Part shown: in pieces, positions 1-64,000 of the stretch
How positions within the stretch are numbered: the first letter of the stretch is position 1
Layout: each line of letters opens with the position of its first letter
NCBI RefSeq assembly: GCF_000313755.1
Contig: NZ_AMZB01000137.1
Span: forward strand, 1 to 64,000
Source of the DNA: Pseudomonas nitroreducens TX1
Lineage (GTDB): Bacteria; Pseudomonadota; Gammaproteobacteria; Pseudomonadales; Pseudomonadaceae
Reading direction: 5' to 3'
Length of the DNA stretch: 64,000 nucleotides
Notes under the pieces: model-generated
What the model was told of the DNA's origin: nothing
The model's database searches: none
The model's input: the letters and a program-made list of their open reading frames with translations, nothing else
Position numbers and translations under genes: made by a program

Positions 1-20
1 AAATCCTGCTCCCGCAACCA
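1..20 (+). tRNA. tRNA-fMet, 3' end only (cut by window edge)
   Basis: The first 20 bases are identical to the 3' end of the complete initiator tRNA at 137-213, including the acceptor strand and CCA. It is the end of a second, upstream copy of tRNA-fMet whose body lies outside the window. Confidence 0.85.
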
Positions 21-27
21 GACACAG

Positions 28-59
28 AAAAAGGGTCACTCTTCGGAGTGACCCTTTTT
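28..59 (+). terminator. Rho-independent terminator after first tRNA-fMet
   Basis: A 9-bp GC-containing stem (33-41 with 46-54) closes a TTCG tetraloop and is followed by a run of T. It directly follows the CCA end of the upstream tRNA copy. Confidence 0.9.
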
Positions 60-102
60 CGTTTACGCGCGCTTAAATCTTTGATCGAAAACGAAATATC
101 GT

Positions 103-130
103 TTGACACAAGGCTTCATATCCGTAGAAT
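103..130 (+). promoter_or_regulatory. sigma70 promoter of tRNA-fMet
   Basis: A perfect -35 hexamer TTGACA (103-108) and a near-consensus -10 TAGAAT (125-130) are separated by 16 bp. The tRNA begins 7 bases after the -10. It lies after the upstream terminator, so this copy is transcribed on its own. Confidence 0.85.
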
Positions 131-136
131 GGCCGC

Positions 137-213
<77 letters not shown>

Positions 214-222
214 GACATCAAG

Positions 223-253
223 AAAAAAGCCACTCTTAGGAGTGGCTTTTTTC
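223..253 (+). terminator. Rho-independent terminator after tRNA-fMet
   Basis: The stem 229-235/240-246 (GCCACTC/GAGTGGC) has a short loop and is followed by six T residues, ten bases after the tRNA end. Confidence 0.9.
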
Positions 254-376
254 GTTGTGCCCAGAAAATGATTGCCCACGGGTGGCGTCTCACGGATCAG
301 GAAAATACTCTTCCGGGGACTTGGGAAATCGCGTCAGTGCCCCTACTCTGTCGCGCTAAATCGATTGAGGTGCCCG

Positions 377-3010
377 ATGAGCGCCAACCCCGCCACACCT
401 GAGACACCTGCCACCGAAGGCGCTCCCACCCGAGCGACCTGGCTCAACTGGGTGAACACCAACCGCCAGGCACTCGGCCTGGGCGTCACCCTGGTGCTGT
501 TCAGCCTCGCATTGATCGCCTGCTATCACCTGCTGCGCGACATCGACGCCTACTCCCTGCACGACGCCCTGCTCGACGTGCCCACCACCTCGCTGCTCGG
601 CGCTTTCGCCGCCACCGTGGTCGGATTCGTCTTCCTGCTGGGTTATGAATGGTCGGCGAGCCGCTTCGCGGGCGTGAAACTACCCGGACCGGCGCTGTTG
701 ACCGGCGGCTTCGCCGCGTTCGCCATCGGTAATGCCGTGGGCCTGTCGATGCTTTCCGGCGGCTCGGTGCGCTATCGCCTCTATGCCCGCCAGGGCCTGG
801 GCGCTGGCGACGTCGCGTTGATGACCTTGTTCGCCAGCCTGTCGCTGGGCTGCGCATTGCCGGTGCTGGCCGCGCTCGCCGCGCTGAGCGACCTCTCCGA
901 CGCCTCGCTGGCCCTGCATCTGCCGGAGTGGCTGGTGGCGGTACTGGCGCTGGGGATCATCGGCTTATGCCTGCTGCTGGTCGTCGGTATAGAACGCCGC
1001 CGCTTGCCCGAGCAGCCCTCGCCCGACAGCCACCTGGTCCGCTTCGGCCGCCGCACCCTGCGCCTGCCGGGCTTGCGCCTGTCGCTGCTGCAATTGGTGA
1101 TCACCGCGCTGGACGTGGCGGCCGCCGCCACCGTGCTCTATCTGCTGCTGCCCGAGGCCCCGCCCTTTGGGGCTTTCCTGCTGGTGTACCTGATCGCCCT
1201 GGCCGCGGGCGTGCTCAGCCACGTGCCGGGCGGCGTCGGCGTGTTCGAAGCGGTATTGCTGGCGGCCTTTGCCAACCAGCTGGGCGCCGCGCCGCTGGCC
1301 GCCGCGCTGCTGCTGTACCGCCTGATCTACGTGGTGCTGCCGCTGATCGTCGCCTGCCTGTTGCTGCTGTTCCTCGAAGCCCGCCGGGTGCTGGTGGCCA
1401 AGCAGGCGGTCCGCATCACCTCCGGCTTCGCCGCGCAGATTCTCTCCCTGCTGGTGTTCATTTCCGGCATCGTGCTGCTGTTCTCCGGCGCCACGCCGTC
1501 CATCGACACCCGCCTGGACGAAGTCGGCTTCCTCGTGCCGCACCGGCTGATCGATGCCTCGCACCTGGCCGCCAGCCTGATCGGCGTGCTCTGCCTGCTG
1601 CTTGCCCACGGCCTGCGCCGCCGCCTGTCCGCCGCCTGGGCACTGACCATCGGGCTGCTCAGCGCCGGCGCGGTGCTGTCACTGCTCAAGGGCTTCGATT
1701 GGGAAGAGGCGCTGATCCTCAGCTGCACCGCCGCCCTGCTGGTGATCTTCCGCAGCGCCTTCTACCGCCGCAGCCGCTTGATGGACCTGCCTTTCTCGCC
1801 GCTGTATCTGGGCGCGGCGGCCTGTGTTATTGCCGCATCGATCTGGCTGCTGCTGTTCGCTTACCAGGACGTGCCCTACAGCCACGAACTCTGGTGGCAG
1901 TTCGCCCTCGATGCCGACGCCCCTCGCGGCCTGCGCGCCGCGCTGGGCAGTTGCCTGCTGCTGGCGGCACTGGCGCTGTACTGGCTGCTGCGCACCGCGC
2001 CGCCAGCGATCCACGCCCCGACCCGCGAGGAACTGGATACTGCCGCCGGCATCCTGGCCAACTCCGCACAGCCCGATGGTGGCCTGGCCCTGTCCGGTGA
2101 CAAGGCGCTGCTGTTCCACGAGGGCAACGACGCCTTCCTGATGTACGCCCGCCGCGGCCGCAGCCTGGTAGCGCTGTTCGATCCGGTCGGCCCGGCCCAG
2201 GCCCGCGCCGAACTGATCTGGCAGTTCCGCGACCTGTGCGACCTGCACCACGCGCGACCGGTGTTCTACCAGGTGCGCGCAGAGAACCTGCCGCTGTACA
2301 TGGACATCGGCCTGACCGCGCTCAAGCTCGGCGAGGAGGCGCGGGTCGATCTGCGCCGCTTCGATCTGGAGAGCAAGGGCAAGGAGATGAAGGACCTGCG
2401 CTACACCTGGAATCGCGGCCAGCGCGACGGCCTGAGCCTGGAATTCCATGACGCCGGGCAGGCGCCAATGGACGAGCTGCGTGCCATCTCCGATGCCTGG
2501 CTGGGCGGCAAGAACGTCCGCGAGAAGGGTTTCTCCCTCGGCCGCTTCACCCCCGAATACCTGCATTACTTCCGCGTCGTCGTGGTCCGATTCCAAGGCC
2601 GCGCCGTGGCCTTCGCCAACCTGCTGGAAACTTCCGGCAAGGAACTGGCGAGCATCGACCTGATGCGCGTGGCCCCCGACGCCCCCAAGCTGACCATGGA
2701 ATTCCTCATGCTCGGCCTGATCCTGCATTACAAGGAGAGCGGGCACACCCGCTTCAGCCTCGGCATGGTGCCCCTGGCCGGCTTGCAGCCGCGCCGCGGC
2801 GCCCCGCTGACCCAACGTCTCGGCGCGCTGGTTTTTCGCCGGGGTGAGCAGTTCTACAATTTCCAGGGGCTGCGGCGCTTCAAGGACAAGTTCCAGCCCG
2901 ACTGGGAACCCCGTTACCTGGCCGTGCCCGCCGGACTGGATCCGCTGGTGGCCCTGGCCGATACGGCCGCCCTCATCGCAGGCGGCCTGAGTGGATTGGT
3001 AAAACGCTGA
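377..3010 (+). CDS. mprF: MprF, phosphatidylglycerol alanyl/lysyltransferase and flippase
   Basis: This 877-residue integral membrane protein transfers an amino acid from aminoacyl-tRNA to phosphatidylglycerol and flips the product. This lowers surface negative charge and raises resistance to cationic peptides; P. aeruginosa MprF makes the alanyl form. The N-terminal two thirds are a long series of hydrophobic segments (UPF0104-type flippase, with GGVGVFEAVLL in the middle). The C-terminal third is the soluble DUF2156 synthase domain, containing NVREKGFSLGRF and the DLMR segment. The ATG at 377 was chosen because GAGG lies 6 bases before it and the protein then starts MSANPATPE; an open frame continues 35 codons upstream without a good ribosome site. 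The hydrolase gene follows after one base, so the two form an operon. Full length for the family (about 880 aa). Confidence 0.95.
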   Translation: MSANPATPETPATEGAPTRATWLNWVNTNRQALGLGVTLVLFSLALIACYHLLRDIDAYSLHDALLDVPTTSLLGAFAATVVGFVFLLGYEWSASRFAGVKLPGPALLTGGFAAFAIGNAVGLSMLSGGSVRYRLYARQGLGAGDVALMTLFASLSLGCALPVLAALAALSDLSDASLALHLPEWLVAVLALGIIGLCLLLVVGIERRRLPEQPSPDSHLVRFGRRTLRLPGLRLSLLQLVITALDVAAAATVLYLLLPEAPPFGAFLLVYLIALAAGVLSHVPGGVGVFEAVLLAAFANQLGAAPLAAALLLYRLIYVVLPLIVACLLLLFLEARRVLVAKQAVRITSGFAAQILSLLVFISGIVLLFSGATPSIDTRLDEVGFLVPHRLIDASHLAASLIGVLCLLLAHGLRRRLSAAWALTIGLLSAGAVLSLLKGFDWEEALILSCTAALLVIFRSAFYRRSRLMDLPFSPLYLGAAACVIAASIWLLLFAYQDVPYSHELWWQFALDADAPRGLRAALGSCLLLAALALYWLLRTAPPAIHAPTREELDTAAGILANSAQPDGGLALSGDKALLFHEGNDAFLMYARRGRSLVALFDPVGPAQARAELIWQFRDLCDLHHARPVFYQVRAENLPLYMDIGLTALKLGEEARVDLRRFDLESKGKEMKDLRYTWNRGQRDGLSLEFHDAGQAPMDELRAISDAWLGGKNVREKGFSLGRFTPEYLHYFRVVVVRFQGRAVAFANLLETSGKELASIDLMRVAPDAPKLTMEFLMLGLILHYKESGHTRFSLGMVPLAGLQPRRGAPLTQRLGALVFRRGEQFYNFQGLRRFKDKFQPDWEPRYLAVPAGLDPLVALADTAALIAGGLSGLVKR

Positions 3011-3011
3011 T

Positions 3012-4286
3012 ATGTTGAAACGACGCTGGCGACACCTGCTCGCCCTCCTCCTGCTGATCATCCTTGCCGTGGGTCTGCTGCTGTGGAGCCGCCCGGCTTC
3101 CCAGGCTGCCCTCGAACACCGCCAACTCGCTGACGGCAGCGCTGTTGCCCTGGCCATCCCCGGCAAGGCGCCGAACGCCCGCGTGCTGCTGGCCGTACAG
3201 GCCGACCAGAAACTCGACGACGGCCAGTTGCTGGCCCTGGCCCACGACAGCGGCGCCCGCGTGGTGCAGTTCGTATTCCCGGACAATGACTGCGCCACCC
3301 AGCAGGCCCGTATCAAGGCCGCCGGCGAGCTCCTCGACGGCCAGCCAACCCTCGTGGCGGGCATCGGCCCGGGCAGCGCGTGGGCCTTCCGCTGGCTTGC
3401 AGGGCAGGCCGACGACAAGGCCAAGGCCCTGTCGGTCGGCTTCTCGCTGGAGAAACCCGACTGCGCCGCCACCCCGCTGCCGACCACTGCCGCCCACGGC
3501 CACTGGCTGGCTGCCTGGAACGACAACCCGGACGATGCCAGCGCGCGCTTCGCCCGCGGCCTGCAGAACGCCGAGACGGTGATCACCGACTACGACACGC
3601 CGCTGCCCAAGGTCCTCGCCGACCAGTTGCGCCAGTTGCTGCAAGGCGGCGGCGACAACGTACCGGTGGTGGAGGTCCCGGCCGCCAAGCCTTCTGAAAC
3701 CGTCACCCTGTTCTACTCGGGCGATGGCGGCTGGCGCGATCTGGACCGCGACGTCGCCGCCCAGATGGCCGAGCTGGGTTACCCGGTGGTGGGCGTCGAT
3801 GCCCTGCGCTACTTCTGGGAGCACAAGACCCCGGAACAGAGCGCCGCCGACCTCGCCCTGCTGATGCAGCACTACCGCGAGAAGTGGGGTGCCAAGCACT
3901 TTGTATTGGCCGGCTATTCCTTCGGCGCCGACGTGCTGCCGGCGATCTACAACCGCCTGCCGGCGGACGCCAAGAAGGATGTCAGCGCGGTGATCCTGCT
4001 GGCCTTCGCCCGCAGCGGCAGCTTCGAGATTGAAGTACAGGGCTGGCTCGGCAAGGCCGGCCAGGAAGCGTCCACCGGCCCGGAAATGGCCCGCCTGCCC
4101 GCGCCGAAAGTGCTTTGCGTGTATGGCGTCGAGGAGAGGGACGAAAGCGGCTGCACCCAGCCGCAGTCAGTGGGCGAGAACCTGCAGTTGCCCGGCGGCC
4201 ACCACTTCGACGAGGACTACCCGGCCCTGGCCAAGCGCCTGGTGAACGCCATCCGCTCCCGCCAGTCAGCCGACGACGAAGGCTGA
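3012..4286 (+). CDS. AcvB/VirJ-family periplasmic aminoacyl-phosphatidylglycerol hydrolase
   Basis: This 424-residue alpha/beta hydrolase of the VirJ/AcvB family has a single N-terminal membrane anchor (about residues 8-25) that leaves the enzyme in the periplasm. Motifs are SGDGGWRDLD (about 236-245) and the nucleophile elbow GYSFGAD with Ser303. In P. aeruginosa the gene next to mprF encodes an enzyme that removes alanine from alanyl-PG, so this pair likely tunes membrane charge by making and breaking the same lipid. It starts one base after the mprF stop codon, indicating co-transcription and coupling, and is followed by a strong terminator. Confidence 0.88.
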   Translation: MLKRRWRHLLALLLLIILAVGLLLWSRPASQAALEHRQLADGSAVALAIPGKAPNARVLLAVQADQKLDDGQLLALAHDSGARVVQFVFPDNDCATQQARIKAAGELLDGQPTLVAGIGPGSAWAFRWLAGQADDKAKALSVGFSLEKPDCAATPLPTTAAHGHWLAAWNDNPDDASARFARGLQNAETVITDYDTPLPKVLADQLRQLLQGGGDNVPVVEVPAAKPSETVTLFYSGDGGWRDLDRDVAAQMAELGYPVVGVDALRYFWEHKTPEQSAADLALLMQHYREKWGAKHFVLAGYSFGADVLPAIYNRLPADAKKDVSAVILLAFARSGSFEIEVQGWLGKAGQEASTGPEMARLPAPKVLCVYGVEERDESGCTQPQSVGENLQLPGGHHFDEDYPALAKRLVNAIRSRQSADDEG

Positions 4287-4295
4287 CCGATGTCA

Positions 4296-4324
4296 AAAGG
4301 GCCGCACATTGCGGCCCTTTCACT
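4296..4324 (+). terminator. Terminator of mprF operon
   Basis: A perfect 10-bp stem (4296-4305/4311-4320) with a 5-base loop lies ten bases after the hydrolase stop codon. The stem ends in TTT and a T-rich stretch follows. Confidence 0.88.
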
Positions 4325-4426
4325 TTGTCTTCACGGTGTTTCAGGCAGGGTTAAGGCTCTATGCTGATACTGGCAGCCCCGCCGCAGAGCGGGGCGTCAC
4401 GATACCGAGCCACACAAGGAACCGTC

Positions 4427-4990
4427 ATGAGCCTGTCCAAGACCCCGTCCCGCTATGGCAGCCTGTCCATCGCCATGCACTGGATCATGCTAGTGCTGAT
4501 CGCCGCCACCTACTTCTGCATGGAGTACCGCACCAACTTCCCCAAGGGCAGCGATACCCGCGCGCTGTTCTCCCAATGGCACTTCATGCTTGGCCTGAGC
4601 GTCTTCGTGCTGGTCTGGCTGCGCATCATCGGCCGCCTCATCTACCCCACCCCGCCGATCGTTCCCGCGCCGCCGGCTTGGCAGATGATCCCCGCCAAAC
4701 TGATGCACCTGGCCCTCTACGCCCTGATGATCGGCTTGCCGTTGGCCGGCTGGATCATCCTCAGCGCCGCCGACAAGCCAGTGCCGTTCTGGGGCATGGA
4801 GCTGCCGCACCTGGTGGACAAGAACCCGGACCTGGCCAAGCAGGTGAAGTACTGGCACGAGACCATCGCGGTCCTCGGCTACTGGCTGATCGGCCTGCAC
4901 GCGCTGGCCGCGCTGTTCCACCACTACATCAGCCGCGACAACACCCTGGTGCGCATGCTGCCGGGCAAGGGCGAGGCGAAGCCGGAGTAA
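4427..4990 (+). CDS. Cytochrome b561 family protein
   Basis: This 187-residue protein has four predicted membrane helices and histidines where this bacterial di-haem family ligates haem (MHW near residue 15, HFML near 50, YWHET and ALFHHY towards the C-terminus). Members shuttle electrons between the quinone pool and periplasmic acceptors. The start at 4427 has AAGGA six bases upstream; the longer open frame lacks a site. It is a single-gene unit after the mprF operon terminator. P. aeruginosa also has a b561 gene next to the mprF locus. The physiological acceptor cannot be told from sequence. Confidence 0.85.
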   Translation: MSLSKTPSRYGSLSIAMHWIMLVLIAATYFCMEYRTNFPKGSDTRALFSQWHFMLGLSVFVLVWLRIIGRLIYPTPPIVPAPPAWQMIPAKLMHLALYALMIGLPLAGWIILSAADKPVPFWGMELPHLVDKNPDLAKQVKYWHETIAVLGYWLIGLHALAALFHHYISRDNTLVRMLPGKGEAKPE

Positions 4991-5021
4991 CGGCGCGCGC
5001 AAGGCCCATACTGCCAGCTCC

Positions 5022-5115
5022 CCGTAGGAGCGGGCTCCGTCCGCGATCGGCTGGCCGCGCTTCCGGATTGGCCTGAGCGGCCGAAAACGGTCGCGGACAA
5101 TGTCCGCTCCTACAC
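5022..5115. repeat. REP-type palindromic repeat pair
   Basis: The segment starts with GTAGGAGCGGGCTCCGTCCG and ends with its inverted counterpart GCGGACAATGTCCGCTCCTA, the common GTAGGAGCG family of Pseudomonas intergenic palindromes in head-to-head arrangement. It sits between the convergent b561 and acetyltransferase genes and slightly overlaps the 3' end of the latter. Confidence 0.8.
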
Positions 5116-6243
5116 CGAATCCCCCTGCCGGTATGGCAGTGCGGTGCGGGCCTCTTCGGCGTAGGCCAGGATGCCCGCCCTCTCCCCCGCCAGGAATTCT
5201 TCCACTGCCTCGCGCAGCCCCGGATGCCCCAGGCGATGCCAGGAGCGCGTGATCACGGGTTCGAAGCCACGGATCAGCTTGTGCTCGCCCTGGGCACCTG
5301 CATCGAAGCGCTTGAGGCCTTGGCCGATGGCGAAGTCCAGGCCCTGGTAGAAACAGGTCTCGAAGTGCAGGCGGTCGAACTCCGCGAGACAGCCCCAATA
5401 GCGGCCGTACAACGTATCACCGGCTAGCAGGCTGAAGGCCATGGCGACGGGCCGGCCATTCTGGTGGGCGAATACCACGCGTATCGCCTCGGGCATGCGC
5501 TCACCGATCAGGCTGAAGAATTCGCGTCTCAGGTAGGGCGCCTGCCCGCGCACCTCGTAGGTACTGCTGTAGCAGGCGTAGACGAAGTCCCAGTGCGCCT
5601 CGGAAAGTTCGCGCCCTTCCATCCAGATAAAGTCCAGCCCAAGCCCGGCGACCTGCTCGCGCTCCTTGCGCAGTTGCTTGCGCTTGCGCGAGCTGAGCGC
5701 GTCAAGGAAGTCCTGGAAGTCGCGGTAGCCGCGGTTGCTCCAGTGGTACTGGCAGCCCAGGCGCTCCAGCCAACCATCGGCGTCACGCAGCAGCGCATCG
5801 GCGGAAGCATCGGTGAAGTTCACGTGCACACCCGAACAATGCCCCTCGTCTACCTCTCCCGCCAAAGCGCCGACCAGGCTCAGCGCCGCTTCCGGTGTAC
5901 CCAGCAGGCGAGCACCACCGACCGGAGTGAAGGGAATGCCCACCAGCAGCTTGGGGTAGTACGGGATTCCGGCACGCAGGCAGGCGTCCGCCCAGCTCCA
6001 GTCGAACACGTACTCGCCGTAGGAGTGGCTTTTCAGATAGGCCGGCGCAGCGGCCAGCAGCCGACCGTCGTCGCCCAGCAGCACGCGATGGGACGGCTTC
6101 CAGCCGGTGCGGCCGCCGACACTGCCGCTGTCCTCCAGGGCGGAGAGGAAGGCATGGCGCAGGAACGGCTGGTCGTCCGGCAGCAAGGCATCCCACTGCT
6201 GGGTGTCGACGTCGGCGAGGCGGGAAAGGGTCTGGATAGGCAT
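5110..6243 (-). CDS. GNAT-like N-acyltransferase of the COG3146 family
   Basis: This 377-residue soluble protein belongs to the COG3146/DUF482 group, often called peptidoglycan-biosynthesis-type acetyltransferases. Visible features include SRKRKQLRKEREQV, a conserved basic stretch near the middle, GRYWGCL and a HFETCFYQGLDFAI segment typical of the family. The substrate is not known. I prefer the ATG at 6243 (MPIQTLSRL) because its N-terminus fits the family; an in-frame ATG ten codons upstream is possible, and neither has a clear ribosome site. Its last codons fall in the REP element. Confidence 0.75.
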   Translation of the reverse strand: MPIQTLSRLADVDTQQWDALLPDDQPFLRHAFLSALEDSGSVGGRTGWKPSHRVLLGDDGRLLAAAPAYLKSHSYGEYVFDWSWADACLRAGIPYYPKLLVGIPFTPVGGARLLGTPEAALSLVGALAGEVDEGHCSGVHVNFTDASADALLRDADGWLERLGCQYHWSNRGYRDFQDFLDALSSRKRKQLRKEREQVAGLGLDFIWMEGRELSEAHWDFVYACYSSTYEVRGQAPYLRREFFSLIGERMPEAIRVVFAHQNGRPVAMAFSLLAGDTLYGRYWGCLAEFDRLHFETCFYQGLDFAIGQGLKRFDAGAQGEHKLIRGFEPVITRSWHRLGHPGLREAVEEFLAGERAGILAYAEEARTALPYRQGDSV

Positions 6244-6451
6244 GGCCGACAGTCTGGCGCGGTGCGCCAACATTGGGAAGATTCGGGCAGGAAATCTCCG
6301 GCGAAGGTGACATTCACGTTCGTCGGTATCCGCCGGAAAGGCCTGCCGGGTGGACTATGGTGGGGGTTAGCAAGGCTTGCCGGCGCGCGTCGCCGGCCTC
6401 GTTCCGCCCGCGTGCGTCGCGGGCCTTTGGCACTCGCCAGGAGGACGTCCC

Positions 6452-6700
6452 ATGAGCCTGATGCAATGCGAATATCGCAAATACACCATTACCGCCGACG
6501 TCATCGAGCATCCCGGCCTGCCCACCCCCTGGGCCGGCGGCTGCCATATCACCGCCCCTGACGGGCAGACCACCCGGCGCAAGACGCTGCCGGTGGAGTA
6601 CGCCTTCATGTCGGACCTGGAGAAAGCCCAGCACGCCTCCATCGCCCACGGCAAGTGGCTGGTGGACCAGAACCTGGATCACGATCGCCAGTTGTTCTGA
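6452..6700 (+). CDS. Small conserved hypothetical protein (82 aa)
   Basis: An AGGAGG ribosome site lies 8 bases before the ATG at 6452; the open frame upstream is not translated from any good site. The product is acidic to neutral and soluble, starts MSLMQCEYRKYTIT and has no signal or membrane segment. It ends one base before the stop codon of the convergent glycosyltransferase gene. I do not recognise a function. Confidence 0.7.
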   Translation: MSLMQCEYRKYTITADVIEHPGLPTPWAGGCHITAPDGQTTRRKTLPVEYAFMSDLEKAQHASIAHGKWLVDQNLDHDRQLF

Positions 6701-7732
6701 TCAGCCGTTCACGTAGCCCGGCTCGTCACTGACCGGCACCTCCGACAGGCGCACCTGCAGCGCCAGGAACTCCTGCGCCGATGCCCGCCAGGTCTGCCCG
6801 CGCGCCCACTGCGCGCAGGCCTGGCGACCCAGCCCCAGTGCCCGCAGGCAGGCGCTGCGCAGGTCGGCATCCATCGCCCCGGTGACGCCCTGCTGCAGTA
6901 CGTCCAGCGGCCCCGCCACCGGGAACGCCGCCACCGGCGTGCCACACGCCAGCGCCTCGTACATCACCAGTCCGAGGGTATCGGTCAGCGACGGGAAGAC
7001 CAGCACACTGGCACTGCGATAGGCCTCGGCGAGTTCGTCACCATGGCGATAGCCGAGGAATTCAGCCTGTGGATAAGCCGCTTCCAGCTCGGCCCGCTGC
7101 GGGCCATCCCCCACCACGCGCTTGCGTCCGGGCAGGTCGAGTGCGAGGAAGGCTTCGAGGTTCTTTTCCCGTGCCAGCCGGCCGACGTAGAGGAATACCG
7201 GCTCCTCCAGTGGTGCGCCCACACCCGGCTGGAAGCGCTGGATATCCACACCTTTGCGCCATAGCGCGAGGTTGTCGAAGGCGTGCTCGGTGAAAGTGCC
7301 GCGCATTCGCTCGCTGCTCACCAGCACAGCCGCACTGGGTGCGTGGAAGCGGCGCAGGAAGGCATAGCTCCAGCCCAGCGGCAGCCAGGGCCAGCGGGTG
7401 TTCACGTATTCGGGAAAGCGTGTGTGAATGGCGCTGCTGAATTTCAGGCCGCGACGCATCAGCCAGCGCCGCGCGGCCCAGCCCAGCGGGCCTTCGGTGG
7501 CGAGGTGGACGCAGTCGGGAGCGAAGCCGGCAATCTTCTCTCCTACTGTCCACAGGTCCCACGCCAGCGGAATCTCCGGGTAAGTCGGGCACGGGCGGTG
7601 GCGAAAGTCCTGCGCAGTGACCAGGCCGACCACGTGACCCAGCTCTTCCAGCTCGCCTATCAGCGCCTTAAGGCTGGTGACCACGCCATTGACCTGCGGT
7701 AGCCAGGCATCGGTAACGATCAGCAGCCTCAT
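6701..7732 (-). CDS. Family 4 glycosyltransferase (GT-B fold)
   Basis: This 343-residue protein starts LLIVTDAWLPQVNGVV, the glycine-rich N-terminal strand-loop of GT4 enzymes that use nucleotide sugars. The C-terminal half has FLYVGRLAREKNL and a FPSLTDTLGLVMYEALACGTPVA segment with the EX7E-type nucleotide-sugar site. It is close to enzymes that glycosylate diacylglycerol or similar lipids (SQD2/MgtA-like), but acceptor and sugar are not determinable here. Its start codon overlaps the stop of the upstream phosphoesterase gene (ATGA), so the two are translated together; a lipid-related role for both is an inference from that pairing. Confidence 0.85.
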   Translation of the reverse strand: MRLLIVTDAWLPQVNGVVTSLKALIGELEELGHVVGLVTAQDFRHRPCPTYPEIPLAWDLWTVGEKIAGFAPDCVHLATEGPLGWAARRWLMRRGLKFSSAIHTRFPEYVNTRWPWLPLGWSYAFLRRFHAPSAAVLVSSERMRGTFTEHAFDNLALWRKGVDIQRFQPGVGAPLEEPVFLYVGRLAREKNLEAFLALDLPGRKRVVGDGPQRAELEAAYPQAEFLGYRHGDELAEAYRSASVLVFPSLTDTLGLVMYEALACGTPVAAFPVAGPLDVLQQGVTGAMDADLRSACLRALGLGRQACAQWARGQTWRASAQEFLALQVRLSEVPVSDEPGYVNG

Positions 7733-8538
7733 GCCGCCGACTCGACCACCGCGGGCTGCTCAGCACGCGCCTGCTCTTCGGCCAGTCGATAGAGCTGGAT
7801 GCTGCCGTCCCAGTGTTCGATCAGCGCCGAGCAGGATTCCACCCAGTCACCGCAATTGAGATATTCCACTTCGCCGATCCGGCGGATCTCCGCATGGTGG
7901 ATATGCCCGCAGACCACGCCATCGAGGCCGCGTTTGTGCACCTCATGTGCAATGGCCTGCTCGAAGTCGCTGATGAAATTCACCGCCGTCTTCACCTTGT
8001 GCTTCAGGTAGGCCGACAGCGACCAGTAGCCGTAGCCATAGCGGCTGCGCCAGTGGTTGAGCCAGCGGTTCAGGGTCAGGGTGAATTCGTAGGCAGAGTC
8101 ACCGAGGAAGGCCAGCCATCTGTGGTAGCGGGTGATGACGTCGAACTGGTCGCCGTGGATTACCAGCAACTGGCGACCGTCGGCGGTGGTGTGGACGATC
8201 TCGTCCACCAGGCGGATGTTGCCCAGCAGCAGCGAGGAATAGCGGCGCAGGAACTCGTCGTGGTTGCCGGTGACGTAGATCACCTCGGTGCCGCGCTTGC
8301 TCATGGTCAACAGGCGGCGGATCACGTTGGTGTGCGCCTGCGGCCAGTAGATGCCACCGCGCAGCTTCCAGCCGTCGATGATGTCGCCCACCAGGTAGAT
8401 GCGGTCGGCGTGGTAGCGTTTGAGAAAGCCGGCCAGGTGCTCGGCCTGGCAGTCGCGGGTACCGAGGTGGACATCGGATACCCACAGGGTGCGTACCCGT
8501 TGCTTCTTCGTCGGCGTCATGCGTTGCGCGCTGCTCAT
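7729..8538 (-). CDS. LpxH-like calcineurin-type metallophosphoesterase
   Basis: This 269-residue protein carries metal-binding motifs in the family order: SDVHLG, GDIIDGWK, GNHDEF, a HGDQFD segment and CGHIHHAE. They match the UDP-2,3-diacylglucosamine pyrophosphatase-like branch (YbbF/LpxH2) of metallophosphoesterases. These lack the full LpxH context, and the true substrate in Pseudomonas is unsettled. The start at 8538 was chosen for its GGAGG ribosome site; the frame runs 14 codons further upstream. It is coupled to the glycosyltransferase by a 4-base overlap. Confidence 0.83.
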   Translation of the reverse strand: MSSAQRMTPTKKQRVRTLWVSDVHLGTRDCQAEHLAGFLKRYHADRIYLVGDIIDGWKLRGGIYWPQAHTNVIRRLLTMSKRGTEVIYVTGNHDEFLRRYSSLLLGNIRLVDEIVHTTADGRQLLVIHGDQFDVITRYHRWLAFLGDSAYEFTLTLNRWLNHWRSRYGYGYWSLSAYLKHKVKTAVNFISDFEQAIAHEVHKRGLDGVVCGHIHHAEIRRIGEVEYLNCGDWVESCSALIEHWDGSIQLYRLAEEQARAEQPAVVESAA

Positions 8539-8675
8539 CGTCGGCGACCTCCAGTGGGGTTTCTCCGAGTGTCGACCCACGGGGTGAAGCGAAGGTGACC
8601 GGCTGGCGACAGTCCCGTGACAGCCCGCAGCGCGCTAGACTGTCAGCCTGCCCGCCAGCACGAAAGCCGCCTTGC

Positions 8676-9440
8676 ATGAGCCAGATCCTCTCCCTGCGCC
8701 ACTACAGCCACGATCACCTCGCCCACAGCCACAGCCATGCGCAGCTGGTGCTGGGGCTGTCCGGCAGCCTGGATTTCGAAGTGGGCGGACGCGGCAGCCT
8801 GGTGACCCGGCAGACCTTCGCCGTGGTGCCGCGTGACGAGCACCACACCTGCGCCAGCCCAGACGGCAGTCGCTGCCTGGTGGTGGACCTGGAAGACGAG
8901 GAAGACCTGCTCGGCAGTCTCGGCCTGCACGGCGATGCTGGCCGCCGCCTGCTGGAAACCCCCGGTCAGCGCCTGCTCAGCAATGACCAGGCACAGCTGG
9001 TGCACTGGCTCGCCGGCAGCTCGCTGCATGACCCGGTGCTGGCACGTCAGGGCGCCATCCTGCTGCTCGCCAGCCTCGCCGCCGGCCAGCAGCGCATCGA
9101 GGAACCGGCACAACTGCCGCTGGCCAGCCTCGACAGCTTCATCGACCGCCACGCCGCGCATCCGCTGCAAGTGGCTGATCTGGCGCGGCTCGCCGGGCTG
9201 TCCGCCGCGCGCTTCCATGCCCGCTTCCTTGCGGAGACCGGGCAGACGCCCATGGACTATGTGCGCCGGCGCCGCCTGCAACTGGGCCGCGACCTGCTGC
9301 GTGGCTCGCACCAGTCGGTCGGCGAGATCGCCGCGCAGGTCGGCTACGCCTCACAAAGCGCCTTCACCGCCGCGCTGGTGCGCCAGTTCGGCACCACACC
9401 GCGCCAACTGCGCCAGCAGGCGCGCGACAATTCCCGCTAG
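8676..9440 (+). CDS. AraC-family transcriptional regulator
   Basis: This 254-residue regulator has an N-terminal cupin-like sensing part, with a His-rich HDHLAHSHSHAQ near the start typical of this subgroup. The C-terminal AraC DNA-binding region has two helix-turn-helix units (LQVADLARLAGLSAARFHAR, then VGEIAAQVGYASQSAFTAAL). It lies divergent from the phosphoesterase gene and 74 bases upstream of csaA. In P. aeruginosa an AraC gene also neighbours csaA. The effector is unknown. Confidence 0.85.
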   Translation: MSQILSLRHYSHDHLAHSHSHAQLVLGLSGSLDFEVGGRGSLVTRQTFAVVPRDEHHTCASPDGSRCLVVDLEDEEDLLGSLGLHGDAGRRLLETPGQRLLSNDQAQLVHWLAGSSLHDPVLARQGAILLLASLAAGQQRIEEPAQLPLASLDSFIDRHAAHPLQVADLARLAGLSAARFHARFLAETGQTPMDYVRRRRLQLGRDLLRGSHQSVGEIAAQVGYASQSAFTAALVRQFGTTPRQLRQQARDNSR

Positions 9441-9514
9441 CCGCGCGACAGACAGCCGCGCGCCCAGGGCCTAGACTGCCGGCCATCGAACCGGATAACC
9501 CAGCGGGAGCAGCG

Positions 9515-9856
9515 ATGTCAGCAGACACCATCGAGTGGCAGGATTTCGAGCGCGTCGAACTGCGCGTGGGCACCATCGTCCAGGCAGAACCCAACGTGAA
9601 GGCGCGCAAGCCCGCCTACGTCCTCCGGGTCGACCTCGGCCCCCTGGGGATCAGGACCTCCAGCGCGCAGATCACCGCGCATTACGAAGCCAACGAGCTG
9701 ATCGGTCGCCAGGTGCTGTGCGTTTGCAACTTCGAGCCCAAATCCATCGCCGGGGTGCGCTCGGAAGTGCTGGTCACCGGCGCCTACGACAGCGACGAGA
9801 AAGTGGTGCTGGCCGGTTTCGACAAACCGCTGCCCAATGGCGCGCGCCTGGCCTGA
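9515..9856 (+). CDS. csaA: CsaA-family tRNA-binding protein
   Basis: This 113-residue protein consists of one EMAP/tRNA-binding OB-fold domain (FERVELRVGTIV, SSAQITAHY, NFEPKSIAGVRSEVL). CsaA was described as a secretion-associated chaperone in Bacillus, but structurally it is a homodimeric tRNA-binding module related to the C-terminus of MetRS. Length equals the family norm. An AGCGGGAG site precedes the ATG. Confidence 0.88.
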   Translation: MSADTIEWQDFERVELRVGTIVQAEPNVKARKPAYVLRVDLGPLGIRTSSAQITAHYEANELIGRQVLCVCNFEPKSIAGVRSEVLVTGAYDSDEKVVLAGFDKPLPNGARLA

Positions 9857-9943
9857 CGTTCGCTTCACCGCGTGCCGGCCGACCCGGCGCGCCTTTCCAC
9901 TTCCAGACAAGGCCCCGCCACAGCAGTCGGCGAGGACTCCGGC

Positions 9944-10810
9944 ATGAATCGCATTACCCAGCTCACTCCCCGCGGCGCCCTGGTCGGCCTGCACATCGGC
10001 GCCCTGATGTTCGGGCTGTCAGGCATCTTCGGCAAACTCATCCTCGCCGGCCCGCTGGTCATCGTCTTTGGGCGAGCCTTGTTCGGCTCGCTGTCACTGG
10101 CCGCGGTGTTCGCCGGGCATTTGCGTCAGCAGCAGCGTCCCGGGTTGAAACAGGCGGCCATGCTGCTGGGCGGCGGCGTACTGCTGTGTACGCACTGGTT
10201 GACCTTCTTCCTTGCGGTAAAGGTGGGCAACGTGGCCGTGGCGACGCTCGGTTTCGCCAGCTTCCCGGCTTTCACCGTATTGCTGGAGGGGCTGCTGTTC
10301 CGTGAGCGCATCCGCAAGGGCGAGTACCTGGTGGTGGTGTTGGTGTGTATCGGCCTGGTGATGGTCACCCCGACCCTGGACCTGCGCGACGGCGCCACTG
10401 CCGGGCTGCTCTGGGGCACCCTCTCCGGCCTGCTGTTCGCCCTGCTGTCGCTGGCCAATCGGGTGAGCGTGCGCGGCATCGACCCGATCCAGGCGGCGCT
10501 GTGCCAGAACCTGACGATCATTGCCTGCCTGCTGCCGCTGGTGCTGCTGGAACTGCCATCGATACGCGGCATGGATTGGCTCTGGCTGGTGGCGCTGGGC
10601 GTGCTCTGCACCGGAGTCGCCCACAGCCTGTTCGTCGCCAGCCTGCGCTTGATCAAGGCGCGCACGGCGGCGGTGATCTTCGCCCTGGAGCCGGTCTACG
10701 GCATCGCCTTCGCCGCCGTGCTGTTCGGCGAGGCCCCCAGCCTGCGCATGCTGGCCGGCGGTGCGCTGATCATCTTCGCCACCTTCCTCAGCGCGCGCGG
10801 CTCGCACTGA
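9944..10810 (+). CDS. EamA/DMT-family membrane transporter
   Basis: This 288-residue protein has about ten hydrophobic helices arranged as two EamA repeats, the fold of the drug/metabolite transporter superfamily. A GAGGA site precedes the ATG at 9944. It follows csaA by 87 bases on the same strand. The substrate cannot be predicted; members export metabolites or amino acids. Confidence 0.83.
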   Translation: MNRITQLTPRGALVGLHIGALMFGLSGIFGKLILAGPLVIVFGRALFGSLSLAAVFAGHLRQQQRPGLKQAAMLLGGGVLLCTHWLTFFLAVKVGNVAVATLGFASFPAFTVLLEGLLFRERIRKGEYLVVVLVCIGLVMVTPTLDLRDGATAGLLWGTLSGLLFALLSLANRVSVRGIDPIQAALCQNLTIIACLLPLVLLELPSIRGMDWLWLVALGVLCTGVAHSLFVASLRLIKARTAAVIFALEPVYGIAFAAVLFGEAPSLRMLAGGALIIFATFLSARGSH

Positions 10811-11053
10811 TCCTTGCCCCGACGTGTCGGTCCTCCTGCGGGGTCGTGCGGCGTGACGGGCAGAAAGGGAAGGCCGCCCCGCAGCGCGCGAAACTCGAAC
10901 CTTGCCCCGGGGAGGGAATGCCAAGGGTTCATCGCACGACAACCTGCGTGGCGGCCTGTTCGGTGTGGTGTATGGGGATATTGTCTCGCGCCCAGCGGTA
11001 GCCGAGTGTCAGCACCGGGTAAAGACTGGGTAAAAGGCCCGATACAAACGGTA

Positions 11054-12046
11054 TCAACCCTGTTGCAGCAACCAGTGACAATAGCGCTGCACGCCCTCTT
11101 CCACGCCCATCATCGGCGCGCGGTAACCCGCCTCGCGGAGGAAGCCGATATCGGCGCAGGTGTAGCACTGGTATTTACCGCGCAGCCCGTCCGGGAACTC
11201 GCTGTACTCCAGCAAACCGGCGCGGATCGCCGCGTCCAGGGTCAGCGGCTGCAGGTCCTGCTGTTCGCGCAGGGTGTTGATCACGGCCAGGGCCACGTCA
11301 TTGAACGGCTGGGCGCGGCCGCTACCGAGGTTGAAGATGCCACTGCGCTCGGGGTTGTCGAGGAAGTGCAGATTGACCTTGGCCACGTCCTCCACCGAAA
11401 CGAAATCACGCAGATGGCCGCCGGCAGGGTAGCCGCCGTACTCACCGAACAGCCGCACCTTGCCCGTCTCGCGGAACTGGTTGAAGCAATGGAAGGCCAC
11501 CGAAGCCATGCGCCCCTTGTGCTGCTCGCGCGGGCCATAGACGTTGAAGTAGCGGAAGCCGGCCACCTGGGTGCGAGCAGTGGACAGCGCCTTGCGCACG
11601 CGCTGGTCGAAGAGGAACTTCGAATAGCCGTAGACGTTCAGCGGCTTCTCGCAAGCGCGCATCTCGCGGAACTCGTGCCCGCCGCCATACACCGCCGCCG
11701 ACGAGGCATAAAGGAACGGCACGCCCAGTGACAGGCTGGCGTCCAGCAATTCGCCACTGTAACGGTAGTTGTTGTCCATCATGTAGCGCCCGTCGCGCTC
11801 CAGGGTGCTGGAGCAGGCGCCCTGGTGCAGCAGCGCGCGTACCACGCCAAAATCGCCGCGGGCGTAGCGCTCGATGAAATTGCGCTTGTCGAGGTAATCA
11901 CTGATGTCGCAGTCGGCGAGGTTGGCGAACTTGTCGCCGTCGGTCAGGTCATCGACCGCGATGATGTTGGTCTCGCCGCGCTGATTCAGCGCCTTGACGA
12001 GGTTGCTGCCGATGAACCCGGCAGCGCCTGTGACGATGATGCTCAT
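11054..12046 (-). CDS. hldD: ADP-L-glycero-D-manno-heptose 6-epimerase
   Basis: HldD (RfaD) converts ADP-D,D-heptose to ADP-L,D-heptose, the last step in making the heptose precursor of the LPS inner core. The 330-residue enzyme shows the N-terminal NADP-binding GAAGFIG motif (about 7-13), [10 protein letters not shown], the YGYSK catalytic Tyr/Lys motif, and [11 protein letters not shown]. The start at 12046 has AAAGGA at good spacing; the ATG three codons upstream is too close to that site. The following region (10811-11053) has no gene I can support. Confidence 0.95.
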
Positions 12047-12170
12047 GGCGGGCATCCTTTGCGGAGAATGGATGCCACCAGACTAAAAGCGGGACACAGG
12101 TCTCCTTTTGATATGAAGCAAGGAAGTTAGCCAGCTAACGAAACTAATTAGCCGCCGGTAGAGCGACGGC

Positions 12171-12455
12171 TCAGGGCCGGTCGCTGTGGCCCAGGTCGCG
12201 CTGCGGATCGATGCGGTCGCGCACCCGCTGCTTGAGCACCTTGGCCTCGGGGAAGCCGCCGTCGGCCTTGCGCTCCCAGATATGCTCGCCGTCACAGGTG
12301 ATCAGGAAGACACCACCAGTGCCCGGCACCAGGCTGACCTTGCCCAGATCGTCGCCGAAGGTGCTCAACAGTTCCTGGGCCAGCCAGGCGGCGCGCAGCA
12401 ACCATTGGCATTGGGTGCAATAGGTGATGACGACTTCGGCTTTGGCTTCGGACAT
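12171..12455 (-). CDS. SelT/SelW/SelH (Rdx)-family protein
   Basis: This 94-residue thioredoxin-like protein has the CTQC redox motif at residues 13-16. It is a cysteine homologue of selenoprotein W, where Sec replaces the second cysteine in some organisms. Also visible is the family's VSLVPGTGGVF strand. Its role in bacteria is unclear but redox-related. It is divergent from plpD; P. aeruginosa has the same small gene between hldD and plpD. Confidence 0.85.
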   Translation of the reverse strand: MSEAKAEVVITYCTQCQWLLRAAWLAQELLSTFGDDLGKVSLVPGTGGVFLITCDGEHIWERKADGGFPEAKVLKQRVRDRIDPQRDLGHSDRP

Positions 12456-12525
12456 GAATCAGACTCTGCTGTAGGACGCGACCCTATAATACCGGTCTGA
12501 AACGCCCTTCCGGACACTTCTCTTC

Positions 12526-14733
12526 ATGCGCCGATTGCTGTTCGCCCTGCTACTTCTCCTACCCCTCGGCACTCTGGCGGCGAACATGCCGCAGCCCAAG
12601 ATCGGCCTGGTCCTTTCCGGCGGCGCGGCGCGCGGCCTGGCGCACATCGGCGTGCTGAAGGCACTGGACGAACAGGGCATCCACGTCGACGCCATCGCCG
12701 GCACCAGCATGGGCGCGGTGATCGGTGGCCTGTACGCGGCGGGCTACACGCCTAAAGAGCTGGAGCAACTGGCCCTGGAACTGGACTGGAAGCAGGCGCT
12801 GTCCGACTCGCCGCCGCGGGTCGACGTGCCCTTCCGCCGCAAGCAGGACGACCGCGATTTCCTGGTGAAGCAGAAGCTCAGTTTCCGCGATGACGGCACC
12901 CTCGGCCTGCCGCTGGGCGCGATCCAGGGGCAGAACCTGTCGATGTTGCTGGAAAGCCTGCTGGTCCACACCAGCGACACGCGCGACTTCGATCAGTTGG
13001 CGATCCCCTTCCGCGCAGTCGCCACCGACATCGCCACCGGCGAGAAGGTGGTGTTCAGCAAGGGCCACCTGCCCCAGGCGATCCGCGCCAGCATGTCGAT
13101 CCCGGCGGTATTCGCGCCGGTGGATGTCAACGGCAAGCTGCTGGTGGACGGCGGCATGGTCGACAACATCCCGGTGGACGTAGCTCGGCAGATGGGCGTC
13201 GACGTGGTCATCGTGGTCGACATCGGCAACCCGCTGGCGGATCGCAAGCAACTGCTGACCGTGGTGGACATGCTCAACCAGTCCGTCACCCTGATGACCC
13301 GCAAGAACTCGGAGGCACAGCTGGCCACCCTGAAGTCAAGCGATGTGCTGGTACAGCCACCGCTCAGCGGCTTCAGCTCCACCGACTTTGGACGCGTACC
13401 GCAGTTGATCGACGCCGGCTACCGCGCCACCAGCATACTCGCCCCGCGCCTGGCGACGCTGCGCAAGCCCGCCGATACCGAGGCGCTGGCCCTGAGCGAA
13501 GCGCGCACGCCGGGTGAGCGCCGTCCAGTGATCGATCGGATCGAGGTGGAAAACAACTCCAAGGTCAGCGACGACGTCATCCTCCACTACATCCGCCAAC
13601 CGCTGGGCGAACCGTTGGACCTGGAGCGCCTGCAACGCGACATGAGCACACTCTACGGCCTGGACTATTTCGACCAGGTGCAGTACCGCGTGGTACACAA
13701 CCAGAAAGACAAGGCCGGCAAGGCCGGCAACGCGCTGGTGATCCATGCCTACGGCAAGCGCAGCGGCACCGACTACCTGCGCCTGGGCCTGAATCTCTCC
13801 GACGACCTGCGCGGCGACAGCACCTTCAACGTCGGCGGCAGCTACCGCATGAACGGCATCAACCGCCTTGGCGCGGAGTGGCTTACGCGCCTGCAATTCG
13901 GTGACCGCCAGGAACTCTACAGCGAGTTCTACCAGCCGCTGGACGTGGGCTCGCGCTACTTCGTCGCCCCTTACCTGTTCAACCAGGCGCAGAACGTCGA
14001 GGCCACGCAGGACGACGATCCCATCGCCGAATACCGCCTGGAGCGCTACGGCTACGGCATCAACCTTGGCCGGCAGATCGCCAACAACGGCGAATTCCGC
14101 CTCGGCGTCGCCCAGGCCTTCGGCAAGGCCGACGTACGGGTGGGCGAGCAGGACCTGCCCGACTACCACTTCAACGAAGGCTATGCCCAGTTGCAGTACT
14201 CCTTCGACACCATGGACAACGTGGACTTCCCCCGCGAAGGCGAGAACATCCAGACCTCGTTCCGCGAGCACACGCCGTCCCTGGGCGATGACGACCGCTA
14301 CCGGCAGTGGGATATCCAGTTGGACAAGGCCTTGAGCACTGGTCCGAATACCTGGGTGCTGGGCGGAGGCTACGGACGCACCCTCGACGACGCCGACGTG
14401 GTGGTGTCGAGCTTCCTGCTCGGCGGCGCGCGGCAGCTCTCGGGCTATCGCCAGGACGCGCTGTCCGGGCAGAACTACAGCCTCGGGCGGGTCATCTACT
14501 ACCGACGCATGACCGAGCGCTCCTTCCTGCCGCTGGACTTCCCCTTCTACCTGGGCGGCAGCCTGGAGCGCGGGCGGGTCTGGAACAACGACAACAGCTA
14601 CGACACCGGCTACGTCAACGCCGGCAGCCTCCTCATGGGCTTCGAGACGCCGCTGGGCCCGCTGTCCTTCAGCTACGGCCTGAACGATGCCAGCGAGCAC
14701 GCGGTGTACATCAACCTGGGGCGCAATTTCTGA
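12526..14733 (+). CDS. plpD: PlpD, patatin-like phospholipase, type Vd autotransporter
   Basis: This 735-residue outer-membrane autotransporter secretes its own patatin lipase domain. It has a signal peptide (residues 1-19). The patatin domain (about 25-320) shows oxyanion GGAARG, nucleophile GTSMG (Ser61) and catalytic DGG (Asp208). A single POTRA-like region (about 330-400, IDRIEVENNSKVSDD) precedes a 16-strand type barrel to the C-terminal aromatic residue (NLGRNF). Length and layout match P. aeruginosa PlpD (about 728 aa), a phospholipase A1 implicated in host-lipid attack. It forms its own transcription unit. Confidence 0.95.
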   Translation: MRRLLFALLLLLPLGTLAANMPQPKIGLVLSGGAARGLAHIGVLKALDEQGIHVDAIAGTSMGAVIGGLYAAGYTPKELEQLALELDWKQALSDSPPRVDVPFRRKQDDRDFLVKQKLSFRDDGTLGLPLGAIQGQNLSMLLESLLVHTSDTRDFDQLAIPFRAVATDIATGEKVVFSKGHLPQAIRASMSIPAVFAPVDVNGKLLVDGGMVDNIPVDVARQMGVDVVIVVDIGNPLADRKQLLTVVDMLNQSVTLMTRKNSEAQLATLKSSDVLVQPPLSGFSSTDFGRVPQLIDAGYRATSILAPRLATLRKPADTEALALSEARTPGERRPVIDRIEVENNSKVSDDVILHYIRQPLGEPLDLERLQRDMSTLYGLDYFDQVQYRVVHNQKDKAGKAGNALVIHAYGKRSGTDYLRLGLNLSDDLRGDSTFNVGGSYRMNGINRLGAEWLTRLQFGDRQELYSEFYQPLDVGSRYFVAPYLFNQAQNVEATQDDDPIAEYRLERYGYGINLGRQIANNGEFRLGVAQAFGKADVRVGEQDLPDYHFNEGYAQLQYSFDTMDNVDFPREGENIQTSFREHTPSLGDDDRYRQWDIQLDKALSTGPNTWVLGGGYGRTLDDADVVVSSFLLGGARQLSGYRQDALSGQNYSLGRVIYYRRMTERSFLPLDFPFYLGGSLERGRVWNNDNSYDTGYVNAGSLLMGFETPLGPLSFSYGLNDASEHAVYINLGRNF

Positions 14734-14759
14734 GCCTTAGCGCAGAAGGAACCGGCAAC

Positions 14760-14842
14760 CTGTAGGAGCGAGCTCGCTCGCGAACGGCGTTTGCCGACGG
14801 GTTTGCAGGGAGGTGGTTCGCGAGCACGCTCGCTCCCACAGA
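14760..14842. repeat. REP-type palindromic repeat pair
   Basis: TGTAGGAGCGAGCTCGCTCG at the left and its inverted version GCGAGCACGCTCGCTCCCAC at the right form the usual head-to-head pair. It lies just after plpD. Confidence 0.85.
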
Positions 14843-14885
14843 CGGACTGATGCTACGGCCGGCATGGCCACCCTTTATTTTCCTG

Positions 14886-14925
14886 CCCTAATAAAAAGCC
14901 CGGCATCGGCCGGGCTTTTTATTAG
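14886..14925. terminator. Bidirectional terminator between plpD and fimV-like gene
   Basis: The near-perfect long inverted repeat has a core stem AGCCCGG/CCGGGCT flanked by A5 on the left and T5 on the right. It serves the convergent plpD and fimV-like genes. Confidence 0.92.
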
Positions 14926-14934
14926 GGCTGCGGA

Positions 14935-17175
14935 TCAGGCGATCAATGCCAGCAGTTCGCGCGCTTCGGCCTTGGCCTTGGAGTCGCCGCTGGCGATCAC
15001 CTGCTTGAGGATGCCGTAGGCCTCTTCCAGATTGCCCTGGTCGATGCACTGGCGGGCGCGGTCGAGGCTGGCCAGCAGTTCGTCGTGCTCGTGGCCGATG
15101 TCGTCCGGCAGGTCGAAGGTCAAATCCTCGTCCACCTGGGCCTTGCGGCCATGGCCGAACATTTCGCCGTGCTCCCCCAGATCCAGCTCGGTGATTTCCG
15201 GCAGCTCATGCAGGTTGCTGCGGAAGTCCGACGGCACGTCCTGTGCGGCCTTGGAAGCAGCCTTGCCCTGTTTGGGCGACTCGAAGGGGTTGTCGAGCTT
15301 GTCCCAGTCCAGGTCCAGCGACAGGTCGCTGAGGTTCATGGCGAAATCCGGCTGGTCCTGCGCGGCCCTGGGCTGCTCCAGGGGGGCGGCCACGGGTTCG
15401 CCCAGTTCGAGGTCGTCCCAGTCGGTGAGGGTCTCGCCGGTGGGCGGCTGCAATGTATCTTCCGGGCGAATCATCATGGCCGGGTAGCGGGACTTGAGCT
15501 GATCGATCTGCTTCTGGTCACCGCCCGCCGCCACCAGGGCGCGCTCTTCCTCATGGAAGCCGACCACGTCACCCAGTTCGGCCAGCACGAGCAGCAGCTT
15601 CATGCGCAGTTCGCGGCGGCTCGGCTCCGCATTGACAGCCTTGCGCAGCATATCGCGGGCCTGATTGAAGCGGCCGTAGGCGATGTAGATATCCGCACCT
15701 TCGAGGCTGTCCGCGCTGGCCGCCGGCAGGCGAGCGACGCCCGGCTCGGGCGTGGCGACGACCACCGGGTGCGGCACCGGAACCGGAGCCACGACGGCGG
15801 CGGCCAGCGGCTTGGCCTGCGGAAGCGGCCTGACCGGCTCGGGCGCCGCCGCACGCAGCGGCGACATCTCGATCGGTTTTTCCTCGCGCTTGCGCCGCGC
15901 GAACAGCAGGCCGACCAGCAGCGCGCCAAGGGCGCCCACGCCAACCCAGGGCCAGTAGTTGAAACCGGAACCCTGCGCATCCTGTGCCGGGGTCGTGGGC
16001 TGGGCAGCACTCGGAGCGCCAGCGTCCTGCGGTGCCGGCGCCACGCCATTGGGGGCTGGCACGGCGTTGGTCGGGGCATTGTCCGACTGTGCCACGGTGG
16101 CCGGGGCGCTGCCGGCGGCGTCCGCGCCCTGCCGGCGGTCCAGTTCGGCCTGCAGTGACTGTACCTGCTGGTCACGGCTCTGCAAGGCCTGCTGGAGGGA
16201 TTCCAGTTGCTTCTGCAGGGCATCCATGCGCTGGTTCATCTGGTCGCGCTGGGCGTTGGCCAGGAGCAGGTCGGCCTCGACCTTGGCGAGATTGGCATCA
16301 CCGCCAGGTACCGCGGGAGCGGCATTCGCCTGGATCGGCGCCTGGGCGCTGGCCGTGGCGGCAGCCGGCGCATTGCTGGCGGGCTGCTCGACTGCGGACG
16401 AAGGCGCGACAGCAGCCGGCTGAGAAGCAGGCATTGCACTGTTGCCGGCTCCGGCAAGCTGCTGGCCCTGCGGCAGGACCAGCGTCTGGCCGACCTTCAG
16501 CCGATGCGGGTCACCGTTGACGAAGGCCTGCGGGTTCAGCGCGACGATGCTGTCCATCAACTGTGCCCGGGAGGCACCGGAACCGCTCAGCTGCGAGGTG
16601 ATCTTCCACAGCGTGTCATTGCGCACCGTGGTGTAACGGCCGTCTCCCGCCGGCAGAGGCGGCCGTGCTGGCGAGCTGCGTACAGGTTCCGCGCGGTAGC
16701 TGTCGGGTCGGTAGTTGGAAGACCGCGAAGGCGCCGCTGCGCTCAGGTTGGCGGCCACGCTGCGATTGGCGCTGTTGTACTCCGGCGGGTCGAGCAGCAC
16801 GGTGTACTCGCGCAGCAGGCGACCGTTGGGGCGCTCCACGGCGATCAGGAAATTCAGGTAAGGCTCGTGCACCGGCTGCGTGGACACCACCTTGATGTAG
16901 CCGCGACCGTTGCGGATCACAGGGGTGAAACGCAGGTTCTGCAGGAAGACGAAACGGTCGACGCCGGCGCTCTCGTAGTCGGCGGGACTCGCCAGTTTCG
17001 CAATGAGCTCATCGGAGGTCATGTCGCCGGTCTGCAGCAGCGCGATCTCGGCATCCAGGGGCTGGTTCAGCCCGGAATGCAGGGTGATATCCCCAAGGCC
17101 GAGGGCATTCGCGTGAGCGGAGACAAAAACCGACAGTGCGGCAAGCGTCAGCGGAATTCTATTTATTCGAGCCAT
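14935..17175 (-). CDS. FimV-like LysM-domain inner-membrane protein
   Basis: This 746-residue protein has a signal peptide (MARINRIPLTLAALS...ANA) and an N-terminal FimV domain (LGLGDITLHSGLNQPLDAEI onward). A LysM peptidoglycan-binding domain follows (YTTVRNDTLWKI...LKVGQTLVLP, about 195-255), then a coiled coil (about 315-370) and a Pro/Ala-rich linker. One membrane span (YWPWVGVGALGALLVGLLFA) and a long acidic cytoplasmic tail with a C-terminal TPR-like FimV cap (SLDRARQCIDQGNLEEAYGI) complete it. FimV proteins anchor polar assemblies such as type IV pili. This one is shorter than FimV itself and matches the plpD-linked paralogue of P. aeruginosa. The start at 17175 gives the signal peptide. 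Confidence 0.88.
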   Translation of the reverse strand: MARINRIPLTLAALSVFVSAHANALGLGDITLHSGLNQPLDAEIALLQTGDMTSDELIAKLASPADYESAGVDRFVFLQNLRFTPVIRNGRGYIKVVSTQPVHEPYLNFLIAVERPNGRLLREYTVLLDPPEYNSANRSVAANLSAAAPSRSSNYRPDSYRAEPVRSSPARPPLPAGDGRYTTVRNDTLWKITSQLSGSGASRAQLMDSIVALNPQAFVNGDPHRLKVGQTLVLPQGQQLAGAGNSAMPASQPAAVAPSSAVEQPASNAPAAATASAQAPIQANAAPAVPGGDANLAKVEADLLLANAQRDQMNQRMDALQKQLESLQQALQSRDQQVQSLQAELDRRQGADAAGSAPATVAQSDNAPTNAVPAPNGVAPAPQDAGAPSAAQPTTPAQDAQGSGFNYWPWVGVGALGALLVGLLFARRKREEKPIEMSPLRAAAPEPVRPLPQAKPLAAAVVAPVPVPHPVVVATPEPGVARLPAASADSLEGADIYIAYGRFNQARDMLRKAVNAEPSRRELRMKLLLVLAELGDVVGFHEEERALVAAGGDQKQIDQLKSRYPAMMIRPEDTLQPPTGETLTDWDDLELGEPVAAPLEQPRAAQDQPDFAMNLSDLSLDLDWDKLDNPFESPKQGKAASKAAQDVPSDFRSNLHELPEITELDLGEHGEMFGHGRKAQVDEDLTFDLPDDIGHEHDELLASLDRARQCIDQGNLEEAYGILKQVIASGDSKAKAEARELLALIA

Positions 17176-17466
17176 AACCCCATCCCATTGTCCGGGTCTG
17201 CCATTCCCCTGACCGCCCGAAGGCGGCAGGCTCAACCTGTCCACACACTGGAACCATGCCGGACCGCAGACCGCAACGCACCACTCCTCTGTACCTTGCA
17301 GGGTACAGGCCGTCTGATATCACGGATTAGGTGTTGCGCTGGGTTTGGTCAAGATAAATCGTCGAAAAACCGGCGAATGGTTAAGGGGTGGATGGCGAGT
17401 GGCCAGCGATCCCGCGAGAGACCGCCAGAAAAATGGCTACTGTACCCGAATAACGTGATGAATTAC

Positions 17467-17901
17467 TCAGTTTCGCTCGAGATTGCCGAGAATTCGACTG
17501 AGCGTTTTCTGACAGAGCGCGATTTCTTCCTCGGAAATGCCGGTGAGCACTTCGTTGCGGACAGCGGCCGCAATGTTCTCGATATCGGTGATGAGTACGT
17601 CTGCCTTGGGGGTCAAGGCGATGCGCTTGGCGCGGCGGTCTTCGGCGACAGCCTGGCGACGGACCAACCCTTGGGCCTCGAGGCCGTCGAGCAGGCGCGC
17701 CAGGGTGGGACCCTCGACGCCGACCGACTGGGCCAGCTCGCGCTGGGTGGGTGCAGCGGAGTGGCGCGCCAGGTGCAGCAGCACCAGCCAGCGCGCCTGG
17801 GACAGGCCAAGGTGACTGAGACGGCGGTCGAGTTCGGCCCGCCAGGCACGCGAAGCCTGGGCCAGTTGGGTACCGAAATAGTGCTTATCGTTATCTGACA
17901 T
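17467..17901 (-). CDS. MarR-family transcriptional regulator
   Basis: This 144-residue winged-helix regulator has a recognition region SAAPTQRELAQSVGVEGPTL and a wing with EDRRAKRIALTPKA. MarR proteins bind operators as dimers and usually respond to phenolic or oxidative ligands. It is separated from the fimV-like gene by 291 bases in which I see no gene. Targets are unknown; its own promoter region (17902-18008) is AT-rich with a TTAGCCAGCTAA-type repeat that could be an operator. Confidence 0.88.
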   Translation of the reverse strand: MSDNDKHYFGTQLAQASRAWRAELDRRLSHLGLSQARWLVLLHLARHSAAPTQRELAQSVGVEGPTLARLLDGLEAQGLVRRQAVAEDRRAKRIALTPKADVLITDIENIAAAVRNEVLTGISEEEIALCQKTLSRILGNLERN

Positions 17902-18008
17902 TGTCGTGCAAAGTTCGGAAGTGAATCGGCTAAGTTGATTTGACTAATTATTAGCCAGCTAATCAAGCCCGTACAATGACAGATTGTCGCAGGGTGTGAC
18001 GCTTTGCC

Positions 18009-19025
18009 TCACCACTTGGCGTACTGGTCCTCCACGAAGCCCCAGAGATTCTCGATGCGCACCTCGCCCCGCCCTGCCGGGCGCAGCACGCCGGTGAAGC
18101 GCCCGAATATCTGCTTGAAGTTGCTCGCCAGCACGCCGAGGTTGAGACGCTCCTGATGCAGGCCGTGGGCCTCGAAGCGCAATTCGACCTGGCCGTCGAA
18201 GGAGCGGATGGTCCAGGGCTTGAGCGGATGGTCGCGGTCGAACTCGAAGCGCACCGTGTCGACCTTCACCAGTTGGCCGTCGAGCCAGTAACAGTTCTCG
18301 GTGAAGCTGGTCTCGTTGACGCCGCACGACAGGTTCAGCCCGATACGCCGGCCCTGCGCCGCGCCGGACAGGCAGGCCCAGTTCCAGAAGGTTTCGCGGC
18401 GCATGTAGCCGGCGGACCAGTCGTGGTGCGCGTAGGCATCCAGCTCGCGCAGGTCGTAGTTGCCCAGCACGCAACGTACCTCCCCTTGGCAGTGCACGCC
18501 CGCCACCTTGCGCGCATAGACCCAGCCGTTCACCGCGGTCGGGGTGCAGAGGCTCATGGGTTGGAACGCCGGTTGCTCCTCGCTGAAGCGTGCGTCGATG
18601 CGGGTGCCGTCGTCCAGCTCGACCAGCAAACGCTTTCCGAAGGGCGAGGAGCTGTTCTCCAGGCGCAGCAGGTTGAGCCCCTGGCGCAGTTCGCAGACGC
18701 CGTCATCGGGCGCCTGCGAGAAGTGCGTCCCCATTCCCAGCGGGCACTTGAACTGGCGCTCGATCATCCGCCCGCTTTCGGGGTGGTAGAGGTAGACGAA
18801 ACCGATAGTGAGCAGGCTCACATTCGCCAATGCGCAACCGCCGATCAGCGTCGGACTGATCAGGCCGAAGTACTGGAACTGATGGAAGCTGCGCCACTTG
18901 GCCAACGCGCCGAGGCGCCGGCCCATCGGCGAGCGGAAGTCGAAGTCGCGGTAATTGATGGTCGCCGGAGTGCCGGGAAAGATGCCGTAGTGCGGTTGGC
19001 CGTTGGGCTGGATCAGCTGCTGCAT
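18009..19025 (-). CDS. DUF2804 family protein
   Basis: This 338-residue protein matches the DUF2804 family in length and in motifs such as GTPATINYRDFDFRSPMG, the HHDWSAGYM segment and GVNETSFTENCYW. It has no signal peptide. Structural relatives suggest a lipocalin-like or hydroxyneurosporene-synthase-like fold, but the function is unknown. P. aeruginosa has the same gene between a marR gene and the diguanylate cyclase gene. Confidence 0.8.
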   Translation of the reverse strand: MQQLIQPNGQPHYGIFPGTPATINYRDFDFRSPMGRRLGALAKWRSFHQFQYFGLISPTLIGGCALANVSLLTIGFVYLYHPESGRMIERQFKCPLGMGTHFSQAPDDGVCELRQGLNLLRLENSSSPFGKRLLVELDDGTRIDARFSEEQPAFQPMSLCTPTAVNGWVYARKVAGVHCQGEVRCVLGNYDLRELDAYAHHDWSAGYMRRETFWNWACLSGAAQGRRIGLNLSCGVNETSFTENCYWLDGQLVKVDTVRFEFDRDHPLKPWTIRSFDGQVELRFEAHGLHQERLNLGVLASNFKQIFGRFTGVLRPAGRGEVRIENLWGFVEDQYAKW

Positions 19026-19122
19026 GGGCGCGGGCTCGGTGACGGAGTGCGGCGCATGCTAGCACCGCGTCGACGCGCCCCGCAGTCACACACGGCGCCA
19101 GCTCGGGGGACCGAATGGGCCA

Positions 19123-20283
19123 TCAGGCCACGACCTGGTTGCGCCCGAACGCCTTGGCTTCGTACAGAGCCCGGTCAGCATGTTCGTAGATGCTGCGCAG
19201 CGGGTTGCCGGTTTCCGGCCACAGGCAGGAAACGCCAATGGACAGCGTCACCTCGTCTGCGGTCAGCGAGCCCTCGTGGGCGATGCCCAGCCTCTGTACT
19301 GATTCGCGCAACACCTCGGCGCGCTCCTTGGCCTCGCGCTCACTGGCGCCGTAGAGCAGCACCGCGAACTCTTCGCCACCCAGACGCACCGCGATGTCCA
19401 GCGGGCGCCGGGCGCAGGCCGCAAGCACCTCGCCGATGCGCTGCAGCACGGTATCGCCCGCCTGGTGGCCATAGCGGTCGTTGTAGGCCTTGAAGTGGTC
19501 GACGTCGCAGAGCAGCAGCGCCAGCCCGACGCTCTCGCGCTGGGCCTGTCGCCACAGGCGCTCCAACTGGCGATTGAAACTGCGACGATTGTGCAGGCCG
19601 GTCAGTGCGTCGTGCTCGGCCATCACTTTCAGCAGGCGGCTGATGAGGAAATGCTGGCGCGACTTGTAGTCCAGCAGGTAGCAACCCACCGCGCCGACCA
19701 GGTTGGCCAGCAGCAGGAACACCACGTTGCTGATCAGCTTGGCTGGCGGCAACCCCGCGTACAGCTCGAAGCCCACGTACGCCAGCAGGATCACCGAGGC
19801 GCAGCCCACCGCTTCGGCGAAGCGCAGGCCGATCAGGAAGTAGGCGGCCATGCTGACCAGCAGCAGGCCTTCGTAGGGATAGCTCTGGTCGACAGTATGG
19901 GCGATGCCGGCCACGGCCGCCGCGCCAATGCCGACGCTGAGGATGCAGGCCAGGCTCAGCGGCACCAGCAGATGGATATGCCGGCGCTGCAGGATCAGCC
20001 CGCCACAGACGGTCAGCAGCACCAGCACGCCGATACGGACGGCGAGCATCTCCCAGTGTTCTGCAGTCCGGATCAGAAGGAAGTCGATAGCCGCCAGCGC
20101 CAGCCAGATCAGCACACCGATGGTCAGCGCGGTGCGCTTGAGATCGAAGCTGTCTTCCAGCAGGTAATGGCGATACTGGGTCTCGAGGTCGGGCTCGAAA
20201 CGCAGGCGGCGAAAGCCCCGGGAGAGCTGCTCGGCGTAGGCATTGGAGCGGACATCGTCCAGCCAGCTTTGTTGTTGTGACAC
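19123..20283 (-). CDS. Membrane-bound GGDEF diguanylate cyclase (HsbD-like)
   Basis: This 386-residue enzyme likely makes cyclic di-GMP. It has about six membrane helices (about residues 45-210), then a GGDEF domain with the active GGEEF signature (VRLGGEEFAVLLYG) and the upstream DVDHFKAYNDRYGH metal/substrate segment. The start is taken as the GTG at 20283, which has GAAGAGG at good spacing and gives VSQQQSWLDD; an ATG 12 codons upstream lacks a site. Its position beside recQ and the DUF2804 gene matches P. aeruginosa HsbD, which acts in the HptB pathway; that identity is inferred from context. Confidence 0.87.
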   Translation of the reverse strand: MSQQQSWLDDVRSNAYAEQLSRGFRRLRFEPDLETQYRHYLLEDSFDLKRTALTIGVLIWLALAAIDFLLIRTAEHWEMLAVRIGVLVLLTVCGGLILQRRHIHLLVPLSLACILSVGIGAAAVAGIAHTVDQSYPYEGLLLVSMAAYFLIGLRFAEAVGCASVILLAYVGFELYAGLPPAKLISNVVFLLLANLVGAVGCYLLDYKSRQHFLISRLLKVMAEHDALTGLHNRRSFNRQLERLWRQAQRESVGLALLLCDVDHFKAYNDRYGHQAGDTVLQRIGEVLAACARRPLDIAVRLGGEEFAVLLYGASEREAKERAEVLRESVQRLGIAHEGSLTADEVTLSIGVSCLWPETGNPLRSIYEHADRALYEAKAFGRNQVVA

Positions 20284-20404
20284 GCTCACCTCTTCTCGTG
20301 GAGGTCTAAGTGCCACCATAGCGGTTCGGGACGGGCGTCACAAGTTTGTCGTTTTGTTCCGTCACGAATATGACGGTGCAGCGGGGCGCGGGTCGCGCCT
20401 GCGT

Positions 20405-20585
20405 CGTAGGAGCGGACCTTGTCCGCGAAGTCCCGCCGACGCTCCAGCACTGAAGGATGAACTCGTGTAGGAGCGAGCTTGCTCGCGAACGGGGTCGCGC
20501 GGGGGCGAAAGCAAGAACAGGGGACCCGGATATGACCCCTGCCCCGAGGAATTTCGCGGACAAGGTCCGCGCCTACGAGATCAAG
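20405..20585. repeat. Cluster of REP-type palindromes between GGDEF gene and recQ
   Basis: Three units are visible: GTAGGAGCGGACCTTGTCCG near 20406, TGTAGGAGCGAGCTTGCTCG near 20466 and the inverted GCGGACAAGGTCCGCGCCTA near 20557. The 314-base gap 20284-20597 is otherwise empty of genes. Confidence 0.85.
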
Positions 20586-20597
20586 AGCTTCTCGCTG

Positions 20598-22742
<2,145 letters not shown>

Positions 22743-22951
22743 GGGGGACTCCGAATGAAGCCGGGCATTATACGCAAGCGATCCGCCAGCGACCGGCACC
22801 TTGTCCGGGAAACTGCGGAAAAATCCGTCACATGCGTCCGAGCTCTGCGTCGGAGCCCTGCGTCGGCGCGGGCTGCACGGGCATTTCGCTTTTGCCGCGG
22901 GCCCCCGGAAAGACTACAATTCGGGACCGATCACCTCCGAGGTAGTACCCG

Positions 22952-23539
22952 ATGTCCTTCGCCGACCAATTGTCCCGCCTGCAAGCCTTTCTCGATGCCG
23001 ATGACCTGCACGAGGAAGCCTTGGACTACGTGGCGGCACACGGCTACCTGACCGCCCTGGCCATCTGCCCGGAGGAAGTCCCGGAGCGCGAGTGGATCGA
23101 CGCCCTGTTCGCCGAGCCGCCGCACTACCGCAACGAGGAAGAGCGCACCCAGATCGAATCCACCCTGGTCCAGCTCAAGGCGCACATCATTCGTCAGATG
23201 GCCGGTGACGAGGAGCTGGAGCTGCCGTGCGAGCCCTACCTGGGCGACGAGCCGGACGACTCCGACATCCGCGGCTGGTGCATCGGCTTCATGGAGGGCG
23301 TGTTCCTGCGTGAAGCGGTGTGGTTCGAGCAGGCCGAGGAGGAAGTCAGTGAGCTGCTGCTGCCGATCATGGTCGGTTCCGGCCTGTTCGACGAACAGCC
23401 CGAGTTCGACGAGATCGCCCGAGACCGCGGCCTGGTGGATGACATGGTCGCGCAGATCCCGGAGCTGCTGACCAACCTGTTCCTGCTGTGCCAGGCGCCG
23501 GAAGAGAAGCCCGCTCTCCTCAAGCCCCGCACCCACTAA
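22952..23539 (+). CDS. YecA/UPF0149 family protein
   Basis: This 195-residue acidic soluble protein has the YecA-type core (YLTALAICPEEVPEREWIDALF near the start, then IRGWCIGFMEGV). The family often ends in a SEC-C zinc motif, absent here. Function is unknown. It is divergent from recQ and eight bases upstream of the DUF454 gene, probably one transcript. Confidence 0.83.
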   Translation: MSFADQLSRLQAFLDADDLHEEALDYVAAHGYLTALAICPEEVPEREWIDALFAEPPHYRNEEERTQIESTLVQLKAHIIRQMAGDEELELPCEPYLGDEPDDSDIRGWCIGFMEGVFLREAVWFEQAEEEVSELLLPIMVGSGLFDEQPEFDEIARDRGLVDDMVAQIPELLTNLFLLCQAPEEKPALLKPRTH

Positions 23540-23546
23540 TCGTTCG

Positions 23547-23948
23547 ATGCCTGCGCGGCAAATCCGCCAGAGCCGCCACGCCTGGGTTCGCTACTGCCTG
23601 CTCGGCGTGGGCTGGCTCAGCGTGGCACTGGGCGTGATCGGCATTTTCCTGCCGGTGTTGCCCACCACGCCCTTCCTCCTGCTTGCCGCCGCCTGCTTCA
23701 TGCGCAGCTCCCAGCGCTTCTACGACTGGCTGGTGAACCACCCGAAACTTGGCCCCTGGATTCGTAATTATCTCGACGGCGAAGGCATCCCGCTCAAGGG
23801 CAAGGTCTACGCCATCGGGCTCATGTGGTGCAGCATCCTGATTTCCGGTTTCGTCGTTCAGCGCCCCTGGGCCTGGGCGTTCATGCTGACCAGCGCGACG
23901 CTGGTGAGCATCTATTTGATCCGAATGAAAACACGTCGGTTGGATTGA
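23547..23948 (+). CDS. YbaN/DUF454 family inner-membrane protein
   Basis: This 133-residue protein has the family signature GWLSVALGVIGIFLPVLPTT followed by PFLLLAAACF and a basic CF...SSQRFYDWL segment. Two to three membrane helices are expected. The role is unknown. It starts eight bases after the YecA-type gene. Confidence 0.88.
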   Translation: MPARQIRQSRHAWVRYCLLGVGWLSVALGVIGIFLPVLPTTPFLLLAAACFMRSSQRFYDWLVNHPKLGPWIRNYLDGEGIPLKGKVYAIGLMWCSILISGFVVQRPWAWAFMLTSATLVSIYLIRMKTRRLD

Positions 23949-23963
23949 GTTCTGAGCCTGGGC

Positions 23964-24003
23964 GAGCACCCTCTCCCTAACCCTCTCCCTGAAGGGAGAG
24001 GGG
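23964..24003. repeat. Dispersed CCCTCTCCC repeat
   Basis: CACCCTCTCCCTAACCCTCT is followed by CCCTGAAGGGAGAGGGG, forming a short inverted repeat. This motif is widespread in intergenic gaps of pseudomonads and other proteobacteria. It may act as a weak hairpin behind the DUF454 gene. Confidence 0.75.
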
Positions 24004-24022
24004 ATTGTCTGGAGTGGCCTGA

Positions 24023-24139
24023 ACGCCAGGCATTTTCCAGCTGACTCGGTTGCTGGCCGACGCGCCGTACGGCCCCTCTACCTTCGCGACCCTGCACCCG
24101 GTGGCGATGCGCCAGCGCAAGTTCCCGAAGACCGCCTAG
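24023..24139 (+). pseudogene. C-terminal remnant of an unknown protein (38 codons)
   Basis: An open frame with no start codon runs from just after a TGA to TAG at 24137-24139. It reads about 38 residues including LTRLLADAPYGPSTFATLHP and ends FPKTA. Nearly every third codon position is G or C, as in real genes of this genome, so it is probably the surviving tail of a gene lost by deletion next to the dispersed repeat. I do not recognise the parent family. Confidence 0.4.
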
Positions 24140-24169
24140 ACTGCACTCATCCCACATGGAGCGCTGGCG

Positions 24170-24871
24170 ATGCAGCCATCCCGAGGAGCCCTCAGGCTGT
24201 TCGCCAGCCCGCTGCGTCTGCGGGCCGGCGTCCTGCTACTCGCGCTCCTCGCGCTGACCGCCGGCGCCGCCTGGAATTTCGACGCCATCCTGAAGAACGC
24301 CGAGCAGCAATATGGCGACCTGGGCACCGGCAAGGGCCGGATCCAGTCCTGGGGACGGCTGATCCAGGACAGCGAGAGCCTCGACGAGCCCGCCAAGCTC
24401 AAGGCGGTCAACGCGTTCTTCAATGGCGCCCTGGTATTCACCGACGACCGCACCGTCTGGCGTCAGGAGGACTACTGGGCGACGCCGGTGGAATCCCTCT
24501 ACAAAGGCGCTGGCGACTGCGAGGACTACTCCATCGCCAAGTTCGTCACCCTGCGCCGCCTCGGGGTCGCCAGCGACAAGTTGCGCATCACCTACGTCAA
24601 GGCGCTGCAGCAGAACCAGGCGCACATGGTGCTTACCTACTACGCCTCCCCCACTGCCGAACCGCTGGTGCTGGACAACCTGATCCCGCAGATCAAGCCC
24701 GCCTCCCAGCGCAAGGACCTCCTGCCCGTCTACGCCTTCAACGCCGAGGGGCTGTGGCTGCCCGGCCCTGGCGGCGGCAAGCGCACCGGCGACAGCAAGA
24801 AGCTGTCGCGATGGCAGGACCTGTTGACCAAGATGCGCGCCGAGGGCCTGGACCTCGACGAGACGCGATAG
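24170..24871 (+). CDS. lapG: LapG, periplasmic cysteine protease of the biofilm adhesin system
   Basis: This 233-residue transglutaminase-like cysteine protease (BTLCP/DUF920) cuts large RTX adhesins from the cell surface when cyclic di-GMP is low. The catalytic triad is visible: Cys117 in GAGDCEDYSIAK, His152 in AHMVLTYY and Asp169 in LVLDNL. The Asp and Glu next to Cys117 are the likely calcium ligands. An N-terminal hydrophobic segment (about 17-34) exports it. lapD follows 12 bases downstream. No adhesin or its secretion genes are in this window. Confidence 0.92.
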   Translation: MQPSRGALRLFASPLRLRAGVLLLALLALTAGAAWNFDAILKNAEQQYGDLGTGKGRIQSWGRLIQDSESLDEPAKLKAVNAFFNGALVFTDDRTVWRQEDYWATPVESLYKGAGDCEDYSIAKFVTLRRLGVASDKLRITYVKALQQNQAHMVLTYYASPTAEPLVLDNLIPQIKPASQRKDLLPVYAFNAEGLWLPGPGGGKRTGDSKKLSRWQDLLTKMRAEGLDLDETR

Positions 24872-24883
24872 GAGAAAACCGGC

Positions 24884-26839
24884 ATGTCATTGCTCAAGCA
24901 ACTGTTCCTGGCGATCTGCCTGTTCCTCGTGGTGGCCTTCGCCGGCAGCTTCGCCGCCAGCCTGGAAAGCTCCCGCGAGCAGATGATCAGCCAACTGCGC
25001 TCCCACGCCCAGGATGCCGCGACCGCGCTGGGGCTATCGCTCACCCCGCATGTGGACGACCCGGCGATGATCGAGCTGATGGTCAGCTCGATCTTCGACT
25101 CCGGCTACTTCGCCACCATCCGCGTGGTGAGCATTCCCGAGGGCAAGGTGATCGTCGAGCGCGACAGCGACACCCAGGACCAAAAGGTGCCGGGCTGGTT
25201 CGCCAAGCTGGTCAACCTCAAGGCCCAGGGCGGCGACGCGCTGATCATGCGCGGCTGGGAGCAGGCAGCGCGGGTCGAAGTGGTCAGCCACCCACAGTTC
25301 GCCCTGGCCAAGCTGTGGGACGGCGCACTGGGCAGCCTCGCCTGGCTGCTGGCCTGCGGGCTGGTCAGCGCCATCCTCGGCGGCTGGCTGCTGCGTACCC
25401 AGTTGAAGCCGCTGGACCAGATGGTGCAGCAGGCCCACGCCATTACCCGCCGCGAATTCCTCACCCTGCCCAAGGAGCCACGCACTCCCGAACTCAAGCG
25501 CGTGGTGCAGGCGATGAACCAGATGGTCGACAAGCTCAAGGCATTGTTCGCCGAGGAGGCCACCCGCAGCGAGAAGCTACGCGAGGAGGCCTACCAGGAC
25601 AGCCTCTCGGGCCTGGCCAATCGCCGCCTGTTCGACGCGCGGCTGGATGCACAACTGTCCCCCAGCGAACAGAACGCCGCCGGCTATCTGCTGCTGCTGC
25701 GCCTGAATGACCTCGCCGGACTCAACCAGCGCTTGGGCGGGCTGCGCACCGACGCGCTGATCCGCGACGTCGCCGAGCTGCTGGAGCGTCAGCGCGAAAC
25801 CCACGGCACCCCGGACTGGCTCGCCGCGCGCAGCCGCGGCGGCGAATTCACTCTGCTCGCCCCCGGCGTCGACAGCGCCAGCGCCGAACTGCTGGCCGAT
25901 CAACTCAGCGCCGCACTGGAAAACCTGCGCGGCACCGGTGCCAGCGATTGCAAACCGGTGGCGCACCTCGGCCTGGCGGCCTTCCGCCCCGGCGAATCCG
26001 CAGCCAGCGTGCTGTCCCGAGCAGACCAGGCGCTGGCGCAGTCGCAATCCTCGCCGGACCGCCCCTGGCAACGCCTGGACAGCTCCGGCAGCCAACCCGC
26101 ACAGGACTCCCGCGCCTGGCGCGAGTGGCTCGACGACGCCCTGCAGAAGGGCAAGCTGCAGCTGTGGTTCCAACCTGTGCGCACCTGCGCCGAGAACGGC
26201 GAACTGCTGCATCAGAAGGTCCTCGCGCGTCTGCTCGATCCCAAGGGCGAGGCCATTGCGGCCGGGCAGTTCCTGCCGTGGATCGAGCGCTTCGGATGGT
26301 CCGCGCGCTTCGACCTGGCCATGCTCGAACACGCCCTCGCCCACCTTGCCCAGCAGCCAGTACCACTGGCGCTGTCGCTCTCGGCGGAAACCGTGCGCAG
26401 TGCCGAACCCTTGCGCCAGTTGTTCGAGATTCTGCGTGCCCACCCGCAGGAAGCACAGCGGATGACCCTGGAAGTGGACGAACGCTACCTGCCGCCACCG
26501 GCCGAGCTGGAGAGACTCGCCCAATCGGTGCAGGAGGTCGGCGCCAAGCTGGGCCTGCAGCACTTCGGCGGGCGCTTCAGCCTGATCGGCAACCTCACCC
26601 GCCTGGGCCTTGCATACCTGAAGATCGACGGCAGCTACATCCGCGCCATCGACCAGGACAACGACAAGCGCCTGTTCATCGAAGCCATGTACCGCGCCTC
26701 CAACAGCATCGACCTGCCGCTGATCGCGGAGATGGTCGAGACCGAGGGCGAGCTGCAGGTGCTGCGGGAGATGGGGATTGCCGGGGCGATGGGGCGGCTC
26801 ATCGGGGCGCCGAAGCCGTCGCAGCGCAATGGCGGGTAG
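24884..26839 (+). CDS. lapD: LapD, cyclic di-GMP receptor that sequesters LapG
   Basis: This 651-residue inner-membrane receptor has a first helix (about 5-22), a periplasmic PAS-like output domain, a second helix (about 145-170) and a HAMP domain. Degenerate GGDEF and EAL domains follow. GGDEF reads RSRGGEF and the EAL position reads KVLARLL, so neither is expected to be catalytic; the EAL domain binds cyclic di-GMP and signals outward so that the periplasmic domain holds LapG. A ribosome site (AGGAG) precedes the ATG and the gene is co-transcribed with lapG. Confidence 0.93.
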   Translation: MSLLKQLFLAICLFLVVAFAGSFAASLESSREQMISQLRSHAQDAATALGLSLTPHVDDPAMIELMVSSIFDSGYFATIRVVSIPEGKVIVERDSDTQDQKVPGWFAKLVNLKAQGGDALIMRGWEQAARVEVVSHPQFALAKLWDGALGSLAWLLACGLVSAILGGWLLRTQLKPLDQMVQQAHAITRREFLTLPKEPRTPELKRVVQAMNQMVDKLKALFAEEATRSEKLREEAYQDSLSGLANRRLFDARLDAQLSPSEQNAAGYLLLLRLNDLAGLNQRLGGLRTDALIRDVAELLERQRETHGTPDWLAARSRGGEFTLLAPGVDSASAELLADQLSAALENLRGTGASDCKPVAHLGLAAFRPGESAASVLSRADQALAQSQSSPDRPWQRLDSSGSQPAQDSRAWREWLDDALQKGKLQLWFQPVRTCAENGELLHQKVLARLLDPKGEAIAAGQFLPWIERFGWSARFDLAMLEHALAHLAQQPVPLALSLSAETVRSAEPLRQLFEILRAHPQEAQRMTLEVDERYLPPPAELERLAQSVQEVGAKLGLQHFGGRFSLIGNLTRLGLAYLKIDGSYIRAIDQDNDKRLFIEAMYRASNSIDLPLIAEMVETEGELQVLREMGIAGAMGRLIGAPKPSQRNGG

Positions 26840-26984
26840 ACCGTCGGCCCTGCCGACGGATCGCAGGCATGGCCCGCTCATACGAAAGCCTCGCCGTTGC
26901 CTGGGCTTGGGTTTGCGCTTCAGTCTTTGTGGACTTCCAGTGAAACATCCGCACGCTCCGGACGGCCCCTTTCAGGAGGCCTCG

Positions 26985-27240
26985 TTGAAGCGGAGTTTCA
27001 GGGGTTGAGCGACATGGATGTCGCCAGAGCCACGATGGGCCAGGGATGGCCCGTCGTGGCGTGCCCCAGAAACTGCGCTTCACCGAGGGAATTTTTCGCC
27101 GAAGCGAAAAACCGGATGGAGGGGCAAGCCTTCTTGGTTACTTCTTCGGCGTCTGGAAGAAGTGACTCGCCGAGAGGCGAAACCAGATTTCATAACGCAC
27201 GCCGAAGCGACGCAGTAACTCCAAGCCCCGAAGCATTGAG
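26985..27240. repeat. Degenerate dispersed intergenic element
   Basis: The gap 26840-27305 holds no gene. Its middle part contains phrases such as CGTGGCGTGCCCCAGAAACT, CTTCTTGGTTACTTC and AAGAAGTGACTCGCC that I recognise as a repeated, non-coding intergenic pattern common in Pseudomonas, here shortened and degenerate. Open frames across it are spurious. Confidence 0.5.
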
Positions 27241-27261
27241 CGTAGGACCGGCGTTGGATCA

Positions 27262-27291
27262 GGTTCGCGAGCAAGCTCGCTCCTACAAAAA
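27262..27291. repeat. Single REP-type palindrome
   Basis: GTTCGCGAGCAAGCTCGCTC followed by CTACA is the inverted form of the GTAGGAGCGAGC element seen elsewhere in the window. It lies just beyond the 3' end of the phosphotransferase gene. Confidence 0.85.
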
Positions 27292-27305
27292 GGCAGACTG
27301 GCGTC

Positions 27306-28811
27306 TCAGTCCTTCTTGCTCTTCTTCGAACGCCCGTACGCCGCCTCCAGCGCATCGTTGATGGTCCTGAGCACCTTCACCCGCGCATAGCGCTTGTCGT
27401 TGGCCTCGATCAGCGTCCAGGGCGCTATCTCGGTGCTGGTGCGGTCGACCATGTCGCCCACCGCATCTACATAGAGGTCCCACTTGTCGCGGTTGCGCCA
27501 GTCCTCCTCGGTGATCTTGAAGCGCTTGAAGGCAATCGACTCGCGCTCCTTGAATCGCTCCAGCTGGGTTTCCTGGTCGATCGACAACCAGAACTTCACC
27601 AGCACGATGTTGTAGTTCGCCAGCTGCTCCTCGAAGTCGTTGATCTCCGCGTAGGCGCGCAGCCAGTCGGCGTCCGAAGCGAAGCCCTCGACCCGCTCCA
27701 CCAGCACGCGCCCGTACCAGGATCGGTCGAACATGGTGAACTGCCGGCGCGCCGGAATGTGCCGCCAGAAGCGCCACAGGTAGGGCTGCGCGCGCTCCTC
27801 TTCTGTGGGCGCGGCAATCGGCACGATGCGGTACTGGCGTGGATCCAGCGCGTCGGTGACACGGCGGATGGCGCCGCCCTTGCCCGCCGCGTCGTTACCT
27901 TCGAACACGGCAATCAGCGAGTGGCTGCGCAAGCGCTTGTCGCGCATCAGCGTGGCCAGGCGCGCCTGCTCCTTGGCCAGTTGCTCCTTGTACTGGCTCT
28001 TGTCCAGTGACAGGCTCAGGTCCAGCGCATCCAGCAGGCCCTTGTTGTCCAGGCTGGACACCAGCGGCGCGGCGTGGGGCTGCGGGGTCGGGCGGTCCTT
28101 GCGCTTGAGCGCGGCCTGCAGGCTCTCGAGGATGGTGCGGCCGACCGTCAGGCTGCGGTAGCGCTCATCGGAACCCTCCACCACATACCAGGGCGCATAG
28201 TCGCGGCTGGTGCGGCGCAGCACGCGCTCGCCATAGCGTACGAACTTGTCGTAGACCTCGCTCTGCTTCCAGTCGATCTCGCTCAGTTGCCAGCTGCGGC
28301 TCGGGTCGTTCTCCAGCGTCTTGAGGCGTTCCTTGAGCTGCTTCTTGGAGAGGTGAAACCAGAACTTGAAGATCAGCGCGCCTTCGTCGGAGTACATCCG
28401 CTCGAAGCGCTCGGCATCGTTGATCAGGCCGTCGAGCTGGCTGTCCTTGATCTCGCCGGTGACGCGCGCATAGAGCATCTGGCTGTACCAGTTGCCGAAG
28501 AAGATGCCGGTCGTGCCCTTGGGCGGCAGGCGCCGCCAGAAGCGCCACTGCGGCGGCCGCGAGAGTTCCTCGTCGGTCGGCAGGTGGAAGCTTTCCACCC
28601 GGATCAGGCGCGGGTCCATCCACTCGTTGAGCAGCTTCACCGTCTCGCCCTTGCCGGCGCCCTCGATGCCGTTGATCAGGACGATCACCGGAAAGCGCGC
28701 CTGCTGCTTGAGCTCGTACTGCGCCTCGAGCAGGGCCTCGCGCAATACCGCGACTTCCTTCTCGTAGGTTTCCTTGTCGATGGAATGACCGATCTCGGCG
28801 GATTCGAACAT
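27306..28811 (-). CDS. Polyphosphate:AMP phosphotransferase (two-domain PPK2)
   Basis: This 501-residue enzyme has two fused PPK2 domains. Class II PPK2 enzymes phosphorylate AMP to ADP using polyphosphate. The first domain has Walker A-like GIEGAGKGET (about 47-56) and the second has EGNDAAGKGGAIRR, followed by the lid motif RSWYGRVLVERVEG. The C-terminal domain of such proteins is usually the active one. Start at 28811: AAGGAGAGG precedes it closely; the upstream 40 codons have no site. It is divergent from mnmC across about 110 bases. Confidence 0.92.
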   Translation of the reverse strand: MFESAEIGHSIDKETYEKEVAVLREALLEAQYELKQQARFPVIVLINGIEGAGKGETVKLLNEWMDPRLIRVESFHLPTDEELSRPPQWRFWRRLPPKGTTGIFFGNWYSQMLYARVTGEIKDSQLDGLINDAERFERMYSDEGALIFKFWFHLSKKQLKERLKTLENDPSRSWQLSEIDWKQSEVYDKFVRYGERVLRRTSRDYAPWYVVEGSDERYRSLTVGRTILESLQAALKRKDRPTPQPHAAPLVSSLDNKGLLDALDLSLSLDKSQYKEQLAKEQARLATLMRDKRLRSHSLIAVFEGNDAAGKGGAIRRVTDALDPRQYRIVPIAAPTEEERAQPYLWRFWRHIPARRQFTMFDRSWYGRVLVERVEGFASDADWLRAYAEINDFEEQLANYNIVLVKFWLSIDQETQLERFKERESIAFKRFKITEEDWRNRDKWDLYVDAVGDMVDRTSTEIAPWTLIEANDKRYARVKVLRTINDALEAAYGRSKKSKKD

Positions 28812-28920
28812 GCACCTCTCCTTGTTTCGAAGTGAGTAAAAGGTAGCGGAAGTGACGCAGGCTGTCTGCGCGATGGATCGGCTAAACTGCCGCCTTCGTT
28901 TCCCTGCCCTGCCCTCCTTC

Positions 28921-30888
28921 ATGCCAGACATCAGCAGCGCCCAGATCGACTGGGACGAGAACGGCCAGCCCAGTTCCCGCGTCTACGGCGACGTGTACTT
29001 CTCCCGCGACTCGGGCATCGCCGAGACGCACCACGTGTTCATCGACGGCAACCGCCTGCCCGAACGCTTTGCCGCGCTGCCTGCCGGCGGGCGCCTGTGC
29101 ATCGGCGAGACCGGCTTCGGCACCGGGCTGAACTTCCTCTGCGCCTGGCGGCTGTTCGAAGAGCGCGCGCCGAGCGATGCGCGGCTGCACTTCGTCACCA
29201 CCGAAAAGTACCCGGTGACGCGGGAAGACCTGCGTCGCGCCTTCGCCCTCTGGCCGGAGCTGGCGCCGCTGTCGGCGCAGCTGCTGGAGCAGTACGTGGC
29301 GATCAACCCCGGCTTCCAGCGCCTCGTCTTCGCCGCAGGCCGCGTGGTGCTGACCCTGCTGGTGGGCGACGTGGTGGACACCCTGCCCGAGCTGGACGCG
29401 CGCATCGACGCCTGGTTCCTCGACGGATTCTCCCCGGCGAAGAACCCGGAGATGTGGAACGACGCCCTCTATGCCCAACTCGCCCGTCTATCGGGGCCGG
29501 GTACGACCATCGCCACCTTCACCAGCGCCGGCTTCGTCCGCCGGGGGCTGGGCGCGGCCGGCTTCAAGATCCGCCGCACCCTGGGTTTCGGCAAGAAATG
29601 GGAGATGTCCCAGGGCGAATTCCTCGGCGTCGAACAGCCGGCCGGCAAACCCTGGTTCAGTCGACCTACGCGACCCAAAGGTGCGCGGGAAGCACTGGTG
29701 ATCGGCGGCGGCATGGCCGGTTGCGCCAGTGCCGCCAGCCTCGCCGCCCGGGGCTGGCAGGTGACCTTGATCGAGCGCCATGCGGGTCTCGCCGAAGAAG
29801 CCTCGGGCAACCCGCAGGGCGTGCTGTACCTGAAGCTGTCCGCCCACGGCACCGCACTGTCGCGGCTGATCGTCAGCGGCTTTGGCCACACGCGGCGGCT
29901 GATCCAACGCCTGCAGAAGGGCGCGGAATGGTCCGATTGCGGCGTACTGCAACTGGGCTTCGATGAGGCCGAGAGCCAGCGCCAGACCCAGCTGGCCGAG
30001 GCCTTTCCGGCCACCCTGCTGCGCCAACTGGACAAGGCCGAGGCGGAATCCGTCGCAGGCATCGGGCTGCCCGCTGGCGGCCTGTTCTACCCCGAAGGCG
30101 GCTGGGTACATCCGCCTGCGCTGTGCCGGCATCTCGCGCAGCATTCGAATATCCGCGTGCTGACCGGCGAGGAAGTCCGCCTGCAACGCGACGCCGATGG
30201 CTGGAGCGCCTGGAGCGGCGAGCAGAAACTCGCCAGCGCGCCCATCGCCATTCTTGCCACCGCCGCCGAAGTGCGCCGCTTCGACGGGGCCCAGACGCTG
30301 CCGATGAAGCGCATCCGCGGGCAGATCACCCGCGTGCCGGCCACCGCCGAGAGCGCCGCACTGAGTACCGTGGTCTGCGCCGAAGGCTACGTCGCCCCGC
30401 CGCGCCACGGCGAGCACACCCTGGGCGCCAGTTTCGAATTCAAGCGAGACGACACTGAGCCATCATTGGAAGAACACCTGGGCAACCTCGACCTGCTGGC
30501 GGAGATATCCACAGACCTGACCGAGCGCCTGCAAATCGCCCAGCTCGATCCGGCGATGCTGCAGGGCCGCGCCGCCTTCCGCTGCACCACGCCGGACTAC
30601 CTGCCGCTGGTGGGCCCGCTGGCGGATCGCGAAGCCTTCGCCCAGGCTTACGCAGTGCTCGGCAAGGATGCGCGCCAGGTGCCGGAAACGCCCTGCCCCT
30701 GGCTCGAAGGCCTGTATCTGAACAGCGCCCATGGCTCGCGCGGCCTGGTGACCGCACCGCTGGCCGGCGAGCTGCTGGCGGCCTGGATCGACGACGAACC
30801 GCTGCCCGTGCCACGCGCCGTGGCCGAAGCCTGCCACCCGAACCGTTTCTTCCTTCGCGACGTCGTGCGCGGCCAGAAGAACTCCTGA
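28921..30888 (+). CDS. mnmC: MnmC, bifunctional tRNA 5-(methylaminomethyl)-2-thiouridine enzyme
   Basis: This 655-residue protein completes the mnm5s2U modification at wobble position 34. The N-terminal MnmD methyltransferase (about 1-240) shows GETGFGTGLNFLCAW (SAM site) and AWFLDGFSPAKNPEMW. The C-terminal FAD-dependent oxidase shows VIGGGMAGCASAASLAARGW (dinucleotide fold) and SGNPQGVLYLK, and ends with the NSAHGSRGL motif. Length matches the E. coli protein (about 668 aa). Start at 28921 fits family alignment. Confidence 0.95.
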   Translation: MPDISSAQIDWDENGQPSSRVYGDVYFSRDSGIAETHHVFIDGNRLPERFAALPAGGRLCIGETGFGTGLNFLCAWRLFEERAPSDARLHFVTTEKYPVTREDLRRAFALWPELAPLSAQLLEQYVAINPGFQRLVFAAGRVVLTLLVGDVVDTLPELDARIDAWFLDGFSPAKNPEMWNDALYAQLARLSGPGTTIATFTSAGFVRRGLGAAGFKIRRTLGFGKKWEMSQGEFLGVEQPAGKPWFSRPTRPKGAREALVIGGGMAGCASAASLAARGWQVTLIERHAGLAEEASGNPQGVLYLKLSAHGTALSRLIVSGFGHTRRLIQRLQKGAEWSDCGVLQLGFDEAESQRQTQLAEAFPATLLRQLDKAEAESVAGIGLPAGGLFYPEGGWVHPPALCRHLAQHSNIRVLTGEEVRLQRDADGWSAWSGEQKLASAPIAILATAAEVRRFDGAQTLPMKRIRGQITRVPATAESAALSTVVCAEGYVAPPRHGEHTLGASFEFKRDDTEPSLEEHLGNLDLLAEISTDLTERLQIAQLDPAMLQGRAAFRCTTPDYLPLVGPLADREAFAQAYAVLGKDARQVPETPCPWLEGLYLNSAHGSRGLVTAPLAGELLAAWIDDEPLPVPRAVAEACHPNRFFLRDVVRGQKNS

Positions 30889-30943
30889 ACACCTCGCGGT
30901 CCATCGATGGGATCGCGACCAGCCTCCAGAGCGGACCACCGAC

Positions 30944-31696
30944 ATGGATGCACTGCTGCTTGAATCCTCCGCCATAGGCCTGATCCTCGGGCTGCTGCTG
31001 GGTCTGACCGGCGCAGGCGGCTCGCTGGTGGCGCTGCCCCTGCTGCTCAGCCTGCACCTGCCGTTGCACGATGCCATTGGCGTCAGCCTTGGGGCCGTGG
31101 CACTGTCGGCGGCCATCGGCGCAGTACCGCGCGCACGGCAGGGCCAGGTGGCGTGGAAGCCGTTGTTCTGGCTGGTGATCACCGGCTGGCCGGGCAACGC
31201 TGTCGGCCAGTGGCTGGGCAAGCTCGTGCCGGACGCCTGGCTGATCGTCGGCTTCTGCCTGCTGGTGCTGTGGTCGGCCTGGCGCATGTGGCAGGGCTCC
31301 AGCCAGCCGCGCGCGTGCAGCCAACCGGTGCGCAACGGCCCGCTGCTGGGTGTGGGATTGGCGGTGGGGTTATTGTCCGGCCTGATGGGCGTGGGCGGCG
31401 GCTTCCTGATCGTGCCGGGGCTGTTGTGGTTCACGCCGCTGTCGATGCTGGCGGCGACCGCGACCTCGATGGCGGTGATCGCGCTGGTGTCCGGCGGTGG
31501 CTTCCTGCTCTATCTCACCCATGCACAACCGCCGCTGCCGTTGCTGGCGTGCCTGGCGGCGGGTGGCGCGCTCGGCGTGCTGTTCGGCAATCGCCTGGCG
31601 GTGCGCCTGGGCGGGGCAACGCTACAGCGTCTGTTCGCCCTGATGCTGGTGGCGGTCAGCCTGTCGCTGGCGGCGCAGAAGCTGATGACCTCGTAG
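30944..31696 (+). CDS. TauE/SafE-family anion permease
   Basis: This 250-residue protein has about eight hydrophobic helices in two TauE repeats, each with a glycine-rich signature (GLTGAGGSLVALPLLL near the N-terminus, GLMGVGGGFLIVPGLL in the second half). Family members export sulfite, sulfoacetate or similar anions. It starts 55 bases after mnmC on the same strand; the substrate is unknown. Confidence 0.88.
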   Translation: MDALLLESSAIGLILGLLLGLTGAGGSLVALPLLLSLHLPLHDAIGVSLGAVALSAAIGAVPRARQGQVAWKPLFWLVITGWPGNAVGQWLGKLVPDAWLIVGFCLLVLWSAWRMWQGSSQPRACSQPVRNGPLLGVGLAVGLLSGLMGVGGGFLIVPGLLWFTPLSMLAATATSMAVIALVSGGGFLLYLTHAQPPLPLLACLAAGGALGVLFGNRLAVRLGGATLQRLFALMLVAVSLSLAAQKLMTS

Positions 31697-31709
31697 CTTT
31701 CAAAACGCC

Positions 31710-32189
31710 CTAGAACTCTTCTTCCGCGGCGCCAGCCCCCGGCGTCTCGAACAGCTCGGCAGCGCGCAAAAGCCCGGCGAGGATCGCATGCTGCTCCCAC
31801 TCGGGCAGGCCGGCAAAGCGCTCGAGGGCGTGCTCGGGCAATAGCGTCGGACCGTTGTGCAACGCGTGGGTGCCTTCCTCCTCCAGGCTCAGCCACTGCT
31901 TGCGGCGGTCATCGTCATCGCGCCGGCGCGTGAGCAACCCCTTGCTTTCCAGGCGGGTCAGCGCGCTGGAGATCGATGACTGCGATAACGCCACCTGCTG
32001 CGCCAACTGACCAGCGGTTATTTCCCCTTCCAGCTCCACCACCTGCAGGATCAACAACTGCAACGGCGTCAGTTCGCCATCGCGTCCCAGGCTCTTGGAA
32101 TGCACTTCCGCCGCCTGCTGCAGCCGTCTCAGGGCCTGCAACATCGAGAGTGCGTGGGCGTTGCGCATCGAAGTCTTGCTCTCGGCCAT
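31710..32189 (-). CDS. MarR-family transcriptional regulator
   Basis: This 159-residue winged-helix regulator has recognition helix region TAGQLAQQVALSQSSISSALTRLE and wing LLTRRRDDDDRRKQWLSL. It is convergent with the TauE gene and divergent from the interrupted asnB-like gene, which it may control. In P. aeruginosa a MarR gene stands next to the N-acetylglutaminylglutamine amide (osmoprotectant) operon, the same context as here. The gap 32190-32321 presumably holds both promoters. Confidence 0.87.
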   Translation of the reverse strand: MAESKTSMRNAHALSMLQALRRLQQAAEVHSKSLGRDGELTPLQLLILQVVELEGEITAGQLAQQVALSQSSISSALTRLESKGLLTRRRDDDDRRKQWLSLEEEGTHALHNGPTLLPEHALERFAGLPEWEQHAILAGLLRAAELFETPGAGAAEEEF

Positions 32190-32321
32190 CTCAGTCCACC
32201 TGCTGCTCCGTCACTTTTCCTCAATGAAATCAAATAGAACTCTCGCTAGATCACCGGGTCATCCCCTAAGGCGTCCTTGAGACGTCACCCACTTCATCCC
32301 CAACGGAGATCCGGTAAGGAC

Positions 32322-32390
32322 ATGTGCGGAATAGCAGGAGTACTAAACATGCGCTGTAAGGGGCATTCTAGGGCGTTCAAATACCCCTAG
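32322..32390 (+). pseudogene. 5' stub of asnB-like glutamine amidotransferase gene, split by prophage
   Basis: The ATG at 32322 has a GTAAGGA site and begins MCGIAG, the hallmark N-terminus of class II glutamine amidotransferases, where Cys2 is the catalytic nucleophile after Met removal. After about seven codons the frame turns to unrelated residues (LNMRCKGHSRAFKYP) and stops at 32388-32390, where an asparagine-synthetase-like protein should continue for about 590 residues. With the MarR neighbour, the parent is probably the N-acetylglutaminylglutamine amidotransferase gene. The rest should lie beyond the far end of the prophage. Confidence 0.7.
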
Positions 32391-32392
32391 AA
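32366..32392. other. Candidate attL core: inverted repeat at prophage boundary
   Basis: TTCTAGGG (32366-32373) and its exact inverse CCCTAGAA (32385-32392) flank an 11-bp spacer. Two direct TGGTAC copies follow at 32413-32418 and 32425-32430, as arm-type sites might. Such a layout fits core and arm sites of a tyrosine recombinase. It has no T tract, so it is not a standard terminator. The second att copy is outside the window. Confidence 0.45.
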
Positions 32393-32463
32393 CCCCCTCC
32401 AGATCATGAAAGTGGTACAGAAATTGGTACGAGCAAAACCCCCGCCTCGCCCGTTCTGGGCAA

Positions 32464-33000
32464 CTACACCTTACCCTTTACCGGCGGCGATCCCGCCAAC
32501 AGTTCAGTCTTGCGCGCGCTGTCCGAGGTAGTGCCGAACCAGAAGGCCATGACAACGCCCCAGGCTGTCGACAGGCTTCCTAGCATCAGCAAAAGGGCCT
32601 GGGAGTCTGACACCTTCAGCCAGTCGAGCATCATCCCTATCAAGATGCCGAAATAGCCAATGGTGACGATGATAGAAAGCGCAGCAGGCACCCAAGAGCG
32701 CTGCGCAATCTGCATGGCGCGGGCATCCTTCCTGTCACCAGCGGCCAATGCCTCCAGGTCAGTCACCTGCTTAAACCCAAGCGCCTGCATCTGTAGTGCG
32801 AATTCCTGATCGGCCTGCTTCAAGGCAAGCATCTGCTCAGGAGTGGCTCCGGATATGGCCTGCTTTACCGCGTCCGTGGTCTTTTCGGAGAGGCCAAGTG
32901 CTGAAGCCGCGGCTTCCACTGCCATGCCTCCGAGCGGGCCGCCAAGGGCCGTTCCAATCCAGGGAGAAACGGTCTTCACCACGGTTTTCCAGTCCATCAT
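32464..33000 (-). CDS. Holin-like membrane protein (3TM/GTA holin type)
   Basis: This 178-residue protein has a weakly hydrophobic N-terminal segment (about 12-35), a hydrophilic middle and two clear helices (VPAALSIIVTIGYFGILIGMML and LLLMLGSLSTAWGVVMAFWFG). It resembles the 3TM holin family found beside lysozymes in phages and gene transfer agents. Its start codon overlaps the endolysin stop (ATGA), supporting a lysis role. It is the last gene of the late operon before the prophage edge. Confidence 0.7.
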   Translation of the reverse strand: MMDWKTVVKTVSPWIGTALGGPLGGMAVEAAASALGLSEKTTDAVKQAISGATPEQMLALKQADQEFALQMQALGFKQVTDLEALAAGDRKDARAMQIAQRSWVPAALSIIVTIGYFGILIGMMLDWLKVSDSQALLLMLGSLSTAWGVVMAFWFGTTSDSARKTELLAGSPPVKGKV

Positions 33001-33539
33001 GCAGCCCCCAGCACGCTCTTGGCGCGCTCCCAGATAGCCTTGCGATCATCAAGCCCGTTCAGGCCGCCATTGATACGGCGCGTCAGCTTCTCGAAGTCAC
33101 CAGAGTCAGCTATTTCATTCAGGCCACGATCTGCCCACCACCAGGCTGCAGAGGTAACAGCCCATTCCGGCTGCTCAAGCAACTCAGGTCTGGACAGCAG
33201 TGGAATTCCAAGCGCAGCAGCGACCTTGCGGTAGTTGTCGCGGCCTGTGATCTGAATCAGGCCGCGCCCCATGAAGCGTTTCCCGTCTCCTGGCTCTACG
33301 TTCCCGAGGTCCTTCCTGCCCTCATAGCCATTCTGCGCCCGCGTAGGCCCCCATATCTCGCGCGTATAGCGGAGTTGGCCAGATTCATGCCCGATCTGGG
33401 CAAGGAACGCCGCCTGCCGCACCGGAGAGTCGATCTTGTACCGCTGCATCGCCCTGTTGAGCGCAGGAACAAAAACGCCAGCTCTCTGGCTGGCGTTGGG
33501 GTAGATGCGCATAAGCTGCGATTCGGTGAATGACATCAT
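32997..33539 (-). CDS. Endolysin, glycoside hydrolase family 19 (chitinase-like muramidase)
   Basis: This 180-residue soluble enzyme has the GH19 core: AAFLAQIGHESGQLRY with the catalytic Glu, then GDGKRFMGRGLIQITGRDNY and AAWWWADRGLNEIAD. It lacks a signal peptide, so it needs a holin to reach the peptidoglycan. A GGAG site precedes the ATG; a second in-frame ATG follows at once. A terminator-like hairpin lies inside the first codons (separate entry). Confidence 0.92.
   Translation of the reverse strand: MMSFTESQLMRIYPNASQRAGVFVPALNRAMQRYKIDSPVRQAAFLAQIGHESGQLRYTREIWGPTRAQNGYEGRKDLGNVEPGDGKRFMGRGLIQITGRDNYRKVAAALGIPLLSRPELLEQPEWAVTSAAWWWADRGLNEIADSGDFEKLTRRINGGLNGLDDRKAIWERAKSVLGAA
33471..33497 (-). 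terminator. Terminator-like hairpin inside the endolysin gene
   Basis: Read on the minus strand, AACGCCAGC and GCTGGCGTT form a perfect 9-bp stem with a 6-base loop, and T residues continue from the stem. It covers about codons 15-22 of the endolysin. It could attenuate lysis-gene transcription, or be a chance result of Asn-Ala-Ser coding. Confidence 0.4.
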
Positions 33540-33550
33540 TTATGCTCCAA

Positions 33551-33579
33551 TTGATCATTCATGTATTGCTGCGTAGCAT
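33551..33579 (+). promoter_or_regulatory. Possible promoter of the opposite-strand membrane-protein gene
   Basis: TTGATC (33551-33556) and TAGCAT (33574-33579) are 17 bp apart, each matching consensus at four of six positions. They lie just upstream of the gene starting at 33608 and outside the endolysin frame, as expected for an independently expressed prophage gene. Confidence 0.35.
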
Positions 33580-33607
33580 GCCTGGGCAAAATCCAGCGGA
33601 AGGACGT

Positions 33608-35113
33608 ATGAAGAAGTTAACGAAAATATGCGCGGCAACTATCGTATGCGCATTGATGGCATGGTGGTCATTCAAAGACCCTCTAAAAATCGTCAACCAG
33701 TCGTTCTACGACCAGTTCTCTGAAAACCTAATCCTGTGCTCTATGCTGAATGAGTCAGGTGATAAAACAGATACAAAAACAAAGCTAGGAATAGTTGGTT
33801 ATTTACCTGCACAGAATTGCAGGGATCAATTTTTCGACAGTTCCGCTGGGGTTGTTCTAAAGAAGAGAATGCTCTCAAAGGTTTCAGATGAAAACTGGTA
33901 CAACGGTGTGTCAAGGAGCACGCAATCTTTCATTGTAGACACATCACTACAGAACCTTTACAAATTTGCTCCAGGTCAAAAGATTTTCATGCCTAACGGC
34001 CAGACAAGGTCAGTTGTATCTTTGTCTGGTGGATCAACATACCTGAACGTGAACTATTCAGGAGACATGCTTACGCCAGGAGAATTTTTAACAAAAAGAA
34101 AGCCTGCAGATATAACATCAAATCTAGCAGTTGGTGTTTACACATCACAAATAGGCGCTTCTGGTTACTTATATAGCAGGTTGTACAAACACTTCGGAGG
34201 AGTTGACATGCAACCATACAGACTCCTCTCATCCGTATTGACGGCTGTTGTTCTTACGATTCTCCTTGCCATGCTTTCAAAGGAATTCGGACTGCTAGCA
34301 TCCATAGGGGCAGGAATGATCCTTATGGCATCTCCATGGTGGCTTGAGTTTTCTGGAAACCTTTATTGGAGTCCGTGGAACTGGTTCCTACCAGTTCTCG
34401 TGACAGCCTACTGGATTTCTAAACATGGATTAGCCAACGCCATAAGATCAAAGGCTTTTTTAGCCTTATACACTTTGGCGGTAGTTATCAAATGCTCATT
34501 CGGCTATGAATTCCTGCCTAGCGTCCTAATCATCTCAACACTTCCAGCGATTTATTTTGGACTGGCAAACAAGGATACCCCACAAGCTATAGCAAAGGCG
34601 TTCTTTATACTTTTCATTTCCGCAACAATCGGATTTGTAATTTCCGCATTGCTGCATGCGTATTTGCGCTCAGGTGTGATACTTGATGGCTTGCATGGAA
34701 TTGCCACAGATGTTACGCGCAGAACATATGCCTCTGGAGCTGATGTTAGACCTGAGCTTGGCAATGGTGCAGATCTTATAGAAACTCTCTGGAGATATTT
34801 CGGAAGCTTCTATCAACCAATCATTGCCGGGGCGAATTTCGCATTCTCTTGGATATTTCTTGCTTGCATTTACATACAGGCAATTGCTGCCGTCTTCTAT
34901 ATAGGAAAACTAAGAGATATTGCTATTACGGCAATGTTCAGCATGACGGTGACAATGTCCTGGGTCGTGCTTGCTAAAGGGCATGCGGCTATGCACCTGC
35001 ACATAAACCCAGTTTTATGGGTAATGGCATTCTTGCCCATGACTGGAGCGATACTGATGATGATGATCCAGAGAATCTGGATCAGCAGTAGTTCCCAGCG
35101 ATCAGCAGGTTAG
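33608..35113 (+). CDS. Multi-pass membrane protein, probable lysogenic-conversion (moron) gene
   Basis: This 501-residue protein has an N-terminal helix (about 6-22), a periplasmic region of roughly 150 residues, then about eight or nine helices; near the end is KGHAAMHLHINPVLW. The layout resembles phage O-antigen-modifying (GtrC/GT-C-like) membrane proteins, but I see no decisive motif and cannot name a family. The ATG at 33608 has a GGAAGGA site. The gene opposes every late gene, is visibly AT-rich (many ATA, AGA, TTA codons) unlike its neighbours, and its 3' end overlaps the tailspike gene by 32 bases. Position and composition suggest a recently acquired gene expressed in the lysogen, perhaps altering the receptor the tailspike cuts. 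Confidence 0.7.
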   Translation: MKKLTKICAATIVCALMAWWSFKDPLKIVNQSFYDQFSENLILCSMLNESGDKTDTKTKLGIVGYLPAQNCRDQFFDSSAGVVLKKRMLSKVSDENWYNGVSRSTQSFIVDTSLQNLYKFAPGQKIFMPNGQTRSVVSLSGGSTYLNVNYSGDMLTPGEFLTKRKPADITSNLAVGVYTSQIGASGYLYSRLYKHFGGVDMQPYRLLSSVLTAVVLTILLAMLSKEFGLLASIGAGMILMASPWWLEFSGNLYWSPWNWFLPVLVTAYWISKHGLANAIRSKAFLALYTLAVVIKCSFGYEFLPSVLIISTLPAIYFGLANKDTPQAIAKAFFILFISATIGFVISALLHAYLRSGVILDGLHGIATDVTRRTYASGADVRPELGNGADLIETLWRYFGSFYQPIIAGANFAFSWIFLACIYIQAIAAVFYIGKLRDIAITAMFSMTVTMSWVVLAKGHAAMHLHINPVLWVMAFLPMTGAILMMMIQRIWISSSSQRSAG

Positions 35114-36392
35114 TACTGCCAGTACCTGAGTCTGTGGAAATACCTCGCCCCGATGCGCTTGTATTTCCACAGATGGCTACCCGGGTAGCACCTGCACCAA
35201 CCACACGAACTAGGAATGGATCACCGTTGATGGCGCCATAGCCTCCAGCGTTTCCTGAGATCACTAATGATGTTGAGAGTGGGGTGTTCTCGAATCTGAC
35301 ACCTACACCATTTACCTCATCTAGCGCGTTTGATGAAACAGTGCACTCACTCAGCATCTGGTCACCACCAGCGATGCCAGTCCAGCCGCATTGCCGAATT
35401 CCATTATGCATGACCCTGATTGCCGTGCCGCCATTCATACGTACGCCTGTGCGCGCCTGTGCTGATGGTGAGTATGCCTTTATGTCGAACAGACTATTGC
35501 CGATGAAACTGACATTCTCACCACGTAGAAGCGCGCCGGCCATGAACAGGACGGAGGTAACCGCTTCGTCTGGGAGACCATGCCAATAATTCATTGGAAC
35601 CGCGCTAACCCTGCATAGACCGCTTGCACGGTTATCACTGATATGGATGTTTGTGGACATTCCACCGCCAGCATTCTCGTTCAAGGTGACCATGCCGAGC
35701 GCGATTTCAGTAAGGCTGTTACCGATGATATTGATGTAATCGGCGCTATAGATTGCAAAGCCAAATCCCCAATAACCACTGCTAACCGAGTTCTGTATGA
35801 AATCTATGTGATGTGTGCGCCCGCTAACAGGGTTGTAATAGCTGGCTGCAAACGCATCATCACCAGGATTTAGGACTGTATTGCAAATCGCCTTGCAGTA
35901 TCTACTTCCATGGCTGAAATGAATGCCATCTGCTTTCGGGGTATCGACAGTATTCCCCTGTGCGATGGAGTGTGCACAATGGTTGAACCATATCCCAGCA
36001 GTTCCACCATCTGTCCAGTTGTACAGAGCCCTTACATTTGCGCAATCCAAGAAATACATGCAGAACTCATTCCCTCGAAGAAGTGATCTTGGTTGCGAAA
36101 ACTTAACGCCACTTACTTCGATGTTAGAGCCTCCTGTGACACGCAAAGTGTCTTGTCCTGCGGCCCCATCACTATGAACCTGCGCACTGCCTATGCCGCG
36201 AATGGAAAAATTACTGGCGCCAATCTGCCATCCACTTTTTACGTAATGCTTTCTGCGGATGGTGACTACAGTTCCAGGATTGGCTGCAATGTGCGTAGCC
36301 ATTGCAGAAAATGCCGCTGAATCATCCGTGCCTGATACATCATTCCAGTCGCCTACAGCACCAAATAATTCAGGGGTAATATTCAGCATCAA
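35082..36392 (-). CDS. Tailspike with right-handed beta-helix (putative polysaccharide depolymerase)
   Basis: This 436-residue protein has an N-terminal FGAVGDWNDVSGTDDSAAF motif, the usual entry to pectate-lyase-like tailspikes. It continues with many short beta-helix turns rich in N, G, I and S (for example IAQGNTVDTP, HHIDFIQNSVSSGYW, YINIIGNSLTEI, NIHISDNRASGL) to the C-terminus. Such spikes bind and often cleave O-antigen or capsule. There is no long virion-attachment domain, so it may be joined through the glycine-rich tail protein upstream. Starts within the stop of the 91-aa gene (overlap). Confidence 0.85.
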   Translation of the reverse strand: MMLNITPELFGAVGDWNDVSGTDDSAAFSAMATHIAANPGTVVTIRRKHYVKSGWQIGASNFSIRGIGSAQVHSDGAAGQDTLRVTGGSNIEVSGVKFSQPRSLLRGNEFCMYFLDCANVRALYNWTDGGTAGIWFNHCAHSIAQGNTVDTPKADGIHFSHGSRYCKAICNTVLNPGDDAFAASYYNPVSGRTHHIDFIQNSVSSGYWGFGFAIYSADYINIIGNSLTEIALGMVTLNENAGGGMSTNIHISDNRASGLCRVSAVPMNYWHGLPDEAVTSVLFMAGALLRGENVSFIGNSLFDIKAYSPSAQARTGVRMNGGTAIRVMHNGIRQCGWTGIAGGDQMLSECTVSSNALDEVNGVGVRFENTPLSTSLVISGNAGGYGAINGDPFLVRVVGAGATRVAICGNTSASGRGISTDSGTGSTNLLIAGNYC

Positions 36393-36664
36393 TAGGCTCC
36401 CAGCACAGCGCCTGCGACAAATTCCCCATCAACCAGGCGCATCCCCTGCCTTACATTTTCAGGATCTACCTCAACTAAATAGCGGATGAATTCAGGGGTA
36501 AACCGCTCTGAAATTGGTATTTCACGACCTGTGCGATCCTCCAGTAGATTCCATTCATCCTCGCCAATCCTTTCGCGCAATTCAACTGATGGAGCCTCAT
36601 ACATGGCTCCATGAATTACTTCCACGACCTCGCCATCATAGACATATGCGTATGCTTTCATCAT
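36389..36664 (-). CDS. Small tail-region protein, possible tail-fibre accessory
   Basis: This 91-residue protein starts MMKAYAYVYDGEVVEVIHGA and includes ISERFTPEFIRYLVEVD. Short proteins of this kind sit between fibre genes in many Pseudomonas phages and are thought to help fibre assembly or decorate fibres. It overlaps both neighbours by four bases. Function is inferred only from context. Confidence 0.65.
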   Translation of the reverse strand: MMKAYAYVYDGEVVEVIHGAMYEAPSVELRERIGEDEWNLLEDRTGREIPISERFTPEFIRYLVEVDPENVRQGMRLVDGEFVAGAVLGAY

Positions 36665-37476
36665 GGATTACCAAACTCGTAAATGATCACCATGCCGGCG
36701 TTTCCACCACCGCCAGCCAATGCCGCAGAACTAGCCCCGGCACATGCACCAGATCCGCCAGAACCTGGAGAAGTACCGGGTAGGCCAGCATTGGTGGGGC
36801 CAACCCCTCTTCCACCACCTGCGCCATTCGTAATAGGGGATCCAGCCCCATATCCAGATACAGAGCCATTTTGGGTTGCAACACCTACACCGCCCGGAAT
36901 TCCAGAGGCTTGCGTGATCGTCACGGCTCCCGCCACGCTCGGTGCTGCGCCTGGGGCGCCCCCGTTGTTAACTGCCGTGCTACTGGATGACACAGCACCA
37001 CCTGCACTACCACCACTACCGCCAGGGATAGATACAAAGGCTCCGATTGACGTGGTACCGCCAGCAGTTCCGGCGCCACCAGCCGACGCGCCTCCTGGTG
37101 CGCCAATGGTCAAAGCCAAAGACGCGCCAACCTGAGCTGACGTGAGATAACCATTCCAGAAACCGCCAGAAGCACCTCCAGCGCCAATAGCACCTTGCGC
37201 GGCAACGGTCGCTACAGTTCCACCACCGCCACCACCGCCAGACGTGGCGAAGATGACGGCAAGTGTCATGCCGGCTGACGGTGTGTATGTCGCCGCACCT
37301 GCGGTGAAAAACGTCTTAGGCGCACCGATGAGCCGGCCTGGCTTATCGCGTAGAATTGCGATGTATGATGCATACGTGCGCAGGTAGTCATCGATCAGGC
37401 CTGGAGACTCGGAACCGGCCGGGCTATTCGCCGAAGCAGTCTGCGACAGATCGTTGATAGAAGAAGGTAGCGGCAT
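36661..37476 (-). CDS. Glycine-rich tail fibre/appendage protein
   Basis: This 271-residue protein has an N-terminal region LPSSINDLSQTASANSPAGSES followed by DDYLRTYASYIAILRD, typical of the attachment end of podovirus tail fibres. A long Gly/Ala/Ser-rich region follows (GGGGGGG near 85, then many GG steps). Such collagen-free glycine-rich domains form adhesin-like tips in phage T2/S16-type proteins. A GGGAAG site precedes the ATG and a terminator lies just upstream. Confidence 0.75.
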   Translation of the reverse strand: MPLPSSINDLSQTASANSPAGSESPGLIDDYLRTYASYIAILRDKPGRLIGAPKTFFTAGAATYTPSAGMTLAVIFATSGGGGGGGTVATVAAQGAIGAGGASGGFWNGYLTSAQVGASLALTIGAPGGASAGGAGTAGGTTSIGAFVSIPGGSGGSAGGAVSSSSTAVNNGGAPGAAPSVAGAVTITQASGIPGGVGVATQNGSVSGYGAGSPITNGAGGGRGVGPTNAGLPGTSPGSGGSGACAGASSAALAGGGGNAGMVIIYEFGNP

Positions 37477-37491
37477 GGCTTTCTTCCCAAT

Positions 37492-37514
37492 AAAAAGCCC
37501 GCACTAGGCGGGCT
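37492..37514 (-). terminator. Terminator between ejection-protein and tail-fibre genes
   Basis: On the minus strand a 7-bp stem AGCCCGC/GCGGGCT with a 5-base loop is followed by TTTTTA. It would partly stop late transcription before the fibre genes unless antitermination is active. Confidence 0.7.
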
Positions 37515-37523
37515 GGAGGCGAG

Positions 37524-37715
37524 ATGGAACTGAAAGGCGCCATCCTGAAGACGATTCAGGTAACAGGGCCGTTCGTTGGTTTATGGCTTATCGTTTCGTT
37601 CGAACATTTCCTAATCAGGCTCGCAAAGCGATACCTGCCTCGTGGAAGCAAGATCAGGAAGTTCGTTTTGTGGTCTAGAGCCGATGAGCCCGACGAAGTT
37701 ATTCCGAAACGCTGA
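37524..37715 (+). CDS. Possible small membrane protein on the opposite strand (63 aa)
   Basis: A GGAGGCGAG site precedes the ATG. The peptide has one hydrophobic helix (about 10-30, VTGPFVGLWLIVSFEHFLI) and a very basic middle (RLAKRYLPRGSKIRKF). It opposes the late genes and its end overlaps the ejection-protein gene by 17 bases. It could be a second prophage-expressed gene, for example a superinfection-exclusion peptide, but no promoter is obvious. Confidence 0.45.
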   Translation: MELKGAILKTIQVTGPFVGLWLIVSFEHFLIRLAKRYLPRGSKIRKFVLWSRADEPDEVIPKR

Positions 37716-39855
37716 GCAGGCCAGGAGTAGTCAGAAGAGGAAGCCTGCTAGCCGCTTTCTGGACTGGCATGGGCGTCAGGAGACCGCTGCCTGAGTTTAG
37801 AGCTGCGCCAACATCTGACATTTGCTTGAATTTACCTAGGCCGGTAATGGCAATATTTATTGCTTTAGGAACTCCAGGAAGAGGTATTTGTTGCAGCATG
37901 CGCATCATATTCGCTGCCGTCGCAGAACCTGCTGGCTTTATCGGTGCATTATTGATATTCCCTGCTGCACGCAAAATCCTTTGGTAGTCATCCCATCCAT
38001 TTTTCCCGAAGAGAACCTCACCTTTTTCTGGGCCTATCCTATCAAGGGCTGTTCGCAATCCTCTTGTTGTGAAGGTGCCTCCGGTTTCACCTTGCAATGT
38101 AGATGAATCGCGGATGTAGGCTTTTGCTGCATCACGCAACGAACTAAGCATGGGGACGCCTCGCTCAGCCTCGACTCTCGCTAGGCTATTAAGGTCATCC
38201 ACGCGCATGGAGCTGATGAGATCAGGGAGTCTTTCAGGGGTATAACGACCCTTCAATACCTTTTCTACCAAAGGGTTGGACTCTTGGAATCTGAATCTGT
38301 CAGCAGCTGCTGCGCGCGCGGCACGGAATGCCTCTGCGATACCTGTATATCCAGCATCTTGTCCGCTAGTCGGCACAAGTTCACCGTTGAACGGAATAAG
38401 ATCAGTAGACTGCGGGCCAGACAGCCCATTGCTAGGGCCAGAAATCCTATCGCTGCCAAATCCTGGCTGCGTAAAAACCCTGCTACCTTGCGGCTGAACG
38501 CCAGGATTGGGGCGCAGTGTAGCTGCAGCCGCTTCGCCATTATCAATCACATCAATTAAGTGATTTTTGACTATTCCGAGAGCCTTTGCCTCTGCTGGAT
38601 CAGTAGTAGAGTAGATGCGCCCATTTATTGCCTGCAGGCGCTGCAGTGCAGTACCCATATCAAAAGGCTCTTTGCCTCCAGTAACGCGCTTAAACCAAAG
38701 CAGCGTGTCCTTTGGCAGTTTTGCGCCAAGCATTTGCTGGTCTAGATCAATAGATGCCCGATTTACAAATTGATGAGGATCAAGCGGAATATCGCGACCA
38801 GCAGTCGCTCTTGCTTGATTGTAGAGTGCATCAGCTTTGCTCTTAAGGGCAGAGTCATAGCCAGTAATGGCTTCCTCAAGCTTCTTGCCCATTTGATAAT
38901 CAGATGCACTGCCAGCGTCCTTGGTAACACCTTGGACAAGCTTCTGGTTGGCATCCTTGAAGCGCGCAGCTATCTGGTCATCAACTGTATTGAGGTTATT
39001 TTCCAACCACCAATCCTTGGCATCACGAGTAACCCATCCGCGAGTCGGAGTTATGCCAAGAGAGTTGAAATCAGCAAGTCGTGCTAATTGCTTCTCATCT
39101 AGTACATCAAGATCTTCGACTGAACGCTTGCCAATCTTTATGATCTGCTTTTGTGCCTCTCTAGGTAGCGCATTAAAGTCGATGCCACTAGACGCTAGTC
39201 GAGCGGTTATTTCCGCCTGCATATCTCGAGTTGGAGTTAGGGCCGATTTAATCGAACCCGCAATCTTCCCGAGACCTCTCCCTAGTGCGAGGCCGGCACT
39301 CCCGCCAATTGCGCCCACTCCAGCATTTTGAATGCGGTCACCAATATCGCCAGGCTGCGAAAGCGCGCCCCAACCAGCGCCTACCGCTGCCGCTTGCTTG
39401 TAGCTAGCAGGGGAAATAACTGCATTCCCTGCAGCCTCAATGCCGCGTCCAGCAGCTTGCCCAAGCGCGCCAACGCCTCGTGCAGCACCAAGAAGCTTAC
39501 CAGCACCCTGCAGCCCCTTGCCGCCGACGTACATCAATCCAGCCTGACCGCCGATATTGCCAATCAGCCCGGCAGGGTCACTCATAAGCTGCTTGTCTGC
39601 TTCTGGCATTGGCTCGGTAACAATGTGCTTGCCAATGACACCATCAGGAGTGAAGCCGACACCGAGCAGTAGGTCGTTAGTCGCTTTACCTGCGCCAATC
39701 ATGCCGCGCTGCAGCCAGTTCGTATCTTCAAGATAGTTAGGCGATGCATCAGGCATTGAGGTAGGAGCCACCATTTTTGGCGCTGCCACACGAGGCGCAG
39801 ATGCCTGCTCCTGCTCAAGACGGTGGCGAAACTCAAACTCTTCCTGCTCAGTCAT
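37699..39855 (-). CDS. Large internal virion (DNA ejection) protein
   Basis: This 718-residue protein has a Gly/Ala-rich membrane-active-looking stretch (about 95-215) with several weakly hydrophobic helices, then a mainly helical remainder. Its place, last of three to four large proteins after the tail hub genes, and its composition match the DNA-transfer proteins (gp7/gp16/gp20 class) of P22-like phages, which leave the capsid to form a channel in the cell envelope. No lytic enzyme motif is visible. It overlaps the previous gene by four bases. Confidence 0.65.
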   Translation of the reverse strand: MTEQEEFEFRHRLEQEQASAPRVAAPKMVAPTSMPDASPNYLEDTNWLQRGMIGAGKATNDLLLGVGFTPDGVIGKHIVTEPMPEADKQLMSDPAGLIGNIGGQAGLMYVGGKGLQGAGKLLGAARGVGALGQAAGRGIEAAGNAVISPASYKQAAAVGAGWGALSQPGDIGDRIQNAGVGAIGGSAGLALGRGLGKIAGSIKSALTPTRDMQAEITARLASSGIDFNALPREAQKQIIKIGKRSVEDLDVLDEKQLARLADFNSLGITPTRGWVTRDAKDWWLENNLNTVDDQIAARFKDANQKLVQGVTKDAGSASDYQMGKKLEEAITGYDSALKSKADALYNQARATAGRDIPLDPHQFVNRASIDLDQQMLGAKLPKDTLLWFKRVTGGKEPFDMGTALQRLQAINGRIYSTTDPAEAKALGIVKNHLIDVIDNGEAAAATLRPNPGVQPQGSRVFTQPGFGSDRISGPSNGLSGPQSTDLIPFNGELVPTSGQDAGYTGIAEAFRAARAAAADRFRFQESNPLVEKVLKGRYTPERLPDLISSMRVDDLNSLARVEAERGVPMLSSLRDAAKAYIRDSSTLQGETGGTFTTRGLRTALDRIGPEKGEVLFGKNGWDDYQRILRAAGNINNAPIKPAGSATAANMMRMLQQIPLPGVPKAINIAITGLGKFKQMSDVGAALNSGSGLLTPMPVQKAASRLPLLTTPGLLSVSE

Positions 39856-41069
39856 TGGCTCATCCCCTGTTGACGCTTCCAGGCCTGATAACGAGCTTCT
39901 TTGTCCTGGTCAGAATAGGTGCCTACCGCCTGCTTCGGTTGTGGCTGTGCTGGAGCCGGCTGTTGCGTCTGACCGCTATATTTGTCAACGAGGATCTGCA
40001 TAGCATCCAAGGCAGCCATGCGCTCCTCAACTGGTATAGTCGGATCGCTAACCTTGCCGGCCATCGCTTTGTAGTTCTCAACGTCTCGGTCAGACTGAGG
40101 GCCTTCCATGCGGGGCATGAACATCAGCATGTTCCCGCCAATGACACCAAGCTTGGCTGCTGCCTGCGCCTCTGGGCTGCTCTTGCCAAAAAAGCGCTTA
40201 CCAGTATCACGGATAGCACCTAAGCCACTTGAAGTTGCATCAGGAAGGATCTTTCTTGCCTCTTGGATCATGCCGCCAAGCTTCTGCATATTTTGCTGGT
40301 TCTTTGCAGTCGCTTCCGCAAGTGGACCAGACATAACTTGGGCACCAAGCTCCGTTACGGCAGGAGTCGCAGAGCCAGTTCCCTTATCAATAAGGTAATT
40401 TTTACCGTCTGCGCCAACAACGATCTGAGTCCGCTGCGCCTGACGGTTGATGTTGTTGGCATCCTGCATGATCGCATTTTGCTGACGCTGGTTCTCAATG
40501 CCTGCCCAACCGCGGGCATTCGCAGCAAGTTCCGCGGGAGACATGCTAACGGCATACCCCTGGCCTGCAGTTGGTGTGACGAACTGCTTTGAACCACCCA
40601 GGTCTACCAACTGAGGGGCGACATAGCTGTCTATGCCATCCCCGACACGGTTGCCGAATTCGTCTAGCTGAATCGTCTGCTTGGTGCCGTTGATGCCTGG
40701 CACTTCCAGGGTGCGAGCAACCTTGGTCTTTCCTGCGTTAGGCGCCTGACCATATTTCGCGAGATCGTCAGGGGATACGCCAAGAGCAATGGCAGACTTC
40801 CAGTCAAATGTGGTGTTCCCGTCTTTGTCAGTACCATACAGAGTCGGTAGCTGCTCCATTTGACGCTGTTTCATCTGCATTGCCTGATTCTTCAGCGCAT
40901 TCGACGACGCAGCGTTATACCCAGCCACGCCCGCCAGACCTGCAGTGCCAAGGCTATTGAGAGGCGCCCCACGGCGAGCCCCGGCAAGGCCGCCGAAAGC
41001 CGCAGATAGCAGCCCCATGCCAATCGGGGTATTAACGAAGTCGAGCAGCCCGCCAGAGTTCGTAGCCAT
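39852..41069 (-). CDS. Internal virion/ejection-type protein
   Basis: This 405-residue protein has a Gly/Ala-rich N-terminal hydrophobic region (MGLLSAAFGGLAGARRG, then LGTAGLAGVAGY), a Gln- and Asn-rich middle (ENQRQQNAIMQDANNINRQAQ) and a Pro/Gln-rich C-terminus. No enzymatic motif. It is taken as a DNA-transfer protein by position and composition. Confidence 0.6.
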   Translation of the reverse strand: MATNSGGLLDFVNTPIGMGLLSAAFGGLAGARRGAPLNSLGTAGLAGVAGYNAASSNALKNQAMQMKQRQMEQLPTLYGTDKDGNTTFDWKSAIALGVSPDDLAKYGQAPNAGKTKVARTLEVPGINGTKQTIQLDEFGNRVGDGIDSYVAPQLVDLGGSKQFVTPTAGQGYAVSMSPAELAANARGWAGIENQRQQNAIMQDANNINRQAQRTQIVVGADGKNYLIDKGTGSATPAVTELGAQVMSGPLAEATAKNQQNMQKLGGMIQEARKILPDATSSGLGAIRDTGKRFFGKSSPEAQAAAKLGVIGGNMLMFMPRMEGPQSDRDVENYKAMAGKVSDPTIPVEERMAALDAMQILVDKYSGQTQQPAPAQPQPKQAVGTYSDQDKEARYQAWKRQQGMSQ

Positions 41070-41070
41070 A

Positions 41071-41757
41071 TCAGAATCCCCCCATCATCCGGCGCTGCTG
41101 CATGGCTTGCTGCCTGCGCTGAATCAGGTTGTTCTGGCTGCCTTGAGCGAGTTGCGCGAGTGATTCTGGACCACCGGTAACTTGCTGTTGAGGCTGAGCC
41201 GCCAGAGGCTCCTGAGACTGCGTGGACAGAAGGCCTGCTGCCTGTTGCCCATACTGTGCAGCCTCCATATATGGCTTTGCTGCAGTATTGAAACTCGAAA
41301 GCTTGCTGCCCATGGTGCTGAGCAGGCCAGGTGACTGTCCGCCAGCGTAGGTGGCATTACCAACACCACCCGATACCACTGGTTGACCAACGCCATATCC
41401 GGCAGCACCAGGACTTGCTGCCGCTGCACCTTGACCGCCACTCAGGAGGCCTCCTGCCTGCCCAGCGCCATAACCACCTGCAAACATGCCCGCGATGGTG
41501 CGTGCAACGCCATGCATGGTCTTGCCCGGGCCTGTGTTGATACCCGCATCCTCGGCCTCACCATAGCGCTGCGGAGCCGCGCCTCCCCATTGGTCAACGA
41601 GTGGCTTGTCATCAGTTCCGAGGACCCCATTCCACATCTTGGTGGAGAATGGGTCTGCAGAGCCGTATAGGAGGCGAGCAGGGTTATCTTTGATCTGATT
41701 CCCCATGCCTTTCAGGTTGAACAGCTCAAAGCTGCCTACATCACCAAGCCAGCTCAT
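41071..41757 (-). CDS. Virion-associated protein, Gly/Gln-rich
   Basis: This 228-residue protein is Gly/Ala-rich in the middle (ARTIAGMFAGGYGAGQAGGLL) and Gln-rich at the end (QRRQQAMQQRRMMGG). It begins inside the stop of the upstream gene (overlap) and is in the ejection-protein block. Function is unknown. Confidence 0.55.
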   Translation of the reverse strand: MSWLGDVGSFELFNLKGMGNQIKDNPARLLYGSADPFSTKMWNGVLGTDDKPLVDQWGGAAPQRYGEAEDAGINTGPGKTMHGVARTIAGMFAGGYGAGQAGGLLSGGQGAAAASPGAAGYGVGQPVVSGGVGNATYAGGQSPGLLSTMGSKLSSFNTAAKPYMEAAQYGQQAAGLLSTQSQEPLAAQPQQQVTGGPESLAQLAQGSQNNLIQRRQQAMQQRRMMGGF

Positions 41758-42713
41758 TTCCCACCCCCGGACGATTTAGTAGTAGTGGTGGTGCCAAGTC
41801 CAGACCCGAATACACCTGCCATCGCGGCAAGCTTCTTATATGGGTCGTTCTGCTGATCCAGATAGTTCTGGTATTGCGCATCCAGCTTCTGCTGTTGGTT
41901 GTCTTGATACATATTCGCGGCGTTCATGAAGTTGTTTGCAACGCCGAGCTGCTGGTTTTCATAGCCTGGAGCCAATCCAAGCATCTGACCGCGTAGAGAG
42001 TCGTTCCTTGACGCATAATCCTGACCAAGCCCAGCGTTGAACTGGTTGGTCTGCAGGTTTCGATTGATCTGACTTTCTGCTAACTGCTGTTGATTGCCAT
42101 AATCCTGCATGCGCATCCCAGATGCAGTATTTGCAAGATTCTTCGTCAAATCATTCATGGCGTTCTGAGTTGCAGCTTGCGCTCCGGTGTTACCGAATGA
42201 ACCGGAATTTACCATTTGAGTGGTTAGGCCAGGAGCAACGGCATTGTTGTAGTTCCTGGTAATGTCACCGAGTGCAGCATCGATATTTTGCTGAAGATAC
42301 GGGTTTGAGCCAGCATATTGATTGCTGCCACCATTCCCAATATACCCATACGGGTTCTGCGTGGCGGCTTGACCAGAGTTAAGCGAGTTAGTAACTGTGT
42401 TTCTGGCCGCATTCATGGCGGAATCGCCAGAATTGAACATCTCACCAAGGCGCGCTGTTGCTGCGTTCTGGTATGGATTTATGTCAGCAACTTGCTGACC
42501 GCCATATGCCTGATAAGGGGTGTTGGACAGTCCCATTGCCTTATTGGCATATGCCGTTGCCAGTGGCTTCAGCTCCTTCGGAATTTCCGTAGTGGTGGTG
42601 CTTTTCCCACCGCCTCCACCGCCACCGCCACAGATCAAGCGGCCAGCCTCAATCCTAGTGCAGCTATCGCCAAAAGGCTCACCCATAGCGTAAAGATCGC
42701 GCCGACTGATCAT
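41754..42713 (-). CDS. Virion-associated protein, Asn/Gln-rich
   Basis: This 319-residue protein has an N-terminal run of eight glycines (about 30-37), then an Asn/Gln/Ala-rich sequence with repeated NQQ, NPY and AAN patterns through to a Thr-rich tail (TTTTTK). The start at 42713 overlaps the stop of the GNAT-like gene (ATGA); an open frame continues upstream inside that gene but is not needed. Likely an ejected or tail-hub protein by position. Confidence 0.6.
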   Translation of the reverse strand: MISRRDLYAMGEPFGDSCTRIEAGRLICGGGGGGGGKSTTTTEIPKELKPLATAYANKAMGLSNTPYQAYGGQQVADINPYQNAATARLGEMFNSGDSAMNAARNTVTNSLNSGQAATQNPYGYIGNGGSNQYAGSNPYLQQNIDAALGDITRNYNNAVAPGLTTQMVNSGSFGNTGAQAATQNAMNDLTKNLANTASGMRMQDYGNQQQLAESQINRNLQTNQFNAGLGQDYASRNDSLRGQMLGLAPGYENQQLGVANNFMNAANMYQDNQQQKLDAQYQNYLDQQNDPYKKLAAMAGVFGSGLGTTTTTKSSGGGK

Positions 42714-43117
42714 ACTTTGACCTCCAGAATCTGGTAGACAGGCTCGAAGCCGCACTTCATTTGATAAAGTCGCGCCTGGGCTGGCTTCGCGGCGCAGCGG
42801 ATTACTGAGCATCCGATTGAGCGAGACATGGCGCGTAATGGCTCAAGGCAGCGGTGGAAATATCCGCCCGGGGCAACGAGATCAGTGACCATCATCACAC
42901 GCATATTTGGCAGCTGATCGATACGGACGACTGCCCAACCAACCTTCTTCCCATCGTCATCAAGACGCAGAAGGATGCGCTCGCCGCGGGACAGGATGAG
43001 CTTCAGCTGATCCCCTGTAATCTCCCCTCCAGAGGTATCGCAAGCCTCCTTCAGGACATGAGCGCCGTCCTGCCATGCAAAGTCAATTTGCGCGGCATTG
43101 ATAGGAATCAGATTCAT
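42710..43117 (-). CDS. GNAT-like protein of the virion gene block
   Basis: This 135-residue protein resembles small acetyltransferase-like proteins found among structural genes of podoviruses. It shows GWAVVRIDQLPNMRVMMVTD, then LVAPGGYFHRCLEPLRAMS and LYQMKCGFEPVYQILEV, the usual GNAT C-terminal strand with a GFE turn. The acetyl-CoA loop is poorly conserved, so activity is doubtful. It shares one base with the preceding gene's stop. Confidence 0.6.
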   Translation of the reverse strand: MNLIPINAAQIDFAWQDGAHVLKEACDTSGGEITGDQLKLILSRGERILLRLDDDGKKVGWAVVRIDQLPNMRVMMVTDLVAPGGYFHRCLEPLRAMSRSIGCSVIRCAAKPAQARLYQMKCGFEPVYQILEVKV

Positions 43118-43410
43118 CAGTTACCTGTCAGGAATCGGCATTGGACCCAAGTACCTGGAGTTCCGGCCGCAACACACTGCCAGCCATGAATCACATACTT
43201 TGATCCAGCGGAACCAAGTTCAGTCGGGGTGAGATTCATCACGAAGTCACCTTGCTGATATGACCCTGACAATGGAGCAGAGGTTAGGGCCTGATAGAAG
43301 CCAGCAATTCGTCCTTCGGAAAGCAAGTTAACCTGGGTTGCGTGCTCGCGAAGCTCACGTTGCAGGACAGGATCATTCGTTCCTACACGTGGCGTCGTGT
43401 TCAGCTTCAT
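43117..43410 (-). CDS. Small virion-block protein (97 aa)
   Basis: It begins MKLNTTPRVGTNDPVLQREL, with a short helix and then beta-rich sequence (GSYQQGDFVMNLTPTELGSA, KYVIHGWQCVAAG). Similar short proteins sit between hub and ejection genes in related phages; function unknown. It lies eight bases after the hub gene. Confidence 0.6.
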   Translation of the reverse strand: MKLNTTPRVGTNDPVLQRELREHATQVNLLSEGRIAGFYQALTSAPLSGSYQQGDFVMNLTPTELGSAGSKYVIHGWQCVAAGTPGTWVQCRFLTGN

Positions 43411-43418
43411 TGGTGTAC

Positions 43419-44864
43419 TCAGCGCATACCTGCCTTAACCAAGTCCGCATCCATATGCGTGATCTTGGCGGGGCCAGTGAATGTGAATGTTGCTTTGTGC
43501 CAGCGCGCCGTCTGACGCACATCGAATTTCCCATCAAGAACACTGCCTGAGCCGGTAGCAAGGAATCCTGTACCGGAGTTCTGCTGCGCAAATACCTGAG
43601 CGCTAGACGCAGAAGGCGACACCGCATAGCGAAGTCGAATGCTGTTCAGGGTAGTGACAGTGAAGTCATCTCCCACCTCGCCAGTCGTCATGGAGCCGCC
43701 AGTAGACAGGCCGGTCATGCTCTGGAGTTGATGGGAGGTGTCGAAGATTGCTAGTGACTTGCCGCCAGATAGCCAGAACTGAGAATCGAACGAATAGGAC
43801 GAAAGCCCATCGATTGTGGATGAATACGTGGGTAATCCATCAATCGTTACGCCTGGCTGCACATAGTTCAAGGCAGCTTCAATCTGTCGGTTCGCGATGC
43901 CCCAGCGCTTGGCAATGACGTGATAAACGATTGCTGCATCAGGTGTAGTCGAACTATTGGAAGGGAAGAAGACCCACACGAGGTTCTTCTGCCGATCAAA
44001 GCTGCAGATGGTCCTGTAGCGATACTGCGGATTGCAATTATCGAAGAACCACTGTCGGATCACGCCATCAGCCACCGGGATAGGGCGCGTCCCGTCAAAA
44101 ATCCACATGTTGTCGTCGCCCACAAAGAAGTGAGCGCCGCCAATATCGCAAATTGCTTCCTTCCCTACACATCCAGCCTCGCCGCCAGGCACTTGAATCC
44201 AGTTCCATACGGTCGGAGCGCCAACATATGAGCCAAGGTAAATGGATCGCTGTTTGTAGGCGATAGCATATTCGCCTAAGCGCATTCCGGCAGTCAGGCG
44301 CCCTGCAGTCGCAACAAGTCGCCCTGATGTTGCCTGAGTAGCAATGCTCGGAGTCCAACTTGTATCGTCGAAGGCTGCCGAGCAGGCCCAGCCATCAGGC
44401 TTTTCGCTGCCATCATTCAGGTTCAACGCCATCACGAAGGCGCCAACCGTAAAAACGATCTCTGCCTTTGGTGCAGTGGCAATATCCGCAAAGGCCCCAG
44501 ACGTAGAGCGCTGAATGACATCTGCCCGGTTAGCGCAAAGCGTGGCATCACCGAACTGAGTGATAGACCAGCGAGTATCTACGCCGCCGTTGTAGTTTCC
44601 AGCGCGCGACACATCAACCCAAGAGCCTGCAGAGAACTCATAGAGCTTTGTCGTAGTCCCAGCAATGATGCGCCGTGTGTCATCCAGCTTCGATACAACT
44701 GCTGCGCCAATGCAAGCCGCTGGCAAAACAGGAGTGCTACCTGGGATGGCTGGGGAAGGCGCGCACTCCATGCCATTCTGGTACGGGATGAGATTAGAGC
44801 ACCCGCTGATCAACCCAGGCGTCGTGACATCAGCATCCGGAGCGAAGCCGACAATGGGGATCAT
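43419..44864 (-). CDS. Tail hub / packaged-DNA stabilisation protein (P22 gp10-like)
   Basis: This 481-residue beta-rich protein starts IPIVGFAPDADVTTPGLISG. It carries repeated propeller-like blades (DDTRRIIAGTTTKLYEFSAG, GDATLCANRADVIQRS, GGAHFFVGDDNMWIFDG). The N-terminus and position immediately after the connector gene match the P22 gp10-like hub proteins that plug the portal. It overlaps the connector gene by four bases. Confidence 0.72.
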   Translation of the reverse strand: MIPIVGFAPDADVTTPGLISGCSNLIPYQNGMECAPSPAIPGSTPVLPAACIGAAVVSKLDDTRRIIAGTTTKLYEFSAGSWVDVSRAGNYNGGVDTRWSITQFGDATLCANRADVIQRSTSGAFADIATAPKAEIVFTVGAFVMALNLNDGSEKPDGWACSAAFDDTSWTPSIATQATSGRLVATAGRLTAGMRLGEYAIAYKQRSIYLGSYVGAPTVWNWIQVPGGEAGCVGKEAICDIGGAHFFVGDDNMWIFDGTRPIPVADGVIRQWFFDNCNPQYRYRTICSFDRQKNLVWVFFPSNSSTTPDAAIVYHVIAKRWGIANRQIEAALNYVQPGVTIDGLPTYSSTIDGLSSYSFDSQFWLSGGKSLAIFDTSHQLQSMTGLSTGGSMTTGEVGDDFTVTTLNSIRLRYAVSPSASSAQVFAQQNSGTGFLATGSGSVLDGKFDVRQTARWHKATFTFTGPAKITHMDADLVKAGMR

Positions 44865-45466
44865 CGTGCACGAACCTTCATGGTCGACCCGGAATACCAG
44901 TCGATTCCATTGATGTTGTCCACAGCCTCCTGATATAGCGATTGCCAGACAGGAAGACGCTCGTCGTTCTTCAGGAATGGCTCTGCAGAAATCAGGGATG
45001 CATAGAGGTACGCGCTAGGCCACGCAGTCAGGAGCCAATTTGTCGTATTGGATGCTGACAATGCGGGGATCCGCTGCTGATAGGTCAACTCTACCGAGTA
45101 AACGCCGTCCGGAATGGGGGCAAGCTCGATGTTCGAGCCAACCACCGTGAAAACTACAGGCTGCCCTGAGCGATTGTCCGCGTAGTCAATGCTCAGCTCG
45201 TCTGGCGACCTATAGGACAGAGGCTGGTTATAGGTACCCAGAATCTGGAGGCGACGCATCTCCAGCATATCGGCAGGCAAGGCAACCGTACTGGTTCCAC
45301 CCACCGTCGAAAGCGTTGTTTTCGCTTCCATAGCGCGCGTCTTCAGGTCGCCACTCAGCCGATCTTCAGCCAGCGCAATGAAGTCCGGAATATTGGCAGA
45401 GAGGTCTGACCGGTTGAGCCAGTTTGCTACGGAGGTCTGCAGGTCGGAGTAGGTCGCAATGCTCAT
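44861..45466 (-). CDS. Head-tail adaptor protein (SU10-type/P22 gp4-like)
   Basis: This 201-residue protein starts IATYSDLQTSVANWLNRSDL followed by IPDFIALAEDRLSGDL. It then has PADMLEMRRLQI and LTYQQRIPALSA, the pattern of podovirus adaptor proteins that bind under the portal ring. Its neighbours (capsid upstream, hub downstream) agree. Confidence 0.78.
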   Translation of the reverse strand: MSIATYSDLQTSVANWLNRSDLSANIPDFIALAEDRLSGDLKTRAMEAKTTLSTVGGTSTVALPADMLEMRRLQILGTYNQPLSYRSPDELSIDYADNRSGQPVVFTVVGSNIELAPIPDGVYSVELTYQQRIPALSASNTTNWLLTAWPSAYLYASLISAEPFLKNDERLPVWQSLYQEAVDNINGIDWYSGSTMKVRAR

Positions 45467-45759
45467 ACAGCCCCCGGCCAGACGCGGAACGCCTTCAGAT
45501 CCGGATCATTCAGCATGCGCTTGATGTGCTCTTTGTTGACACACCACTCCCGGAAGGTAATCCCGTGATCGTTGCAGTACTTCTCAATCATCACGTAAGG
45601 GATGGAGGCGGCATGCTTCATCTCTGAACTGCCGTACATACCGGCGTTGTGCTTGGTCTTGGTGAATTCCGCGATAGGCGTGCAGTCCTGGGTGCGCTGC
45701 ACGGTCATCTTGCCGTCGTGGAAGTGGAATTTCGTGTCCAGATCAAGCGCGTCGGTCAT
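45463..45759 (-). CDS. Phage protein of the head gene block (98 aa)
   Basis: The start at 45759 shares one base with the previous stop (ATG/TAA overlap); the 72 codons of open frame upstream belong to another reading frame. The protein is soluble (TKFHFHDGKMTVQRTQDCTP...ITFREWCVNKEHIKRML), with a C-terminal helical part. I do not recognise a family. Confidence 0.65.
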   Translation of the reverse strand: MTDALDLDTKFHFHDGKMTVQRTQDCTPIAEFTKTKHNAGMYGSSEMKHAASIPYVMIEKYCNDHGITFREWCVNKEHIKRMLNDPDLKAFRVWPGAV

Positions 45760-46067
45760 TACATGTTCTCCAGCGGCGACACTTGGACGATGCCGGCAGC
45801 AGAAACCTGAATGGCGGCGATCTTGGTGAGCTGGTGAACAGCGAGAATCACGGCGTCGCCAGGCTGTACCTGTAGATCGGTGGTTACCGCGGTAACAGTG
45901 CCGTTGCCGAGGCGCACGCAGGCCGGTGCGGTTGCCGCAATGCGAATGTACTTCGGGATTTCGCCGGACTGGCAAAGCGGAATGTTGGCGCTCGCAGAGG
46001 TGCCAGTCGTGGCGATAGAAACGCCCGTGACGACGACACTGATCGCACCCTCGAAGGTGTTGCTCAT
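45759..46067 (-). CDS. Phage head-block protein, beta-rich (102 aa)
   Basis: The protein begins MSNTFEGAISVVVTGVSIAT and is rich in Val, Thr and Ala throughout. Such composition fits a small beta-sandwich capsid decoration or head-completion protein, but this is only inferred. The ATG at 46067 has a GGAG site. Confidence 0.6.
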   Translation of the reverse strand: MSNTFEGAISVVVTGVSIATTGTSASANIPLCQSGEIPKYIRIAATAPACVRLGNGTVTAVTTDLQVQPGDAVILAVHQLTKIAAIQVSAAGIVQVSPLENM

Positions 46068-46107
46068 GGCTATCTCCAAAGGAAGCCGCCCCCGAAGGGG
46101 CGGTGAA

Positions 46108-46530
46108 TCAGGCCGGGTTCAGCAGGACGCTGATGTTGCCGACTGCAGAAGTTGCGGTGCCGGTCAGGTCATAGGCGATGGAGTCGCCAGCGGCCAGCAG
46201 CAGATCGCTTGCAGTTGTGGAAAGGGTCAGGGTTTGCTGTGCGTTCGCAGTGCCAACGAGGTTGTACGAGCCGGTATGCAGCGCGGTGCCAGAGGTAAGC
46301 GCAGTACCGCTCGGAACCTTGCGGATCACAGCAGTACATGCGCCACCGGTACCAGCCACATCGACGCGACCACGAATGGCCTTGACTGTGTACGGACGGT
46401 CTGCGGTGAATATGGTGCAGTCGGTGGTAGTCGCCAGATAGTTCAGCGTGACCGGAACAAAGCCACCGTCGCCGCCTGCACTACCCTCGATGCCAAGAGC
46501 GCCGTCAGCGCCCTGTTTAATCTGGGGCAT
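46108..46530 (-). CDS. Phage head-block protein, putative decoration protein (140 aa)
   Basis: It starts MPQIKQGADGALGIEGSAGG, followed by a beta-rich region with TLNYLATTTDCTIFTADRPY and LLAAGDSIAYDLTG. It follows the capsid gene after a terminator, a place often held by decoration proteins. The ATG at 46530 has a GGGAGA site; the track upstream is out-of-frame coding. Confidence 0.6.
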   Translation of the reverse strand: MPQIKQGADGALGIEGSAGGDGGFVPVTLNYLATTTDCTIFTADRPYTVKAIRGRVDVAGTGGACTAVIRKVPSGTALTSGTALHTGSYNLVGTANAQQTLTLSTTASDLLLAAGDSIAYDLTGTATSAVGNISVLLNPA

Positions 46531-46540
46531 GTTGTCTCTC

Positions 46541-46570
46541 CCAAAAAGAAAGGGGAGCCGAAGCTCCCCT
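46541..46570 (-). terminator. Terminator behind the capsid gene
   Basis: On the minus strand an 8-bp stem AGGGGAGC/GCTCCCCT with a TTCG loop is followed by TTCTTTTT. It lies 16 bases past the capsid stop and would give capsid mRNA in excess over downstream genes. Confidence 0.85.
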
Positions 46571-46586
46571 GTTCTAGTTGCTACTG

Positions 46587-47510
46587 TTAGGCGACGTCGT
46601 ACACAGCGCCGTTGGCTTTCGGAGCGCGCGACTCGACGGTCCACTCCACCACCAGTTCACGCTGTTGGGCGTCACCAGTGGTAGCCAGCTCGATGGTCTG
46701 GAACGGACGCAGGTAGCACATGGCCCACTTGTCCGACTGCAGGCAGAACACATCGTTGGCGTCCTGGAAGCGGCTCGGAACAGCCTTCAGTTCGCCGAAG
46801 TCGCTTACATACACGTCCACAGACGCATACAGCTTGGCGTCCTCAGACTTGTCGAAGCGAGTGGCGTTACCAGTGAAGGTGCTGAAGGTCTGCTTGGCTT
46901 TCGGCGGCAGAAGAATGGTGTCCGGGTCGCCACCAGCGGTGAAGCACTTCTGCAGGACGTTCTTCAGCCGCGCTTCGGTGAAGGCGACTGCAGTGCCCTT
47001 GGTACGGCCAGTGTTGCCGGTGTACGAAGCCAGAGTGCCGCCGTTGTTGTCGACGTTGTCCACAACCCAGCCAACCAGGCCACGGGATTGACGCGGAGAA
47101 GTAGCGGTGACGTCGAGCTGAGTAGCCGAGCTTTCCATGTCGCGGCGCAGTTCCAGCGATGCCAGGGACAGCTGGTAGGCCAGCTCATCCTTGCGGCCAG
47201 CCGGGTTCATTGCCTGCTGGGTGCCGGACACGATCACGGTCTTGGTCGAGATCTGGGTGCGGTTGTTCAGACGCACAGTCGGGGTTACCGTCTTGGCGGA
47301 GGCGTTGTCACCTTCAGCCTGGGCGTTGTTGGTCACCGCGGCGGCCAGATCCTGGGTTTGCCACTCGTGCAGGGTGTTGGATGCCTTGGACTTGGCAGCC
47401 ATCGAAATGAACGGGGTGGCGGTCGGGCTGATGCGGTAGATGACGTCGGTCAGATCCTCGCGGTTGCCGATTGCGGCAGTGGTGAGGAAGGTATTAGTGG
47501 TTGCGGTCAT
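46587..47510 (-). CDS. Major capsid protein (SU10/DUF5309 family)
   Basis: This 307-residue protein starts TATTNTFLTTAAIGNREDLT and has ISPTATPFISMAAKSKASNT, the family N-terminal arm. Also visible are NNRTQISTKTVIVSGTQQAM, ELRRDMESSATQ and a C-terminal HK97-fold segment DVYVSDFGELKAVPSRFQ. It is preceded by the scaffold gene and followed by a terminator, as usual for the most expressed gene of the head operon. Confidence 0.9.
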   Translation of the reverse strand: MTATTNTFLTTAAIGNREDLTDVIYRISPTATPFISMAAKSKASNTLHEWQTQDLAAAVTNNAQAEGDNASAKTVTPTVRLNNRTQISTKTVIVSGTQQAMNPAGRKDELAYQLSLASLELRRDMESSATQLDVTATSPRQSRGLVGWVVDNVDNNGGTLASYTGNTGRTKGTAVAFTEARLKNVLQKCFTAGGDPDTILLPPKAKQTFSTFTGNATRFDKSEDAKLYASVDVYVSDFGELKAVPSRFQDANDVFCLQSDKWAMCYLRPFQTIELATTGDAQQRELVVEWTVESRAPKANGAVYDVA

Positions 47511-47527
47511 GATGACTCACTCCTAAA

Positions 47528-48559
47528 TCAGAGGAATTGGGCGAATACGGCTGCGGCGTCCTCGACACGACCGGTCTTGCCCAGCTGCTTCATGGCAGTG
47601 GTTCTACGGTCGATATTCGGGGATTCGCCAACGCCGGGCTTGACCACCCGCTGCGGTGCTTCCTGAACCTTCTTGGCTTGCGCTTTGGCATTGGCCATGA
47701 GGTCCCGGTAACGCATCGCGTCTCGTGCAATCAGCACGTGCCGGTGATCGATCACTGCTTGAATTTCGGCGTCGTTGAAGCCCTGCTCTTGCAGGAACTT
47801 CGAGATGGCGCCTTGTTCGGCTGCGGCCTTCGCGTCGTCCTTCCAATCCGGGAGCTTGGCGAGAAGTGCTTCCCGCTGCTCGGACAGGTAACTAGCATGG
47901 GCTTGCGCCTGTTCGGCCTGGTATTGCTGAGCGACTAGTTCTTGCTCGGCCATGACTTGCTGATAGCGAGCTTGTCTCTCTTGCAAGAGATGCTGCTGCC
48001 GCAATGCCTCAACCGGGTTCTCGTCGATCAGCTTTTGCCAGTCGATTTGGCTCTGTACACCTAGAGCCGATTCCAACTCCACCTGCATGCGCTGCAGGTT
48101 GTTGAAGTAGTGTTCCCGCTCCTGGTTGGCCTGGCTGCGCTCGGCATCTGCCTGTTTGCGCAGCTCGGCGGCTTCCTGGGTCTTGCGGGTGTAGTCAGAT
48201 TGGCGCTGGTAGCCGTTCTTCAGCTCATCCAGCGTGACTTCGATCTCTTTGCCGTCCACCTTTACGGTGAACTTCTGGGGATCTTGCGGCTGATCGTCAG
48301 GATCAATTTCTGGATCCTGGTCAGGATCAGGAGCGTCGGGAGTATCCTGCTGATCTTCAGGCTGTTGCGTGCGCAGCAATTCGTCATCAGCAGGAGTCTG
48401 AGTTGCATCTGCAGGATCTACTGCAGGATCAGCTAAAAGTTGGGCGAACGCATCCGCCCCGCCATCTACGTTGAGTGGCGCGGTGGATGCAGAGCCATGG
48501 CCGCCGTCTCCAGACTCCGCCATGAAGTGGCCGCAACGACCATGGATGAACATGTTCAT
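47528..48559 (-). CDS. Scaffold-type capsid assembly protein
   Basis: This 343-residue, strongly charged protein has an acidic Asp/Pro/Gln-rich N-terminal region (about 45-95). A FTVKVDGKEIEVTLDELKNG motif (about 97-116) follows, seen in scaffold proteins of related phages, then a long Gln/Ala/Glu-rich coiled coil and a basic C-terminus that could bind capsid. The ATG at 48559 overlaps the upstream stop; an in-frame ATG at 48523 is the alternative. Confidence 0.8.
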   Translation of the reverse strand: MNMFIHGRCGHFMAESGDGGHGSASTAPLNVDGGADAFAQLLADPAVDPADATQTPADDELLRTQQPEDQQDTPDAPDPDQDPEIDPDDQPQDPQKFTVKVDGKEIEVTLDELKNGYQRQSDYTRKTQEAAELRKQADAERSQANQEREHYFNNLQRMQVELESALGVQSQIDWQKLIDENPVEALRQQHLLQERQARYQQVMAEQELVAQQYQAEQAQAHASYLSEQREALLAKLPDWKDDAKAAAEQGAISKFLQEQGFNDAEIQAVIDHRHVLIARDAMRYRDLMANAKAQAKKVQEAPQRVVKPGVGESPNIDRRTTAMKQLGKTGRVEDAAAVFAQFL

Positions 48560-48894
48560 GCATCACCACCATGCAGCTTGCTGCGCAGTTCATAGCCCAT
48601 AAGCGGCCAGATTTTCTGGATTGCATTCTGGCGTGCGATCTTCTGGCCGAGTTCAGCATCGAAGTTCTCAGGACTCGCACAGGCGGACTCGCCGGTGACG
48701 GTGAAGCCATTCTTCAGAACCAGGACGCAGAAGGTCAGCAGCGCGAGCGGCGGCAGCTGTGGGCAACCCTGCGTTGCAGATGCTGCAGTGAAGAAATATT
48801 CGCCAGAGATGTTCGATTCGATGTCTGCCGGAGTGATCCGAGGCGCGGTCAAACCCTTAGCCTGGATTTCCTGCTCAATCGCTTGATCGCTCAT
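48556..48894 (-). CDS. Gp49-like phage protein
   Basis: This 112-residue protein has the Gp49/66 family pattern ITPADIESNISGEYFFTAA, then LTFCVLVLKNGFTVTGESAC and ARQNAIQKIWPLMGYELRSK. Family members are widespread in phages as a small accessory protein; function unknown. It overlaps the scaffold gene by four bases. Confidence 0.82.
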   Translation of the reverse strand: MSDQAIEQEIQAKGLTAPRITPADIESNISGEYFFTAASATQGCPQLPPLALLTFCVLVLKNGFTVTGESACASPENFDAELGQKIARQNAIQKIWPLMGYELRSKLHGGDA

Positions 48895-48948
48895 TGTGTT
48901 TCCTCGGTTATCTACGGATCAGGACGGAACGTCCGGTGAGAATGGCAT

Positions 48949-49239
48949 TCAGCGCCGCCAGATCTCTTTGGCGCGGTCTGCCAGGGTTTGCTTGTGCTCC
49001 AGCTCCTTCTGAGCCAGTTTCCCCGTTTCCAGTGAGGTCTCCACCGCACGGTGCAGCTTCCGGAGCATCTGCAGCGTCATGAATATCTTTTCGCGGCCTT
49101 CCACGTCTCTTACCGGGGATTCCAGCCATGCTTTCGTCAGTTCCTGCTCGACGTCTGCCCATACTTGGATGAACACCTCGTTCTCAAGGATTTCTTTCGC
49201 CCGATTGCCGTCGTAGATGCGCTGCTCAAGCGTTGCCAT
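48949..49239 (-). CDS. Small helical phage protein next to portal (96 aa)
   Basis: The highly charged, helix-forming sequence (ATLEQRIYDGNRAKEILENE, then EQELTKAWLESPVRDVEGRE) has no membrane segment. It starts 14 bases inside the portal gene end. Comparable genes follow portal genes in P22-like phages; function unknown. An overlapping frame at 48908-49162 is a shadow. Confidence 0.7.
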   Translation of the reverse strand: MATLEQRIYDGNRAKEILENEVFIQVWADVEQELTKAWLESPVRDVEGREKIFMTLQMLRKLHRAVETSLETGKLAQKELEHKQTLADRAKEIWRR

Positions 49240-51496
49240 TCGGCGCCCCTTTGCTGGCTGCGGAGGTCTGAGCGTTGCTCATGCTGGTATGGGCCTGGAT
49301 CTGAGCGACAAGGACCTTAGTTTGGTTGTCCTGCTCGGTTTTCCAGGTATCGAACTGAATTTGCATGCGCTTGCGCTCGGTTTCCTGCTGTTCTTTCAGG
49401 GCATCGAGCTCAGCCTGTTGCTGCGCCTTCAGGGCCTGTTGCTGCGCCTCTGCTTCTTGGCGGTTGATATCCACCTGCGCCTGCAACTGCATGCGTGCCT
49501 GCTCAAGCTGAAGCTCGTACTCGCGCTTGGCTTGCTCGAGCTGGGCCTGGTGCTGGAGCTCCATCTGCTTCAATTGGCCCTGCGCCTGGATCTTGGCCTG
49601 CTCGATCTGCATCTGGCCCTGAACCTTGATCTGCTCGGGGTCCGGCTTGTTCTGCGGCGGCTGCTTGGATGGGTCGCTGAAGAACTTCTCTGGGTTCTTG
49701 AACCCGAGTTGCTTCGCCATCTCTGTAGCGGCATTGAAGATGTTCTCAGGAGTGGCAATGCCGATAGCCATGCCCTGCGCCTGGGCCTGACCAAGCATCA
49801 TCAGGTGCTGGACCTTCTGGTCCTTGTTGCCCATGCCGATGCCGACGTTAATGGTAACGTCGAACTGGTTGCGCCACTCGCGCGGATCGATCTCTACCCA
49901 GCCGCCAGTGAGCTTCACGACCTGCTTCTTGTTCTGGTACTGGCAGGTCAGCTTTAGGATCTGCTTGAACAGCTCGACATAGCCCTCAGCGAAGTTGCGC
50001 GCGATCAGGTCGAGGCGCATGTCCGCCCGGTTCGTGATGATGTTCACGCCGGTTGCGGTATCGTTGAGGTTCTTGTTGTCGTTGCCCTGGGAGTATCGAG
50101 TCCAACCGGTCTTGTTCTCCAGGTCTTCCTGCATGTACTCCATCATCTGCATGGAGGTAGCTATGTCAGGTGCTCCCTGATCAAGTCGGCCTACTGCGCC
50201 AATTTGCTTGGTGCGCACCACGCCGCCAGGGCGAGAGGTAAGCAAGTCATCCAGATTCACCTGGCCTTCTACTGCGAAGTAGCGGCCATTGACGGTGAGA
50301 TACATGTTGTCCAACTGTGCGCGCAGGATGCTGGTCTTGACGCGCTGGCTCTCCATGGCAAGGTCAGCGATGGACAGGCCGAAGAACTGGTGCGGCAGCG
50401 GCACAGGCGTGATGGACACGAACGGGACGATATCCACTGCCTCATTGTCCAACAGCGTGTTGCCCGCCATGGTGACCTTGCGAAGCTCGGCAATGCCGTC
50501 ATCGTCGAAGTCAACGCGGACATAGGCCTCAAGCACCCAGATGCGCTCCTGGCTATCGTCTGCGCTCGGGTCCTGATCAATGTAGGCATTCTCATCGTTC
50601 CAGCTAAGGCGCTGGATACGCTCGGAGTTCATTGCCTGGCCAGAATCCTCGGTGCCAAGCTGGTCCACGTTCTTGTAGCCCATGGACTTCAGCTCGGAGC
50701 GAGTACGCTGCACGCGGTGAGCAACGAAGGATGCAGTCTCGATGTCCTTCGCATTCCGCGCGATCAGGAACTCTTCAGGCGGCACGTTCTCAATGCAGAT
50801 GTGGCCTTCAGTCGCCACACGCTTGCAGACCACGTCGTATACCAGCTTCGGTGGCTGCGCTTCTATCTGAGCGATTTGCTGCTGAATCTGAGGCGCTGCC
50901 TGAGGGTTCTGCTGAGCCTGAAGCGTAAGCATCTGGATGGCTTCCAGGCGCTGGCTCATATCCTCCTGATCTGGATATGTCTCCTGCTCGACGATCTCGA
51001 TCTCTTCGTCTTTGGAGAGCTGAACCAGCTCAATATCACTGAGCCCGCGGTATTCCTCGCGCTTCTCTTCGTTGCGAGTATCCCACCAGATCTTGACGAT
51101 GCCGTTCTTCTGAAGCAGCGCGTCCTTCATCCAGGTGTATGCGATGCGATGGCCGTTGTTCTTCTTGGTGAACAGGTAGTTCACGTATTCAGTAGCCTGC
51201 TTGGCCTTGTCCTCGTCCTCGGGTTTGGTAGGCTCAAACTCAGCCACGCAGTCAGTCCCGACGAAGGTGACCATCAGCTGCGGGAGCATCGACTCGATGG
51301 TGTCGCGCACGTCCGTGGAGACGACGCTGGAGCGTCCATCAACCTCAGGCGGCGACAGATCACCAACAGGCAGGCCGAAGTAGTAGTACTCAGCCTTCTG
51401 GCGCTGCTGGGACAGCTTTGAAGACGAATAGCCAAGCGCCTGGCGCATGCGCTCAGAGACGTCAGCCTTCAGCTCGTCTTCGGTCATTTTTGCCAT
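49226..51496 (-). CDS. Portal protein (podovirus type)
   Basis: This 756-residue protein starts AKMTEDELKADVSERMRQAL and contains SSVVSTDVRDTIESMLPQLM, typical of large podovirus portals. It continues with GIVKIWWDTRNEEKREEYRG and QFFGLSIADLAMESQRVKTS. The C-terminal 200 residues are a Gln-rich coiled coil (QGQMQIEQAKIQAQGQLKQM...), which in P22-like portals forms a barrel extending into the capsid. It lies seven bases after terminase. Confidence 0.88.
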   Translation of the reverse strand: MAKMTEDELKADVSERMRQALGYSSSKLSQQRQKAEYYYFGLPVGDLSPPEVDGRSSVVSTDVRDTIESMLPQLMVTFVGTDCVAEFEPTKPEDEDKAKQATEYVNYLFTKKNNGHRIAYTWMKDALLQKNGIVKIWWDTRNEEKREEYRGLSDIELVQLSKDEEIEIVEQETYPDQEDMSQRLEAIQMLTLQAQQNPQAAPQIQQQIAQIEAQPPKLVYDVVCKRVATEGHICIENVPPEEFLIARNAKDIETASFVAHRVQRTRSELKSMGYKNVDQLGTEDSGQAMNSERIQRLSWNDENAYIDQDPSADDSQERIWVLEAYVRVDFDDDGIAELRKVTMAGNTLLDNEAVDIVPFVSITPVPLPHQFFGLSIADLAMESQRVKTSILRAQLDNMYLTVNGRYFAVEGQVNLDDLLTSRPGGVVRTKQIGAVGRLDQGAPDIATSMQMMEYMQEDLENKTGWTRYSQGNDNKNLNDTATGVNIITNRADMRLDLIARNFAEGYVELFKQILKLTCQYQNKKQVVKLTGGWVEIDPREWRNQFDVTINVGIGMGNKDQKVQHLMMLGQAQAQGMAIGIATPENIFNAATEMAKQLGFKNPEKFFSDPSKQPPQNKPDPEQIKVQGQMQIEQAKIQAQGQLKQMELQHQAQLEQAKREYELQLEQARMQLQAQVDINRQEAEAQQQALKAQQQAELDALKEQQETERKRMQIQFDTWKTEQDNQTKVLVAQIQAHTSMSNAQTSAASKGAPNGNA

Positions 51497-51503
51497 GCTG
51501 GCC

Positions 51504-52763
51504 TCAAGCGTTGTTGTAGCGTGGGTAATTCAGCGTTCCGCCCCATTGCTCGTTGCTGAGCTGGTCGGAAACGATTGCGAGATAGCGGAATGCGTCGGCG
51601 CCGTGGCTGAACTCGTCGTGCAGTGGCGCGCCAGGCTCGTTGGTTTGCTGGTTGATATGCCTGCGATAGCGCTTCAAGCACTCGACAAGGCGGCCAGTGC
51701 GATCCTTGTTGAAGTACACGCGAGGGAAGACTTCACGCGCCCGGTTGATGCCCTGCTCAACCGGCTGGTTAGGCACTTCCTGCACGTTCCAGCCAAGCTG
51801 GCCCATAACTTCGGCGTCCGACTTTCCGCTCTGGTGCCGCTTGTGATAGCCGTCATGAGGCAGGTAGACGCTGCCCCAATTAATCGGCTGCCCGTCCAGC
51901 TGCAGGCCGCGCAGCTCAGCGCTGTACTCAGCCAGCGTGCGCTGATGTCCTTCGATGTAGTGAACAATGCGGATCTCGCCGGCCATCTTCTGGACCAGGA
52001 TGATCGTCATCGCGTCGTTAAAGCCTAGGTCGAAGACAACGTGCGTCTTCAGCAGCCCATCGTGCGGGACATGCATGATGCGAGACTCGGCCTGGCTCAT
52101 CTGCTCGAAGTAGATGGCGCCTTCAACTGCCGGCATGCACTTGCCTTCCCATATGTGGGCGTATTGCTCAGGCTTCATGGTTGCCTGCGCATGCTGGCGT
52201 TCTTGCTCGAGTACAGCGGGGAACCAAGGGTTGTCGCTGTAGTTCATCAGAACCGACACGCAGTCAGGCGGCGGATGAATCACGAAGCGCTGGTGCGTCT
52301 CGTCAGACTCAAGCTGAGGGTTGTATGAAACCCAGACCTCTGAGCCTTCCTTACGAATCGTCGGCAGTAGCACGTCCCAGGACTTCTTGACTACCGCGTG
52401 GGCTTCCTCAACCCACACAATGTCAACGCCCTCGTAGGACTTGATCGAGTCAATGGTGTGCTGCTGAAGGCCGGCGAAGCTGAACTCCGTACCATTCCGG
52501 CCCTTGATGTACATCTGCTGCACTTCGTAGAACGAGGCCAGACCAAGCGCGGCGATCTGGTCAGCCAGCAGCTTGTGTACAGAGTCGGCGATGCTCTTCT
52601 GCACCTCACGAGTGCAAAGAACACGCTTAGGACTCATTGCCCCTTGCAGCAGGAGCGCCCGCGCAAAGCTCCACGACTTCGAGCTACCACGTCCACCGTA
52701 AGCAACCTTGTACCGGTGCGGCTCAAACAGAAAGCTGAGCTTGTCCGGGAACTCGATGTTCAT
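51504..52763 (-). CDS. Terminase large subunit
   Basis: This 419-residue packaging motor has Walker A GGRGSSKS (about 23-30), Walker B with catalytic Glu IVWVEEAHA (about 118), and coupling motif WVSYNPQ. The nuclease domain has acidic residues in HVVFDLGFNDAMTI and HDEFSHGADAFRY. It belongs to the PBSX-type terminase group (Terminase_3). The start overlaps the small subunit stop. Confidence 0.93.
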   Translation of the reverse strand: MNIEFPDKLSFLFEPHRYKVAYGGRGSSKSWSFARALLLQGAMSPKRVLCTREVQKSIADSVHKLLADQIAALGLASFYEVQQMYIKGRNGTEFSFAGLQQHTIDSIKSYEGVDIVWVEEAHAVVKKSWDVLLPTIRKEGSEVWVSYNPQLESDETHQRFVIHPPPDCVSVLMNYSDNPWFPAVLEQERQHAQATMKPEQYAHIWEGKCMPAVEGAIYFEQMSQAESRIMHVPHDGLLKTHVVFDLGFNDAMTIILVQKMAGEIRIVHYIEGHQRTLAEYSAELRGLQLDGQPINWGSVYLPHDGYHKRHQSGKSDAEVMGQLGWNVQEVPNQPVEQGINRAREVFPRVYFNKDRTGRLVECLKRYRRHINQQTNEPGAPLHDEFSHGADAFRYLAIVSDQLSNEQWGGTLNYPRYNNA

Positions 52764-53044
52764 TGGGCCTTGCGGAAGGTCACATTGATGCCGGAGAACA
52801 GGCCTTCACCATCCGGACCGGAGACTTCCATCTCCTGTTTCGACTTACCAAAGCCGCGATCAAGGATCTCCTTCACTGCCGCGACCCTGGCAGCAGGAGC
52901 CGCATCGCCGTCTCGTGCAATCTCTACCAAGTGCTTGATCGCCTCCTCGCCGAAGCTCTGGGCAACCAACTTGATATCTGCAGTGATCTTGTTGCGCGAC
53001 CCAGGCTTACGGCCAGCACCTTCGCGCTTTCCGCCATGAGCCAT
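52760..53044 (-). CDS. Terminase small subunit-like DNA-binding protein
   Basis: This 94-residue protein has a basic Gly-rich start (AHGGKREGAGRKPGSRNKIT) and a helical region (DAAPAARVAAVKEILDRGFG). Such proteins precede and overlap the large subunit gene and recognise pac/cos DNA. The overlap is four bases (ATGA). Confidence 0.83.
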   Translation of the reverse strand: MAHGGKREGAGRKPGSRNKITADIKLVAQSFGEEAIKHLVEIARDGDAAPAARVAAVKEILDRGFGKSKQEMEVSGPDGEGLFSGINVTFRKAQ

Positions 53045-53059
53045 GATGATTAACCTTGA

Positions 53060-53215
53060 TTAATTCGAGACCATCCACCCAATCGCCCCAATGGCGATGA
53101 GGACGATCCCGGCAATGAACCGACACCAGGCAACGATTACGTCGTCAGTGCGGTGCGAGTAGATGTATGAGGTGATGCCGAGGATGAGGAAGATGGCGAT
53201 GATGAGCTTGTTCAT
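53060..53215 (-). CDS. Small two-helix membrane protein (51 aa)
   Basis: A short gene with a GGGAAG site before the ATG at 53215 encodes two hydrophobic helices (KLIIAIFLILGITSYIY and IAGIVLIAIGAIGWMV) separated by a charged turn SHRTDD. It lies between the terminase and the 80-aa gene, 14 bases downstream of the latter. It might act in lysis (antiholin or spanin partner) but no lipobox or other mark supports this. Confidence 0.65.
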   Translation of the reverse strand: MNKLIIAIFLILGITSYIYSHRTDDVIVAWCRFIAGIVLIAIGAIGWMVSN

Positions 53216-53229
53216 CTTCTTCCCTCGCT

Positions 53230-53472
53230 CTAGTCGTAACTGCGTATCGCGTCATGGATAGCGTGCTCACCCATGCGGAGCGCGCCAATCACCTGGAGGT
53301 CATCTGACTTAGGGCCGAACCCGAAGGTATCGACAATGCCATCCTTGCTGATCAGGACAAGGCAGCCAGTCTCGTATGGGCCAAGCTCACCTTTCTCCAT
53401 GTCTTCAATGATGCTGCGAAGCGCTTGGAGGCAGTCTTTATAGGGTTCTTGCTTGAACTCAACTACCTTCAT
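53230..53472 (-). CDS. Small phage protein (80 aa)
   Basis: The soluble protein has sequence such as PYETGCLVLISKDGIVDTFG and DDLQVIGALRMGEHAI. It overlaps the holin gene end by four bases, so is made from the lysis/terminase transcript. No function recognised. Confidence 0.65.
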   Translation of the reverse strand: MKVVEFKQEPYKDCLQALRSIIEDMEKGELGPYETGCLVLISKDGIVDTFGFGPKSDDLQVIGALRMGEHAIHDAIRSYD

Positions 53473-53786
53473 TGCCCCACCTTCTTCCCTACGAACTTGT
53501 TCACGTAGTCGCGGAACTTCTCGACGCCCAGGAATCCGACCATGCCGCCGATGAAGGTGGCGAGTGATTCAGGCAGCTTCAGCCACGCCAGCAGCGATGC
53601 GAGTGTCAGCGTGCCCAACCCACAGAGAGCTCCCTCAAGTGCCATCTGCTTCCAGCCACCCTTGTCGTAGATGACTCTGAGCACTGCTACTACAGCAGAG
53701 AGGCCGAAGGCGTAGAGCTGGGCCGAGTGCTCGGTAGCCCAGCCACTAATGGCCGCCCACAGGCTTGGGTCCTGATCCATTTTCAT
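53469..53786 (-). CDS. Lambda-type holin with dual start (105 aa)
   Basis: This protein starts MKM, as lambda S does (S107/S105): translation from Met1 gives an inhibitor with an extra positive charge, from Met3 the holin. Three helices follow (about 23-42, 50-67, 73-88: LYAFGLSAVVAVLRVIY, LEGALCGLGTLTLASLLAWL, LATFIGGMVGFLGVEKF) and a basic tail (KFVGKKVGQ). Length equals lambda S. It lies directly after the late leader. A GGAG sits before the starts. Confidence 0.85.
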   Translation of the reverse strand: MKMDQDPSLWAAISGWATEHSAQLYAFGLSAVVAVLRVIYDKGGWKQMALEGALCGLGTLTLASLLAWLKLPESLATFIGGMVGFLGVEKFRDYVNKFVGKKVGQ

Positions 53787-53822
53787 GGCTCCGGTTCCTG
53801 GCCTTGCGGGCCGCTGTTGAAT

Positions 53823-53846
53823 AAAACGCCGGCCTGTTCAACCGGC
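53823..53846 (-). terminator. Possible weak terminator before the holin gene
   Basis: On the minus strand a 5-bp stem GCCGG/CCGGC with a 9-base loop is followed by GTTTTATT. It lies between the 53-aa leader gene and the holin. Confidence 0.4.
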
Positions 53847-53855
53847 AGAGGGCGC

Positions 53856-54017
53856 TTACTCAGCGCTGGGGAACTGTCCGAGCACAGCCATAGGCAGAAA
53901 GCGCATGTGCTTCCTGGCGTATGGGTAGTCATCGGGATGGATCAGGATTCGCTCAAGACGGACTCCCCTTCGCTGCGCTTCTAGAATCCAGCGCGAGATG
54001 CGAAGGTCGAGGTCCAT
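53856..54017 (-). CDS. Small late-leader protein (53 aa)
   Basis: A CTGGAG site lies before the ATG at 54017. The peptide is basic and soluble (DLDLRISRWILEAQRRGVRL...HPDDYPYARKHMRFLPM). It is the first gene after Q and two terminators. Function unknown. Confidence 0.6.
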   Translation of the reverse strand: MDLDLRISRWILEAQRRGVRLERILIHPDDYPYARKHMRFLPMAVLGQFPSAE

Positions 54018-54033
54018 CGATACTCCAGAAATG

Positions 54034-54059
54034 AAAAAGCCCAGCGCTTTGGCTGGGCT
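54034..54059 (-). terminator. Late-leader terminator (tR'-like), proximal to lysis genes
   Basis: A perfect 8-bp stem AGCCCAGC/GCTGGGCT with a 6-base loop is followed on the minus strand by TTTTTC. With the terminator at 54236 it lies between Q and the first late gene, where Q-dependent antitermination acts in lambdoid phages. The 310-base gap 54018-54328 has no gene I can support. Confidence 0.8.
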
Positions 54060-54235
54060 AAAAATAGGTGGCGGGCCAGATGCGTGCTGCACAGGAGATC
54101 GTTGCACGCCCACGCCCTAAATCGACTCACTTGAATCGGCTTAGGATTGATCTCCCTGGTTGCCAGTTATTCCCCGCCAGGGGCAACTCCGCGCGACCTT
54201 TCGGTTTCGTCCATTTGGACTCATCAGGCGCGGCA

Positions 54236-54265
54236 AACAAAAAGCCCCAGCACACGTCCAGGGCT
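54236..54265 (-). terminator. Late-leader terminator downstream of Q
   Basis: On the minus strand AGCCC...GGGCT forms the stem with a 13-base loop that can pair further, followed by TTTTTGTTT. It lies 63 bases past the Q stop codon; any late promoter should lie between. Confidence 0.6.
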
Positions 54266-54328
54266 CTGAGCGGTAAAACCGCAATTTGACTGAAATCCTA
54301 CATCTGGCGGATTCCACTTGCAAGCACT

Positions 54329-54697
54329 TTATGCAGCCTCTGCATACGAGTCGAGAGAGCTATCCAGCCACCAGAACCCTACAGACACCAATTCTTCTGC
54401 CTTGTTGTGGTGAATCCCCATCAGTCGTCCAAGTTGCCGGTATGTCATTCCTGCATAACGGTAGTAGTTCCAGAGTGCCTCAGCGGCCTTCGGGTAGCGC
54501 ATGTAAAGCCGGCAGATGTACCGGTCAATAAGCATGGCCACCTCCTCCAGGATGTCTGGCGTCGGCTCACTGCTGACCTGGATGTTGTCCTTCATCAGGG
54601 CCCATTGAGGGGAAACGTAGCGCGGCATGCCTGCCTGTACTCGCAACCAGATGCCGTACTGCTGGAGAAGGTATGCGGTGTCGAGTGACTGTTTCAT
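54329..54697 (-). CDS. Phage antitermination protein Q (PF06530-like)
   Basis: This 122-residue protein starts KQSLDTAYLLQQYGIWLRVQ and continues with SPQWALMKDN, then a C-terminal helix-turn-helix-like part (AGMTYRQLGRLMGIHHNKAE) and WLDSSL. This is the pattern of the Q group found in many lambdoid phages, which modifies RNA polymerase at the late promoter so that it reads through terminators into lysis and head genes. It is followed by two terminators, as expected. Confidence 0.85.
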   Translation of the reverse strand: MKQSLDTAYLLQQYGIWLRVQAGMPRYVSPQWALMKDNIQVSSEPTPDILEEVAMLIDRYICRLYMRYPKAAEALWNYYRYAGMTYRQLGRLMGIHHNKAEELVSVGFWWLDSSLDSYAEAA

Positions 54698-55827
54698 GCT
54701 GCTTCACCTTTGAGCATATCCGGATTCACGGTGTGTCGCGCGACTTCGCCGTGTTCCTTGTGGAGCACGATGCACTTCATGTTCTGCCGCGAACGCCAGC
54801 CCCCTGAGTGCGCGTAGCTGTCGCCAGGTGCCAGCGTGTTGAACGACTCGACGACGCACCCTGGGTATTCCTTCTTGCTCTCGTGGTGGATGTGGCCTGT
54901 GTACCAGTAGCGGTGGCGAGTCTCTCCCCACTCCTGTGCGCGGTCGGTGGCCATGATCCCAGGGAGCTTGTCCGCCTTGCTGGTGTGGCCATGGTGCATA
55001 CCGATCAACGTCTTGCCCCAGCGGTAGTAGCTGAACACGCTGGGCGACGTTTCCACCGTGACGCGAGGTTCTTTGCTGTAGAGGTGGGCGAACAGCCGGC
55101 TGAGCCATACAGCGCCAGTCTCGTCGTGGTTGCCGATCACATGGACCAGGTGCACGCTCTCGTGCTTCTCCAGCGCCGATTCGACAACCTGGCGCATAGC
55201 GAGGATCAGCACGTCTACCATCTTGGCGTAGCGACTATCGGCGTCCAGGTGATGGCCTGACCGTGGAGTTACAGCGATCATCGAGTCATAGTGGGCCGCA
55301 TCTCCGAGGTTGATGATCAGGGCCTGACGGGTAGCAGGTGCAGACTCAACCAGCGCAGCCATGGCGCCGCAGTGGACACGCTCAGCGATATCCAGATCCC
55401 AATCCTTGCCGCATTCCTCGCCCCAGATGTATTCGCCAAAATGGGGATCACCGATTGGGTAAGCGGTCAGCAGGTGGTCCACATACTCACCCTTTGCCTT
55501 GCGCGGCACGACTACCGGAAGCTCCTTCACTGCAGCCTTGCAAGATGCCTCGAACAGCTCACGCTGGCGGTCTTCGTCGATGCTGGACTTCACCCATTGG
55601 CCGGCCGGATTGCCTTCCTTGTTGTAGTAGGTGCTGACTCCCTTGACCTTGTAGCCGTCCGGCACGGTATGGATCATGTCGTGCTCTGGGCTCCAGCCTT
55701 TGCGAGCCAACGATGCGCGGCGACGCTCAATGCTGCGCGCTGTCACTCCTAGGTGCTTGGCAGCCTGGCGGTTGCTCATGGTTCCGAGCGCCTTGATCAA
55801 CTGCTCATCAGTGAACTTGGCAACCAT
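54694..55827 (-). CDS. Phage metallophosphoesterase with N-terminal helix-turn-helix
   Basis: This 377-residue protein has a short N-terminal DNA-binding-like part (SNRQAAKHLGVTARSIERRR, about 17-36). A calcineurin-type phosphoesterase follows: PIGDPHFG, NLGDAAHYD, VIGNHDETG, GMHHGH and YTGHIHHE supply the metal ligands. Similar genes occur near Q or nin regions of Pseudomonas phages; a nuclease role in DNA repair or recombination is possible (Mre11/SbcD fold) but not shown. It overlaps Q by four bases. Confidence 0.82.
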   Translation of the reverse strand: MVAKFTDEQLIKALGTMSNRQAAKHLGVTARSIERRRASLARKGWSPEHDMIHTVPDGYKVKGVSTYYNKEGNPAGQWVKSSIDEDRQRELFEASCKAAVKELPVVVPRKAKGEYVDHLLTAYPIGDPHFGEYIWGEECGKDWDLDIAERVHCGAMAALVESAPATRQALIINLGDAAHYDSMIAVTPRSGHHLDADSRYAKMVDVLILAMRQVVESALEKHESVHLVHVIGNHDETGAVWLSRLFAHLYSKEPRVTVETSPSVFSYYRWGKTLIGMHHGHTSKADKLPGIMATDRAQEWGETRHRYWYTGHIHHESKKEYPGCVVESFNTLAPGDSYAHSGGWRSRQNMKCIVLHKEHGEVARHTVNPDMLKGEAA

Positions 55828-56159
55828 TAGGCTTGCTCCTGTCGCTGGATACGGTCTTGGAGGGAGTCGTGCGGGAAGGTCTGCATGGAGTCGAGGGCCT
55901 CAGCCTTGAGGGCCGAGTAGGCTATGCCGTCCTCTGCGCTGTCCTGGTGGAATCGGCCAGGGTTCTGCCACTGGCGTACGTCCTTGAGCACCTGCATCAG
56001 CAGCCAGCCCTCGGCCTCGCTCAGGTGGTGCCCGGTTATCGCATTGAAGGCCTTCACGGCGCGGCCCATGGAGCGCTCACCTTCCGGCTTATCGTACTCT
56101 TTGCCCCGCTCGAGCATGAGCGCCTGAGCGCGCCCCAAGTAGTCGGCTGCCAGCATCAC
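55827..56159 (-). CDS. DUF6378-type phage protein
   Basis: This 110-residue protein has the pattern LERGKEYDKPEGERSMGRAV, then AFNAITGHHLSEAEGWLLMQ, VLKDVRQ and EDGIAYSALKAEAL. It belongs to a family of small phage proteins distantly resembling MazG-like nucleotide pyrophosphohydrolases. Activity is unproven. It shares one base with the following gene and four with the preceding one. Confidence 0.75.
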   Translation of the reverse strand: MMLAADYLGRAQALMLERGKEYDKPEGERSMGRAVKAFNAITGHHLSEAEGWLLMQVLKDVRQWQNPGRFHQDSAEDGIAYSALKAEALDSMQTFPHDSLQDRIQRQEQA

Positions 56160-56539
56160 ATTCCCTCCCTAACCAGCTGAAAGAAGTCTTCCGGCTCTAT
56201 GGCTGCCCATGATTTGCAGCGCTGCCAGGAATCGTTGAGGTCGGCCAGATCGACGTAGATTGTCCAGCCGCGGCGGTTGACCTTGACTGCTAAGACTGGC
56301 TTGGCACTTGCGCGAGTGGCTTGGTCTAGGGTCTGAGCCCACATGGCGAGCAGTTCGGCGCGGCATGGGACACAGACGCGAGCCTTGATCTCCGGCGCCC
56401 ACCCCGGAAGCCCGTCAAGGTCATGCCCACCTGCCCTGCTCTGCTCAAGGTTGCGCTCGACCTTGATGCCCAGGTTGTCGAAGCACAGGCCGGCGAACTC
56501 CCGTTCCACCCTGGCGCCCTTGGCGCGGGAGTTGGTCAC
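56156..56539 (-). CDS. PD-(D/E)XK nuclease/resolvase-like phage protein
   Basis: This protein of about 127 residues has the endonuclease core spread over VEREFAGLCFDNLGI (Glu), GGHDLDGLPGWAPEIKAR (Asp...Glu-x-Lys) and VLAVKVNRRGWTIYVDL. Fold and size suit a Holliday-junction resolvase-like or branched-DNA nuclease in the nin region. I chose the GTG at 56539, which overlaps the previous stop (GTGA) and has GAGGAAGG upstream; an ATG eight codons earlier is the alternative. Confidence 0.72.
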   Translation of the reverse strand: MTNSRAKGARVEREFAGLCFDNLGIKVERNLEQSRAGGHDLDGLPGWAPEIKARVCVPCRAELLAMWAQTLDQATRASAKPVLAVKVNRRGWTIYVDLADLNDSWQRCKSWAAIEPEDFFQLVREGM

Positions 56540-56775
56540 TTTACCTTCCTCAATTCTTCCCATTTGTAGGAGAACTCAGCGCCGTTCTTGCACTTCACCG
56601 AAGAGTCTTCATTACGACCCTCTTCGATATATTCCCATCCACCATTCGAAGCGCAGGATGATTGAGCGAATGCAACCGACTGCGGGTAGATACGTGGCTC
56701 AGCGTTGTACCAAACAAGGCCTGCCATCATCCCGACAAGCGCCATAAGGCAAAAGAAGTCACTGCCATCTCTCAT
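56536..56775 (-). CDS. Small membrane-anchored phage protein (79 aa)
   Basis: An N-terminal helix (FFCLMALVGMMAGLVWY) is followed by a hydrophilic region with two cysteines (SSCASNGGWEYIEE...VKCKNG) that could form a disulfide in the periplasm. It overlaps both neighbours by four bases. Function unknown. Confidence 0.65.
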   Translation of the reverse strand: MRDGSDFFCLMALVGMMAGLVWYNAEPRIYPQSVAFAQSSCASNGGWEYIEEGRNEDSSVKCKNGAEFSYKWEELRKVK

Positions 56776-56999
56776 GCCGGCTCCTCCGGTTCGAACTTCA
56801 CCTGATCGAAATCGAGATCAGCCATGATCCGGTGGAGGATGCAGAGCATCTGGTCGCGCATCAGCTCACGATCAACACCGGAGTTCCATGCCGCATGGAT
56901 GGCGCCATAGACGTTCTCCTGGAACTCTGCACGAGCCCCAATAAGGGCCTCATACCGGTCGCCGCGCTTCTTCATGGGGACTACGTTGTCGTCGCTCAT
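56772..56999 (-). CDS. Small phage protein (75 aa)
   Basis: The ATG at 56999 has GAGG upstream. The sequence (MSDDNVVPMKKRGDRYEALI, then ENVYGAIHAAWNSGVDREL) is soluble and helical. It overlaps the next gene by four bases. Function unknown. Confidence 0.65.
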   Translation of the reverse strand: MSDDNVVPMKKRGDRYEALIGARAEFQENVYGAIHAAWNSGVDRELMRDQMLCILHRIMADLDFDQVKFEPEEPA

Positions 57000-57001
57000 G
57001 C

Positions 57002-57214
57002 TCAACCTCGCTTAACTTCCAACGGAAGCACATTGATGGCGTTGCAGTAGGGGCAAGCCAGCCCCGGGTTGTTCATCATGGGGATACGCTTCGTAAACGT
57101 GCCGCTGCACTGTCCACAGGTAACCGTGAACTTAGGGCCGCTGCCGAACATCTGGGCGATGCTCATGTTCCAGCCGCGGAAATCTATGGGTGTTACGCGT
57201 ATAGGTGCGCTCAT
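57002..57214 (-). CDS. Small zinc-ribbon phage protein (70 aa)
   Basis: Two cysteine pairs, CGQC and CPYC, about 19 residues apart, form a likely zinc ribbon (FTVTCGQCSGTF...GLACPYCNAINVL). It ends two bases before the next start. It may bind nucleic acid; this is inference. Confidence 0.68.
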   Translation of the reverse strand: MSAPIRVTPIDFRGWNMSIAQMFGSGPKFTVTCGQCSGTFTKRIPMMNNPGLACPYCNAINVLPLEVKRG

Positions 57215-57447
57215 TCCTGCGTCCTCGTTTTCCGAGATGCCATGTCTTCGAGCCAGTTGAGTTCGTGGGGCTGGATGAGCCAGGCCCAGGCTTTCACGCC
57301 TTTGCTTTTAGAAAGGCTGGCTCCCTTGGGTGAGTCCCTGTAGCCGCCGTGAATAAGTACCTTCCCGTTCTTCCAAAGGATCAGCATCCCGGCCTGAAGC
57401 TTCTCCGGCGCCCCTTCGTTCCACTGGACTTGGCGGATGTTGCTCAT
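57211..57447 (-). CDS. Small phage protein (78 aa)
   Basis: It starts MSNIRQVQWNEGAPEKLQAG and ends with WAWLIQPHELNWLEDMASRK. It is soluble, without recognised motifs, and overlaps both neighbours by four bases. Confidence 0.65.
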   Translation of the reverse strand: MSNIRQVQWNEGAPEKLQAGMLILWKNGKVLIHGGYRDSPKGASLSKSKGVKAWAWLIQPHELNWLEDMASRKTRTQE

Positions 57448-57581
57448 TCGTCATCTCCCAATCTGCTCAGAAAGCAGCGCCAGAAGTAGTTGAAATGGCC
57501 GCGACGGGAAAAGAGCGTGTAGCCAGCCTTCTGGCGCATGCTCATGCTTCTCCGCATTGAAAGCCGTTCGCGTGGAGTCAT
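57444..57581 (-). CDS. Very small basic phage protein (45 aa)
   Basis: A strong GAAGGAGG site precedes the ATG at 57581. The peptide is Arg-rich (MTPRERLSMRRSMSMRQKAG, then RRGHFNYFWRCFLSRL). It starts in the stop codon of the 26-aa ORF and ends over the next gene's start. Function unknown. Confidence 0.6.
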   Translation of the reverse strand: MTPRERLSMRRSMSMRQKAGYTLFSRRGHFNYFWRCFLSRLGDDE

Positions 57582-57658
57582 ACCCCCTCCTTCGCATCGA
57601 TCAGGCCCATGCGGGCGTACTCTGCGGTCTGCTGCTTCACGTACTGTTCGAGGATCAT
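57578..57658 (-). CDS. Micro-ORF of 26 codons in the nin-like operon
   Basis: The ATG at 57658 overlaps the Ref stop codon (ATGA) and its own stop overlaps the next ATG, so it bridges two genes without a gap. It begins MILEQYVKQQTAEYARMG. Its last codons carry the ribosome site of the 45-aa gene, so it may be a coupling peptide rather than a functional product. Confidence 0.5.
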   Translation of the reverse strand: MILEQYVKQQTAEYARMGLIDAKEGV

Positions 57659-57969
57659 GCGCAGTCCCTCTCGGCCAGGATTTCCATGCACTCTTCCAGC
57701 AGCTCGAGCTGGGTGCCGTACTTCTCTTCGAATCGTCTTTTCCATGGGTGTACTGCGATGAGTCCGGGCGCTCCGGTGCCGTCCTGATGGTGGCCGGCGC
57801 AGAGCGGAAGCACATTCATGTGCGCGTCTGGCTTCGTGCGCCCGTCGATGTGGTGGATGCTGACGTGCATGTTGCGGATGCCATCCTTGCGGCAGGCGAT
57901 GCAGCCGACCTCGGATGCCATGCGGTCGTGGATGTGCTTCTCGTAGCGAATGGGAGTGCGGCCTTTCAT
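57655..57969 (-). CDS. Ref-family recombination nuclease (HNH, RecA-dependent type)
   Basis: This 104-residue protein has EVGCIACRKDG with a zinc-type cysteine pair, then HVSIHHIDGRTKPDAHMNVL and PLCAGHHQDG. This is the HNH pattern of phage P1 Ref, which cuts at RecA-made D-loops. The ending HPWKRRFEEKYGTQLELLEE is also typical. Start at 57969 overlaps the NinB stop (ATGA). Confidence 0.82.
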   Translation of the reverse strand: MKGRTPIRYEKHIHDRMASEVGCIACRKDGIRNMHVSIHHIDGRTKPDAHMNVLPLCAGHHQDGTGAPGLIAVHPWKRRFEEKYGTQLELLEECMEILAERDCA

Positions 57970-58382
57970 GCGGCCTCCTGCATCATCAGCGGCCAACCCT
58001 GCTCGGCGGCCCAGGCTTCGATACGGGTCATGTAGGTGGCGAACTCGTCGACGCTCAGCTTCGTGGTGCTGATTCCGCGCAGTTCGGTCGAGCCGTCTGG
58101 CAATTTCACGTCCTCGCAGCCGATGAACCAGCGCTTGAACTGCTCGTGCCACACCTGATCGTCAAACTGGCGGTTGTCGACCCAAGCGACGGCGGCCAGC
58201 TCGCGCAGGAGTGACCAGTACCGCTTGTTCTGCTCGATGGAGCGCTTCGACTTGAGCGGACGGATCACCAGCTCGTAGCCGGTTCCGTCCTTCTGCATGA
58301 GCTGCTTGCAGAGTTCGAAGGCGTTGCGGAATGCCAGCTTCAGGCCAACTGCGCCTTGGATGCGAAAGGTGCGGTCAGCCAC
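57966..58382 (-). CDS. ninB: NinB recombination protein
   Basis: This 138-residue protein has RPLKSKRSIEQNKRYWSLLR, then QFDDQVWHEQFKRWFIG and the family's GISTTKLSVDEFATYMTRIE. NinB (Orf of lambda) binds single-stranded DNA and aids Red recombination. The start codon is GTG at 58382, inside the end of the 54-aa gene. Confidence 0.92.
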   Translation of the reverse strand: MADRTFRIQGAVGLKLAFRNAFELCKQLMQKDGTGYELVIRPLKSKRSIEQNKRYWSLLRELAAVAWVDNRQFDDQVWHEQFKRWFIGCEDVKLPDGSTELRGISTTKLSVDEFATYMTRIEAWAAEQGWPLMMQEAA

Positions 58383-58539
58383 GGCACTTACCCCTCTTCA
58401 AGAAGGAAAGCGCTACCAGCAAGATCACGATCCCATCGCAGATCAGCTCAGCCTCCGATTGAGGGTGGGCATTCCAGCCGAAGTAGCGGTTCTCCATGAA
58501 CCAGAAGTAGACAGCCAGGAACCAGATCCAGAAGTTCAT
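58375..58539 (-). CDS. Small two-helix membrane protein (54 aa)
   Basis: The ATG at 58539 overlaps the TraR-like gene's stop (ATGA), and the end overlaps the ninB start. The peptide has an aromatic helix (NFWIWFLAVYFWFM), a short NRYFGWNAHPQSEAE loop and a second helix (LICDGIVILLVALSFL), then a basic tail. Function unknown. Confidence 0.65.
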   Translation of the reverse strand: MNFWIWFLAVYFWFMENRYFGWNAHPQSEAELICDGIVILLVALSFLKRGKCRG

Positions 58540-58733
58540 TTCCGCACCTCACTGATCTCTTGGCAGTCAACACAGCGGCGCACACCCGGCACGGCCTCAC
58601 GCCGCAGCAGGTGAATCTCCTCACCGCAGTCCTCGCAGTGAGTAGCGCTCTGCCCTACGTACTGCACGCGACCAAAGAGACGGTCTGCTAGCTCCTGCTC
58701 GGCGTAGTCGTTTGCAAGATCTACGATGTCCAT
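58536..58733 (-). CDS. TraR/DksA-type zinc-finger protein
   Basis: This 65-residue protein has a C4 zinc finger: CEDCGEEI...RRCVDC. It has a short N-terminal helix (DIVDLANDYAEQELADRL). Phage TraR-like proteins bind the RNA polymerase secondary channel and mimic DksA/ppGpp. It is the standard length for the family. Confidence 0.85.
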   Translation of the reverse strand: MDIVDLANDYAEQELADRLFGRVQYVGQSATHCEDCGEEIHLLRREAVPGVRRCVDCQEISEVRK

Positions 58734-58853
58734 TCAGGCAACTCCTATGACTGCAGCCAGAGCGATGCAGATGCATGCGCCGATGAGGTTTCCGCGGTTC
58801 AGGGACAGCCATCCGAAGAAGGCTGTGATGGCGATGATGGTGAGGTCAGGCAT
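58734..58853 (-). CDS. Tiny membrane peptide (39 aa)
   Basis: The ATG at 58853 overlaps the end of the preceding gene by eight bases, and its stop abuts the TraR-like gene's ATG. Nearly the whole peptide is hydrophobic (TIIAITAFFGWLSL then LIGACICIALAAVIGVA). Function unknown. Confidence 0.55.
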   Translation of the reverse strand: MPDLTIIAITAFFGWLSLNRGNLIGACICIALAAVIGVA

Positions 58854-59073
58854 TGCCCACCTCCATCGGGACGAGCCAAGACTTGCTGCTGGATGGCGAG
58901 TACAGGGTTCCGCCATCCTTGCGAACGAAGCGGCGAACCTCGCTGCCGAACTTCGCGTGCAGCAGGCCGGGAGATGATTTGACGATCTTGGCCGGCACCA
59001 GTCCGCGCGCTCCCATGTCGATGTTCACGCGGTCGCCAACGGTCAGGCTGTCGAGGAATTCTCGGCGAGTCAT
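58846..59073 (-). CDS. Small phage protein, SH3-like (75 aa)
   Basis: It begins MTRREFLDSLTVGDRVNIDM and is beta-rich (GLVPAKIVKSSPGLLHAKFG). The VGDRV start and strand pattern suggest an SH3-like barrel. It overlaps the DnaC-like gene end by four bases. Confidence 0.6.
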   Translation of the reverse strand: MTRREFLDSLTVGDRVNIDMGARGLVPAKIVKSSPGLLHAKFGSEVRRFVRKDGGTLYSPSSSKSWLVPMEVGNA

Positions 59074-59876
59074 TTCGATACCCTCGCGCTATCCCAGTCG
59101 AACACCAGAGCGATGCCGCCGTTCTCGCGCAGGCGGTCCACGCAGCGCTCACCCAGCGCAGTGCCAAGCTCATTCGGCATCAGGTTGGAAACGATGATGG
59201 TCGGCAGCAGCTCCTGGTAGCGCCCGTCGATGACGTTGAACAGGGTGGCCAACTCAAACTCAGTCGGCTTGGTAGCACCCACCTCGTCGATGATCAGCAG
59301 CGACGGCGAGCACAGCGCCTCCAAGGCGTCCATCTCGTTGTACTCAGAGTTCTTGTCGAAGCTGCTCTTGATCAACTGCAGGATGGTGCTGACGGTGCGA
59401 TAGGCTGCAGTGACGCTACGGCTGTTGCAGACAACGTGGCCGGCAATGGCGTTGGCCAGATGGGTCTTACCAGTCCCCGGCTTGCCCAGCAGGAGCAGGC
59501 AGCGGCCTTCCTGGGCATTCGCTTCGAAGTTCTCAGCGTACTCGCGGCAGACCTTCAGGGCCTTCTTCTGGCCAGCGTTGGAGGCAACGTAGGTGTCGAA
59601 GCTGCGGCCCTGGAATCGTGCGGGGATCAGCACACCCGCCAGACGCTTCTCCATCATGGCGCGTTCCTGCTTACGCCACATCTCGGCCTGCTCTTCGCGG
59701 TCCTTCTCGGCACGAGCCTCAGCCGAGCAGTCAGGGCAGCCACCAGGGACATCAGAACCCTTGCGGAAGATCGCAGCGTACTCACCGTGCTTGTCACACT
59801 TCGCCGGAGACTTCGACACGATGCCGAAGCGGCGCTCAAGGTCACAGACCTCAAGGTTCAGGGCGTTAGAAGCCAT
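59070..59876 (-). CDS. DnaC-like helicase-loader ATPase
   Basis: This protein of about 268 residues has a cysteine pair (CPDC, about 49-52) in its N-terminal part, then an AAA+ core with Walker A LGKPGTGKTH, Walker B LLIIDEVGATKP and sensor IIVSNLMPNEL. An Arg finger follows (CVDRLRENG). It would load the host DnaB helicase at the phage origin, the role of lambda P. I chose the ATG at 59876 with GGGAGG nine bases upstream rather than the ATG touching that site. Confidence 0.85.
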   Translation of the reverse strand: MASNALNLEVCDLERRFGIVSKSPAKCDKHGEYAAIFRKGSDVPGGCPDCSAEARAEKDREEQAEMWRKQERAMMEKRLAGVLIPARFQGRSFDTYVASNAGQKKALKVCREYAENFEANAQEGRCLLLLGKPGTGKTHLANAIAGHVVCNSRSVTAAYRTVSTILQLIKSSFDKNSEYNEMDALEALCSPSLLIIDEVGATKPTEFELATLFNVIDGRYQELLPTIIVSNLMPNELGTALGERCVDRLRENGGIALVFDWDSARVSK

Positions 59877-60588
59877 AGGTGCCATCCTCCCGCTCGATCA
59901 GGCCAGCGGTGTAGTCGCGCTTGTCGAAGCCGTGGTGACGGCTGGGCAGGTGGTGGACGTTGCCAGCCGGAGCGCGCTCCTTGCGGAACCAGTTGCGCCA
60001 CGTGGCAAACCAGTCCGCCTTACGGCTGTTCTGCCCGGTCGCCGCATGCCAGTAATCAGCAAAGCTTTCAGCGATTCGGCGAACACTCTGCTCAGTGAAC
60101 TCAGGGCGATCAGCCAACGCCCAATCAATCCACTCCTGCGGCAGCGACCAATCAGCAGGAAGGCGAGCACCGCGAGCATCGCTCTTGGTTCCCTTTTGGT
60201 TCTCTGATGGTTCTCTTACGGTTATGGGGGCACCTGGTGCCGGGGTCCCCTGCACGTCGTGCCGGGGTGGGGTGCAGGAAATGCCGGGGTGGTCGGCATC
60301 TGGTGCAGGGGTGCATGAGCTGCCGGGGGCATATGCTGCCGGGGTCAGGACGTAGTAAGTGGAGCGTCCGGTGCGCTGATGACACTCGACGATGCGGGAA
60401 TCTTCCAGCGTGCGGATGGCATTACGAACAGCACGCTCGGAAAGGCAGGTACGCTCGGCGATAGTCGCGACTGCTGGCCAGCAAACACCCTGATCGTTGG
60501 CGTTGTCAGCAAGCGAGATAAGCACTGCTTTCTGAGCACAACTGAGGCCCTGAATAGGCCAGCACTGGGACATGAGGACTGTGCTCAT
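59866..60588 (-). CDS. Phage replication initiator-like protein (O-like helix-turn-helix)
   Basis: This 240-residue protein has an N-terminal winged helix (ALISLADNANDQGVCWPAVATIAER then LSERAVRNAIRTLEDSRIVE) typical of lambda-O-type or Rep_N initiators. A low-complexity middle and a C-terminal region (ADYWHAATGQNSRKADWFAT WRNWFRKE) like phage O/DnaT-type proteins follow. It overlaps the DnaC-like gene, reproducing the lambda O-P pair. The origin may lie within it; I see no clear iterons. A GGAGGAA site precedes the ATG at 60588. Confidence 0.82.
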   Translation of the reverse strand: MSTVLMSQCWPIQGLSCAQKAVLISLADNANDQGVCWPAVATIAERTCLSERAVRNAIRTLEDSRIVECHQRTGRSTYYVLTPAAYAPGSSCTPAPDADHPGISCTPPRHDVQGTPAPGAPITVREPSENQKGTKSDARGARLPADWSLPQEWIDWALADRPEFTEQSVRRIAESFADYWHAATGQNSRKADWFATWRNWFRKERAPAGNVHHLPSRHHGFDKRDYTAGLIEREDGTYGF

Positions 60589-60630
60589 TACTTCCTCCAT
60601 CCGCAGGGGTAGATTGTCTGAATACCCATC

Positions 60631-60688
60631 TGATATGATTCCTCTCGATATCGTTGTTGAAGAAGCCGGGCCGCAATCCCGGCTTTTT
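60631..60688 (+). ncRNA. Candidate OOP-like small antisense-orientation RNA
   Basis: An extended -10 element TGATATGAT (60631-60639) would start a plus-strand RNA near 60646. A terminator stem AGCCGGG/CCCGGCT with six T follows (60662-60687). The RNA runs against the cro-to-O operon in the gap 60589-60727, the place of OOP in lambda. No good -35 is visible. It ends about 40 bases before the 65-aa gene, so overlap with it would need readthrough. Confidence 0.45.
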
Positions 60689-60727
60689 TACGTCTGGAAT
60701 CCGGACTTTTGAGTCCCTCTCCCCGCC

Positions 60728-60925
60728 CTATTCAGTCTTCCGTCGAAACGGCTGAACCGTTCCTGGCATTGTTCGCGGACGTGTTCTCTTAACGATCGTT
60801 TCCTGAATCCCCTGCTTGGCTGCCTGCGCTGGCGTTAGCCCTAGCCGTTCAGCAAGTTCCCGCAAAAACTCTTGATCCTGATCGTCGAGAAGGTCCGGCA
60901 ATGCCAATTCTTGTTTGGCAGTCAT
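60728..60925 (-). CDS. Small phage protein of the early operon (65 aa)
   Basis: The ATG at 60925 has a GAGGG site. It begins MTAKQELALPDLLDDQDQEF and contains RLGLTPAQAAKQGIQETIVK, with a basic tail. It could be a small DNA-binding protein; in position it corresponds to cII-type genes but has no clear helix-turn-helix. Confidence 0.6.
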   Translation of the reverse strand: MTAKQELALPDLLDDQDQEFLRELAERLGLTPAQAAKQGIQETIVKRTRPRTMPGTVQPFRRKTE

Positions 60926-60943
60926 AGGCCCTCGTTACGGCCT

Positions 60944-61132
60944 TCAGGCCGCGGCGATATTCCGGGTAAGCTCTTCTCGCTTTTCGTCGATCCAGGACTT
61001 CAGGATTTCGCGTGCAAGGACAGCTTTCTGGGTGCGATGGATGATCGCGAGGTTCTCCAGAAACAGTTCGTACTCATCGTCGAGCCGCACCTTTGTCTCG
61101 TTGCGGTTCTTGTGTTTGGGGTCTGCGTACAT
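60944..61132 (-). CDS. Ribbon-helix-helix-like phage protein (62 aa)
   Basis: A short strand TKVRLDDEYELFLENLAIIH is followed by a helix and KAVLAREILKSWIDEKREEL, a pattern close to the Arc/CopG fold (beta strand plus two helices). It is likely a small DNA-binding regulator in the early operon. Confidence 0.6.
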   Translation of the reverse strand: MYADPKHKNRNETKVRLDDEYELFLENLAIIHRTQKAVLAREILKSWIDEKREELTRNIAAA

Positions 61133-61144
61133 GCGGGATTTCTC

Positions 61145-61348
61145 CTATGCGGCCAGGGGGTAGATGTCAGGGCGAAGCTCATGGCGGGAGACGCCAGTAG
61201 CCTTTTCGATTTCGAGGACTCGCTCGGCAGGCACACGACCAGAGGCACACATCTTCTGCACTGCCTGCGGAGTGACCTGGAGGATGCGAGCCAGAGCGGA
61301 CTGACCGCCTGCGGCCTGCACAGCTCTGCGGATTGCTAGCTCTTCCAT
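61145..61348 (-). CDS. Cro-like repressor (YdaS/DicC type)
   Basis: This 67-residue helix-turn-helix protein has GGQSALARILQVTPQAVQKM followed by CASGRVPAERVLEIEKATG. This is the YdaS/Cro family pattern. Divergent from cI, it would shut cI and early transcription off and favour lytic growth. The ATG at 61348 has GAGG; the frame upstream runs through the operator region and is not coding. Confidence 0.85.
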   Translation of the reverse strand: MEELAIRRAVQAAGGQSALARILQVTPQAVQKMCASGRVPAERVLEIEKATGVSRHELRPDIYPLAA

Positions 61349-61360
61349 GTTCACCTCAAA

Positions 61361-61437
61361 GTTACAGTTACAACTATAGGTTATCTCATGGATGCGACCT
61401 CTACAACCCATATTCACAGTGCAAGCTACAACTTGCA
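61361..61437. promoter_or_regulatory. CI/Cro operator region with palindromic repeats
   Basis: AGTTACAGTTACAACT (near 61361-61376) and TGCAAGCTACAACTTGCA (61420-61437) are imperfect palindromes; CTACAACCCA occurs at 61401. All contain TACAAC. They fill the gap between divergent cro and cI starts, where right-promoter and repressor-maintenance promoter operators belong. Confidence 0.6.
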
Positions 61438-61453
61438 GCTGCATGATTTGGGT

Positions 61454-62161
61454 ATGAACACGATTGGAAAGCGCATAGCGCTGAAACGAGAGCAGGCCGG
61501 CTTGAACCAGTCAGAGCTGGCACGCCGCCTTAAGCTGACCCCTCAATCCGTCCAGAAATGGGAGGCTGAGGAATCCATTCCGCGCGGACGCCGCCTGGAA
61601 GAGATCGCCGCCGCCCTTTCCACGACCACGGCATATCTAGTTGCTGGCATAGAAGGCGTGGTGCACGCACCGGAGCCAAATGCGCAGGACCTGGAGCCGG
61701 TATCGGTCTGGGACGACAGCACACCACTAGATGACGATGAGGTATCCGTGCCGTTCCTCAAGGAAGTTGAGCTATCTGCAGGAAGCGGGAGAACAGCTGT
61801 ACAGCAGTCATCTACGAAGCGACTTAGGTTCGGCAAGTACACCCTGAAGAACCAGGGCGTAGATCCCGAGGCGGCGCGTTGTGTTTGCGTCAGCGGGAAC
61901 AGCATGGAGCCTGTACTACGGAACGGCTCTACCGTGGCCATCGATACGTCAAACACACGGGTTGTGGACGGTGACATGTACGCCATCAGCCATGGCGGGC
62001 AGCTTCGCGTGAAGCAACTCTACAGGCTGCCAGGTGGCGGACTCCGCGTACGCAGTTTCAACAGAGATGAGCATCCCGACGAGGAATACAGCAACGCCCA
62101 AATTCGGGATCAGGAAATCGAGATCCTTGGCCGGGTGTTCTGGTCAGGCGGCTTTCACTGA
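61454..62161 (+). CDS. CI-type repressor with LexA/S24 autoprotease domain
   Basis: This 235-residue protein has an N-terminal helix-turn-helix (NQSELARRLKLTPQSVQKWE) and a C-terminal S24 peptidase. The Ser nucleophile is in SGNSMEPVL and the Lys in LRVKQLY; ELSAGSG offers an Ala-Gly cleavage site in the linker. It keeps the lysogen and is expected to cut itself when RecA is activated by DNA damage. The ATG at 61454 has no Shine-Dalgarno sequence, as in the leaderless cI mRNA of lambda; an upstream ATG at 61388 lies in the operators and is less likely. Confidence 0.92.
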   Translation: MNTIGKRIALKREQAGLNQSELARRLKLTPQSVQKWEAEESIPRGRRLEEIAAALSTTTAYLVAGIEGVVHAPEPNAQDLEPVSVWDDSTPLDDDEVSVPFLKEVELSAGSGRTAVQQSSTKRLRFGKYTLKNQGVDPEAARCVCVSGNSMEPVLRNGSTVAIDTSNTRVVDGDMYAISHGGQLRVKQLYRLPGGGLRVRSFNRDEHPDEEYSNAQIRDQEIEILGRVFWSGGFH

Positions 62162-62173
62162 CAAGGAGGTTCT

Positions 62174-62368
62174 ATGAGCTTCACTATTGGCATTCTCGCA
62201 GCCCTTATCGTTTACGCCCTGTACCAGGTCCAGGAGCTTCAGAAGCAACTTCGCTCCGCTCACGGCAAGCTCGATACTCTTTACGCGGCGATCAAGACGA
62301 ATGAAGACTCCATCGCCGATGTCGCTGTACTGGCCGATGAAATTGCAAGAAGCCTGCGCAGGGAATGA
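62174..62368 (+). CDS. Small membrane protein downstream of cI (64 aa)
   Basis: AAGGAGG precedes the ATG by 5-6 bases. An N-terminal helix (FTIGILAALIVYALYQVQEL) is followed by a heptad-like helical region (KQLRSAHGKLDTLYAAIK...). It is 12 bases after cI and ends in a terminator, so it is expressed in the lysogen together with the repressor. A role in superinfection exclusion is possible but unproven. Confidence 0.72.
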   Translation: MSFTIGILAALIVYALYQVQELQKQLRSAHGKLDTLYAAIKTNEDSIADVAVLADEIARSLRRE

Positions 62369-62383
62369 CCTCTGTAAGACCGA

Positions 62384-62408
62384 AACCCGCCACATGGCGG
62401 GTTTTTTA
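62384..62408 (+). terminator. Terminator of the cI transcript
   Basis: An 8-bp stem AACCCGCC/GGCGGGTT with an ACAT loop is followed by T. It lies 15 bases after the small membrane protein gene. Confidence 0.88.
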
Positions 62409-62420
62409 CGCCCAAAAATC

Positions 62421-62513
62421 CAACTTTAAGTTACTGATTTCTATGAACAACAACCTTTATGCGGAATTTTTACAACCAAAACCCTTGCGCACTGTAACTT
62501 TGGGTTGTAGATT
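62421..62513 (+). promoter_or_regulatory. Candidate second early promoter with CI-type operator repeats
   Basis: AACTTTAAGTT (within 62421-62434) is a perfect palindrome and TAACTTTGGGTTGTAG (62495-62510) contains the inverse of the CTACAACCCA and AAAGTTAC elements of the cI-cro region. TTGCGC (62485-62490) and TAGATT (62508-62513), 17 bp apart, could be the -35 and -10, overlapped by the second operator. This fits a PL-type promoter driving the plus-strand early genes. Confidence 0.5.
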
Positions 62514-62523
62514 TACCCCAACG

Positions 62524-62753
62524 CAACCGGAAACGGTTGAGGCCCTGAAAAGGCACACACGGCTGGTAAAGCCACCAGCTAGCACGGAGTCAGCAAAATG
62601 ACTCCCCGGCCCCGACGAGGGATCGACCGGCTCTGGAAGACAGAGAACCGCTCTTTAACAGACACGAAAGACGCCGCGCGAGACGCCAGATTGCTGAGCG
62701 CGGCGGGAAACACCGAATCGAATTAGCGCGCCGAGCTTCGGCTGAAGGCGCGC
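62524..62753 (+). promoter_or_regulatory. Structured early leader with boxA antitermination element
   Basis: The untranslated stretch 62369-63023 holds CAACCG-GAAA-CGGTTG (62524-62539), a second stem GCTGGT/ACCAGC (62562-62579), CGCTCTTTAACA (62649-62660) and a hairpin GCGCGCC/GGCGCGC (726-732/747-753 of this kilobase) enclosing AGC-TTCG-GCT. CGCTCTTTAACA matches the rRNA-operon boxA, where NusB/NusE bind. This suggests a nut- or put-like antitermination leader. No N-like gene is visible nearby. A 29-codon frame at 62938-63027 overlaps the next start but is weakly supported. Confidence 0.55.
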
Positions 62754-63023
62754 CGGACCTCATGCACCCTGCCCCATCACTCGGGCGCCTGCTCTGTAGC
62801 GTGCATGTTGTATGGACCTTTGATCCGCAGCGGAGAGAGCTGATTGACGCTGCGGGGAGGAAGAGCGAGCCCAACCACCGAGAACCCATAACCTGCAATC
62901 AGCAGCGGGAGCGGGCATCGCCAGGGATGAGTCCTGGATGACAGCCGGGAATAGACCGGCACCCGATTTCACTGGCTGGCCCTTCACCGAGGGCCAGACG
63001 GGAAGTCAACTAGGAGAAATACC

Positions 63024-63179
63024 ATGAACAACCGCAGCAAGTTCCATTTCCGCGAAGCCCATGCAGCCATTCGCAGGGCACGCCAATTCAAGCTTTCAGG
63101 ATGTAGAAGCTTCTTCGAACGCGCAGTTCATGAGGCGTGCATGCACCGAGCAAACGCGATCCACGCTATGGGTGAATAA
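63024..63179 (+). CDS. Small basic early phage protein (51 aa)
   Basis: TAGGAGA precedes the ATG at 63024. The peptide is Arg/His-rich and helical (NNRSKFHFREAHAAIRRARQ, then CRSFFERAVHEACMHRANAI). It resembles small early-operon proteins that follow the nut leader. Function unknown. Confidence 0.6.
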   Translation: MNNRSKFHFREAHAAIRRARQFKLSGCRSFFERAVHEACMHRANAIHAMGE

Positions 63180-63365
63180 ATGATTATTTCTCAGATGCCC
63201 TTCGCAAGAGGGGCATCGAGGAAGTCGAACCTTGGAGTCATGAGGGGAGCGTCCGGCTGACGTGCGACGGCAGGTGGAAACCCCAGCGGTAAACCCATAG
63301 GCGCCCATTGTCACGACTTGGGCCTAGCGGCCGCTCCCCCATGGCTCCGCAAGCAGGAGAAAGAA

Positions 63366-63617
63366 ATGGAAAAGAACATTCCGGCGTTTCCGATTCCAGG
63401 GCAAACGTACGCCTTCCCCGAGGGTTCATTCACTGAAAATACGAACTACGGCATGACCCTGCGCGACTACTTCGCGGCGAAGGCCTTGCAAGGAATGTTG
63501 GCAAATGGCGACTGGGTAGATCGGATGGCAACCCGGTCAGGTTTGGAAGCTGATGTTTGTGCGTCGAAAGCTGCTTACGAAGTAGCCGACGCCATGCTCG
63601 CAGCCCGCGACGCCTAA
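63366..63617 (+). CDS. Small early phage protein (83 aa)
   Basis: GCAGGAGA precedes the ATG at 63366. The protein has a Pro-rich start (MEKNIPAFPIPGQTYAFPEG) and the stock phage motif GMTLRDYFAAKALQGML, found in many short phage proteins of unknown function. The 186 bases before it hold no supported gene. Confidence 0.75.
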   Translation: MEKNIPAFPIPGQTYAFPEGSFTENTNYGMTLRDYFAAKALQGMLANGDWVDRMATRSGLEADVCASKAAYEVADAMLAARDA

Positions 63618-63650
63618 CGCGCCCTTGCGCATACACACACTGGAGGCGAG

Positions 63651-63839
63651 ATGAGCAATTGGAGAAAGACCGCAGACGGCAATCTTCCGATTGATACCGA
63701 CCTGCTCGGAAAGTGGAAGAACGGCCACATAGAAGATGTTCGCTTCCACGATGATGGCGAAGACTTCACCTATCACTCGCTGTATGACGGCGAGTCGTTC
63801 GATGAACTTCCAGAGTTCTGGATGCCGATTCCAGACTGA
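63651..63839 (+). CDS. Small acidic early phage protein (62 aa)
   Basis: GGAGGCGAG precedes the ATG. The protein is acidic and soluble (SNWRKTADGNLPIDTDLLGK, DVRFHDDGEDFTYHSLYD), ending FDELPEFWMPIPD as in small DUF551-like phage proteins. Function unknown. The remaining 161 bases hold a GCCCGG/CCGGGC hairpin at the very end. Confidence 0.7.
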   Translation: MSNWRKTADGNLPIDTDLLGKWKNGHIEDVRFHDDGEDFTYHSLYDGESFDELPEFWMPIPD

Positions 63840-64000
63840 CTCCCCGGCAAGGACGCCACCCTTCAATGGGGATGATGCGCAGGCCTGCCAAGGCAGCTGC
63901 AAGCGCTGCGTAACCAGCTCTTGTGGTCTCCTACTGCGCGCCGGTCTAGCGAGCCGGCCATCCCCACCCTACCCCTCATTAGCCCGGCAAGTCCGGGCAT

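Follow-up and report, generated by a model that had tools for sequence, protein, structure and literature searches.

The late region of a 41.8-kb prophage in Pseudomonas nitroreducens TX1 carries, in antisense orientation to its late genes, a gene for a 501-residue membrane protein that runs into the end of a spike gene, and this raises the question of what such a protein does for the phage and its host. A 19-bp direct repeat has its left copy, the likely attL, at 32322..32340 of the stretch of DNA analysed here (the window, 64,000 nucleotides); its right copy, at contig position 74067, lies where an asparagine-synthase-like gene (named by eye) starts. The prophage has an integrase gene, a repressor gene and the main structural genes. 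Phage seroconversion is usually ascribed to a gtrABC operon that is complete in itself, to an acetyltransferase or to a polymerase. In our study, the gene is best explained, with somewhat better than even confidence, as a lysogenic-conversion gene coding for the final enzyme in a glycan-decoration system of several components, for which the donor would be supplied by a host cassette and by which the spike receptor would be masked.

The open reading frame extends over 33530..35113 of the forward strand. With the start at 33608, which is preceded by the ribosome-binding-site-like GGAAGGA, the candidate conversion gene (33608..35113) codes for 501 amino acids and for a putative periplasmic, GT-C-like glycosyltransferase, an assignment drawn from the reading frame, its start, the homologue family and the cassette linkage of the chromosomal homologues. 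Hydropathy analysis gave nine membrane segments (ten with one added by hand), which together with the reading frame bears out the multi-pass protein encoded against the late genes in an earlier note on this DNA. The AT-richness described there was also seen, the GC content of the gene being 0.43, whereas the prophage part of the window has 0.56 and the host flank 0.66; the value for the whole frame (0.44) is the minimum among the prophage frames listed. A 183-residue loop comes after the first membrane segment, in line with the large N-terminal periplasmic part that had been predicted. The same note had credited the gene with a plausible promoter of its own, but only one sigma-70-like site was found against 2.6 expected from shuffles, which is not above chance. 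Homologues at 19-26% identity retain the same motifs, so the frame is not explicable by chance.

These motifs were examined in a 53-row alignment of the family, from which L055, L059 and L064 were left out, and all of them lie on the forward strand. Just past the first membrane segment is an acidic motif (D35, S38-E39; 33710..33733), a candidate catalytic site by analogy with the GT-C enzymes described in PMC11127046. Column 39 holds E in 41 rows, S in 8, Q in 2 and D in 2, and in seven of the eight S rows, L038 being the exception, a D stands one place earlier. A small module in the first loop (about residues 89-155; 33872..34072) resembles the repeats preceding secreted enzymes of GH5 appearance (judged by eye) and is a possible glycan-binding insert. 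Further motifs are K-C-x-x-G-Y-E (residues 295-301; 34490..34510), with E301 in 53 of 53 rows, and HxxxHxHxN (residues 459-467; 34982..35008), which contains the late HxHxN-type motif noticed earlier and in which H459 and H463 are found in all 53 rows, H465 in 44 and N467 in 43.

On the reverse strand, the gene meets a beta-helix protein of about 435 aa, the probable tail spike (35082..36389; Pfam Beta_helix, 3e-08), which starts with ATG at 36389, the listed frame to 36392 opening with TTG. The reported overlap of 32 bases with the 3' end of the spike gene was recovered at 35082-35113. The spike protein has no PHROG match and no PDB sequence match, so the name rests on fold family and position. 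The other neighbours on this strand are a 91-aa protein between fibre and spike (36389..36664; no Pfam or PHROG match), a glycine-rich tail fibre protein (36661..37476; phrog_863, 2.6e-26), a GH19-type endolysin identified by profile matches (32997..33539), with DNA homology to the sister phage L121 picking up again at 33539, and a small lysis-region protein matching phrog_1544, of unknown function (32464..33000).

The 501-aa protein is a member of a widespread unnamed family with invariant motifs, both chromosomal and phage-borne. Pfam, NCBIfam and PHROG gave no match to it above the cut-off, and a Pfam scan of eight family members gave nothing at E<=0.1, hence no match to PF01757 or to the Wzy-type profiles Wzy_C and EpsG. 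Two family alignments, A3 and A4, were built from 8 and 38 sequences. Profile searches of the PDB sequences found no match of note for the family, and none was found for a 771-aa protein resident in the host. Profile-profile comparison was made with 13 of 13 GtrII and 23 of 30 PMT_2 loci remaining after a hydrophobicity filter and with reversed alignments as the negative control; the family reached a probability of 0.6% with PF14264 (13 members) and of <1% with PMT_2, whereas the positive control GtrII-PMT_2 gave 71%. GtrII, PMT_2, the acyltransferase and the resident 771-aa protein were dropped as remote relatives after this comparison. The proposed remote-homology check against GT-C and Gtr/OafA families has detected no relationship, and the Pfam scans and the profile-profile result agree with the earlier view that no named Gtr family can be assigned.

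Among 50,697 phage records, one, an unannotated gut fragment, matched the 501-aa protein and none matched the L015 protein. No member was found in the plasmid search, in E. coli genomes searched by blastn with the L058 and L015 genes, or in genome contigs scanned with the 501-aa sequence as the single query. G053 and G033 (small module only) and G039 (over another gene) were not counted as members. Among the papers listed by the literature searches, none on the family or its linked cassette was noticed. In the tree the phage copies fall in three places, and the window copy stands on a long branch whose position is unsure.

The chromosomal homologues are linked to a sugar cassette. Within the stretches around 44 genome loci, the cassette GT2 was found in 28, DAO in 27, TIM in 26, SDR in 25 and a longer GT2 in 20, and the EmrE-like gene in 2 at the cut-off used. 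A local cassette GT2 is absent from 16 loci; 12 of these have it elsewhere in the genome, L039 shares its genome with one of the 12, and one member-bearing genome (L062, G835) has no cassette GT2. The genome-wide look-up covered 20 of the 44 loci, 13 of them without a local GT2, and L022, L027 and the distant member G483 lay outside it. As background, the cassette GT2 occurs in 6 of 398 phylum genomes and in 5 of 95 relatives (own genome included), and the 501-aa family occurs in 2 of the 398, both with cassette GT2 (Fisher p 1.9e-4). With the cassette GT2 as the query, the PDB sequences gave four rows at E<=1e-4, each of them a Dol-P-Man synthase or an ArnC, a likeness which may point indirectly to a polyprenyl-phosphate sugar donor.

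This linkage bears on whether the protein is instead an alternative O-antigen or capsule polymerase (Wzy-like) altering the linkage between repeat units. In PMC13228068, Acinetobacter prophage Wzy genes lie near tail spike depolymerases, and sequence sharing extends into the depolymerase C-terminal domain. A multi-pass protein adjoining a spike gene, like wzyPh in PMC13228068, would agree with such a function, as would the absent GT-C sequence match and the several chromosomal members standing among polysaccharide-type genes (named by eye). However, the Acinetobacter Wzy proteins are polymerases, whereas the family here is associated with a sugar cassette and, in the eight members scanned, gave no Wzy match in Pfam. 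A conserved cassette linkage across phyla would be needless for a serotype-specific polymerase, and the long loop with its acidic motif follows the first membrane segment. A polymerase is thus considered unlikely, and a glycosyltransferase of the conversion type is preferred.

Pairing of the gene with a spike is recurrent. The ten viral loci were reduced to seven distinct intact relatives by excluding the own copy (L002), L012 (gene same as in L011) and L019 (a broken gene with no tail neighbour seen). In five of the seven the gene stands tail-to-tail with a spike or fibre gene and in a sixth it does so across an acyltransferase; L011 has no spike gene within the stretch examined. The paired genes abut or are up to 32 bp apart in the relatives, and the suggested role of the overlap as a linking device is unsupported or at least not general. 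L015 and L018 have the C-terminal part of the spike and the gene in common as one block on different backbones. The linkage is not as strict as had been supposed, since in L014 a spike end of the L016 type stands with a gene of the L015 type, and L013 and L023 carry a near-identical gene on backbones that are 86% alike. Among 26 sister loci (several incomplete, with some apparent duplicates such as L121/L122 and L099/L100), L121 is without both genes, and L094 and L102 hold in the same slot an antisense acyltransferase (Acyl_transf_3, OafA/Oac type) which is unrelated in sequence to the 501-aa protein. Acyl_transf_3 genes are also near the 501-aa family gene in L016 and L011; the Acyl_transf_3 family acts on O-antigen, and these members may do so too. 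The phage genome is variable at the slot where the spike and the converter lie.

Prophage ends house accessory genes of many kinds. The surface may be modified for other reasons, such as host fitness or lipid or protein glycosylation, with the spike adjacency reflecting only the usual accessory-gene site at a prophage end. Besides the variety of genes commonly housed there, the occurrence of chromosomal homologues without phages would fit this explanation. On the other hand, the same type of neighbour recurs in three parts of the tree and in unlike phages, and the block shared by L015 and L018 joins the gene to the spike C-terminus; modification for other reasons is considered unlikely.

The preferred explanation, a conversion enzyme with a host-supplied donor, is consistent with the presence of the whole rare cassette in the host chromosome (C81:4565-9565). 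The longer GT2, an FAD oxidoreductase, an SDR, a TIM-barrel isomerase, an EmrE-like transporter and an ArnC/Dol-P-Man-synthase-like GT2 make up the cassette, which adjoins the 771-aa protein; Pfam assigned the seven host proteins of C81:4583-11874 to GT2 twice, DAO, epimerase, AP_endonuc_2 and SMR/EamA, with one having no match. No part of the cassette lies in the prophage, and a search of the genome with the cassette GT2 found a match on C81 alone. Two phage-host pairs were available for this check (this host and P. lactucae). It is also conceivable that the glycosyltransferase acts as proposed with a donor from another host pathway, the C81 cassette serving only the 771-aa protein. The sole GtrA-type (PF04138) match of the genome is on C93, with none on the prophage contig, and it adjoins a 340-aa GT2-like protein and large membrane proteins (by eye). 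Nevertheless, it is with the C81-type cassette that chromosomal members of the family are associated, and a C93 donor is very unlikely.

Finally, it is highly improbable that the gene is decayed or silent and has no function in this prophage, for although the promoter is not above chance and the gene is AT-rich, divergent and long-branched, the frame is intact with all six residues invariant in 53 of 53 rows (the first Met aside) retained, the start is preceded by a ribosome-binding-site-like sequence, the phage keeps its main genes, and purifying selection is seen in relatives (dN/dS 0.08-0.13 from five of six pairs, the L013/L023 value coming from almost no changes and L014/L015 being saturated).

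For the conversion enzyme we propose the following course, on grounds of homology and gene context. The lysogen would make the 501-aa protein, which would act in the periplasm, taking a sugar from an undecaprenyl-phosphate donor and placing it on the LPS or some other surface glycan of the host. The altered glycan would change or mask the receptor bound by the neighbouring beta-helix spike. The donor would not be phage-made; the host C81 cassette could make and flip it. Antisense reading of the gene in late transcription would favour its expression in the lysogen. The phage probably uses the spike to grip host surface sugars, the membrane protein, probably a sugar transferase of the GT-C type, probably alters these sugars, and viruses of the same kind may then fail to recognise infected cells. 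The receptor-modifying conversion module of the earlier note has gained from the recurrent antisense pairing, the L015/L018 block, the acyltransferases in the slot and the host cassette, and has lost the promoter, the overlap as a link and the strict linkage.

Comparison with known systems has shown both likeness and difference. The gtrABC operons (P22, epsilon34, SfII/SfV/SfX) likewise bring a phage-borne multi-pass protein in several phage types and use an undecaprenyl-phosphate sugar donor, as proposed here; GtrC/GtrII are phage-borne integral membrane proteins with about 9-11 segments in comparison to 9-10 in this case. By contrast, the contig studied here gave no GtrA match, the prophage lacks the cassette GT2, the family has no detectable PF14264 homology, and the candidate donor genes are host-borne and of another type. 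The Arn scheme consists of ArnC, ArnEF and ArnT, and it resembles the present one in an ArnC-like GT2, an EmrE-like small transporter and a membrane protein, but no PMT_2 homology was detected. In epsilon34 the tail spike is encoded by gene 19, and gtrC, gtrB and gtrA are genes 20-22 (PMC2629481). The GT136 system of Citrobacter youngae, as outlined in PMC11127046, is a three-component pentofuranose system of lipid-linked donor synthase, flippase and periplasmic GT-C enzyme; in the last, an acidic residue lies close to the first membrane helix, and there is an additional beta domain. Compared by cassette content, its partners are a phosphoribose synthase and a MATE flippase, whereas GT2 enzymes and an EmrE-like transporter are found here. 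The idea of receptor protection has already been put forward for Acinetobacter prophage Wzy (PMC13228068).

A wider proposal is more tentative and falls somewhat short of even confidence. An unnamed family of periplasmic glycosyltransferases would act together with a donor cassette of five to six genes, present in several phyla, to add a sugar. The final enzyme would have been captured by prophages perhaps three times and paired antisense with the receptor-binding end of the spike, the donor coming from the rare host cassette, and conversion, together with exclusion of like phages, would take place only where the host has the right genotype. The finding would provide an entry point to a widespread family that lacks annotation (the Pfam, NCBIfam and PHROG scans made gave no match) and to the sugar cassette linked with it, as well as an example of a receptor-binding end and a likely receptor-masking gene that unlike phages have in common as a block. 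If the explanation is true, the phage brings only the acceptor-specific enzyme and borrows a rare donor pathway from its host, and conversion would therefore depend on the host genotype.

The candidate converter gene, which encodes a multi-pass protein of 501 aa at 33608-35113 (+), is carried by a prophage of about 41.8 kb, the left 31.7 kb of which lies within the window. Repeat comparison placed the prophage bounds at a 19-bp direct repeat (32322-32340 and contig position 74067). The right copy (L069:10067) sits exactly where an asparagine-synthase-like gene (named by eye) begins, so that its initial codons are rebuilt on integration. An mnmC-like gene (by eye) was seen near both the window prophage (28852-30888) and the phage locus L023 of Pseudomonas lactucae (130-816). 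The prophage appears to be complete and temperate, and is probably podovirus-like, since it encodes an integrase, a CI-like repressor, portal, terminase and scaffold proteins, and proteins for DNA ejection. An identical converter gene was found on an IMG/VR contig which begins at the same end as the prophage. The gene is antisense to the late genes, with the endolysin on one side and the probable tail spike gene (35082..36389, minus strand) on the other, and has the highest AT among the prophage ORFs listed. The orientation, length and 32-bp overlap with the spike gene described in the earlier note were all borne out, and its beta-helix spike was recovered as a Pfam Beta_helix match; PHROG and PDB searches with the spike protein gave no match. 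The plausible promoter which that note had given to the converter was not supported, sigma-70-like sites there being no more frequent than expected by chance.

Scans of the converter protein against Pfam, NCBIfam and PHROG gave no match above cut-off. Its relatives were gathered by stepwise search into an alignment of 53 rows, in which six columns are invariant, the first Met aside (G183, P262, E301, W452, H459 and H463), and K295, Y253, Y178 and Y397 are nearly so. The family motifs are an acidic residue past the first membrane segment, SPW...LYW....P, K-C-x-x-G-Y-E and HxxxHxHxN, the last of which contains the late HxHxN-type motif noticed earlier from the sequence. That motif had then not been assignable to a named Gtr family; in agreement, profile-profile comparison found no kinship of the family with GtrII, PMT_2 or acyltransferases, the same method linking GtrII to PMT_2 as positive control. 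The dN/dS values between close pairs of relatives were 0.08-0.13 (5 of 6 pairs gave a value). A small module of about 65-75 residues in the first loop (residues about 89-155, window 33872-34072), without a Pfam match, resembles tandem repeats preceding secreted GH5-like (by eye) enzymes in the same bacterial family (L004, L006), and this likeness suggests that the module may bind glycan. The enterobacterial-type members (L014 1207-2931, L015-L018 and L058) are extended at the C-terminus by about 130 residues, beta-domain-like by eye, which are missing from the window protein.

Many chromosomal family members adjoin a sugar cassette in which a FAD oxidoreductase of DAO type and an SDR accompany a TIM barrel of the AP_endonuc_2 family and a pair of GT2 proteins. 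Of 44 genome loci, which are mostly from Bacillota and often on short contigs, 28 showed the second GT2, 27 DAO, 26 TIM, 25 SDR and 20 the longer GT2. An EmrE-like gene accompanies the cassette in the window host, Phytobacter, P. lactucae, Pseudomonas farris, L034 and G040; it was detected in only 2 of the 44 loci and was not found when looked for in L009 and L089. All four PDB match rows of the second GT2 were Dol-P-Man synthase or ArnC, enzymes which load sugars onto polyprenyl phosphate. Whole-genome search covered 20 of the 44 loci, 13 of them without this GT2 in the locus stretch (L022, L027 and the distant member G483 were left out; L039 is in the same genome as L023), and recovered it in 19, the exception being G835 (L062). 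Its background, which covers one phylum while most of the 44 loci are Bacillota, was 5/95 relatives and 6/398 phylum genomes, the window's own genome being counted in both. With that genome included, the family occurred in 2 of the 398 phylum genomes, both among the 6 with GT2 (Fisher p 1.9e-4), and GT2 in 2/2 relatives with the family vs 3/93 without (p 0.0022).

The window host itself has a complete cassette on contig C81 (4565-9565) and no second family member was found in its genome besides the converter. Directly after this cassette lies a 771-aa protein (C81:9562-11877, L068), without match in Pfam and PDB searches, which may be a resident transferase using the same donor as the converter. 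Homologues of this protein, 786 aa long in Phytobacter and 771 aa in P. farris, occupy the equivalent position there. In P. farris, cassette, homologue and family member stand side by side, the same parts as in the window host plus its prophage. In Phytobacter diazotrophicus, the coordinates put an isolated family member some 15 kb beyond the cassette with the 786-aa homologue, on the same contig; this member (L058 7800-9512) is flanked by dacD/sbmC-like and sbcB-like genes (by eye), outside the cassette. P. lactucae, host of the phage copy L023, has cassette and chromosomal family member on one contig, and the cassette was thus present in both phage-host pairs checked, only two in number. A GtrA-type flippase on another host contig (C93:24744-25088, L070) adjoins a GT2-like gene and large membrane proteins (by eye). 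This locus is possibly a second surface-sugar system and possibly an alternative donor source for the converter, which counts against the simple cassette reading.

Ten viral loci were found, of which seven were retained after dropping the own copy, the duplicate L012 and the broken L019. The converter is tail-to-tail with a spike or fibre gene, 0-32 bp apart, in five (L013, L014, L015, L017 and L018); an acyltransferase on the converter's strand sits between the two genes in L016, and L011 has three acyltransferases and lysis genes, with no spike in the stretch examined. In 7/7 the converter opposes the nearest 3'-side tail or lysis genes. On the tree the phage label changes three times (window, pseudomonad and enterobacterial-type groups), most simply read as three gains by phages; a single gain with two losses is also compatible, and the place of the window copy is unsure owing to long branches.

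The earlier expectation that spike and modifier stay linked in module swaps stood in part. L015 and L018 (10-11 kb compared) have different backbones, that of L018 being common to L016, and share a 3.67 kb block at 77.5% DNA identity with the converter (88% aa) and all of the spike beyond about residue 117/150 (72% aa), the N-terminus not being shared. On the other side, L014 and L015 have backbone and spike N-terminus in common and converters 67% alike, with unmatched spike C-termini; the L014 C-terminus is closest to that of L016 (58%), yet their converters are only 46% alike. In the related prophages L013 (1380-2924) and L023 (1702-3246), whose DNA is 86% alike, the converter proteins are 99.8% identical, which indicates that the gene was exchanged very recently. 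Hence the pair is sometimes exchanged together and sometimes re-paired. In the sister phage L121, lysis DNA is 83.7% identical to the window phage up to position 33539 and the gene row is fibre, small protein and endolysin, spike and converter both missing. In L094 and L102 (2 of 26 sister loci, several of the others incomplete or duplicates) the slot is taken by an Acyl_transf_3 gene lying antisense, so it accepts different kinds of likely converting genes. The fibre-endolysin interval of the sister phage L097 (8030-8773) has a sense-strand 247-aa SGNH-hydrolase-like (by eye) protein.

We propose that the converter would take a sugar from a polyprenyl-phosphate donor produced by the host cassette and attach it to a glycan of the cell surface, probably that to which the spike binds, and that antisense late transcription would silence it during lytic growth. 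The main rival is that the protein acts as a Wzy-like polymerase. PMC13228068 already describes prophage Wzy genes near depolymerases, and shared stretches of sequence that take in wzy and depolymerase ends; however, the linkage of the family to a sugar cassette across phyla favours a transferase. Phage gtr genes are numbered next to the spike gene in epsilon34 (PMC2629481), and prophage acetyltransferases (PMC13123978) and donor synthase-flippase-GT-C systems (PMC11127046) are also known. A literature search found no earlier description of the converter family or its cassette; as far as that search shows, both are new, and so is a phage which would bring only the final enzyme.
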